Positions 1 through 64,000 of a stretch of 64,000 bases of DNA are shown here, piece after piece (positions within the stretch are counted from its first letter, which is position 1; each line of letters starts with the position of its first letter). The notes below the pieces were generated by a model that saw nothing but the letters and a program-made list of their open reading frames with translations, was not told where the DNA came from and did not search any database. This stretch comes from Ulva prolifera (lineage: Eukaryota > Chlorophyta > Ulvophyceae > Ulvales > Ulvaceae). The stretch lies in assembly GCA_023078555.1 (NCBI GenBank), contig CM041200.1:9695356-9759355 (forward strand). Reading direction: 5' to 3'. A program made the position numbers and the translations under genes.

Positions 1-9542
<9,542 letters not shown>

Positions 9543-10152
9543 TATTAGGTGACGATGGTAGACCCTCTAGGGGGGTTGCATCAGTGCAAGCATAACGCCA
9601 CAGTGTGTACGAAGGACGGCTGCAAACTCGTTCGCATTAGATCGCGTGGGATGACCCAGGCCGTGCTGCCAGCTACTTCGAAAGAATCTTCAATGGAGAA
9701 TTTTGCATGCCCCTCTCACGGTCTGGTGTGGGCTTTCGGATGAATATTCGTGGCTTTGGTGGCGTCGGAACGGATGCCTAGCATGCAGCTGGCCAGCTCC
9801 ACACAGTGATCATGATCACTCTCAGCGTTAATAGCCTTTACATAGTCTGTCAAGATCATAGTGGACCTGACCTGCACTGTGACAGTGGTCATTTTGCCCA
9901 CCCGCAGCTTCATCATGCCGTTGAACGTGCTACAGCGACCGGCCGGGCCTGTCGCGCGACATGTACAGCTGGCAATGCACCAAAGCCACGACAAAGTTCA
10001 GGACACCCTCGGAACAGCTGTGCCCGGTAAGCAGCGACGCGAGGCATTGGTGGGGTGAGCACAGCTTGGTGTTCGTTGCTCGTTCACAGCGCCATTAGGC
10101 TGTCTTGGAGACACTGAGATCCGTTCACCTCCATGTCACGGCAGCAGTGTCC
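9543..10152. promoter_or_regulatory. Divergent intergenic region (Pol I gene / SET gene)
   Basis: 610 bp separates the two divergent start codons, so it probably carries both promoters. A perfect 16-bp palindrome, agtgatcatgatcact, sits at 9805-9820 near the middle and could be a site for a dimeric regulator. No clear TATA box was found. A minus-strand reading frame at 9716-9994 overlaps it and is listed separately. Confidence 0.45.
9716..9994 (-). CDS. Small ORF upstream of the Pol I gene, unknown
   Basis: A minus-strand frame of up to 92 residues ending in TGA at 9716. The first true ATG lies inside the frame, at the two Met codons preceding KLRVGKMTTVTVQV. The composition (TMILTDYVKAINAESDHDHC, then VELASCMLGI) looks protein-like and not random, but no family was recognised. 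It could be the 3' exon of an upstream gene or chance. It overlaps the presumed bidirectional promoter, which argues for caution. Confidence 0.25.
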   Translation of the reverse strand: MSWLWCIASCTCRATGPAGRCSTFNGMMKLRVGKMTTVTVQVRSTMILTDYVKAINAESDHDHCVELASCMLGIRSDATKATNIHPKAHTRP

Positions 10153-13100
10153 ATGGAAGGCAGCCCGCTCGACACATCTACCATTGGGTACGTGCAATCG
10201 TTGCAGCAGTTCTGTGTCGAGGTGCTGCAGCTGCCTGAGTACACGCCCGCTGCCACGCACGACAGCGACAGCGACCTCGCGAGGAGCTGCCGCGACCACA
10301 TTCAGCGGAACAGCAATCACCCGAATCAGGACTGCATTCTGCAGCTTGACAAAGACGGACCTTTCCTTCGCTGGACATTGCCCAGGGGTGGCCATGAGTT
10401 CAGGCCGCAAGGTGAGATGTGTACCACGACGACTGAACCTGCACCGACATCCGCGAAGATTCCGCATTCCTGCATTCTCACTTTGCTGTACTGTGAATAC
10501 ACCCACATTGCGATGTGCTTTTGCCATTAGTCTGGCATCAACCATGTTCCGCATGCACACCATGCCGCAGCTGTTTGCACCGCCGGTGTCCCCGTCTCCT
10601 TCGCGGCCAGACCTTCACTTCGTCACATGCTGCTAATGCGCAGTACCTTCTGCTAAACGGCTGCTTCGTTGTTCGGCCATCTTCGTGGTGGCGGAATGGT
10701 CTCGTGCTGCAGGTCTGGGGCATGTTGACATGTCCTCGTTTGAGAATGCAACGATGGGAATGCATCCTCTGATCGTCGTGACTCTGCCTCTCCTTTGCAG
10801 TCTGTAAGGCACTCTATGACCCTGCTGATAGCGTGTGCAACAACGTGGAGATCAAGCCTAGCTCACGCACCACACCGGCGGGGCTAGTCGCCTACGTCAT
10901 GGGGCAGTTGGATGGCAGCCGCACTACTTCCCACAGCGTGCATGCCAGGCGTCACCTGAAGGAGGGTGAAGTAGTCATGCTCTACCAAGGGCACGTCTTG
11001 ACTGCGGACGAGGAGAAGAAATACCAGGGCATGTTGCCTCCATACGAGGTGCGAGCACTGACAGCCATCGCGAGTGCTGCTGCTCGTGCAAAACACACAC
11101 TGTTACCTACATAACCTCACCGAGCTCTGGGCCTCAGCTGGAGCCCGTTCACGCTCACTGCATTTGTCTCTGCAGTGTGCCTACATCTGATGCATGCCTT
11201 CTGCTTTCGCTGCACCCCCTGGTGCCACCTGACCCTCGATTGCTCCTGCAGAATAGCTGCGCGTACTCCTACTTTGAGACAATCCCTCTGAGCAAGACTG
11301 AGACTACAGAGATCCTCCTCAGCAGCCCGTGCGCCACCCCACAGCACTGTATCCTTCTGTGTTTTTGCCCTGGTGTCACTGTTTCTACTTTCTGTGGATC
11401 TGCGTTGCTGTCGTCATGCGGAACTCGAGCACGCAACCCCCCCTACGCATGACTCTTTTCAAGCCCGCAAGAAACGCGGCTCCATTGATCGGCCTGTCCA
11501 CGTGAAGCAGATGGTCAGCGTGACATCACAATGCCCATGCCGTTTCTTTCCGCATAACGCCCTCACCAGGCAGTTTGCTAACGGAGTGGCCGGGACTGTT
11601 GTTGTGTCACGATACTGCAGGCGCTGGAGTCTGTGGCGGCCTGTGCTAGCACGCGGTGTTGAGCCGCCTTGCAGCATTGTCTGGGCTGGCATCCAGATTT
11701 TATGTGCGAACATACGCCATTTCTCTATGTGACTGCGTCGACGACCCAACGCTGGTGTGTAGGCCTCGCCTGGAAGTGCCGAGCTCGTGGGGCGGCTTTC
11801 TCAACGACTGCTCGAACCTCGAGGGGGCGCTGGGCGAGAGACTGGCAAAGGACGTCACCGAGCTCGCGGTGCTGCTGACATCAGACGAATGCGAAGTAGA
11901 TGACTGGATCCGTGGCTGCAGCCAGCGCCGCGAGCCGAACCTGAGGATGCTCCCGTGCGTCAGGTTTGACGTCCCCGCCAATGGGGAGGTGTCCAATCCC
12001 CAATTCTTCATGGTGCGCTCGCTGCGATGCCTTGGCACCGTCGTGTGTGGGGGCGTCAAGGTACAGGAGGACTGTGTGTCAAACTCTGCACACGTGATGT
12101 GCGCCCACGCTGTCTGCTGCACAATGCATGCTGTGGTAGTAATCGGCAGGTACATGCACCAGCAGACCTCGCGGCCAGTGCGGGAGCGACCCGGTAATGG
12201 AGTTGTGACCTCACAGTATAGGACCTCGCAGTAGCTGCGCGCTCAATGACAGCCCCAATGGCAGCCCCAATGGCGCACCCAATGGCGCACCCAGTGGCAG
12301 CCCCAATGGCGCACCCAATGGCGCGCCCAGTGGCGCACCCAATGGCGCACCCAGTGGCGCACCCAATGGCGCACCCAGTGGCGCACCCAGTGGCAGCCTG
12401 TTCGCATACCGATGGGACTATGAGCCCAGGTCCGTCCATGCGGCTGGGCTCAGCCTGATGGACTGCCTTGCCAAAGTAGCACCAGAGAAGCATGAGAGGA
12501 CTGCACGGCCGCAGGCATCTGCCATGTCGGGACATATCCACCCCATCGCCAAATCTCTCACGCTGGCGAGGTGTGTGTGCAGGCTGGTGAGATGATCAAG
12601 GATGCCCTGCCTGGCGAGGAGCTGCTGATCACATACGGCCAAGCGTACTTTGAGGAGCAGCGGGCACTGATTGCGCACTGCGTACGCGAATCCTTGAAGG
12701 CGTGGACGCTGCGCAAAAGCCTGACAGACACATTCCGCACCACCAGCATGACGCTCCTGCAGACCCTGGAAGAGCTCGTGATGGTGAGCCGCATCCTCCT
12801 GTGCTCTCGACGATTGTTGCATGGATTTGCAGCTCCTGGCTCGCGGCCTTTCATGCAATCCCAGTGCTTCCATGCATGGCGTGTGCATGGCCAATATGCA
12901 TGGCCCCTGCATGGACTCAGCACTTCAGTGCTTGCCTATATGCCATTGTGTTCTGAAGCACTGAGTGCTTTCTCTGACGCCATAATCTCCGACACAGGAC
13001 TCAGCGCTGTGACGCGAGGTGAAGGCGCCGCCTTTGTTTGAGTTGGCACCAGGTCTCGGGGCACACATGGGCCTCCGCTGTCCTAATGAACGCGAAATCC

Positions 13101-15179
13101 ACACGCATTCGAATCATCTCGTTGCACAACCCCAGATGATCGACTGCGCAGCGTTGCAGTACGCACTATTTAATCCATGAGGCACCCTAGCATACTCACT
13201 GTACACACCATCACGGGGCAGATCTTCCTGGCAGTGCTGAGCCGCCGTGCAGCGTCCCTGCGGCTGCCATACAGACATCACATGACCTCTCCCAAAATGT
13301 ATTTTGTGACCGGTCTTGGCCTCATAACACGGTTTCCTGGATGACCATCGTCAGCATCACTTGCAACAGTTGTCGATCATGAGAGTGGAACGCTCCATCT
13401 TAGCCTGGTGTTGCTGTGCAGGAGTTTGCTGCGCCAGCTGCAGGGCACGCAAGCCGACAGCAGGTCAAGGCCCTCGAGGCCGCTGTAGTCGTCCTCTCGC
13501 ACATACACGACGACTCTATCATGGGTCGGCTCGACCTCACCATCCAGACATTCGTCAGAACTCTCGAGACCCTCAAAGGTGGGAGTGGCGCCACTGCCGT
13601 GCCGCCGCCGCTGCCACCGCACCGCCCCCCCTCGGCGCCGCTGGAGCTGGCTCCATGCATCAGTGCGCCTCTAGCCGCGGCTGCTGCGGCCCAAACAGAC
13701 TCTCATCCAGCTGACACGGAGCCTGCGGGGCCATCCATGCATGCCGCGACCGAGTCCACTGGCGGCGGAGACACCGAGCGGACGACGGACGGAGACGCCG
13801 CCTTCTCTGCACCGGCGGCGACGAATCGCGGCCATGGCGAATGCACCAGTCCCCTTGACGAGGCACGGGAGGACGGCGGTGCTGGCCCTGCGGGGATTAT
13901 GCATTTTGCCACTGTGAGCCCGACGCCGGGGCTGCCGTGTGCTGATGTAGACATGGATCCGTCACCGCAAGAGGGGTCTGCGCGACACTCACCAGAGGCC
14001 GGACCACCGGCCGATCGCGGAGATTGCTGGCAGGGTAGTGGAAGGGGTTCCTTTGTGTTTCATGGAGAAAGGGGAGCACGTGGTGCACACGGAAGACCGG
14101 AGTTACCAGCAGCAGGTGCAGCGGGGCAGAGAGGACCCGAAGCTGTCGCCCACAGCCGCGAATCAAGCCCCGCTGCGGAGCCGCCGTCGCTGACTCCGAC
14201 CATCCTCGAGGATGCTGCGGCAGCGCCCGGTTCGCTGACCCGCGACGGCGGCTCAGCCGTGTCGACGCAGAGGGAGCCCACCGTTGAGCCCGAAGCGGCT
14301 CCGCCTCTCGCAGCCGGGTGCCAGAGCAGCCCGTTTCAGGCGGATTCCGGGGTGCGTGAGGGCCTCGCGGCTGCGACGGACCACCCCTACGCCATGATCA
14401 ACCAACTGCGGCGGGACGCTGGCATCGTGTCGGACGAAGACGTGTATGGCGGCGGCTTGGATACGCCGCCGTCGCCGCCGCCCGCTGCCGCATCATGCCC
14501 CGGCGATGGTGGCAGCGGCGCGGCGGCGTGCAGCGGGAGTGGCGCTGCCGCGGCTCCACCCGGTGCGGGGGCGGTCGCCGACACTGCGCATGGGACTCAT
14601 GCGTCTGTGTCTGCAGACCCCGGTGCGGCTGTGGCAGTGAAGCAGGAGCAGCATAGCAGCGGCCGGCGGGAAGGGGCCAGCATCGGTACTGGTAGGGACC
14701 TTCACACTACAGCAGCGCCAGTACATCGCTCGCATGGGGTAGGCTCGGGCAGTGGGCGCAGGGGGGGTAGCAGGGATCGATCGCCATGGGTCTCGGGCGA
14801 CGGCTCACGGGCAGCATCTGTGTCTACAGGTGGTCAGTCTGCGGCCCCTTTGCCTCGGTCGCATTCGGGGGCCGGCACTGTCCGTGCGTCGTCGGTCGCA
14901 CAGGCCAGAGGACTCCCCTCTGCCGGCAACACTTCGAATAGCTCATCTCGCCGCCAGCGTACGCCAAGCGCACGCGGCGCGCGTGTGAGTGCAGCGGGTG
15001 CATCTCACAGGGTGTCACATGGGCAGCGCGCCGCTGCGCCGGTAGCTGAGCCATGTGCCGGTGAAGATGACCCTGCCGATAGTGACATCGAGATCGTCGA
15101 GATGGACATAACTCGCAACAAGACTGATATCCACTTTGGGAATTATATTCCGGGTGGAAAACGGCGACGGAAAAGTTAG
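10153..15179 (+). CDS. SET-domain protein with long disordered C-terminal tail
   Basis: Predicted lysine methyltransferase-type protein, 946 aa, six exons: 10153-10411, 10801-11048, 11252-11328, 11763-12060, 12583-12783, 13422-15179. Phases agree throughout; exon 3/4 borders are the least certain. The SET fold is split over exons 2-5. Visible landmarks are HSVHARRHLKEGEVVMLYQG (N-terminal strand), WGGFLNDCSNLEGA with N209, D210, C211 in place of the usual INHSC, and GEELLITYGQAYF with Y312, the expected catalytic/cofactor tyrosine. No pre-SET or post-SET cysteine cluster is obvious, so the subfamily and substrate (histone or not) are unknown. The last exon encodes about 585 residues rich in Ala, Gly, Ser and Pro, ending with DSDIEIVEMD (SUMO-interaction-like) and GGKRRRKS (nuclear-signal-like). 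Confidence 0.8.
12246..12400 (+). repeat. 12-bp minisatellite in SET-gene intron 4
   Basis: About a dozen tandem copies of a unit close to atggcgcaccca, with variants gtggcgcaccca and atggcagcccca, lie in the 522-bp intron 4. The unit is a multiple of three, so it is open when translated, but it falls between two well-defined exons. Confidence 0.85.
13022..13421. other. Rest of SET-gene intron 5, nothing recognised
   Basis: The intron runs from 12784 to 13421 and ends ttgctgtgcag before GAG TTT GCT. No repeat, RNA gene or extra exon was seen in this part. Confidence 0.6.
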
Positions 15180-15429
15180 TGTGTGAGGTCTACTGTGGTT
15201 GATCATCAGCAGGAGCACTCACGTGGTATCCGTTGGGGTGTCAGGTTAGACAGGCGTGATATGATTTTTCGTGGTTTAAATGTAGAGTTCTTTGTGTGAA
15301 CCATCCTTCAGGTGTGAAGTCAAGTCAAGGACACATGCATGGAACTGGAAAGTGTAGATCTCATGGTGCATCGTGGTGTGTTTTTACTGAAGCAAGGAAG
15401 AATGCACTGCAATCGCCATGTGGGATTGC

Positions 15430-15605
15430 GAGTTTCAGGTTGTGCGAGCTGTTGCAAAGCGCCGTAGAGTTGACAAAATTTCCGACGGTGTTCAAGCGAA
15501 ACATGCCCTCCTTTCATAGCAGATGCCACACGCCCTGCAGGCTGCAGCGAGTCGCATGTCACCGAGGCCGACAATGCAATTTTCTATTAGACCTGCACTG
15601 ACGCG
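15430..15605 (-). pseudogene. Relic of Pol I exon 7 with its splice acceptor
   Basis: Read beside 6635-6780, this stretch aligns by eye: gttgac, gttca.gcg.aac, ccctcctt, agcag.tgcc.cacgccctgcagg, gagtcgc, ccgacg, and finally agacctgcac, the reverse complement of the exon-7 acceptor. It is frameshifted and carries a stop (ctattag region), so it is dead. Because the acceptor and probably some intron sequence are kept, it arose by DNA duplication and not by retrocopying. It lies just downstream of the SET gene. Confidence 0.7.
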
Positions 15606-16077
15606 GCCATACATGAGGCGTGCAAATATGGAAAACCAGACATTTACAGTCTGACATGGGCCACACACCCAACGATGGGCCCTGCTAGCGCAGAACTGTG
15701 CTCATTATCCGGCAAAGTATGCCGAGATGTGATCATTGTGACAGGGTCTGCAATGTGTCAGACACTCAGGATTTGATCTGCATCAAAAGATGTGATCCAG
15801 AACATGTGATCCGATGCAGCGCTGCAACACGGTGTGCACGATGATGAGTGTGCGCGCTACTGTCGTTCTAAGCGCCAACCTTCCGGCGCCGTAATTCTGC
15901 CACCGTCCGGGTGATGAGAGGACACCGGGATCACCTATAGCTATATATTAGTAGTGCTGGTTTGTCGGGCCTGATCGCATCCTCACACACTTGATGCAGC
16001 AACTCAGCGACCTATGTGTCCACAAGCACAAACCAACCACATATCCATGCATGTCAGCTAGAGGACACTATACCTGA
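15606..16077. promoter_or_regulatory. Region upstream of beta-helix gene, TATA-like element
   Basis: No gene seen. A TATA-like run, gctatatatta, lies near 15941-15951, followed within about 70 bp by an ATG at 16014 that opens only a short frame. It may be the promoter of the beta-helix gene, whose first exon could not be fixed. Confidence 0.3.
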
Positions 16078-18067
16078 AGACGGAGCGTGGGCCGCATCCT
16101 CGTAGGGCCCCCCGGGCTGCGCAACGACACCTCCGGCCGCCTCCACGCGGTTCTCGCGCAGCCGCTGTGCAGCAGCGACGACCCCCTCAAGCCCGCGCAG
16201 GCCTCGAGGCGCTCCGCGGTTGCGGCGGTCCTGCAGCACCTGTGCTGTGGCGGCGGCGCGGAGCGGCCCGACACAGGCGACGGCTCAGCGCGGGCGGAAG
16301 GTACCTCGACCGTGGATAGCAGTGCGGACGAGGCAGTGGAGGCGGTGGAGGACGAGGATGGTGGCGCAGCGTCCACCGTGGGGGATGATGCAGCCCATAG
16401 CCACCATGGTCGTCCCGCCAGCTCATGTGACGCTGGGGGCAGCGGGTCGGCTGGCCCCCCGGCTATTCAGGGACCGCAACACCGGCCACGGGCCTGGGTG
16501 GCGTTCCTCTCGCCGCACGACTTTGCTGCAGGTGGAGCTGCTGTGACCAATACATCTCAGGCCTGTGCCACCCTCAGGTGGTGTCCTCACAGGCGATTGT
16601 GGCACACACCGAGGTCACTGATGTGCTGCCGTCCCCTGAACATGTAGGGCAAGGCCGCTTCTCCGGCCATGGGTACCATGTTTCGTCAGGGAAGGTGGAG
16701 GTGCGTGGCGGTGCTGTGCGGGGGTGTCTGGTTGCGGCCAACCTGGAGAGCTGGTACGCAGCGGACAAGCCCTCAGTGCTAAAGTTCGAAGAGACTCTTT
16801 TCGAAGACAAATGGGCAGGGGTGCACGTCCGCGGGGGCGGGCACGTGGATGCAATCCGATGTGACTTCCGGATGCTTGGCTCAAGAGACAGCGTGTTGTC
16901 TAGGCATGCTGCCAGTCTTGCGGCCGGGCAGGAAGAAGCCAAGTTTAACGGAGCAGACCTGCACGCGATTCAGCTTCAGCCTGCTGCTTACGGTGCCAGC
17001 CTGCAGGAGTGCTCATTCCTGGGATACATTGTGGACATTCAGAGCGAATGTGATGGCACAGTCGATGTCAAAGGGTGCACATTTCTGGCGGGCCGACAAG
17101 GCCTGGCGCGGATTAGGCTGGTAGGCCCTGTGTTTGTTGATGGTTGCACATTTGAAAGTGGTTGCATGGGCATTTGTGTAGTCTTAAAGGATGGTGTGCG
17201 GCGGGTGGTGCAGGGGTGCCAATTTCTGGCCGGGGTTGATACTGCCGTCATCGTGGAGCGGGCAGTCTGGGCCCCTGACAGCAAGGGAGGGATTGCCATA
17301 ATGAGATGTACATTCACTGGCTGTGGCACTGCAGTCCGTGCCATATCCGGGGGGTCAGCGTATGTCGAGCATTGCGACATCACGTGCGCGGAATACGGCA
17401 TATTCGGCGGTACCCCTCCAGTGATGCGTCACCTGACTCGCCCGACAGTAGAACGCGTGAGGGTGTATGACTGCAAGGTGTCAGCACGAAGGGCGGTGAT
17501 CCTGTGCGGGCGGGTGAAGGCGGAGCTGGAACGATGTGTGATCGAGTCATGCGAGTTTGGCGTGTACGCTGTACATAGCTCGACAACATGCATCCGAGAA
17601 ACATCGATCTCAAAGTGCAGTCGCGAAGGCGTCAACGTCGGGAATGACGAGCTGGCAGATGCAAAGTGCGGTGCATGTGGCAGGGATGAAGCATCGCTGA
17701 TGGCGGCTGCATGGGCTGCTGCAACGGGGCAGGGGGGCAGTGCATGCTCTGAGGTGCCGCAGTGCGTGCACGACGGCGCCGCTGCCGCGGTGGAGCTGCA
17801 GGGGGTAGACTTGTCGCGGTGCGGCACGGGGTTGCTAGTGTTGCAAGGGGGAAGGTAAGTGCGAGGCGGGTGCGGGCAGCTGACTGCGCGGCAGCATTCA
17901 CTGTTCTGCGCCTGGCTCATGTCAACTGTTTTGAGGGTTGCAGTGTAGAGGGGTGCGGAGGGGGGGCGATGGCGTGGTGGATGCTGGGTCCAGAGGAGGG
18001 CTTCCGGGTGGAGGCAGCGGAGGTTGTCATGCCCGGCATCGATGTGATCGAGGCCAGTGCTCTGTGA
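16078..18067 (+). CDS. Right-handed parallel beta-helix repeat protein
   Basis: The main exon, open from about 16528 to 17854, encodes many short turns with the pattern of PbH1/F-box-associated beta-helix proteins, for example VEVRGGAVRGCLVAANLES, VHVRGGGHVDAIRCDF, VDVKGCTFLAGRQGL, AYVEHCDITCAEYGIFGG and AELERCVIESCEFGVYAVHS. The second exon is 17944-18067: donor GTAAGT at 17855, 89-bp intron, phase 2, then SVEGCGGGAMAWWMLGPEEG to TGA at 18065. The 5' end is unclear. A second open frame, 16078-16570, encodes acidic, Ala-rich residues and is out of frame with the main exon, so an intron or start remains to be placed. Such proteins often mediate protein binding (FBXO11 type), but no F-box is certain here. 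Confidence 0.7.
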
Positions 18068-19769
18068 GGCTTGCTCAGAGCAGTAACTTGGAATCCTTTA
18101 GAACCTGGCGTGCGCTATGTTGGCGTATGTTCCCTGATGGCTGATGTGCATGCATGTGTGAGTAGGCTTCAATAGAAAAATCCAGCCACAAGTGACCCTG
18201 CTCACATCAATGCATCCTAACACCGACGTCCAAGGCGCACAAACACCACCCAGACCTACGCGCACCCACCCACAGTGACATATATCATAGCCGCGCCTGA
18301 GGCGGCTCAGAATGAGCCTGCCCGGCCGGGATTCACGAGTGACGGCAGCCCCGAGGACCCGCACTCTCCCCACAAAGCCCGCAGCAGCCTCGATAATTGC
18401 GAGATGCATGCGTCTCTCTGGGGAACCTGCATCCGTCCATGCCAAGCCTGTGCAGACCGTGGCGGTTGTGCATGAGCAAGCCACATATTGAGCAGCCAAT
18501 CCCACGTGCAGCGGTGGCCACCGGCGGCCCGGAGCAGAAACTTCGGACCCAGCTGGGCCCAGGCGAGATTGTGAGAGCAATGGGCAAAATTTCGAACTGT
18601 GACTCCGCAGCTCCGCGGTCGTCCTACTAGTATGGCGCGCTTGCCAACAGAGCTGCTGCCTCGGGAGTAATCTGTGCTCGCAGTGACGCCCGATTGGGGC
18701 GGACAGTGCTGCTAATTCAACACATGAACGATACACCGAGATATTTTGCAGACCACGGCCAATCCACTGATACAGAAAATACTCAAAATATTATGTCAGG
18801 AACATACGATATCACATATCGCATGCAACTCGAGATACGTGCAAAAGCTGCCGCGCAACGCGTTGACGTGGGGTCGGTGGGTTACTGGGACAGAGCATGA
18901 GAGTAGGTAGCACCGCAGAGCCCGGATTTGGATTTTAAACATGCAAGCCAGCATGCGGGGTCATGAGCGCCTGAAGCATCTGCGTACAAGTGAGCGCTTG
19001 TCGCATGTCGCCGATGCTGTGCCATGGCCCGTGGCGACACTTCCGCTCATACAGTGGCCTGACATAAGCAGTGAAATATTTCCTTCGTTTGAACGCGCCT
19101 CTGGAGAGAGGAAGACTATTTCCGGCTCGTTGACCGCAGCTGTCAAGATGGTGGATCCGCAGCGCTGCCTGTTCTCCAGCGGAGAGGCAGAGTAACCGAG
19201 AAGATAATCTCTACGGGACCATAAATGCTGACGTAGCCTTGGAAGTGGTGCCTGCGCCCACCAGCCTGGCAGATGTATGAACAGCATGTGTGGGCGACGC
19301 ATGAGGGGGCTGACGCATGAAACAGGCACGCAAATGCAAATCCGCAGTACCTTCAGGCACGTGCGATAGTAGCCGCGCTAGGGATCAGGCGAAGAATACG
19401 CAATTTGTTAATGGAATGCAGGTGGAGAGGCGGGTAGCACAGCGAATCCAGCACGCAGGAACACAATGACCAACACGGTCCCACGAAGTGCAAGCAGCGT
19501 GGCCCCTTATGCCACAATGCCTTGCCGTTTGTAGCGGCGCCGGAGGCTGTTATGGTACGTATTCTAGTTATTTTATCCATAAAGCTCATGGTAGCATATT
19601 TACTCTTGCCATTTCTGTTTGTGCGCCAGAACTTTAACAGCGATCGAGGAAACAGTCGAGCCATGGCGCCTGCGCAACGAAGAGCGGGCAGATCTCATCC
19701 AATAATTTATTCTAAAACAACACTCATATATCCACATGATCTTACGACGAGTCTCCACCGAGCTATGTT
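18068..19769. other. Intergenic, no supported gene
   Basis: Short frames only, none with convincing protein composition or splice context. AT content is higher from about 18700 to 19770 than in flanking coding DNA. No RNA gene or transposon end recognised. Confidence 0.5.
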
Positions 19770-20661
19770 GTGACGGACTGCAGCTACAGCTGCAGGCATG
19801 CCTGCAGTCAACACGCATGGCTGCATTTTCCAGACATCAAGATCGGGCACGAAAATTTGTGTGGGGTGTTACAAGGACAACAGTTGTGTGAACAGTTGTG
19901 TGTCTCTGACCTGTGCTACTCCGGGTCCAGGTGCCCTCAGCAGCACGCAGACGCCTGGGTCGAGGAAATGTGTCCTATGGCTCCAGAACTGCAGCAAGGG
20001 GAGCCAAGTTATGCAGAGTACCGCCAGCAGCCAGTAGATCTGTTGCTGGGTGCTTGCGTCTGTCGCAGTGCTGAAGAAGGTGCGTTCTGCTGCCGAGGCA
20101 CTATCTGCACATGGTCTGCGGGGGTGCGATTGGCCAGCCATCGGGACGATGCATAATTGCATAGCCACATCCATGATACCGACAATATTTGATCACGGGA
20201 ACATACATGCACACCTGCTCGCCTGCAGAATGGTCGCCACATTGTGCTGCTTGCCATTGGAGGTGCTCCACAATATTTCTGATCTGTGGGAGCCATAGCG
20301 GGTTTGCAAAGCACGCAGCCTGCATGGACCATACCTTGGTGATGCACACGTTCTCAGCGAAATCTTCATCTCTGACGGCCGTTTTGGGGTCAACATCGTT
20401 AGGTCTGCCAGACGGAAAGTCAGAGCTGTCTTTAGCATATCGTGCTCCCGCCTCGCCGCTGAGCGTGCTGACGCATTGCATTCTAGGGCAAAGGTGGCCG
20501 TGGCGGAGGAGCTTCTGAATGCCGACGACATGGAGTTCCTGCAGAACCTGCTGCGCACGACCAAGCTTTCACACACGGCCGATGTGGCAGTAGCGTCAGC
20601 TGCGCCAGAGGCTCCATGCCAGGACCTGCTGGAGGTTGCGGCGCTATCGGCAGAGTTCTGA
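19770..20661 (+). CDS. Possible two-exon hypothetical protein
   Basis: A Cys-rich frame (GHENLCGVLQGQQLCEQL and onward) runs to a GTGCGT donor after codon GAA plus one base near 20092. A second open stretch from about 20312 to TGA at 20659 restores the frame in phase 1 and reads GPYLGDAHVLSEIFISDGRF, later EELLNADDMEFLQNLLRTTK. The second exon looks genuinely coding and helical. The start is unknown, since no ATG opens the first frame. No family recognised. Confidence 0.35.
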
Positions 20662-21413
20662 GACCGCACTCGATCGCTGTGCGCTCCCCACACGCCGGCA
20701 TGTATAGAAACACGCCGGTGCATGTGTGTGCTGATCAACAGAGCGCCACCGGCAGCAGTGCAAATGGCAGACAGACGACGGTGGTGGCTTGGTTAAACGT
20801 GACAGAGGCAGTGTAGGACCAAGCGCACATCCCGCAGCTGCGGCGGCAGTGCCGGCGCCGATGCGTCACATGTGTCGGCCGACTGCACAGCCGCACACAG
20901 GACACCTCCGGCGTTAGCTGTCACCACACTCCAGAGCAATGCCGCAGCTGCGCGGGAGGTTCCGGCTGGCCTCAGCGGCAGCGTTGCCTCAGATGCCCAG
21001 GAACGGCCCGTACGCCCTGCCCCGCATGCTTGACCCCACATGTGCATGCATGGGTGCACTGCTATCCGCAAACAGGGTCACTGCCTCCTCCTTCGACCGA
21101 AGCTGGTCAAGCCGCGGTGTGGCAGTGCCACCGTCACCCTCGATTGTATAGTGGTCACCGGGAGATGGTGACGTTGGGTGTCCCTGGCATGTGTGTCTCC
21201 TTTCTGGTCCTGCTGTTTGGTGATCCACTCCACAAAATCAGTGACTTGATCCTCACCTGCCTCACAATGCCACTTACGGCTGTCTGCAGGGTGAGCTCTC
21301 GTTGAGCTGAGCGGGGCACGCGCTCTGCGACATATACATCAGTGCAGCGCGTCTGTGGAGTGAGCGGGCCGGTAGCTTCAATGACCTGAAGCAGAGGGGA
21401 CGGCGAGAGCGCG
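20662..21413. other. Intergenic, nothing firm
   Basis: Both strands carry medium-length frames with Ala/Pro-rich composition but no conserved motif. A minus-strand frame at 21155-21442 starts with ATG and has coding-like composition, yet no partner exon was found. Confidence 0.35.
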
Positions 21414-22252
21414 GTGCAGACGGAGCCGCAGCGCGCCGCCATGTTGCCCGCCCGTGTGGAGCAGCGAGTTCGCGAGACCGGGCCAGGAGCTCGAGGTCGG
21501 CGATGTGTAGGTCAACTACATGCTACCAACGCGAATGACCTCCGTCAAGATTCTGCAGGAGCCGCGCCTGTGTGTCAACACGCTCCACCTGCCCCTCGCC
21601 TGTGCGCTCGCCGGCTTGCAACCCAACACCTTCGATGCGTGCCCACCACCTGCCGCGCATAGCGCGTGTCTGCTGCTGCGCCTCCGGCCGTACCGTTGGC
21701 GCGTTATGTGTGGGCTGCCTGCCGTGCTGCTTTTCTGTGTAGCACCGGTACCACATCATCCGATCTGCATGTCACACATCAGGCGGCCCACTGCCGCGCT
21801 GCGCTGAGGCCGGCGGGTCACCACGTGAAGCTGTGTACCCAGCCCGCACGATTTTGTGCAGGGGGCAACGGAGGAGGGTACAAGGCGCGGTACGAAATCG
21901 GCATGTGCCTGCTATGGGCGCCGCGCACATCATGCATGAGCACCACATCGAAACATGTACGGCCGCGCACCTCCTCTCCATCCTCGGCGGCACTGAGTCG
22001 GCAGCGCTGTGCGATCGCATGGTTGCGCTTGCCGTGTCACGGTTGTCGCCGGAGACTGAAGCTGCCGCCGCCGCTACCGCAAGCCACGCCGCCGCCGACA
22101 AGGCGGCCGTGGCGCAGCGTGCGGCAGAAACATCGCCGCCGGCGGTGTGCAGCTTCTCATGGAGCTCGCGGCGATGGCACATCGGCAGACGGACGTTGTG
22201 GCTGCGGCAGTGGTGGGCCGGCGTTGCTCATAGACCACGTACACAGCGATGA
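21414..22252 (+). pseudogene. Decayed coding region, unknown family
   Basis: Coding-like stretches fall in different frames and are broken. One reads RPGQELEVGDV, then an in-frame TAG (21509-21511), then VNYMLPTRMTSVKILQEPRL and LHLPLACALAGLQP. That pattern faintly resembles a Tudor-type barrel, which is only a guess. A second frame, 21900-22130, encodes HEHHIETCTAAHLLSILGG and an Ala-rich helix. No continuous splice model could be built. Confidence 0.3.
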
Positions 22253-22419
22253 CCTGGCGCCCTCGCCGGCCGATGCTGGTGACCCCAGTGCGCCGCCAGC
22301 AATCTGCCATGGATCCGCCTTTGCCACAAGCGGAACTTGCGCTGCTCAAGGAGTGCCATGTGCGCACTGATTTGGATGTCATTCGCGGATGTCCGTGGCG
22401 TAGCGGCGCAGGGGCAGCG

Positions 22420-22500
22420 GCCCGTTGTGCTGTGTTACAAGGACAAAGGAAGCGAGGCAGGTAGCACCGGAAGTAAGAACCAGGGGAACCGCACACCACG
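22420..22500 (+). repeat. Dispersed repeat family, copy 2
   Basis: Plus-strand copy of the core: tgttacaaggacaaaggaag, then cgaggcaggtagcaccgg, matching copy 1 on the opposite strand. Confidence 0.65.
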
Positions 22501-22993
22501 CCCGTTGTGCTGTGTCACACGCACGAGGGCACCGCGATGATGACGCTGACGCTGAGGCGCTGCTGCAGTTGAGGCGCCTGATGTGGTGTATCCTGGTGTT
22601 CTTGTCCGTGATGGCAGCCGCCTTGCAACGCTCGCGCGTGCATGCGCCTGGCATTGCCCATCACCTCTGAGCCGCAGCCTGTTTGACATGTGCCTCTCGG
22701 CTGCGTTTCACTGTGCACAAGCTCAAAGTGATGACTTGACTGGTGCGCTGTGTGCAGGCAGGTGGAAAATGCGGATGTGCCGTGGCCACAGAGCAGGCCT
22801 CAGCTGCAGAAGAAATGACTGCCCAGAGCATTGTAGCGCGCCGGGCTCGGGTCTCCTGGGGCATGCCCCGGATCGATGTGGTAGCCGTTTGCACACGCCG
22901 CGCCGCGCCAGGTCGAGTGGTGCAGCGCGCAACAGGCCCGGCCAGGGAGGAGCTGCTGCCGGCGATGCACACCCACAGCCCCACCCTGAGGGG

Positions 22994-23068
22994 AGGCGCA
23001 GCGGCAGCGTCCCATAGTGGGCAGCTGCCGGCCATGCACACCCACTATGGGACGCTGCCGCTGCGCCT
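22994..23068. repeat. 28-bp perfect inverted repeat (hairpin)
   Basis: Left arm 22994-23021 and right arm 23041-23068 are exact reverse complements (arms begin aggcgcagcggcagcg and cccactatgggacgct), with a 19-base loop. A partial direct repeat (ctgccggc.atgcacacccac) brackets it, and a 27-C run follows 7 bp later. It looks like a replication template-switch product, not a terminator. Confidence 0.9.
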
Positions 23069-23075
23069 CGCGCTT

Positions 23076-23102
23076 CCCCCCCCCCCCCCCCCCCCCCCCC
23101 CC
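23076..23102. repeat. Poly-C run (27 nt)
   Basis: Uninterrupted C homopolymer directly after the hairpin. Its length may be unreliable in the assembly. Confidence 0.9.
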
Positions 23103-23279
23103 GCTGGGGCACAATCACCACCATCTTGTTGGCCTCCGCTGCGTCCGCCGCACGCCCTAGCCGCATGCATGTGCACTGCTTCGCGTGGGAGTGACCCACG
23201 GTTCGCCGGCAGGTACCCCACTTCCGCGCCTGATCAAACTGCGCTAACTGGCGGTTGCCTGGCGGCTGAATAGCGGTCG

Positions 23280-23646
23280 AGTGTCCCCATCGGAGGTATG
23301 TGACGCAGAGGCGGTTTCTGCAGGTGCAGCGTGCAGTACAGACGCTCACGCGCTACCTCAGCCGGCGCCTCGCAGACGCCGCAGACCACCTGAGCTGCCG
23401 TCAGCCAACACTGTCCAGCGTAGCTCGCCACTTGCCACGTGGGCACCGGCAATGCGCACGCAGCTGCGGGGCATGCTGCCGGCGCACCGCGCGGCGCACC
23501 GAGAGGCGCAGCTTGTGCCATGGGTGGCCCTCGCGGACTGCCTCACAGTCCGCTACAATGAGGTGCAGCGCGAGGTAGTGGTGGCTGAGGTGCACATGTG
23601 CCTGGCGGGCCAAGGTAGTTCCTGTGGGACTGGCAGTCCAGTCTGA
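23280..23646 (+). CDS. Possible exon or relic, unknown
   Basis: Two overlapping frames look coding-like: one after a ttctgcag acceptor (VQRAVQTLTRYLSRRLADAA) and one reading TQLRGMLPAHRAAHREAQLV, then VRYNEVQREVVVAEVHMCL. They are out of frame with each other. No gene model or family. Confidence 0.25.
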
Positions 23647-25322
23647 TGCTCTCTCGCAACTCATGGGCCGCCCGGTCGGAGCGGCGGAACGCTCGGCCTC
23701 GGCTGCTTGCTGCACTCACCAAGACAGCTGTCCTCTCGCGCGACATGCCGCAGCATGGGTGCTTGGCCTTGTGTGGGCATGTTGCAAGTGTGGACGGGGT
23801 GAAGGGAGGCAGGGTGTGGGTATCGGGACGAGGGTCGGGACATTAGGACGAGAAGGGCGGTGTGGGTATGGGGCTCTGGTGACAGGCGAGGCGGGCTTGG
23901 TAGTGGGGGGCGGCTGGGGCCTCCATGGAGTGGTTGTGGGTGTCTGTGGGTTTTCGGGGTCTACCACCTAGACCACATGTCCCATGGGGCAACGTTGGCA
24001 TGCTGAGGGGTGGGGGTTGCGGGTGGGTGCGCGTGTGTGGCTGCTTTTTGGTGTGTGCGCCTACGAATGTGTGGCTATCATCGTGTGAGGATGCTTGCGT
24101 GTGCCGAGCTAGCCGTGTGTGATGGCCGCACTGTCCTGCGCAATGGATTTTGTGTGGTTGTCGTGTGCGCTGTCGCCGGCTAGGTGCCCTCAGCGTCTGG
24201 TCTTGTGCGCCGGGGGGCTTGTTGTCAATGGGCAAGGTGGCGGGGGACTGCGGCGGAGAACGACACCGGCGTGCGCGCGCCGGCAGCCGATGCCCAAATG
24301 GGTCTCCTCAGCCACCAGAGCGCGCACCTGCTCCGGCTCGCGCAGATTCGCTGCGGCTGGTGCCGGCTTGTGATGCATGTGCAGCTGTGCAGCTCTCGTG
24401 GCGCCCTGCAGCCGCACGACCCTCGCCAAGGTGCATGCGCCGCCCTATCGGACCATGTGTCCAGCTTCGATGCATACTTCGGCACTTTGAGCTGCTAGAC
24501 TTTGAAAACACATTTATCGGTGCACTTCACCTTTCTAGTTGTGATGTAAGTGAGCCTACCGTGATTTGTCTGTGCCATCGGTGTGGGGATCCTGCCAGAC
24601 CAGTAGCGTGTGGACGGCATCACCCTCGCACCCGCAGTCAGCCAATGCAGGAGTGATCTCATGGCCAAATGTTCATGAGCCTGGTCAGAATTTCTTTTTT
24701 CTTCAGACATCGGCAGCATCCCAGCCTGGACGCCTAAACAGCTGGATACGCATTCCACACACGTGATTTACCATGTGCGGAGTTTTGTCTGTTGTAGCGT
24801 CCTCCTGAACACATGAACATGCATTGCGGCGGACAAGCATGCGGCGCTCTTGCAGAGAACGCAAGGAGGCAGACCCACTCACAGAACATGACGAGATCCA
24901 TTGTTCCAGTAGTTCCATTGCGGCTCAAGTGACCCAAGAGCGCGGGTGGGGCTGCAATGCTTGTCAGGGATGCAACTCCAGCATGGTGGTGCTTGTGGAA
25001 CAGAGCATGGGCTGGGGCATTGCATGCATGGAGCCTTGTCACGAAGGTACAAGCATATTATACTTACGTGGAACCCTAGTTGGCAAGGTGTACATGCGTT
25101 TATCCAGGCGTGAGGTTATACTCACCATCCACAAGAATCTGTGCATGTGATTTGTTTGTGCCGTCCATGAGTGCCCATGAAACCCCACAGTACGTACGTG
25201 AAGTACTTCACACATACCGATAGCCAGAGACAATCAAAATGCATGGTACCTGCGTATGACAACTCGTGACGTGAATCTAGGCATCTGTGCGAGAGCTTCT
25301 GAATCAGCAGCACTCAGAGATC

Positions 25323-25353
<31 letters not shown>

Positions 25354-27843
25354 GCTCTTGGGCCTGTAGCTCTGTTGGGTGCACGTGGCTGTGGCTGTGG
25401 CCACGGCACACACAGCCCGCGGACAGGAGGCTGAGGTTCAAGCAATCTCCAAAGTGTGGCTACAATTCACGTGCCTCCGTGATAGATCAATGTTCGGGTT
25501 GGAATCGGAAGCTCACGCTGGCTACAATCACATAACCTATCGACGTGACATGGCTATGTCTTGTGGACAGGCTCGTGGCTGGCATCGCCAGCTAAACGCG
25601 TTACCGTCTACTTAATGAACTTGACAAGGCGAAATAACACCTCACAGAGGCATACAGCATTGTGTACCGCCGACTCTACGACCAGCAAGGGTTTCGAAGC
25701 GCCAGATCTAGAGCTTGACGTGCATGCCAGTTCGGCGTACTGAGGCTTGGACACAAAATCCTGCTGCACATGTCCATGATTAAAGGATATGGAACAAGAA
25801 TACATGAGAACGTCTGTTTAATGACCTGATACTATGTATGCCCTTGGTTTAGACGTAAATTTGCACCAGCTGCAGCCGTGTACTGCCAGTTCCGGTTGAC
25901 TACATAAGCTACAGAGGAGCTTTAAAGCTACCAAATACATTTTGAAAAACAATATACAATTTAGATTCACGCGTACCATCGCTTTGACTGGAGGCAACAC
26001 CAGGTGTGTCACCGCCTGCGCATGCCGTGCGCAGATGTGATGCTACGAGTCGCTCCGATCCGCAATTGCCCTAGTATAGGCATCCAGGGCTAGAAAGGTT
26101 ACGGGATATTAGCTAGGCGACGCCTGATCGTGCCGGACTGGGCCGGGTGTGTTTGTGTGAACGCTGCAGCGGTAGAAGGTCGACTTCACGCCCAGTTGAC
26201 CTGGCTTGACCCTCCTGAACATTTATCTACGATCGCGAATAGCTCGTGAGGTAGACTTGAATGCCCCTCAATCATTGCGTAGGACAGCACATCATACCGT
26301 GTGAGGCGTAGCGGGAAACTCTGTTGGGGTCGCTGAATTGGCGAGTCGTTCCACCGCATGGTGCTGCATGTCGACGGTGCCATGCGTGTGCACGCATCGA
26401 GTTCGTGGGTGAGCCGTGCTGCGTTGCCGCCGTGTTGCATGCTAGTACCGAAAATAACAATGTAGGAGCACTTGTATGTCTGAAAGTTTTCGGGCAAACG
26501 CGTATACGCTCCACATTACCGCGTGAGGTGTTCACACAGTGCGGGCGCCCACCTCACGAGGCTGCTGCATCGCGCGTCTGCGACGTTGAGGAACTCAATT
26601 ATAGTATGTGATCTCTTGATGATGTGTTTTTGACTGAACAGGCGCGGGACTTGTGCCGGGCGTCGGGTTGCAGCGTGCTTGGTGCTCGAGTGAAGCGACA
26701 CACCACAGACTCCCGGTCAGTGCTCTACAAGCCGGCGATGTTCCCGCTGACTTGGACGTGTTTTTTCCCTGGAAATTCCGCCAGAATATCGAATAACTCA
26801 CGGTATTCGCCGCTGAAAGTGGGCGTTCGGATAGGTGTCAGCGGGTGCAGCCCGCTGGCTCCTGGGCATTGCAGCGGACTTGCCCGCTGATGATTGCAGT
26901 ACCGGAACTTGTTGACAGTGAGAGAGGAGCGAATGTGATCGATTGGGCAGGTTCACAGTGTCCCTGAGTGCGCGCTGCACATGTCCATGCCGCGACTGGG
27001 TGATCTACTCCGTAGCTGCAGCATGCAAGCTCACCGCTATTTGAAAGCCTAAAGGTCAACACCATATGTCTGTAATGCGGGATGTCTGATTCGCTGTGCA
27101 CCATGCTTGGATGGTTTCTTGTAATGGGATCAGTCGCAAATCAGCCCAATCGCGACGAGGTTGCTAGAACGTCTGGCACGAATGCAGCAGCGAGAAGTGC
27201 ACCTCATAAGTAGTATATTTGTGACGAGGCTGTGGCATTGGGATGTGGTACAGTCCAATGAAATTCCAGTGAAGAAATGGCAGGTGACTGCATTGATGTG
27301 AACATGCACAATGAGTAAGACGTACATCGCGCCACACGAACCTAAATATCTGTTGATACTGCGTGATGTGTAGCTGCTGTATGATTATTGTTGACCTGCG
27401 CGAGCGCAGCGAGCAGGCAATATTCTGGCCACCCCTCCAGAAAAAAGAGCATTACAATGGGATGGCCCTCTGATACGTGTACACTGAGCCCTCAACGGTG
27501 AAGTACAGCTTGAGTTTGGAAAATTTTCAGCGGGAATCCCTCCAGGACAATAAGGCCCTGTACAGCACTGCTCCCGGTAGGTTCACTCTAGGTAGAGCTA
27601 CAAGCTATAGCTTGTAGCAGACATCCCCATGTATATGCAATTACTACCTATGGCATGCTTGATGTGATCACCGTCCATTGAGTTGATGTAGCGCATGTGT
27701 TGGGATACTGGGCAGTCCGACTAGCCATACACCATCCCTGTGACTCCTTGGAGTTGCAAGCAGATATCTGCTGTATATACAGGATGCCAAAAATCGAGGC
27801 CGCAGTAGCATAGGATGCCTGAATTGGCCCTAGCCTTAGATAC
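23647..27843. other. Long stretch without supported genes
   Basis: Contains a G/T-rich segment at 23760-24120, a 29-G run at 25324-25352, and otherwise short frames. 25.8-27.8 kb is markedly more AT-rich. No RNA gene, transposase or splice-supported exon was recognised on either strand. Confidence 0.5.
25324..25352. repeat. Poly-G run (29 nt)
   Basis: Uninterrupted G homopolymer in non-coding sequence; a possible G-quadruplex or an assembly artefact. Confidence 0.9.
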
Positions 27844-27898
27844 ATGATTGTGCACCTACAGCGGTGTAGCGTCGGCTTATGCTCTCAAAGGGTGATGG

Positions 27899-28250
27899 GT
27901 GTGTGTGTGCGTGTGCGTGTGCGCGTGTGGCTGCGTGGCTGCGTGTGGACGCGTGTGACCGGGTGCGAACGCAAGAAGCTGTGTGTGGCCGCGTGTGGTC
28001 GCGTGCGACCGCATGACGCTGTGCGTGGCCGCGTGTGGCCGCATGTGACCGCCAGAGGCTGTGCGTGGCCGCGTGTGGCCGCGTATGTGTGTGTGTGTGT
28101 GTGCGTGTGCGTGTGTGTGTGTGTGTGCGTGTGCGTGTGTGTGTGCGTGTGCGTGTGCGTGTGCGTGTGCGTGTGCGTGTGCGTTTGCGTGTGCGCGTGT
28201 GTGTGCGCGTGTGCTGTGTGTACGTGTGCGTGTGCGTGTATTACATTGAC
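27899..28250. repeat. GT-rich microsatellite and degenerate tandem array
   Basis: Starts as gtgtgtgcgtgtgcgtgtg, passes through imperfect copies of gcgtgtggccgcgtgtgacc, and ends as a (GT/GC)n tract. Alternating purine-pyrimidine DNA of this kind can adopt Z-form. Long frames across it are artefacts of the repeat. Confidence 0.85.
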
Positions 28251-28493
28251 AAAGGTGAAAGGGCCGGTACCCGCATGTACGTGTGCGGGTGCTGGGCGGG
28301 GTCGGGTTTGCTGGGGGGGGCTGGGGCCTCTCCGGGGGTGTTGTTGTTGGTGTCTCGGTGTGTTGGGCTTTGCGACCTCGGCTGCGTGTGCTTTTGGGGC
28401 TCTGGAGCCGGGCTGGTGGGCAGGGTGCGAGTGTGGGTGGGCGTGCGGGTGTGCTAGTGGGTGTGGGTTGTGGGGGCTTGGGTGTGGGGGCTT

Positions 28494-28812
28494 GTGTGTT
28501 ACAGGGACAAAGCCGTTGGGGCCGGTAGCACCGCCTGGGCAACGAGGAATCACACGAAAAACCAAAAGCACGCGCGCCAGGAGAGCGCCAGCCACCTCGA
28601 ATCCGAATGAACACAGTGCAAGTCGCAGCAAGCACCCGCAAACGTACACGCGGGTACTGGCTTGTGTGTGGCCGTGTGGATATGACCAGCACGAGTGCTG
28701 ACGTTGCATGGGTGTGCTGATGTGTGCTGCGTGGAGCTGGTTTCATGGGGGTGCGGTTCCTCTGGTTGTTGCTCGCGGCGCTACCTGCCTTGACTTGTCC
28801 TTGTAACACACA
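28494..28812. repeat. Dispersed repeat family, copies 3 and 4 in inverted pair
   Basis: The left end (28494-28560) carries gtgttacagggacaaagc and ggtagcaccg in plus orientation. The right end (28743-28812) carries the reverse complement, ctacctgcc...tccttgtaacacacac. The pair faces inward about 180 bp apart, like the ends of a MITE-type foldback element. No target-site duplication was established. Confidence 0.6.
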
Positions 28813-29205
28813 CCGCCCCACCACCACACAGACACACACTGCCCCAGCGTACGCGTACATGTGTACCTTAGAATGCCGGGTGCAGCTGAGTGGGCTTGCC
28901 TTGGGGACACGCCGGTGCGAGCATGGATCGGATGCAAACATGTTCTGTGCAATAGGCCATGGCATTGTACCTAAACAGCAGCAGCGATGTGTTGCGTGAA
29001 GTAAATATGCTCGTTCTACAATGATAACCTGCACCAATCGGGATGTTAATAATCTGCAAACGTTGACCTGTCCACCAGATTGTGGATCAACACAAGTTCA
29101 ACGAGACCATGCAAATACGAACCCATGTACTGGTCTATGCAACGTACTGATGCCTCTGCTGTATCACCTACACCCAGCATCTCCTACAACTAACGCACAT
29201 ATTTG

Positions 29206-40803
<11,598 letters not shown>

Positions 40804-42820
40804 TGCTCAACAACGGCTTGCACAAACTGTGCCCGCCCTTCTGGGTGGCCTGTGTTGTTACGCTGGAAATCACACAATTTTGTCTGTCTGCCTTGCATAC
40901 CAAGCATGACAAGCACGAATTTGGCGTCAGTCGTGTCGCCGAATTGTCAGTGTGAGGCATGCAGGGTGTTTGTTCGATGACCAGATGTGTAAGGGACAGA
41001 TGAATTGCCGGAAGAGCCATGAATAGCCAGTGGAGTGATGCATGCGGTGAGGGGACCAGCTGATAACAACGGTGTCGCAGCTGCCAAGGCAATTCCTAGG
41101 CTTGGGAAGCCTACCGTCCATGCGTATGTGTTGTATTCGCAAGAGTCACAGTGTTGTGATAGATCAGTGTGGGACAGCAGGCCGAGAAAGAGCAGCTATG
41201 TTCTGCCCATGTTGACTGCAAGTATGCGAGTTGGCATGGCCTCCAACGTTAGTGGGCTGGTCTAGAACTGTGAGAGCATGGTGCCTGGCACAAGAATCGC
41301 TGGGCGTCTGCCATTGTGATCTTTTGGTTAGATCTCCTTGCCCCCGTGTGCTGTCAAGCCCAACCAACTATATGCACGAGTGTGGGTCATGCGCAGCCCA
41401 TGCCTCTCTCACAAACTCCCCATGAATGCCGCTATATCTGTGAGATGCGCATATCAGAAAAGACCGGGCTTGCAACACGGTGACACTTGACCACAAGGGT
41501 CAATGAGGTTACTGGTGGGCATTTTCAGTCCCGTGTCCAGAACAATACAGCCAGACAGGTATTGGACGATAAATACGATCTTCACAAACAAATTCAGCTG
41601 CAGAAAGTCGCAAGCGCGGGTTGCGTCCTGGCACGAATTCAACCCGATGGTAACATCGTGGAACAACCAACTCTAGCACACGAACAGCCTCAGGCAGCAC
41701 GTCTGGTGATCTGGAACGCCGTGCCGTCACGGCATGACGTATTTTCAGCATCATGTTACTGAATACTTGCCACCAACGCCACAACAAATAATGATCTACA
41801 GTCTGAGACCAAACCCGTGACAGCACCAATCGATCAAGAGGTGTGTTGCCGACTCGGACCACACCCGCGCAATGATAACTGCGGCTTCAATCATTTACAT
41901 AGCTTGACATATTGTTGGCAAGGTGTCAGATGAACTGGCTTTCCGCATGAGCCCGACGGGACACACACTTGGGGCCAGATCAGCGTTGACACCCGCTGCC
42001 TCGGAAAGCAGTGTCGTCCCCAGCGCAGAAGGAACTAATGTGACCTAGGTGGCCAATTTGACACAAAGGTTTTCGGATAGCGCTGCGATCGACGTCCGAA
42101 GCGACTGTGCAGCGACGTCTATGGCCATGTGTGGACGAAGCGTACCTTCCGCATTCCGTTTTCCAGAAAGCTGACTTCCCTGCAGGTGCAGAACATATTT
42201 TCATCGGCATTTGATAACACGACAGTGGCGGCGGCGTTGCAAATACTCGCTGAGACTGCCACTGCCCACTGTCCTGCCACTGTCCAGTCCGAGACATGCT
42301 GCCGTCACAAGTAATCCTTGATGTCTGACTGCGTGCAAGAGTCCCCATGGTCTGCTTAGTTGCATGGCATCATACAACAGCAAGCAGCGGGCTGAGCTCA
42401 CCGTGTCTACACATGGTCTCTGCCACGCATGGCCAAGGCCTCCGTAAGGCCTGCACGCCATGTACACGATATATTGCGATATCGACGCACTTTCGCGACG
42501 ATCGGAAGCTAGAGCTGCAATGCCACTACATTCGTAAACGCCGTCTCCATGTAGTTCATTATCGGTGTAGATTGTCTATAACAACTCTGTCCGTGCGAAC
42601 CTTTCTCGCATGTGACTGCCTCGCTCCGTTGTCGCCCTGCATACCGTTCGCCTGTCCAGTGATCCGTGATGCCGATCCATCGATAAACCTTTTCATAATT
42701 GTCCCCTACATTATACGCATATTCTCTCAATTGTCTCATGCGTGCCTATTCCTGGCGTTTACCGTGTGAGAAGCGTTTCCTTCTTTAGCTTACAATCCTC
42801 AGTGACAATCAGCAGCCGTG
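40804..42820. other. Intergenic, no supported gene
   Basis: Only short frames with no consistent splice context. A plus-strand frame at 41487-41762 (HKQIQLQKVASAGCVLARIQ) is mildly protein-like but isolated. No RNA gene seen. Confidence 0.45.
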
Positions 42821-43120
42821 CTAGGGGTCTTCGTCAAGAGAGGCCGCCACAAATTTGAGCGGTAGGCCGTCTTCTTTGGCTGTCTCTAGCAGTTGCATGA
42901 TACCACGCTTGGCAGAAGCGGTCAATCGCCCTCTGTTGCAAACCCCATCGCTGGCCCACCCACAGGAAAGGTACATACTGCACACGAATTCCTTATCTCT
43001 CGGCAGATTGTACTTCAGCAGAATGGGGGTCACAGGGTCCATGTATGTGTTGACGCCTGTCATGAATGGTGCACGAGGTGCATCTGCCCTACCCACCCGC
43101 AGCTTGCTTCCTTCAGCCAT
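42821..43120 (-). CDS. Small conserved-looking ORF, unknown
   Basis: 99 codons from ATG at 43120 to TAG at 42821. It reads MAEGSKLRVGRADAPRAPFM, TGVNTYMDPVTPILLKYNLP, RDKEFVCSMYLSCGWASDG and on to SLDEDP. Even composition and lack of repeats suggest real coding. The adjacent upstream minus-strand DNA (43270-43122) is open in another frame and reads SLPSLSYIYYLGAITRCMIK, so this may be a terminal exon or a gene broken by a frameshift near 43122. A CACGTG lies just before the ATG. Family not recognised. Confidence 0.45.
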   Translation of the reverse strand: MAEGSKLRVGRADAPRAPFMTGVNTYMDPVTPILLKYNLPRDKEFVCSMYLSCGWASDGVCNRGRLTASAKRGIMQLLETAKEDGLPLKFVAASLDEDP

Positions 43121-45245
43121 CCACGTGGCCTTTGATCATGCAGCGGGTGATGGCTCCCAGGTAGTAGATGTAAGACAGGCTCGGCAGGCTCGACATGTAG
43201 AGGAGAGAATGAAGACCGAATGTAAGATCGGACTGGACATGGGCTGGCATCTGGAATGTGAAGTGGCATGTGGTAGTCATTGTGATGCAACAAGCTTACA
43301 TTGCATCTCGCAGGCTCTCTCTGTCTGGCTTTCATGCTCTAGCAGGCTTCCTCCAACTTGCTGAAAGAATGGGATCGCCCTGTGAATTCTAAGTCATGCT
43401 CTGTACGTTCGTAGCCGCCTCCTTCAATGCCATATCTGTTGCTTGTGCTCTCAGAATCCTGCTTCTGCTTGCAGGCCGACCTTGCCTGTGCTTGACAGCA
43501 TGAGTGCTCCTTTCTCACCCTTGGCTATACTTGATCTCTCAACCACTCGCCGGTGTGCAATCTCCCCCACAGATGCTCCATCTGTGGGTCTCGTCAATAT
43601 TGGCAGTCAGGTAGCTGTTGTACACCCAATGGCAGAAGTTCCGTGTCATGCCTGCGCCCTTTGCCTACCTCCGCTGCGCCACATGTTGGAATGCCACAGA
43701 AGCCACACACATGTTCTCTCTGTAATTGTCGTGCTCTCGGCCAATGCTGCAAGCCCACCATCATGCCAACCCTTGCTGAGAAAGACATCCTGCATCTCGC
43801 CAGGAATGCTCAAACACGATTTCACCACTTTTCCCAGCCAGCGTCACAGCATCTGTGGTAATTGCAGAGCAGATCATGTACCCCATGTGTTTCGGCTACC
43901 AGCTCCACTTTGCTGTGCGCGACCTCTACGACCGCTTCACGCTGCACGTCAATTTGTGGGACAGCCGAGGTTGTCACGACAGCCGGTGTCGGCAGCAAGC
44001 CCCCCGGTGAGGACGACCTGGAGGTGGCACACGGGCACCACGTGTAGATGGCAAGGGCCGCACGGCCAAGACGTACCAGAAGGGCAACATTGCCCTCATG
44101 CGGCGCATCCACATGCACAACCCCGTGGGCGATCGGGTGTGCCGCCCCGCTATCGTCCCGGAACTCATTTTTCCCATGCATGCGCGCTGTAGCCTATGCT
44201 GTTTCTTTTTGCACCATCATGCCGAAACTGTGTGCACAGTGCCACACGCTGACCAATCACTCATCGCTCCACTCTGTGTAATTGCATTCGGGCCTTAGCC
44301 TGCTGGTAGTGGCACTTGCTGAGGAGCAATGTGCCGCAAGGTGCACGTGCATGCATTGCATTGCCACTCACCATCCGGAGGTGCCGGCAGTGCCTGCAGC
44401 TATGTCCCTACAACTGCCGTGCACCCCACATTTGACTACTTGGTTCACCCATGGTACAGCCCGTGTCCTCGAGTGAAGGCTACGACTACATGTGTTTGCA
44501 ATGAGCTGGCGAATTAGATTACATAAATATGTACGTCTACGTGACACCCACAAGGGGGCTGTGACGCTGCTTTGGCCTTGCTCTGGCGCCGCTGCTCCAA
44601 ATTCTCTTCTGTCGGTGCCGGTCGCTTTGGCGTCAGGCGCACCCTTTTGTAGGCGCCCAAGCAATGTCTCATGTCGTCTGGTGCATGCCCCACTGCTATC
44701 GGCATGGAATCGTCTTCCGGTAAAACAGATTCGTTTCCCGTCACAGGTGTTTTCACAGGATGTTGGCAGTCGACGGCCCTCATCCCCGTCGTCGTGGAGC
44801 ATGCGCCACCATAGGAGCAGCTCATGATCAAGGTTTCCAACAAGTTCCTCGCCTCGGTGTCTAATTGGATGCGGGAGAAGGTGCGGGCCACCCCGCTGCT
44901 GAGGTCCTTGCGCCGGCCGGGCTGGCAGGTTCTGCGGTGCAGCACAGCCTGCAGTATAGAGTGCTCAACCACTGACATAAGGCAAGGTCTCTGCGTGCGG
45001 GATGACCCCGCGCCAGGGCACTTCATTGGGCACTGAAGCAGCATCTCTGCCTGGCATTATTTTGCGCTGGGTTCAGCGCAGAGGCACTTCGCTGCCGGTG
45101 CCTTCAGCACACGCGTGCACAAACATGCACACCGCGAAGCCACGGCTTCAGGCTCTCGTGAGATGCAGACCAACTACGTCAGTCTGGTGGCGATGCGTAG
45201 TTGTCGTTTTCGCAGGGTGTGACGCCGCCGCCGCCATGTGTGCAG
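43121..45245. other. Degraded region upstream of the PEX1 relic
   Basis: Coding-like fragments in changing frames on the plus strand (43871-44170: YQLHFAVRDLYDRFTLHVNL; TYQKGNIALMRRIHMHNPVG; 44824-44880: MIKVSNKFLASVSNWMREK) are interrupted by stops. They may be the N-terminal part of the AAA relic or of other dead genes. No intact gene seen. Confidence 0.35.
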
Positions 45246-46896
45246 GTCATAGAGACGAGCGCAGAGGTCCTCGTCACCACGTCATGCCGTGACGCTGGCA
45301 AAGTGCCAAAGCTGCTCCAAGCAATGAGCCACCTCGATCACCTCATCGGTTCAGCACACCGAACGCCGCGGCCCGCCGCGGCATGATTGAGCACGTCCTG
45401 CGGATGCTCGTCCTCGCGCACGGCGACGCGACGCTCGAGGGCATCGCGCGCCGAAAGGAGGACTTCGACTCGAGTGACCTCGCGGATGTGATTGAGTGCG
45501 GTGCAGCAGGAGCGGCTGGATGCGCCGGAGCTGGCGAGCGTGCACTGCGGCGCGGCAGTGGAGGCCGTGCACTGGGACGCCGCACTTGCGCACTTCCAGT
45601 CATCGGCAGCGCGGGAGGCGGCGAGTGCGAAGTGCGCGCGCGTGGTGGTCATGCATGTGTTTGGTGATGACGCCGCAATGCGCACTGGGCATCGTTCCGT
45701 ACGCATGATAGCATTGCAGGTGCCAATTCACCTAGATGTAGCCTTGCAGTGACGTAGGCTCCTCGCGCAACATGCAAACATGTGCCGCAAGGCCGACATA
45801 AGGGTGCGCGGCAATCTCACGCACCTACACCTACACCCACTCACACGCAGCATGCTCATGTGTCGCATCTTCACCCGCTCATGCGAAATCGGTGCCGACG
45901 TGTAGTGCTACTGGGTGGAAGGTCGTCGGCGTCATTGGCGACGCGAAGGAGGTGCTGTACGAGGCCCTTGATCTGCCGCTGTGCTTTGACAGGTCTTCGC
46001 CAAGGCGCCGCTGCGGCTGTGCACCGGCGTGCTGCTGCAAGGCGCACGCCGTGCGCGCCGCCGTCACCGCGACCGACGTCCGCTTCATCGGGATCTAGGG
46101 CCTGGAGCTGTTGAACAAATACATTGGCGCAAGCGAGGAGGCGGTGCGGGGCATGTTTGAGCCGCACAGGGCGCGCCCCCCGGCCGCCGGCACCGCCTCA
46201 TCTCCTGCGGCTTCCCCTCACGCCCTGAGAGCCTCGCTATCCGCACCTCCCTCTTCCTCTCGGTGTGGCTCAGCGCCTTGGCGTGCTGGGTTGGGGTGGA
46301 GAGCCGGCCGGCTGGTGCTGCCACGTACTCTGCTGTGGCAGTGTAGAGCATGGTCAGGCTTCGGAACCATCGCCCTAGAAACCGTTCAGCTGGCCGAGAT
46401 AAGGCAGCGTGTCATGCCTGAATGCATCGCAGAGCGTTGCTCTGTGGCCTTCAATCCTACGAAGCCAGGTGGGGGTGTACAAAGGGTGCATGTTCAGCAT
46501 CGGCGGCTCCCGTGCAACTCATGCAGCCGCCGCAATCGCCGCAAGCCACACAGTCTCACCTGCACATAGTTTCGCATGCACAGCATAGCCGCGTGCATCT
46601 CATGGGACACTCTCCGCCGATACGGCTGTAGCTGACCCCGGTGATGAGGTGGCTGCAGGCGCAGCACGGCGACGGCATCATACTGGAGGAGCTCGCGGAC
46701 GAGACGGAGGGCGTTAGCGGCGCCGACCTGCGCCATTGTCTCTGAGGCCCAGCTGTCCGCCGTCATGGCCCACCTCCAGCTTCTCATGGCAGCTGAGGCC
46801 GCCGGCGGCGCCTACGACCAGCATCCCGAGCCTGACATGCCCCTCGTATCTGCTGCGGTATGCCCGAGTACTGATGCTGTGGCTGAAACGAGCTGA
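45246..46896 (+). pseudogene. PEX1: PEX1-like peroxisomal AAA ATPase pseudogene
   Basis: PEX1 with PEX6 extracts the receptor PEX5 from the peroxisome membrane. Here the end of the D1 AAA domain appears first (VIETSAEVLVTTSCRDAGKV, then RRGMIEHVLRMLVLAHGDAT, LEGIARRKEDFDSSDLADVI), next the D1 lid (AAVEAVHWDAALAHFQSSA), then D2 (VVGVIGDAKEVLYEALDLPL; ELLNKYIGASEEAVRGMFE, a PEX1-type second region of homology). Further on come EELADETEGVSGADLR and EAQLSAVMAHLQLLMAAEAA. It is dead: the D2 P-loop glycines are deleted near 46036-46042, TAG at 46096-46098 replaces the Lys codon before the GxELLNKY motif, and frameshifts occur near 45350, 45495, 45975 and 46740. Walker B is not found. Assignment to PEX1 and not CDC48 rests on the YIGASEEAVR wording. 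Confidence 0.75.
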
Positions 46897-47994
46897 ATGA
46901 AGTCTACGAGCAAAGGCAAAAAATTTGTGTGTCCTGTCGATGTCAACATCCATCGCCCAACGTCCCTACAATCAACAGGATTGCGGTCAGCCAGCGGCGG
47001 GTCTGCAAAGCTGTGAAATGGATGTACCATCTGGATTGTCACGGCCCACAAGGTCATGCGCAATGTGCGCACCGCGTGTCAACGCCCGGGGGTAAGTACC
47101 GCACACGTTGGAACAGGGAGTGCCGCTGACATCCCGCATGCTATCAGGCGCATCACGAGGCACATGCATTCGTCCCAGCCATGCATGCAACAGGCTCAGT
47201 CCGGCTCGGCGGTGTTGTAGACATGTTTGTCGGAATCGTAGGCGGGCAGGGCCTCTGGGCTCCCGTGGACATGCGCTCCCTCTCGGGGGCGTCAGCTCTT
47301 GTGATGATTGACTGATGATTGACGGATGGGGGCGTCAGTTCCAAGGGAGGATGGCAGTTAGCGGCCACAGCGTGACGCACGCACGAAGCACCCCGCAAAT
47401 CACAACAAACAGCTGGAGGTGCAGGGCTCCGACGGGGCGGGCCACGACGCGTCCACGATGTCGCAGTCGTGCAAACCTGTAGCCACTCTGCCGCAACTCC
47501 GGGGGGGTGATGGCGACAGCAGCACCTCCGCACCCATGCTCCACATGCCGGGGGCTTTCCCAACGCCCAGCACATCAGAGCTCATGGGTGCGGCGGCCGT
47601 GAGCCTCTCGGCCGCGACCGGTGACCCTTCGTCTTCCACGCGCGCAGCGTGCAGGTCACGTACGGTGCGCTGTTCTCTGCCGCCGGTACGACGCCAGGCA
47701 GCTCGGCCTAGCGGGTCACCGACGCGGCGGCAGCGGCGGCGGCAGATGCGCGAGTGGAGGAGCGCCGGCAGTGGCTGCATTGCCAGCTTGGCCCGGCAGA
47801 GCGCCGCTGCGGCGGTGCGGCCCCGCGTTATCAAGTAGGGTTTGTAAATTATAAAACAGCCTCAGCTTTGTAGACACGTGACACCTGCATTGGACCGCCC
47901 GGCATGCCCCACTCTGGACACGATGTCTGTAGTATTTGGCGCTGCCTTTGTCCGCAATGGCGGTGTCCTGAACGGCCGAGCGTGCTGCATGCAG
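46897..47994. other. Gap between two relics; one coding-like stretch
   Basis: 47419-47838 is open on the plus strand and reads TMSQSCKPVATLPQLRGGDG, then GAFPTPSTSELMGAAAVSLS, ending Arg/Ala-rich. It may be a linker exon of the kinase relic or a separate dead exon. The rest holds nothing recognised. Confidence 0.35.
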
Positions 47995-48939
47995 AGAACA
48001 CGGTGGTGCAGTTTGCACGAAGCACGGCCGACGCCGAGGAGTTGGCGCTGAAGTTCTCCATCTCGCTCGAGAAGGTCGAGGCGCAGCGCACGGTGTTCGC
48101 ACACTGGCTCCTCGGCGCGATGATGCCGCGCCTCGAGGGTATGTACAACTGTGCCTCGAGGGCGTGTACAGCCGCGACGCCGCGCTGCAGGACCCCTGTG
48201 GCCACGCACTGCCGCCATGCGTCATCATGGAGTCGGGGGAGAGCCTTCAGGAGTAGTTAAAGTGGCGCAAGCCTGATCTGCGTACGGCCCTGCCGGTGCG
48301 GCCCCACCTCTTCTGCCCCTCAGCCTCTGTCTGAGACTGCTACGGCAGCAACATTGTATTTTATGTTCCCTAAGACTGCTGGCAGCCAAATGCATGAAAA
48401 ACAAACGGCCTGTGGCCGGGAGCCGCCGGAGGACACCTCGAGCTCTGTTCGCATGCAAGCATGCCGCCGCAGTGTTTGTTCCCAACGATGTGTCATCTAC
48501 CACACACAGCCGCACAAGTATCGAGCTTGAGCCGTCAGTTGGCCGAGCCTGCGTTGCTTGTGCGCGAAGATGCAGTGCGGGAGGGGGGTGGGGCGCGGCA
48601 CCGACCCGTGGCGGGTGCAGGTCGTGGCGCACAGCGCGAAGCGGGTGGCCGGCATGCACCGCGGGGGCACTACGTGCACCGCGACCTCAAGCCGAGCAAC
48701 ATCATGTGGCTGCCCGGCTACAGCCAGTGATCGCTGATCGACTGTGGCGCAGCTGCGGAGATCGGGCGGCCTGCACCGCTGAAAGTGACGCTGCCGCACG
48801 TGGCGCCGGAGGTCAACGCAGCGTCGGTCGCTGGCCGCGAGAGCCTGGCGGCGACGCATGCGCTCGATGCGTGTGCGCTCGGCGTCGGCGTGTTTGAGAT
48901 GGTGACGGGCCGGCCGGCGCTCGATATGGATGCCTGCTC
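47995..48939 (+). pseudogene. Protein kinase domain pseudogene
   Basis: Pieces of a Ser/Thr kinase of a type common in algal genomes. The N-lobe follows a gcatgcag acceptor: ADAEELALKFSISLEKVEAQ with the ATP lysine in ALKF, then CGHALPPCVIMESGESLQE at the hinge. The catalytic loop is HYVHRDLKPSNIMWLPGYSQ (near 48668-48727). Next comes an in-frame TGA (48728-48730) where Trp is expected, then SLIDCGAAAEIG, in which DFG has become DCG. An APE-like VAPEVNAAS and LDACALGVGVFEMVTGRPAL follow. A small tandem duplication (cctcgagggtatgtaca / cctcgagggcgtgtaca, 48131-48165) also breaks the N-lobe frame. Clearly non-functional. Confidence 0.8.
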
Positions 48940-50460
48940 TGAGGTCGATGTGCGCCCCCCTGGATTGCATTTAGCCTTGGGGAACAAGGGCATGCATCGC
49001 TGTGCTGCCGGGTCCGACCACATAGGTCCAGCTACTCTTTGGATAGAATCGTTAGGTGAATGTGACGGACATTCATGGACTCATGACGTCAGCATGGTGT
49101 GCAGGGGAGGCAAGGGCCACCACGCCACCGTCCAAGCGGAGGCCCCTGACACCCTTGGCAACCCGAACGTCTCCTTCGACATCAGCGGCAACCTCTCCAC
49201 TGCAGCCCTGCAGTCAGGAGCCACATGGACATCCTTCTGTATCCGGCCGCTGCAACACACCCGCACACGTGCATGCATGTGCCTGGAAACGTGCCGGAGA
49301 GGGGCTGAAAGGCATGGTGCTGGCAGCACACTCGGTCGTGCGCAGCATACCTGACGTTAAGGCGTTTGCAGAGACGGGCCCGAAGTTCGAGCCAAGTGCT
49401 CCCTGCTGCAGTGTTGCGCTGCTCTCAACTGTATGTACCTATTGTAGTGCGAATTTCTCTGCGCCACCGAGTGTGCTGATCATGTGCCTCCGTCTTGCAG
49501 CCACGCCCACAAAGGCCGCTGATGTGCTTGTCCCTTCACCACACTGAGGAAGAGGGGCATTAGAGCCCCCGCTGTCCCTGCAGATTGTACCAGCATTCAC
49601 AAACTTGGCACGCATGCAGTGCTTCGAGACTCTGTGAGCCTCTTCACTCAGCCCCTCATCCGCACAGAGCGTGACGGGGTGGTCCCTCGTGGAGCGTTCA
49701 CCAACGGCATGGACCTGCAGATGAAGCCAAGCACGCTCGCGATGCTCCGACATCTCAAACTCGCCGTCGCAGTTGAGTGCGCTGGTCCGGGCAACTGGTG
49801 CGACTCTCCGCTATGCTGCAGGCCGCCGGGTCATATCTTTGCAAAACACTGGATCCCTTGGCTCCCTTGGCGCCCTGCTGCCACACACGTCGCACATTCC
49901 GTTTGTATTATGCATGCATATATGAAGTCATACCAAAGCCATTGTGACTCTGACGACCCTCAAATTCGGCACCGTACAAGCCCTCCAACTGATTGCTGCC
50001 GCGGTCTCCATGGCTTCTGCGACCGTTCTACGGTGTGCAGGCGCCGACTGACGTGCGCACGGATGTACTGTCACGGGAGCTATGCAAGGTGGTGCCGGAG
50101 GACATGCTGTGCTCGCGGTGGCGCGTCGGCTGCGCGCCTCATCGTCCGTGCCGCTGACCACTTTGGCAGCCCCAAGCAGGGCGTCTCGAATTCTGCTGGC
50201 GAGTGTGAGGGCGCCGTGCGGGACGGCACGTGCAGCAACCCCCTCAGTGGCCCCCGTCCCCCTCATGCTGCTTCCCGCCGACCTTCGCCCCTGCATGTCG
50301 AGCTTCCAGATCCGCGGCTGGGATGGCATCTGCGGCTGCCCGAGTGTGAAGGCCAAGCGTGTCGGCCGGTGTCGAGATGCAGCTCGCGCTCGCGATCTTT
50401 CACACTCAAGGCAACCCCATTCACGTGCATGTCCACGTTTACGTAGCCATGCCAGCTGCT
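48940..50460 (+). pseudogene. Further degraded coding fragments
   Basis: Short coding-like islands on the plus strand include GNPNVSFDISGNLSTAALQS (49160-49220), DGVVPRGAFTNGMDLQMKPS (49670-49735) and, after a gtgtgcag acceptor at 50040, DVRTDVLSRELCKVVPEDML. Stops and frame changes separate them. They may belong to the kinase relic or to other dead genes. No family recognised. Confidence 0.3.
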
Positions 50461-50725
50461 TCTTGCCACATGGGAACGCTCTGCACGGTGGGAGTGTGTG
50501 GCAGACGCGCATGATGAGCGCCAAGGGCTGCGCCGCAGTGGATATGCTAGAGTGTATGCCGCAATCTGCTCGCCTATTGGCATGGGAGCATACCCGCGAG
50601 CATGCCCAATGAGGGCACATGACACAGAAGCGACCATTTGTTTTTCCCAAGTCAGGAGAAGGACACGGACTGTAACCATCATCTGCGACACGTTTGATAT
50701 GTATGTATGTGCATAGCTGCGGCTT

Positions 50726-50856
50726 GCACGGTTGGTGAGTGTGTGGTTGCATGGATGTGTTGATCTGCGTTGCGTGTCGAAGATTGCGTGGGTGTGTGAT
50801 TTTCCTGTTTGTGGCCTGCGGTGCTGCCCGCCTCGCTGGCTTTGTCCTTGCAACAT
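50726..50856 (-). repeat. Dispersed repeat family, copy 7
   Basis: Core on the plus strand: gcggtgctgcccgcctcgct, then ggctttgtccttgcaacatag. The GT-rich flank resembles that of copies 1, 4 and 5. Confidence 0.6.
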
Positions 50857-52682
50857 AGCTGCATGCCACCACAGCTGAAGCATGTGAAAATATGCGCCTC
50901 GCGTGCTTCCCTGGCGTGACAGGTGCACATACTTCGTGTGGCGACAAAACAAGTGACAAGGCAATCTGTGCACCAATGCAGCACTGCACTGCCTATATAC
51001 GGCGGCGCCAAGGACGGACTTTCCAAACAGTGGCACCAGCTTTGTGGGGTCATGCGGGAGGAGCTGCGGGGATGATGGCGGAGAGAGCCTGGCTGCCATG
51101 AGGGGTCACAGGCGCTGCCGCGGCGTTAGTGAGGTCAGCCGATTGTGCTGCAGGTGGGAATGAACCGCAGGCTCTGGTGCCAAGGGACTGCTGAAACAAG
51201 TAGTTCAGATGCTAGCGCCACAGCGGGCTGTTCCTTTCGGCATTCTGCAGCTCCTCTACAATTTGCTCGTCGTGCCTTCGCCCTCCACACAATCGTTCCC
51301 TACGAGCAAGCCCCAGTAACAGTCCTGGAGAGCCACCAGGCGAAAGGCTATACGTCAGCCCGTGCCACTAGAGCTGCTTGGCGAAGAGCAATCGGTGGTG
51401 AGGGTTTAAATTAAACTTGCAAGATGTATAAATGAATGCCAAGCACCGGAGCCAGGCTGTGGACTATGTTCATGCCGAACCGGCCCAGTGCACACAGAGG
51501 CGTCAAACTGGCGTGTGTACACACACGTTAGGACCTGCACATTCACCAAATACGCATTATTTTTCCACAGACTACATGTTGAGACAAAGTGGCGTTCAAA
51601 TACACATGCGCAGGACAAGCGATCGCTGATGCGAAACGGTGAACGGAACCAAGGCAATCACCCTCGTACAAACGACCATCAGGACAGCATGATTCACAGA
51701 ACCAATGACACGTGTATCCTGGGCCGACATTACGCTGCACTCATCGCACGAGAGGCCGGAACATTGTACGCCTGCCAGATTTGCACACGGGGGACGCCCG
51801 TGAGTGTGGGGAATGGTTTAATCGAGATCTCTATGCGCACATGCTCCACTCGAGCTGTTTCTTCACAGCTTCGGGTACAGGAGACAGAGGCGGGCCTTGA
51901 AGACAAGTGTAGGAGGTGCGAGTCTCTTTGGCGCTTGCATGCTCTTACAATGCCGTCGCGTCTCGCGCATGAACTCTGCAATCTAGTACAGAATTATGCG
52001 TCTTAGATAATTATTCGTAATAGATATGAAACGATCTCCTGCCGCGGTTACGTCTCACCTGGGCAGGCCTGTGCCCCTGCAGTACTACAGTACTGCCGAA
52101 CGAGGCCACTCGCCTGGCCCACGCATTGACCCCAGGTCTAGTTCATACGACAGCTGTAAATTGATAAGAACATGGGGCTGCTGGGCGTCATGTTGCTGTT
52201 GCGAACGAGGCGAATGATCTGAATACAAGCCTATCGGTGTCACGCTTTTAGTGCTCATTGTTCTGTACTCCGAAGCCAGCCTTGTCTCTTCATGACCACG
52301 ACAGCGCACAGGATATGATTCGTCGACTGTTATTGCACTCGTTGAGCGCATCCTGTATGCTGCGACTGCGCTGTGTTGTCCGACCTGATATGTGCGCGTG
52401 TTGAATCGTGTGCAGCCCGGTCAGCATACCTCAAGTTAAACGCATCGTAATGGCGTTGCTACAGTGTGACTGAATACGTTCGAGAGTGGCGTCGGAACAG
52501 ATTACTGTGCTATTGGTGAACAGCCGTTCACCCTTCTGTCGCTCAACAGGCACTGCAGACCGGGGTGGCACACTTCGGACGTCGCATGCCATACGTGTGT
52601 ACAACATCATAAGTATGGACAGCACACCATCAGCAGGACAGTTTGTGCGCATCGCGAAATAGCGTACCACAGATTCACTTCA
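50857..52682. other. Intergenic, no supported gene
   Basis: Only short frames on both strands; a minus-strand frame at 52431-52670 is slightly protein-like. No RNA gene, transposon end or splice-supported exon seen. Confidence 0.5.
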
Positions 52683-52934
52683 GTGCACGTCCGGCTAACG
52701 CGCAGATCGATGAGAGATGCACTCACAGCTTCCGCCGCGAATCGTCAGCTGTTTTCCGTGCTAGCTGATGCAGATAGTTGCAAATGCGATAGCCTTACTT
52801 TGGCGTCTGGGTCACATGCTATCAAGCTTGCCGATGGCAAGGTTAAAGTATTGATAGCTGTGCGATGCCGAGAAGATTATGTCTCTCAAACATGCAGATC
52901 AGCTGATTCTTCAGGCAGGCGCAGATACGAGTGA
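52683..52934 (+). CDS. Small hypothetical ORF
   Basis: The open frame ends in TGA at 52932-52934; the first ATG is at MRDALTASAANRQLFSVLAD. It continues DADSCKCDSLTLASGSHAIK and LADGKVKVLIAVRCREDYV. Even composition suggests possible coding, but neither family nor neighbouring exon is known. Confidence 0.25.
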   Translation: MHVRLTRRSMRDALTASAANRQLFSVLADADSCKCDSLTLASGSHAIKLADGKVKVLIAVRCREDYVSQTCRSADSSGRRRYE

Positions 52935-53276
52935 ATCATGTTCCGCTGTTGACAGAACCCATCGTCGACGTCCGCATACGTGAACTAACGCGACATCGCA
53001 GAGCATTCTGGAAAGATACAGAGTCTGCGTCACGTGAATGTCCATATCTGCACTATTTAGCACCTGTGACGTGGTCAATTCCGCAGCTGCGTTCTGCACG
53101 CGCCCACGCAATCGCCAGTCCGCGTGCATAGCCCCACCACTGCAGCCCGCCAGAGCGCGTGCCATGGTGTCTGTGGTGGCTTGACAGGTTGCGCAGTGGT
53201 GGGGCCGCTGTGTCACCATGCTCTGCGGAGAACGCGCTGCTCTGGTGCGTATGCGTGGGGACGGGCGTCGGTGAAA

Positions 53277-53314
<38 letters not shown>
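53277..53314. repeat. Poly-G run (38 nt)
   Basis: Longest homopolymer in the window, in non-coding DNA 500 bp upstream of the 27-residue-repeat gene. Length in the assembly may be approximate. Confidence 0.9.
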
Positions 53315-53315
<1 letters not shown>

Positions 53316-53821
53316 GGCGACTTCCTTCGACGGCGGCCGGGTTGTCCCAGACCGGCATGTGCACGTTGGACCCGGGAGCGATTACGCGTGCGATGGCAGC
53401 CTTCATGCATGTATGGCTGTGTGCGCACGTCTGGGAGGGGTCGAACGCGGCAGGTAATTGCATCCGGGCGCTGTGTCTGGGCGCCTGTCTGCATGCAGCA
53501 TTGGTTGTGGCGTACATGGGACAATGGCGTAGGTGGCGTAGGTGTGGTGTCTATGTCGCGGTGCAGTGCGCGGCTTCGGCGCTCTGCTTGCCGATGTGCA
53601 CATGACCTTGTTGCGCCGGTGCAGCACGCATGTCCTTCCGGAGGAGCCCAGTACCGATTGTCATGTCCCGGGCGGCCGAGGTGCCAGTCCTCTGCCGCTC
53701 CGCGTGATGCATTGGAGACGCACAGTGTAGGCATGCATGGTGGATCAGCAAACGATGGCCGTGTCATGTCGTGCAGGTACACCCACAATAAAGCAATAAG
53801 AGAATAAGCCGCCACAACAGC

Positions 53822-56800
53822 ATGCCGCCCGATCCACAAGCGGCCGCGGGTGCAGCCACGTGCGCGCCAACCAGCGAGGCAGGAGATCGGCAGGGGCCAG
53901 AGACGGTACCTGCGCCACAGGATGAGCCCGCAGCCATGCCTCAGCAGGCAGACCAAGCCGCTCACGTCATCGAACGGAACGATGATCCTTGGAGACTCAA
54001 ACGTGTGTTTCGTCTGCAATGGTCTCCCATTACCAGGGAGACCATTGCTACCAGTTGACGTGCACCATACATGCCAGCTTTAAGGACAATACAGCTGGCA
54101 ATGCTTGTGTGCAGCTACGGTACACGTGAATGTGTGCAGTGATAGACCATTCTTGTTTTTCTCCTGAGCGGCTTGCATTATGTGTGCAGTCAGAGCTGTC
54201 TTCGCCACCGCCACAACTTCGATGCTGGCACTTGGGTTGTCGTCGTACCAGATTCTCCAATGCTTGACGAACCCTGCCAGCGAGGAGTGCACAGCTCTTG
54301 TCGGCCATGTTCTGATTTTACTGGGAAGCTCCGGGCTGCTTTTGACAACCTCTTCAAGCTCCAACCTGCTCAGAGGCCTCCTCAGACGCAATAGCGCATC
54401 CGCGGATCCAGGCGCGGCAGTAAATGTATCTCAGAGAGAGATACCACAAAGTTCAGATGATGCACAGGTGTGAGCCTCGCTGCTTTGCCCCCCGGTAGCC
54501 ACCTGATGACTGTAGAGAGGTGCCCTGCTCCCAGGTCCACTTCCCTGGTGTACTGCAGCGCTGTGCACTTGGCAGGCTCGCCATCCACAACCCGTGAACA
54601 CGCAGAATCTGATCCAGATGGAGACGTGTTGTGCAGGGCGAGAAGCATGTGCGATGCAATGCTGCAAGCGACACTGCTGGCCAGGAACCGCCTAGGGCAG
54701 TCCCGTCCACCGACACCAAGCCACAATCAAGGTCGGAGGGCAGGGACAACACACTGGATTCTGCAGGGCCAAGCCTGCACGGACAGGAGGGGCGCACAGT
54801 TCCAGCCGGTACGGAGCCCCCACGCGCCGCCATTTCGAACTTGAATCACACGATCTCAACATCGGCAAACAAGTTCTGCCTTACGGCAGTGCTGTCTTTT
54901 GTGTCCATGCCACAGCACCTCTGTTGACATCGCTGCACCCCGGACCGCAGAGGTACTAGATGTCCGCCTGAATCGCCGTGTACCGTCATGCAGGGTCGCA
55001 GAAGCGCAGGCTGGAATCAACAGCAGATCAGGAGAGTTCGGAGCAAAATGCATCCTCGAAAAAGCAGGCTCGCTCCCTAGCGCCTGCGGTGGAAGCGACA
55101 AAGATGCGCCCCTGCACTGTGGCTGCCAGCTCCCAGACCGTTGATCCGGTCTTCGCCCCCACCTTTCCGTCCGCCCCGACACAGCTGCCAGGGATTGTCA
55201 CGCGCTATCGGCGAAGGAACTCTGCGCCCGCCATGCCGTTGCCTGACACAGCCAGGTCGACAGCGCCCGGCGCTGTCCTGATTTGCTCCGCAGATGCTCT
55301 TGGCGAACAGGGTGCTGCAGCAACAGCAGCAGGCAGCCTCCTCGCGACCGGCGCTGTCGCACTTGGCGCCACAGAGTCTGGTGGCGAGCAGAGCGGTTCC
55401 GCGGCAGCAGCAGGCAGCCTTCTCGCGCCCGGCGCTGCCGCACTTGGTGCCACAGAGTCTGGTGGCGAGCAGAGCGGTGCCGCGGCATCAGCAGACAGCC
55501 ACTTTCCGCTCAGTGCTGTCGCACTTGGCGCCACAGAGTCTGGTGGCGAGCAGAGCGGTGCCGCGGCAGCAGCAGGCAGCCTTCTTGCGCCCGTCACTGT
55601 CCCACTTGGCGCCGCAGAGGTTGGCGGCGAGCAGAGCGGTGCTGCGGCAGCAGCAGGCAGCCTTCTTGCGCCCGGCGCTGTCGCACTTGGCGCCACAGAG
55701 TCTGGTGCCGAGCAGAGCGGTGCCGCGGCAGCTGCGGGCAGCCTTCTCGCGCCCGGCGCTGTCGCACTTGGCGCCACAGAGTCTGGTGGCGAGCAGAGCG
55801 GTTCCGCGGCAGCTGCGGGCAGCCGTCTCGCACCCGGCGCTGTCGCACTTGGCGCCACAGAGTCTGGTGCCGAGCAGAGCGGTGCCGCGGTAGCAGCAGG
55901 CAGCCTCCTCGCGACTGGCGCTGTTGTACTTGGCGCCACAGAGTCTGGTGGCGAGCAGAGCGGTGCCGCGGCAGCAGCAGGCAGCCTCCTCGCGACTGGC
56001 GCTGTTGTACTTGGCGCCACAGAGTCTGGTGGCGAGCAGAGCGGTGCCGCGGCATCAGCAGGCAGCCTTCTCGCGCCCGGCGCTGTCGCACTTGGCGCCA
56101 CAGAGTCTGGTGGCGAGCAGAGCGGTGCCGCGGTAGCAGCAGGCAGCCTCCTCGCGACTGGCGCTGTTGTACTTGGCGCCACAGAGTCTGGTGCCGAGCA
56201 GAGCGGTGCCGCGGCAGCAGCAGGCAGCCTTCTTGCGCCCGTCACTGTCCCACTTGGCGCCGCAGAGGTTGGCGGCGAGCAGAGCGGTGCTGCGGCAGCA
56301 GCAGGCAGCCTTCTTGCGCCCGGCGCTGTCGCACTTGGCGCCACAGAGTCTGGTGCCGAGCAGAGCGGTGCCGCGGCAGCTGCGGGCAGCCTTCTCGCGC
56401 CCGGCGCTGTCGCACTTGGCGCCACAGAGTCTGGTGGCGAGCAGAGCGGTTCCGCGGCAGCTGCGGGCAGCCGTCTCGCACCCGGCGCTGTCGCACTTGG
56501 CGCCACAGAGTCTGGTGCCGAGCAGAGCGGTGCCGCGGCAGCAGCAGGCAGCCTTCTCGCGCCCGGTGCTGTCGCACTTGGCGCCACAGAGTCTGGTGCC
56601 GAGCAGAGCGGTGCTGCGGCAGCAGCAGGCAGCCTTCTCGCGCCCGGCGCTGTCGCACTTGGCGCCACAGAGTCTGGTGCCGAGCAGAGCGGTGCCGCGG
56701 CAGCAGCAGGCAGCCTTCTCGCGCCCGGCGCTGCCGCACTTGGTGCCACAGAGTCTGGTGGCGAGCAGAGCGGTGCCGCGGCATCAGCAGGCAGCCTTCT

Positions 56801-58787
56801 TGCGCCCGGCGCTGTCGCACTTGGCGCCACAGAGTCTGGTGCCGAGCAGAGCGGTGCCGCGGCAGCTGCGGGCAGCCTTCTCGCGCCCGGCGCTGTCGCA
56901 CTTGGCGCCACAGAGTCTGGTGGCGAGCAGAGCGGTTCCGCGGCAGCTGCGGGCAGCCGTCTCGCACCCGGCGCTGTCGCACTTGGCGCCACAGAGTCTG
57001 GTGCCGAGCAGAGCGGTGCCGCGGCAGCAGCAGGCAGCCTTCTCGCGCCCGGCGCTGTCGCACTTGGCGCCACAGAGTCTGGTGCCGAGCAGAGCGGTGC
57101 TGCGGCAGCAGCAGGCAGCCTTCTCGCGCCCGGCGCTGTCGCACTTGGCGCCACAGAGTCTGGTGCCGAGCAGAGCGGTGCCGCGGCAGCAGCAGGCAGC
57201 CTTCTCGCGCCCGGCGCTGTCGCACTTGGCGCCACAGAGTCTGGTGGCGAGCAGAGCGGTGCCGCGGTAGCAGCAGGCAGCCTCCTCGCGACTGGCGCTG
57301 TTGTACTTGGCGCCACAGAGTCTGGTGGCGAGCAGAGCGGTGCCGCGGCAGCAGCAGGCAGCCTTCTCGCGCCCGGCGCTGTCGCACTTGGCGCCACAGA
57401 GTCTGGTGGCGAGCAGAGCGGTGCCGCGGCATCAGCAGGCAGCCTTCTCGCGCCCGGCGCTGTCGCACTTGGCGCCACAGAGTCTGGTGGCGAGCAGAGC
57501 GGTGCCGCGGTAGCAGCAGGCAGCCTCCTCGCGACTGGCGCTGTTGTACTTGGCGCCACAGAGTCTGGTGGCGAGCAGAGCGGTGCCGCGGCAGCAGCAG
57601 GCAGCCTCCTCGCGACTGGCGCTGTTGTACTTGGCGCCACAGAGTCTGGTGGCGAGCAGAGCGGTGCCGCGGCAGCAGCAGGCAGCCTCCTCGCGACTGG
57701 CGCTGTTGTACTTGGCGCCACAGAGTCTGGTGGCGAGCAGAGCGGTGCCGCGGCAGCAGCATGCAGCCTCCTCGCGCCCGGCGCTGTCGTGCTCGGCGCC
57801 GCAGAGGCTAGCAATCAGCAGAGCGCCACCGCGGCAGCAGCAGACAGCCTCCTCGCGCCCGGCGCTGCTGCACTCGGCGCCGCACCGGCCGATGGAGAGC
57901 AGAGCGCTACCGCGGCAGCAGCATGCAGCCACCCCGTGCAAGGCAACCTGGACTCAGGTGTATCTTTACGACAGCATGAAGTCGGTTTTGCGAGGCGCGA
58001 GTGGGCAGAACTGATTTACGCATGCGGCGCTTGTGTGGGCGCGGAGCGCTTACGAAACCGTCAAAGCTGGTCGACCATTACCTCCGCATTCTATGTGGAA
58101 ACTACGAATGTCAAGGGCCACAGTGCGTCCAAGCGCAGGGAGAAACCCCATGTACGTATCCTTTTGAAGTCTGAGCGTTCATCACTGAGGTGTGAGTGTG
58201 GTAAGTCTGTGTGCGTGAATTGACCTGCATCATCTGTCGTCACCGCTAGGACACTCATTCAGCACCCAGAAATGTGATTCGTTGTAGCCAAGATCACACA
58301 AACACTGTTCTGGGTGCATGAGCCTCACTTCTGTGTGCAGGTTCTGTATCCATCTCACCAGGCCTTCATCGATATCAGGAAAGCACTAAGCAAGGGGAAC
58401 AATGCCAAATTTGGCCATCCAAATCCTGTGCGAATTACTGTGGAGGGCAAGGCCATGGCAGCATACCGCCAATACAAGGCCATTATCAGCCTAGATGTAG
58501 CTTGTGAACTGATGAATGCATCCATCACCACGGCCACAGATGTTCCGACAGATTTGTTCATTGAGTATGTTTGCACAGTCACCCAGTGGCGTTTGGGATG
58601 GGTTGGTGGGTACAGTCCCGAATCTAATGAGGGCAAGAAGCTCTCCCATTCTGCAAAGAGCCACGGGGAATTTGCAAAAAGAGTAGCAGGCCTTTTCGGG
58701 GACAGACTGCCCGCCGAGTTGCCCTTGCCTCGGGGCGGTGAGGGGGCCTCCTGGTTGTCCGCTGCAATGTGGCAGTATGTGGGGTAG
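53822..58787 (+). CDS. Repeat-expanded membrane protein, unknown family
   Basis: Five exons with matching phases: 53822-54002, 54190-54467, 54637-54808, 54994-58200, 58288-58787, giving 1445 aa. The ATG at 53822 opens MPPDPQAAAGAATCAPTSEA. Exon 2 encodes two hydrophobic stretches, TSMLALGLSSYQILQCL and ALVGHVLILLGSSGLLLTT, either side of a short Cys-containing loop, so a membrane hairpin is likely. Exon 4 starts with a basic patch (GSQKRRLES, SSKKQARS) and then carries 32 units of a 27-residue repeat. After the array come GFARREWAELIYACGACVGA and LKSERSSLRCEC. Exon 5 reads KITQTLFWVHEPHFCVQVLY, then PSHQAFIDIRKALSKG and GEFAKRVAGLFGDRLPAELP. The exon 4 donor is GTAAGT at 58201 and the exon 5 acceptor ttgtag, both phase 1. 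No enzymatic motif recognised. Confidence 0.65.
55332..57923 (+). repeat. 81-bp coding tandem array, 32 units
   Basis: Each unit encodes 27 residues close to GSLLAPGAVALGATESGAEQ followed by SGAAAAA. Subtypes recur in order: the unit with VTVPLGAAEVGG is 4th and 12th, and the GSRLAP unit is 7th, 15th and 21st. Blocks of several units have therefore been copied. The last two units (ASNQQSATA; PADGEQSATA) are diverged, as expected at an array edge. Confidence 0.95.
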
Positions 58788-59300
58788 GCAATAAAAATAA
58801 TATAACCAGTCAAAGCGCATGTAACGCAGGAAGGTGGCATCCGGTACGAGGTAATGCCATTGTGATCGGTACAGCAAGCATGCATGCTTCACGATGGCCA
58901 CATTTCAAGTACCGTCAACATAAATTCCCTGACAAGACGCTTGCGTAGCTGCAGCGTGCGCAGGGCCAGTGTGCATCCTTATCAGCGGTACATGGCAAGC
59001 GTGCATGCTGCCGTGTGACATACCAAAGCATCTGCCGACACGGGCGGTCAGCACATGCACAAACCTGCACTTCATGCACAATGCAATATAAGCATATCAA
59101 AACACGAGAGAGAGACCTGCCCTAGCCATACATAGGGCCACAGATGGAGCAAATCTGTGGCCATGCACGGGCAACGGTGCATGTATGGCGCGTAGCGTAC
59201 AGCTGTTCTTTGAAGCCCATCTAGGATGCGCAACTGTACTACAATCTCAGTTTGTCTACGCCGCTTTGCTGATGGCGTGTCTTTCGTGCCTGCGACATAG
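58788..59300. other. Intergenic, nothing recognised
   Basis: Moderately AT-rich spacer between the repeat gene and the LRR gene. ataaaaataatat at 58791-58803 follows the stop codon and could include a polyadenylation signal. No gene seen. Confidence 0.45.
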
Positions 59301-61234
59301 GCCCTCGACAAGCCAGACCGCCGTGCTCAGCGGTGCAAGCTCTTGGAAGACCTCGCGACACTGAATGACGGCAGGGGAGATGATATTTTAGTACCATTGT
59401 CGATGTCCGAGGTCGAGGCGTGGCGGACATGCGTTGAGCTAGTCAAGACCGCTGTCGACAGGGGCAAATCACCTTTGGCATCGGAGGGCTACATGCTGAT
59501 AGATGCAATGAAGGTGTGAATTATGATGCTGTGTGATCACAGCTCAATGCAACATGGTTTGCTGCAAAAGAGCCCCACAAAGGCATTCTGGTCGGTCAGC
59601 TGCTGCTTGCGCCTACTCGCGCTCGCGAGCCTCTACGGCCGGATGTTATCAGCCAGATACGTGAAAAGTGCATCATGTTACCCTCTCCCTTTGATGCATG
59701 TTTCTGGCCAAAAGCATGGAAAAGGCATTGGTCGATCGCGATGCATCGTGAGATTCCGCTTGATTGATCGCTCCACCAGTCCTGCTATGGCTCTGATACT
59801 GAGACGTCACATTGCAATCCTACTTTCTGTATCCTCTTTCGTTGTGCGTGGGATGCTATTTGCAAAGTCCACTGCCTTTTGCCTGCCTTGCTGAGCTGCA
59901 AGCAGGGGAGCAACCATCAGCTCCAGAAAAGAGTATCTTGGGCCGCACTTCGTACGACCTGCAAGTCCAATGACTACAGACGCGTTTGTCATCACGGCTG
60001 AGCGGGCAAGCGGTGTGACGTCCAGGCCGCAGACTATCTCCAAGACTCTCAAACAGCAGCTGCCATGTCCCGGTCTCTGTTGTTGGCGATGCTGGGCCCT
60101 CAGATTGTCCCCTGGAGACCACTGTCAAAGCTGGAGCGTGCAAGTTCAGCCTGGGTGCGGCCTTCTGCTCTGTGAAGCCTTCGGAGTGTCTACCCATGTC
60201 TAGGCAAACAGTTTCTGATCACTGCCGTCCTGACCACAGCATCATCATGAGACTGAAGCCCGAGTACGCCTGTGTGTGCAAAGCCGCAATACATGGGCAA
60301 CTGCTTCTATCTCGACATCATGCGCTTCGAGGCTCACCTGCTTGTGAGTGACAGCGCGTCCCTCCCCCAGGTGCATCAGCTGTCTGGGCTCACGACGACT
60401 GTCACTGCGCCCACGAAGGGTCCAGAGTCCAGCGACCTGCTTGTTCATGCTGTCAAGCAGATAACGGCACTGAAGCGCCTCCATGTCGGCGTGGATACAC
60501 ATGATCCTGATGTTTACGAGGCTGCTGTGCAGGTGCTGCGGCAGCTGTGCTCTGCTACTGAGCTTGTGGCGCCTACCCGCCTCGAGCTCCCCGACAAGCT
60601 TCTGTGGGGGCGAGACCTTTTTTCGCGGTACACTGCTCGACTGGATGTTCAGATAGGAACCTCCGGCGCCTACCCGTCGGATCGCCTTGTGTTTAGACGG
60701 CGCTCTCGATGGCGGTTACGTGAAGTATCACTCCCGTAAGCAGCGTGGCCGAGCCATGCTAGGCCTTCTTGCCAACCTTGTAGCACTGCAATCGCTGAGC
60801 CTTCGTCACAACGACCTCAGGGACGACGCGCCGATGCCCATCGCACCCTTCATCTCAGCCCTTACTGCGCTGTCCATGGCAATTGCGCGACCCACATTGG
60901 CGTTACCGCCGAGCTCCTTGTTGCGGCCAGAGCCGCTGACATAGGCACAGAGGGGCTGCGGCAGCTCGATGTCGGCAGCAACCTCGTTGGACTGGAGCGC
61001 GCGGCTGAGGTGGCCGCCCTTCTGCGGCAGCTGATGACCTTGGAGGCGCTGAATCTGCGGAGCGTGTTTGACGGGCCGGGGGGCCTGCAGGAGCTGGTGC
61101 CTGCCTTGGAGGCGCCGCCGCATCTCGCACGCCTGCGGCTGCCTGTGACTGGTGACATCTTTCACTCTGGTGACACCGCGACTGTGGATGCTGAGCCGCT
61201 GCAGACCGGCCTCAAGCACATGCAGATGGACTGA
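59301..61234 (+). pseudogene. Leucine-rich-repeat protein with N-terminal BTB-like segment, frameshifted
   Basis: Exon 59301-59513 (acceptor gcgacatag, phase 0 at both ends) reads LLEDLATLNDGRGDDILVPL, then MSEVEAWRTCVELVKTAVDR and GYMLIDAMK, resembling the end of a BTB/Skp1-like fold (tentative). Exon 60371-60688 reads SSDLLVHAVKQITALKRLHV. A 55-bp intron follows, then exon 60744 onward: LLANLVALQSLSLRHNDLRD, a clear LRR. Near 60870 the frame must shift to continue into VTAELLVAARAADIGTEGLR, QLDVGSNLVGLERAAEVAAL and LRQLMTLEALNLRSVFDGPG, ending at TGA 61232. The frameshift makes it a pseudogene unless it is a sequencing error. An exon between 59514 and 60370 may be missing from this model. 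Confidence 0.55.
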
Positions 61235-61625
61235 GCAAAGGTGTGTGCGAGACTTGAGTTGTGCGCGTTGAGCACTGACCTGGAACGTTTTCCCACAGAC
61301 ACGCATTCACTTGCCATCAGTGCTCACCCCCGTCGGAATTGTACATGAACATACAGGCTCCAGGGCTCCGTAAGTCAGCAATGCCGCACTTGACTTGCTT
61401 GACTTGCGGCGTAGGTGTGGGGCGCTGGATGGCGTGTGGGAGATCACCACTGCTAGGAAGGTCCTTTTGCGACTCCGCTGCTGGCCACTGACGACTCTGT
61501 GGCAATGGGGGCTTCGTCCTGGCTACACAGCTAGCGCCGCATGCGCTCTGCCAGTGGATATTGACTGATTGCGGGGGCAGGGGCAGCATTGCGGCTGACA
61601 CGCATCGCTGTGTGCGTGCCGTGCT

Positions 61626-63392
61626 GTGTACTCCAACAGTGGCAGCCTGGCCATCATGCATGCATTGCTGTGCTGGCTCCAACAGCTGCATGTGAGGGGC
61701 GTGCCCAGCAGGCCGGCCGCCGCCACACCACTCAGGGTGCAGGTGCTCGGAAGCATCCCAGAGATTGACCATAGTTTGAGGCTCGTGGTGAGGGATGGTG
61801 CTGGACAACTTCAGGTTCCACACACACTAAAAAGCAGGCTTATTTCCGGGTCCGCCCCACTGCCGGTGGCGTGTGTAGATGACGCCACGTCCATGTGTGA
61901 CGTGCAGTCCGTTGGCCAATCGCAATCACAGGTCTGTGTATTTTGTGCACGACTGAATACGTTTCTATCTCAGAGATACATGGGCAGCCAAATCCGCAGT
62001 GCCAAATACATTGTTACTGCACTGTGCCGGCATTGTGACGGCTTGTTCACGAGAAGATGTGCTAGAGACGTAAGCATGAACCTGCTGTCAGCGGGGTCTA
62101 CACGGTCTGACGTTCAGACCTGCCCTCATACTGCCCAGCTCCTCGCTTACGTTCCCATTCTTCTCGCAACAATATGTTGCAATGCAGCGTGCGCGTGTGG
62201 AGCACCTGTCGCTGCGGCATTTCGGGCGGTCGAAGCCCGACCTACGCAAAGCCGGGGCCCCGGACTGACCCAGGCCGAGCAGGAGGCAGCACTTTCCGGT
62301 GCTGTGCGCGGCCACATTGCCGATGAGCGTGCGCTGCTGCGCGGCGCCCACACCGTGGCGAACATCGACCGGGCGCACCGAGAGTTCAGCGACTTTCTGC
62401 TACAGTGGCGCACCAACGCCGTCGGCCAATGGGCCACATGCACGCACGAGCTGGTGTTGGTCTACCTCCGCAATGCCGTGTCTCAACGCACCGGTCGGGA
62501 CGGTGCCGAGCTCACCGCCTCCACGTTGAGGCAGCTAGTGTCGAACCTCAGCATGTGCTTCTGCACGATCGGCCGCAGCGAAACATGGGATGAGTTAGAC
62601 CGCAGAGGGAATCCCGCTGCTAGCAGCCTGGTGCGCAACCACGTTGAGATGGCCGAGCGGCGCCAGCACGCGAACGGCGTGTGCGAGCGCAGCGCTGTGC
62701 CGATGACCCTAGGAGTTGTGGGACAGTTGTTGCGCCATCTAGACGCCTGCGAGACCGCAGCGGGTGCGCAGCCTTCTGTCCTGGAACAGTTGCGTTGTGC
62801 CCGAGACGCTGCTTTATTAGCTCTGCTGTGGCACAGCGGCCGGCGCGGTGCGTATCTGTTGCGGCTGGGCTGGCACCATGTGTACGCACAGGGCACTCGT
62901 CCCGTGGACAGTGCCCTGATTCTCAGTTATTGGCGGGAGGGGTTCGGCGCAGCGGAGCTGCCGAGCGGCATACTGCTCACCCTTGACGAGCTGAAGAATG
63001 CGAAGCGGCTTCGACCCCTATCCGTAGAGGTGACCACAGAGCCTATCGCTACGGCAAAGTTATTTGTGGTCAGGCGCTTACAGCATTTGCTCTATCTGCA
63101 GCGTCGCCACGGCAAGCCCGAGGGGCAGACCGTTTTCTGTAGTCATGCAACCGTCAATCCGCCGCGAACAGCTCTGACCACATCCGGATTCGCTAACCGT
63201 TTTGACCGCTTTGCTACCGCTGCTCTGCCCAGCTCGGGGCCCCAGGCGTACACTGTGCATGGACTGCGCCGCGGTCGCATGCAGCATGAGCGAGAGGCTG
63301 GCGGCTCTGTGCCGGACATCATGCAGCTAGCTGGGTTGAGCACTGAATCTGTAGCCCACATGTATTTGGATCCGGGACGTCATCTAGCTTAG
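61626..63392 (+). CDS. Tyrosine recombinase of a DIRS/kangaroo-like retroelement
   Basis: Open frame of up to 588 residues; the first true ATG is at 61656, and the mature start could lie further in. From about residue 215 it has the layout of a phage-integrase-type recombinase: a helical core-binding part (LTQAEQEAALSGAVRGHIAD; HREFSDFLLQWRTNAVGQW), then the catalytic part with HSGRRGAYLLRLGWHHV (Arg 406/407), LKNAKRLRPLSVEV (Lys), HGLRRGRMQHE (H545, R548) and VAHMYLDPGRH (Tyr 580). The full R-K-HxxR-Y set is present, so the protein may be active. Cys pairs near the N-terminus (VCVFCARL; LCRHCDGL) could bind zinc. It would integrate circular element DNA. It faces the minus-strand RT/RNase H frame, with stops about 130 bp apart. 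Confidence 0.8.
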   Translation: MYSNSGSLAIMHALLCWLQQLHVRGVPSRPAAATPLRVQVLGSIPEIDHSLRLVVRDGAGQLQVPHTLKSRLISGSAPLPVACVDDATSMCDVQSVGQSQSQVCVFCARLNTFLSQRYMGSQIRSAKYIVTALCRHCDGLFTRRCARDVSMNLLSAGSTRSDVQTCPHTAQLLAYVPILLATICCNAACACGAPVAAAFRAVEARPTQSRGPGLTQAEQEAALSGAVRGHIADERALLRGAHTVANIDRAHREFSDFLLQWRTNAVGQWATCTHELVLVYLRNAVSQRTGRDGAELTASTLRQLVSNLSMCFCTIGRSETWDELDRRGNPAASSLVRNHVEMAERRQHANGVCERSAVPMTLGVVGQLLRHLDACETAAGAQPSVLEQLRCARDAALLALLWHSGRRGAYLLRLGWHHVYAQGTRPVDSALILSYWREGFGAAELPSGILLTLDELKNAKRLRPLSVEVTTEPIATAKLFVVRRLQHLLYLQRRHGKPEGQTVFCSHATVNPPRTALTTSGFANRFDRFATAALPSSGPQAYTVHGLRRGRMQHEREAGGSVPDIMQLAGLSTESVAHMYLDPGRHLA

Positions 63393-63522
63393 CAGGGCTG
63401 CGGTGGTAAGGATGTGCTCACCCTGCTCTCTTGCAGAATATGCAGTCGCCCAGGCCAGGGGCCATGCAGTGCTTATGTGCATAGCGTGTGTCAATTGTAA
63501 TCCACCTACATCCTTACACCCA

Positions 63523-64000
63523 TTAGGCCCCAGGCCATCGGACGTGGACTGCCTGCATGGGCACCTTCCATCCACCCACAGCGGTCTGCGCCGGCACTCG
63601 GCTAGTAGGCTGAACCATCACACTGTGTGGTCCCGTCAGCTGCTTTTGGTGCACGATCGGCAATCTGTGCAGCAATGTGGTGACCTCCGCCGACACTCGC
63701 CACGGCAGTACCACTATCGCCCGCGCGCGCTTTGTTTCCACTTTCCGCAGCACATTCAACAGCATAGACACCGGCGGGAACAGCCACAACAGCGGATGTC
63801 CAGGTTTGTGCTGACCAGCCCGGTGGGGCCACGCATCCCATGTCTGCGCCATGCCGTCCACCGCAACACACCGCCCATCGTACATGTCACTGAAATACAC
63901 GTCGCACATGTGCGCCTGCGCACTGGCCAGGCAATCGACGGCCGGCGTTCCCATGTCAGGAGACAGTCGCTCCTGTGCCATGCGCTTTGAGAAGCGCCAG
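63523..64000 (-). CDS. C-terminal end of reverse transcriptase/RNase H polyprotein, cut by window
   Basis: Minus-strand frame open to the window edge and ending at TAA 63523-63525. It reads FSKRMAQERLSPDMGTPAVD, CLASAQAHMCDVYFSDMYDG, VAVDGMAQTWDAW, LLWLFPPVSMLLNVLRKVE and RARAIVVLPWRVSAEVTTLL. The order D..AS..N/Q..C..YFS, AVD...Q.W, FPP...L..VL.K, A..V.P.W is the usual tail of RNase H/post-RNase H regions in DIRS-type and related retroelements. The RT core lies beyond base 64000. With the facing recombinase it marks one mobile element. Confidence 0.7.
   Translation of the reverse strand, partial: WRFSKRMAQERLSPDMGTPAVDCLASAQAHMCDVYFSDMYDGRCVAVDGMAQTWDAWPHRAGQHKPGHPLLWLFPPVSMLLNVLRKVETKRARAIVVLPWRVSAEVTTLLHRLPIVHQKQLTGPHSVMVQPTSRVPAQTAVGGWKVPMQAVHVRWPGA

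Follow-up and report, generated by a model that had tools for sequence, protein, structure and literature searches.

A very probable PAT-type retrotransposon whose recombinase and reverse transcriptase genes face each other, and its relatives in the same genome

The window, a stretch of 64,000 nucleotides, is the end of contig C5 in an assembly of 88.9 Mb and 44 contigs. The contig stops at base 64000, which cuts off the element copy lying there. In the ORF listing of the window, a plus-strand ORF at 61626–63392 (588 aa) meets a minus-strand ORF at 63523–63999, with the stop at 63523, end to end. The distance between the two stops, given as about 130 bp in a sequence-only reading of this DNA, is exactly 130 bp (63393–63522). 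The same reading let the element begin at 61626. Comparison of the copies moved this boundary to 62008, where the element opens with ACATTG, and codons 1–127 of the plus-strand ORF are flank, outside the element. The features at this end of the window are as follows.

61626–62007, no strand: flanking DNA, read as the start of the tyrosine recombinase (YR) ORF; six of eight near-full matches start near query base 372
62008–62136, plus strand: repeat A, 129 bp, in the A2 position adjoining the YR gene; left end of the window copy
62182–62261, plus strand: 5' portion of the YR gene, in a different frame from the remainder (DNA alignment of nine copies)
62262–63392, plus strand: main part of the tyrosine recombinase, with the catalytic residues and the stop (profile matches, invariant residues, dN/dS)
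63393–63522, no strand: spacer between both stops, 130 bp
63496–63500, plus strand: TGTAA, candidate polyadenylation signal of the YR mRNA (in 8/8 near-full copies aligned)
63514–63518, minus strand: TGTAA, candidate polyadenylation signal of the RT mRNA (in 8/8 near-full copies aligned)
63523–64000, minus strand: C-terminal portion of the RT/RNase H polyprotein, beyond RNase H, in MT-like position; runs off the contig

The remainder of the window holds other features. Exons of the largest subunit of RNA polymerase were recognized on the minus strand at 382–6927 (RNA_pol_Rpb1_5, E 8e-25; RNA_pol_Rpb1_2, E 8e-13), and an ORF at 16431–17855 matched a right-handed beta-helix (E 3e-11). A 144-bp tandem repeat of 18 copies at 36188–38818 has several open frames and lies in the most GC-rich 2-kb block (72%). 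An 81-bp tandem repeat of 32 copies with 92% matches occupies 55324–57930; both of its strands have several open frames, one of them a plus-strand frame of 1083 aa, and it gave no Pfam match. Just left of the element, leucine-rich-repeat-like peptides were read by eye in short frames at 60272–61240.

A search of the assembly with the 2375-bp query yielded eight near-full matches at 95–100% identity, one of which was the window itself. The contig end is duplicated at G000:C8:5994000-5997344 with 98.8% identity over 3.3 kb, flank included, and the C8 copy thus carries the left flank of the window copy as part of the duplication. The sequence flanking the C8 copy on the right recurs at C2:3827991. 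The left end of the near-full copies is ACATTG. At the right end they read GTGAAGA, and the two bases after it are AA or AG for most copies and CG for those on C8 and C2. In an alignment of nine copies, a 4-bp deletion near 62259 was common to the window and C8 copies, and the start ATG of the YR at 62182 and the catalytic frame at 62262–63392 are therefore in different frames. Because the window copy has one A repeat without A1-x-B1, and its YR is frameshifted, it is unlikely to work by itself.

In the orientation of the window, a full copy consists of A1 (129 bp), x (365 bp), B1 (247 bp), A2, the YR gene in forward direction, the spacer, the MT-like, RNase H and RT regions in reverse direction, and B2. 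In L012, A1 starts at 1028, B1 ends at 1768, A2 starts at 1771 and B2 ends at 7671. The sequence-only reading had advised looking for split or inverted terminal repeats, and the full copies do have split direct repeats of the form A1-x-B1A2-y-B2, which in the sense of the RT gene becomes A1-y-B1A2-x-B2 with an inverted YR. A self-comparison of L010 (blastn, E 1e-10) revealed direct repeats and no inverted terminal repeats. A1, B1 and A2 were all present at five loci (L012, L013, L014/15, L016 and L017), while L011 has B1A2 and no A1. Several of these copies are damaged: B1 is interrupted in L014, B2 is partly lost in L016, and L017 is without its right part. A1 and A2 showed 0 differences over 128 bp in four of the five copies; in L017 they differ at 29 positions when compared ungapped and match at 126/133 with gaps. 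B1 is identical to B2 in L012 and L013. The repeats were read in families 1 and 2, and family 2 has the same topology with an A of about 93 bp and a B of about 189 bp.

The YR frame is open over 438 aa in four of the eight near-full copies (L011, L012, L013 and L014). R406/407, H545, R548 and Y580 are present in the YR of the window (position in the window ORF = position in L012 + 184) and were invariant in seven YRs aligned from three families. The sequence-only reading had all catalytic residues preserved. This held for the residues just named; the catalytic Lys is not conserved in one alignment column of the seven YRs, although each family has a Lys in the stretch between. In many YRs, His or Trp directly follows the G of the C-terminal box; the YRs aligned here have Leu or Met at this position. 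The YR frame of L012 matched a PHROG integrase family with an E value of 3.7e-7, and the YR stretch of the window matched Pfam Phage_integrase with an E value of 0.0076, below the cut-off. The structure prediction of the YR had a mean pLDDT of 42.6, which was too poor for a fold search. A PDB profile search found nothing matching the element proteins, and three scans of viral contigs found no relatives.

The minus-strand ORF had been taken as the tail of an RT/RNase H gene. It is indeed the C-terminal part of that polyprotein, but the 158 residues in the window lie after RNase H and are neither RT nor RNase H itself. This stretch is 91% identical to L013 and 31–34% identical to families 2 and 3. 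We call it MT-like by its position and its residue pattern; no notable profile was found for it in Pfam, PHROGs or PDB, and the best match outside RNase H was an unnamed PHROG (E 0.32). RNase H was recognized by its motif, read by eye, while RT_RNaseH_2 gave only E 0.19, below the cut-off. The structure prediction of the RNase H and MT-like frame (mean pLDDT 39.0) was again too poor for a fold search. RT itself was read in family 1 copies and in L041. The RT core that the sequence-only reading expected beyond the contig end could be aligned across eight copies and has the motif [L/M]VDD in them, and L035, the only copy open in the RT core, matched RVT_1 with an E value of 4.1e-8, above the Pfam cut-off. 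The other seven of the eight copies share two in-frame stops in the core, and the RT for their mobility was therefore probably supplied from elsewhere, so that they probably moved with it. An intron at the stops was considered and dropped, since one of the eight copies has no stop there and has the same length.

To look at integration, the flanks of 17 insertions were joined and searched for empty sites. Sites spanning the join were found for one of the 17, L022, whose joined flanks matched three paralogous sites at 75–80% identity, gapless at the join. L023 lies inside a tandem unit, whose other, intact copy reads through. At these two insertions with empty-site evidence, no target site duplication was seen. 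The sole sign of a site preference was an A two bases before ACATTG in 13 of 17 left flanks, counted by eye.

Besides the full copies, solo A-x-B copies occur at 14 loci (L018–L031), six of them at 93–97% identity and eight older. Their left ends are identical to ACATTG or have one or two changes, except for L030, which is without the left end; L024 and L027 are duplicates with flanks in common, and L023 and L031 are interrupted. Other copies begin at A2 without x (the window and C8 copies, L035 and L037). The full, solo and A2-start copies together fit recombination at a B-A junction and the two ends. The solo copies could instead form a non-autonomous family that moves on the YR of the full elements, rather than being leftovers of recombination. 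At least as many of them as of full copies were found, and their identities span 75–97%; isolated AB repeats of the Ngaro elements of Cafeteria, in the portion of that report available, are possible products of recombination (PMC8547959), and we consider the non-autonomous family to have slightly less than an even chance.

These elements were compared with the known groups of YR retrotransposons. DIRS1-like elements have inverted terminal repeats and an internal complementary region, unlike the direct repeats of L010. In Ngaro elements the YR is co-oriented with the RT, while it is reversed at the 17 paired loci here. The Ngaro elements of Cafeteria resemble the present ones in repeats of the form A1-[ORFs]-B1A2B2 and in isolated AB repeats, as far as the available portion of the report goes (PMC8547959), but Ngaro elements are without MT (PMC4157794) and the elements here have an MT-like region. 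PAT-like elements have split direct repeats, and in some of them, by the accessible part of the source, the YR is inverted (PMC3266345). Of the features of this group, a YR, an RT (in L035), split direct repeats (in full copies) and insertion with no target duplication were all found. TOC3 and Pat1-like elements of the PAT group likewise have split direct repeats, RT and YR; in TOC3 the direction of the YR is unlike that of kangaroo, and so not reversed, whereas it is reversed here (PMC4157794).

The closest comparisons are with kangaroo of Volvox carteri and an unnamed PAT element of Daphnia pulex. Kangaroo, the element named in the sequence-only reading, shares the inverted YR and the split direct repeats (PMC4157794; PMC3266345, as far as accessible), and also the green algal host, which is suspected for the elements here. 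These likenesses would favour an element of the strict Volvox type. Kangaroo, however, is described with its internal repeats between MT and YR (PMC4157794), whereas the B1A2 pair of families 1 and 2 is on the far side of the YR; this difference is one of description, not of sequence. A strict kangaroo is accordingly unlikely, and the kangaroo likeness is kept for the inverted YR and not for the place of the internal repeats. The Daphnia element, so far as the partly seen source describes it, has an inverted YR with internal repeats adjoining the 3' terminal repeat (PMC4157794), which is the layout of families 1 and 2. Its host is an animal, and it is likened by described layout only. In a limited literature search, this placement of the repeats was described for the Daphnia element only. 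The head-on layout has counterparts in Volvox and Daphnia and is a variant of that known kind. We therefore read the window end as very probably a decayed copy of a PAT-type retrotransposon, in the DIRS order, with an inverted YR facing the RT gene.

The repeats might also be read as a tandem, in which a 743-bp x unit and a 5.9-kb y unit were joined by site-specific insertion, with no split direct repeat as such. The solo x units at 14 loci with the same ends, and the y units that start with no x before them, at the window/C8 site, L035 and L037, agree with this. We nevertheless hold it to be quite improbable, since x is followed by y at all five loci with A1, B1 and A2, in different flanks, and also in family 2, and since the identity of A1 with A2 in four of five copies and of B1 with B2 in L012 and L013 is as expected if one unit was copied.

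The PAT-type reading was further supported by the recurrence of the layout in other genomic copies, which the sequence-only reading had suggested looking for. Of 45 YR rows, 38 were classified, and the other seven are further pieces of, or lie within, entered loci (two 5' pieces in the window and C8 copies, C3:9112438, C7:3526813, C7:3526491, C7:3526352 and C7:3525897). Likewise, 29 of 38 MT rows were entered and the other nine are second pieces of entered loci. Nineteen YR matches had a convergent MT match within 3 kb, 18 had none, and one had a same-strand MT match. The 19 matches represent 17 loci, the window included, because two loci yield two pieces each. No co-oriented YR/RT element was seen among the classified loci. 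Eleven of the 17 loci belong to family 1 or its older relatives, and the other six, which are more remote, include L041 and L042 (family 2) and L039, L040 and L043 (family 3), whose YRs are 33–35% identical to that of family 1. L039, L040 and L043 form a third convergent family, in which L039 and L040 have an open YR frame and L043 a broken one. The distance from the YR match to the MT match was 137–142 bp in the eight near-full copies and 162 bp in L036; the gap between the stops was 17 bp in L041 and L042 and 111–311 bp in L039, L040 and L043. Since the layout occurs at 17 loci in three families, the head-on arrangement is real, old in this genome and more than chance. That the two genes are chance neighbours, either two unrelated genes or two adjacent elements, is hardly credible: in the window copy the YR frame is interrupted and the contig ends within the RT gene, but the same order and orientation, the ends and the repeats are common to the copies, and the MT match of the sole same-strand pair already faces, 162 bp away, the YR of a neighbouring element.

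The YR parts of L012 and L036 are about 80% identical in DNA. The dN/dS between them, computed by skipping the stop codons of L036, was 0.12 for the YR, with 1.48 and 2.62 in the other two frames, and 0.39 for the 342-aa RNase H and MT-like frame, with 1.25 and 1.16 in the other frames. These values indicate that both of the facing genes were under purifying selection while the two lineages diverged. The RT, the split direct repeats, the recurring layout and the purifying selection all speak for a retroelement of the DIRS order in which the YR and RT genes converge.

The spacer carries TGTAA on both strands in 8/8 near-full copies. Of 6387 overlapping 130-bp tiles in the window, 11 had both signals within 18 bp, the tiles of this site included. 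Among eight other loci, L036 and L039 have TGTAA on the plus strand only, L044, L041 and L042 on the minus strand only, and L040 and L043 on both (some just inside the MT frame); L035 has both, split by an insertion. The double TGTAA thus holds firmly for family 1 but does not extend to all loci. In Chlamydomonas, UGUAA serves as the main polyadenylation signal (PMC4025486), and it occurs only in chlorophytes that branched late (PMC1868727), as far as the accessible parts of these two sources go. This signal and the likeness to algal PAT elements are what points to a chlorophyte, probably a green alga, as the host. The assembly had no match to PF00016, the RuBisCO large chain, sought as a plastid gene of the host. 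The presence of TGTAA on both spacer strands favours the proposal that the two genes would be expressed from opposite sides. Starting from the observed layout, repeats, clean ends and past selection, we infer the following course. RNA from the B2 side would be reverse transcribed, a DNA circle with a B-A junction would form, and the YR would recombine this junction into short target sites with no target duplication. The two mRNAs would end against each other in the spacer at the TGTAA signals.

Family 2 includes a subfamily without RT. Five RT-less copies with both ends were found, two on C3 and one each on C1, C5 and C7, with the anatomy A1-x-B1A2, YR, a common interior and B2, and their flanks differ. 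The RT-less elements with open YR frames are L038, L041, L046, L056 and G000:C3:10809405-10815908. In the interiors read in whole or in part (L038, L046, L041 and L045), RT was not found, and a remnant of MT matching over 24–67 residues still faces the YR; the remaining two RT-less copies were classed from their interiors, which are 98% and 88% identical in DNA. Copies in which the two genes are apart, which the sequence-only reading would have held against a single element, thus occur as RT-less YR copies, but the four read keep their MT remnant on the opposite strand. The YR is open over 398 aa in all five RT-less copies, whereas both of the family 2 YRs adjoining a full MT-like frame hold a stop. 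The pN/pS of four RT-less YRs was 0.10–0.20 (one-sided binomial p 1.8e-4 to 6.4e-10, in six pairs that are non-independent).

The relation of the two kinds was examined by comparison of L042 with L038. Over 1.9 kb, beginning at A1 and ending some 50 bp short of the YR stop, the two share 98.5% identity; past this point no DNA match was found, and the MT stretches are 37% identical in protein. In family 2 the A1-x-B1A2-YR half is thus joined, near the YR stop, to one of two kinds of half. The full-type half holds RNase H and an MT-like region, and RT in one of two copies (L041), while the part of L042 that was examined showed no RT; the RT-less half has a strongly diverged MT remnant. In a YR tree of seven copies the two kinds are intermingled, at low support (32–48, one node 96); L042 is labelled RTplus there, but RT was observed in L041 alone. 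From this mixing, the halves were probably exchanged between elements, and the selection on the YR cannot surely be assigned to the RT-less lineage.

The RT-less elements share with Cryptons a YR with no RT, but Cryptons, according to the part of the source available, are without long direct repeats (PMC3212892), and the RT-less elements keep split direct repeats. A Crypton is not the preferred reading, as A1 equals A2 over 93–94 bp in all three copies tested. A private one-base change present in both A1 and A2 of one RT-less copy suggests that its A repeats may have been copied by reverse transcription, an indication drawn from this single change. Because the RT-less form lies at five sites with an open and selected YR and identical A repeats, it probably uses the RT of other elements. 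More tentatively, and with somewhat more to be said against it than for it, the facing halves may be exchangeable modules, and the RT-less form living on the RT of other elements may represent a passage from a retrotransposon to a recombinase-only element. A limited and largely open-access literature search met no RT-less PAT element with an intact YR.

The occurrence of three families in one genome marks a YR facing the RT polyprotein as a stable arrangement and not an accident. Solo units, RT-less relatives and clean empty sites together make the circle-and-recombinase model of PAT elements directly testable, and in the same genome the origin of recombinase-only elements from retrotransposons becomes directly testable as well.
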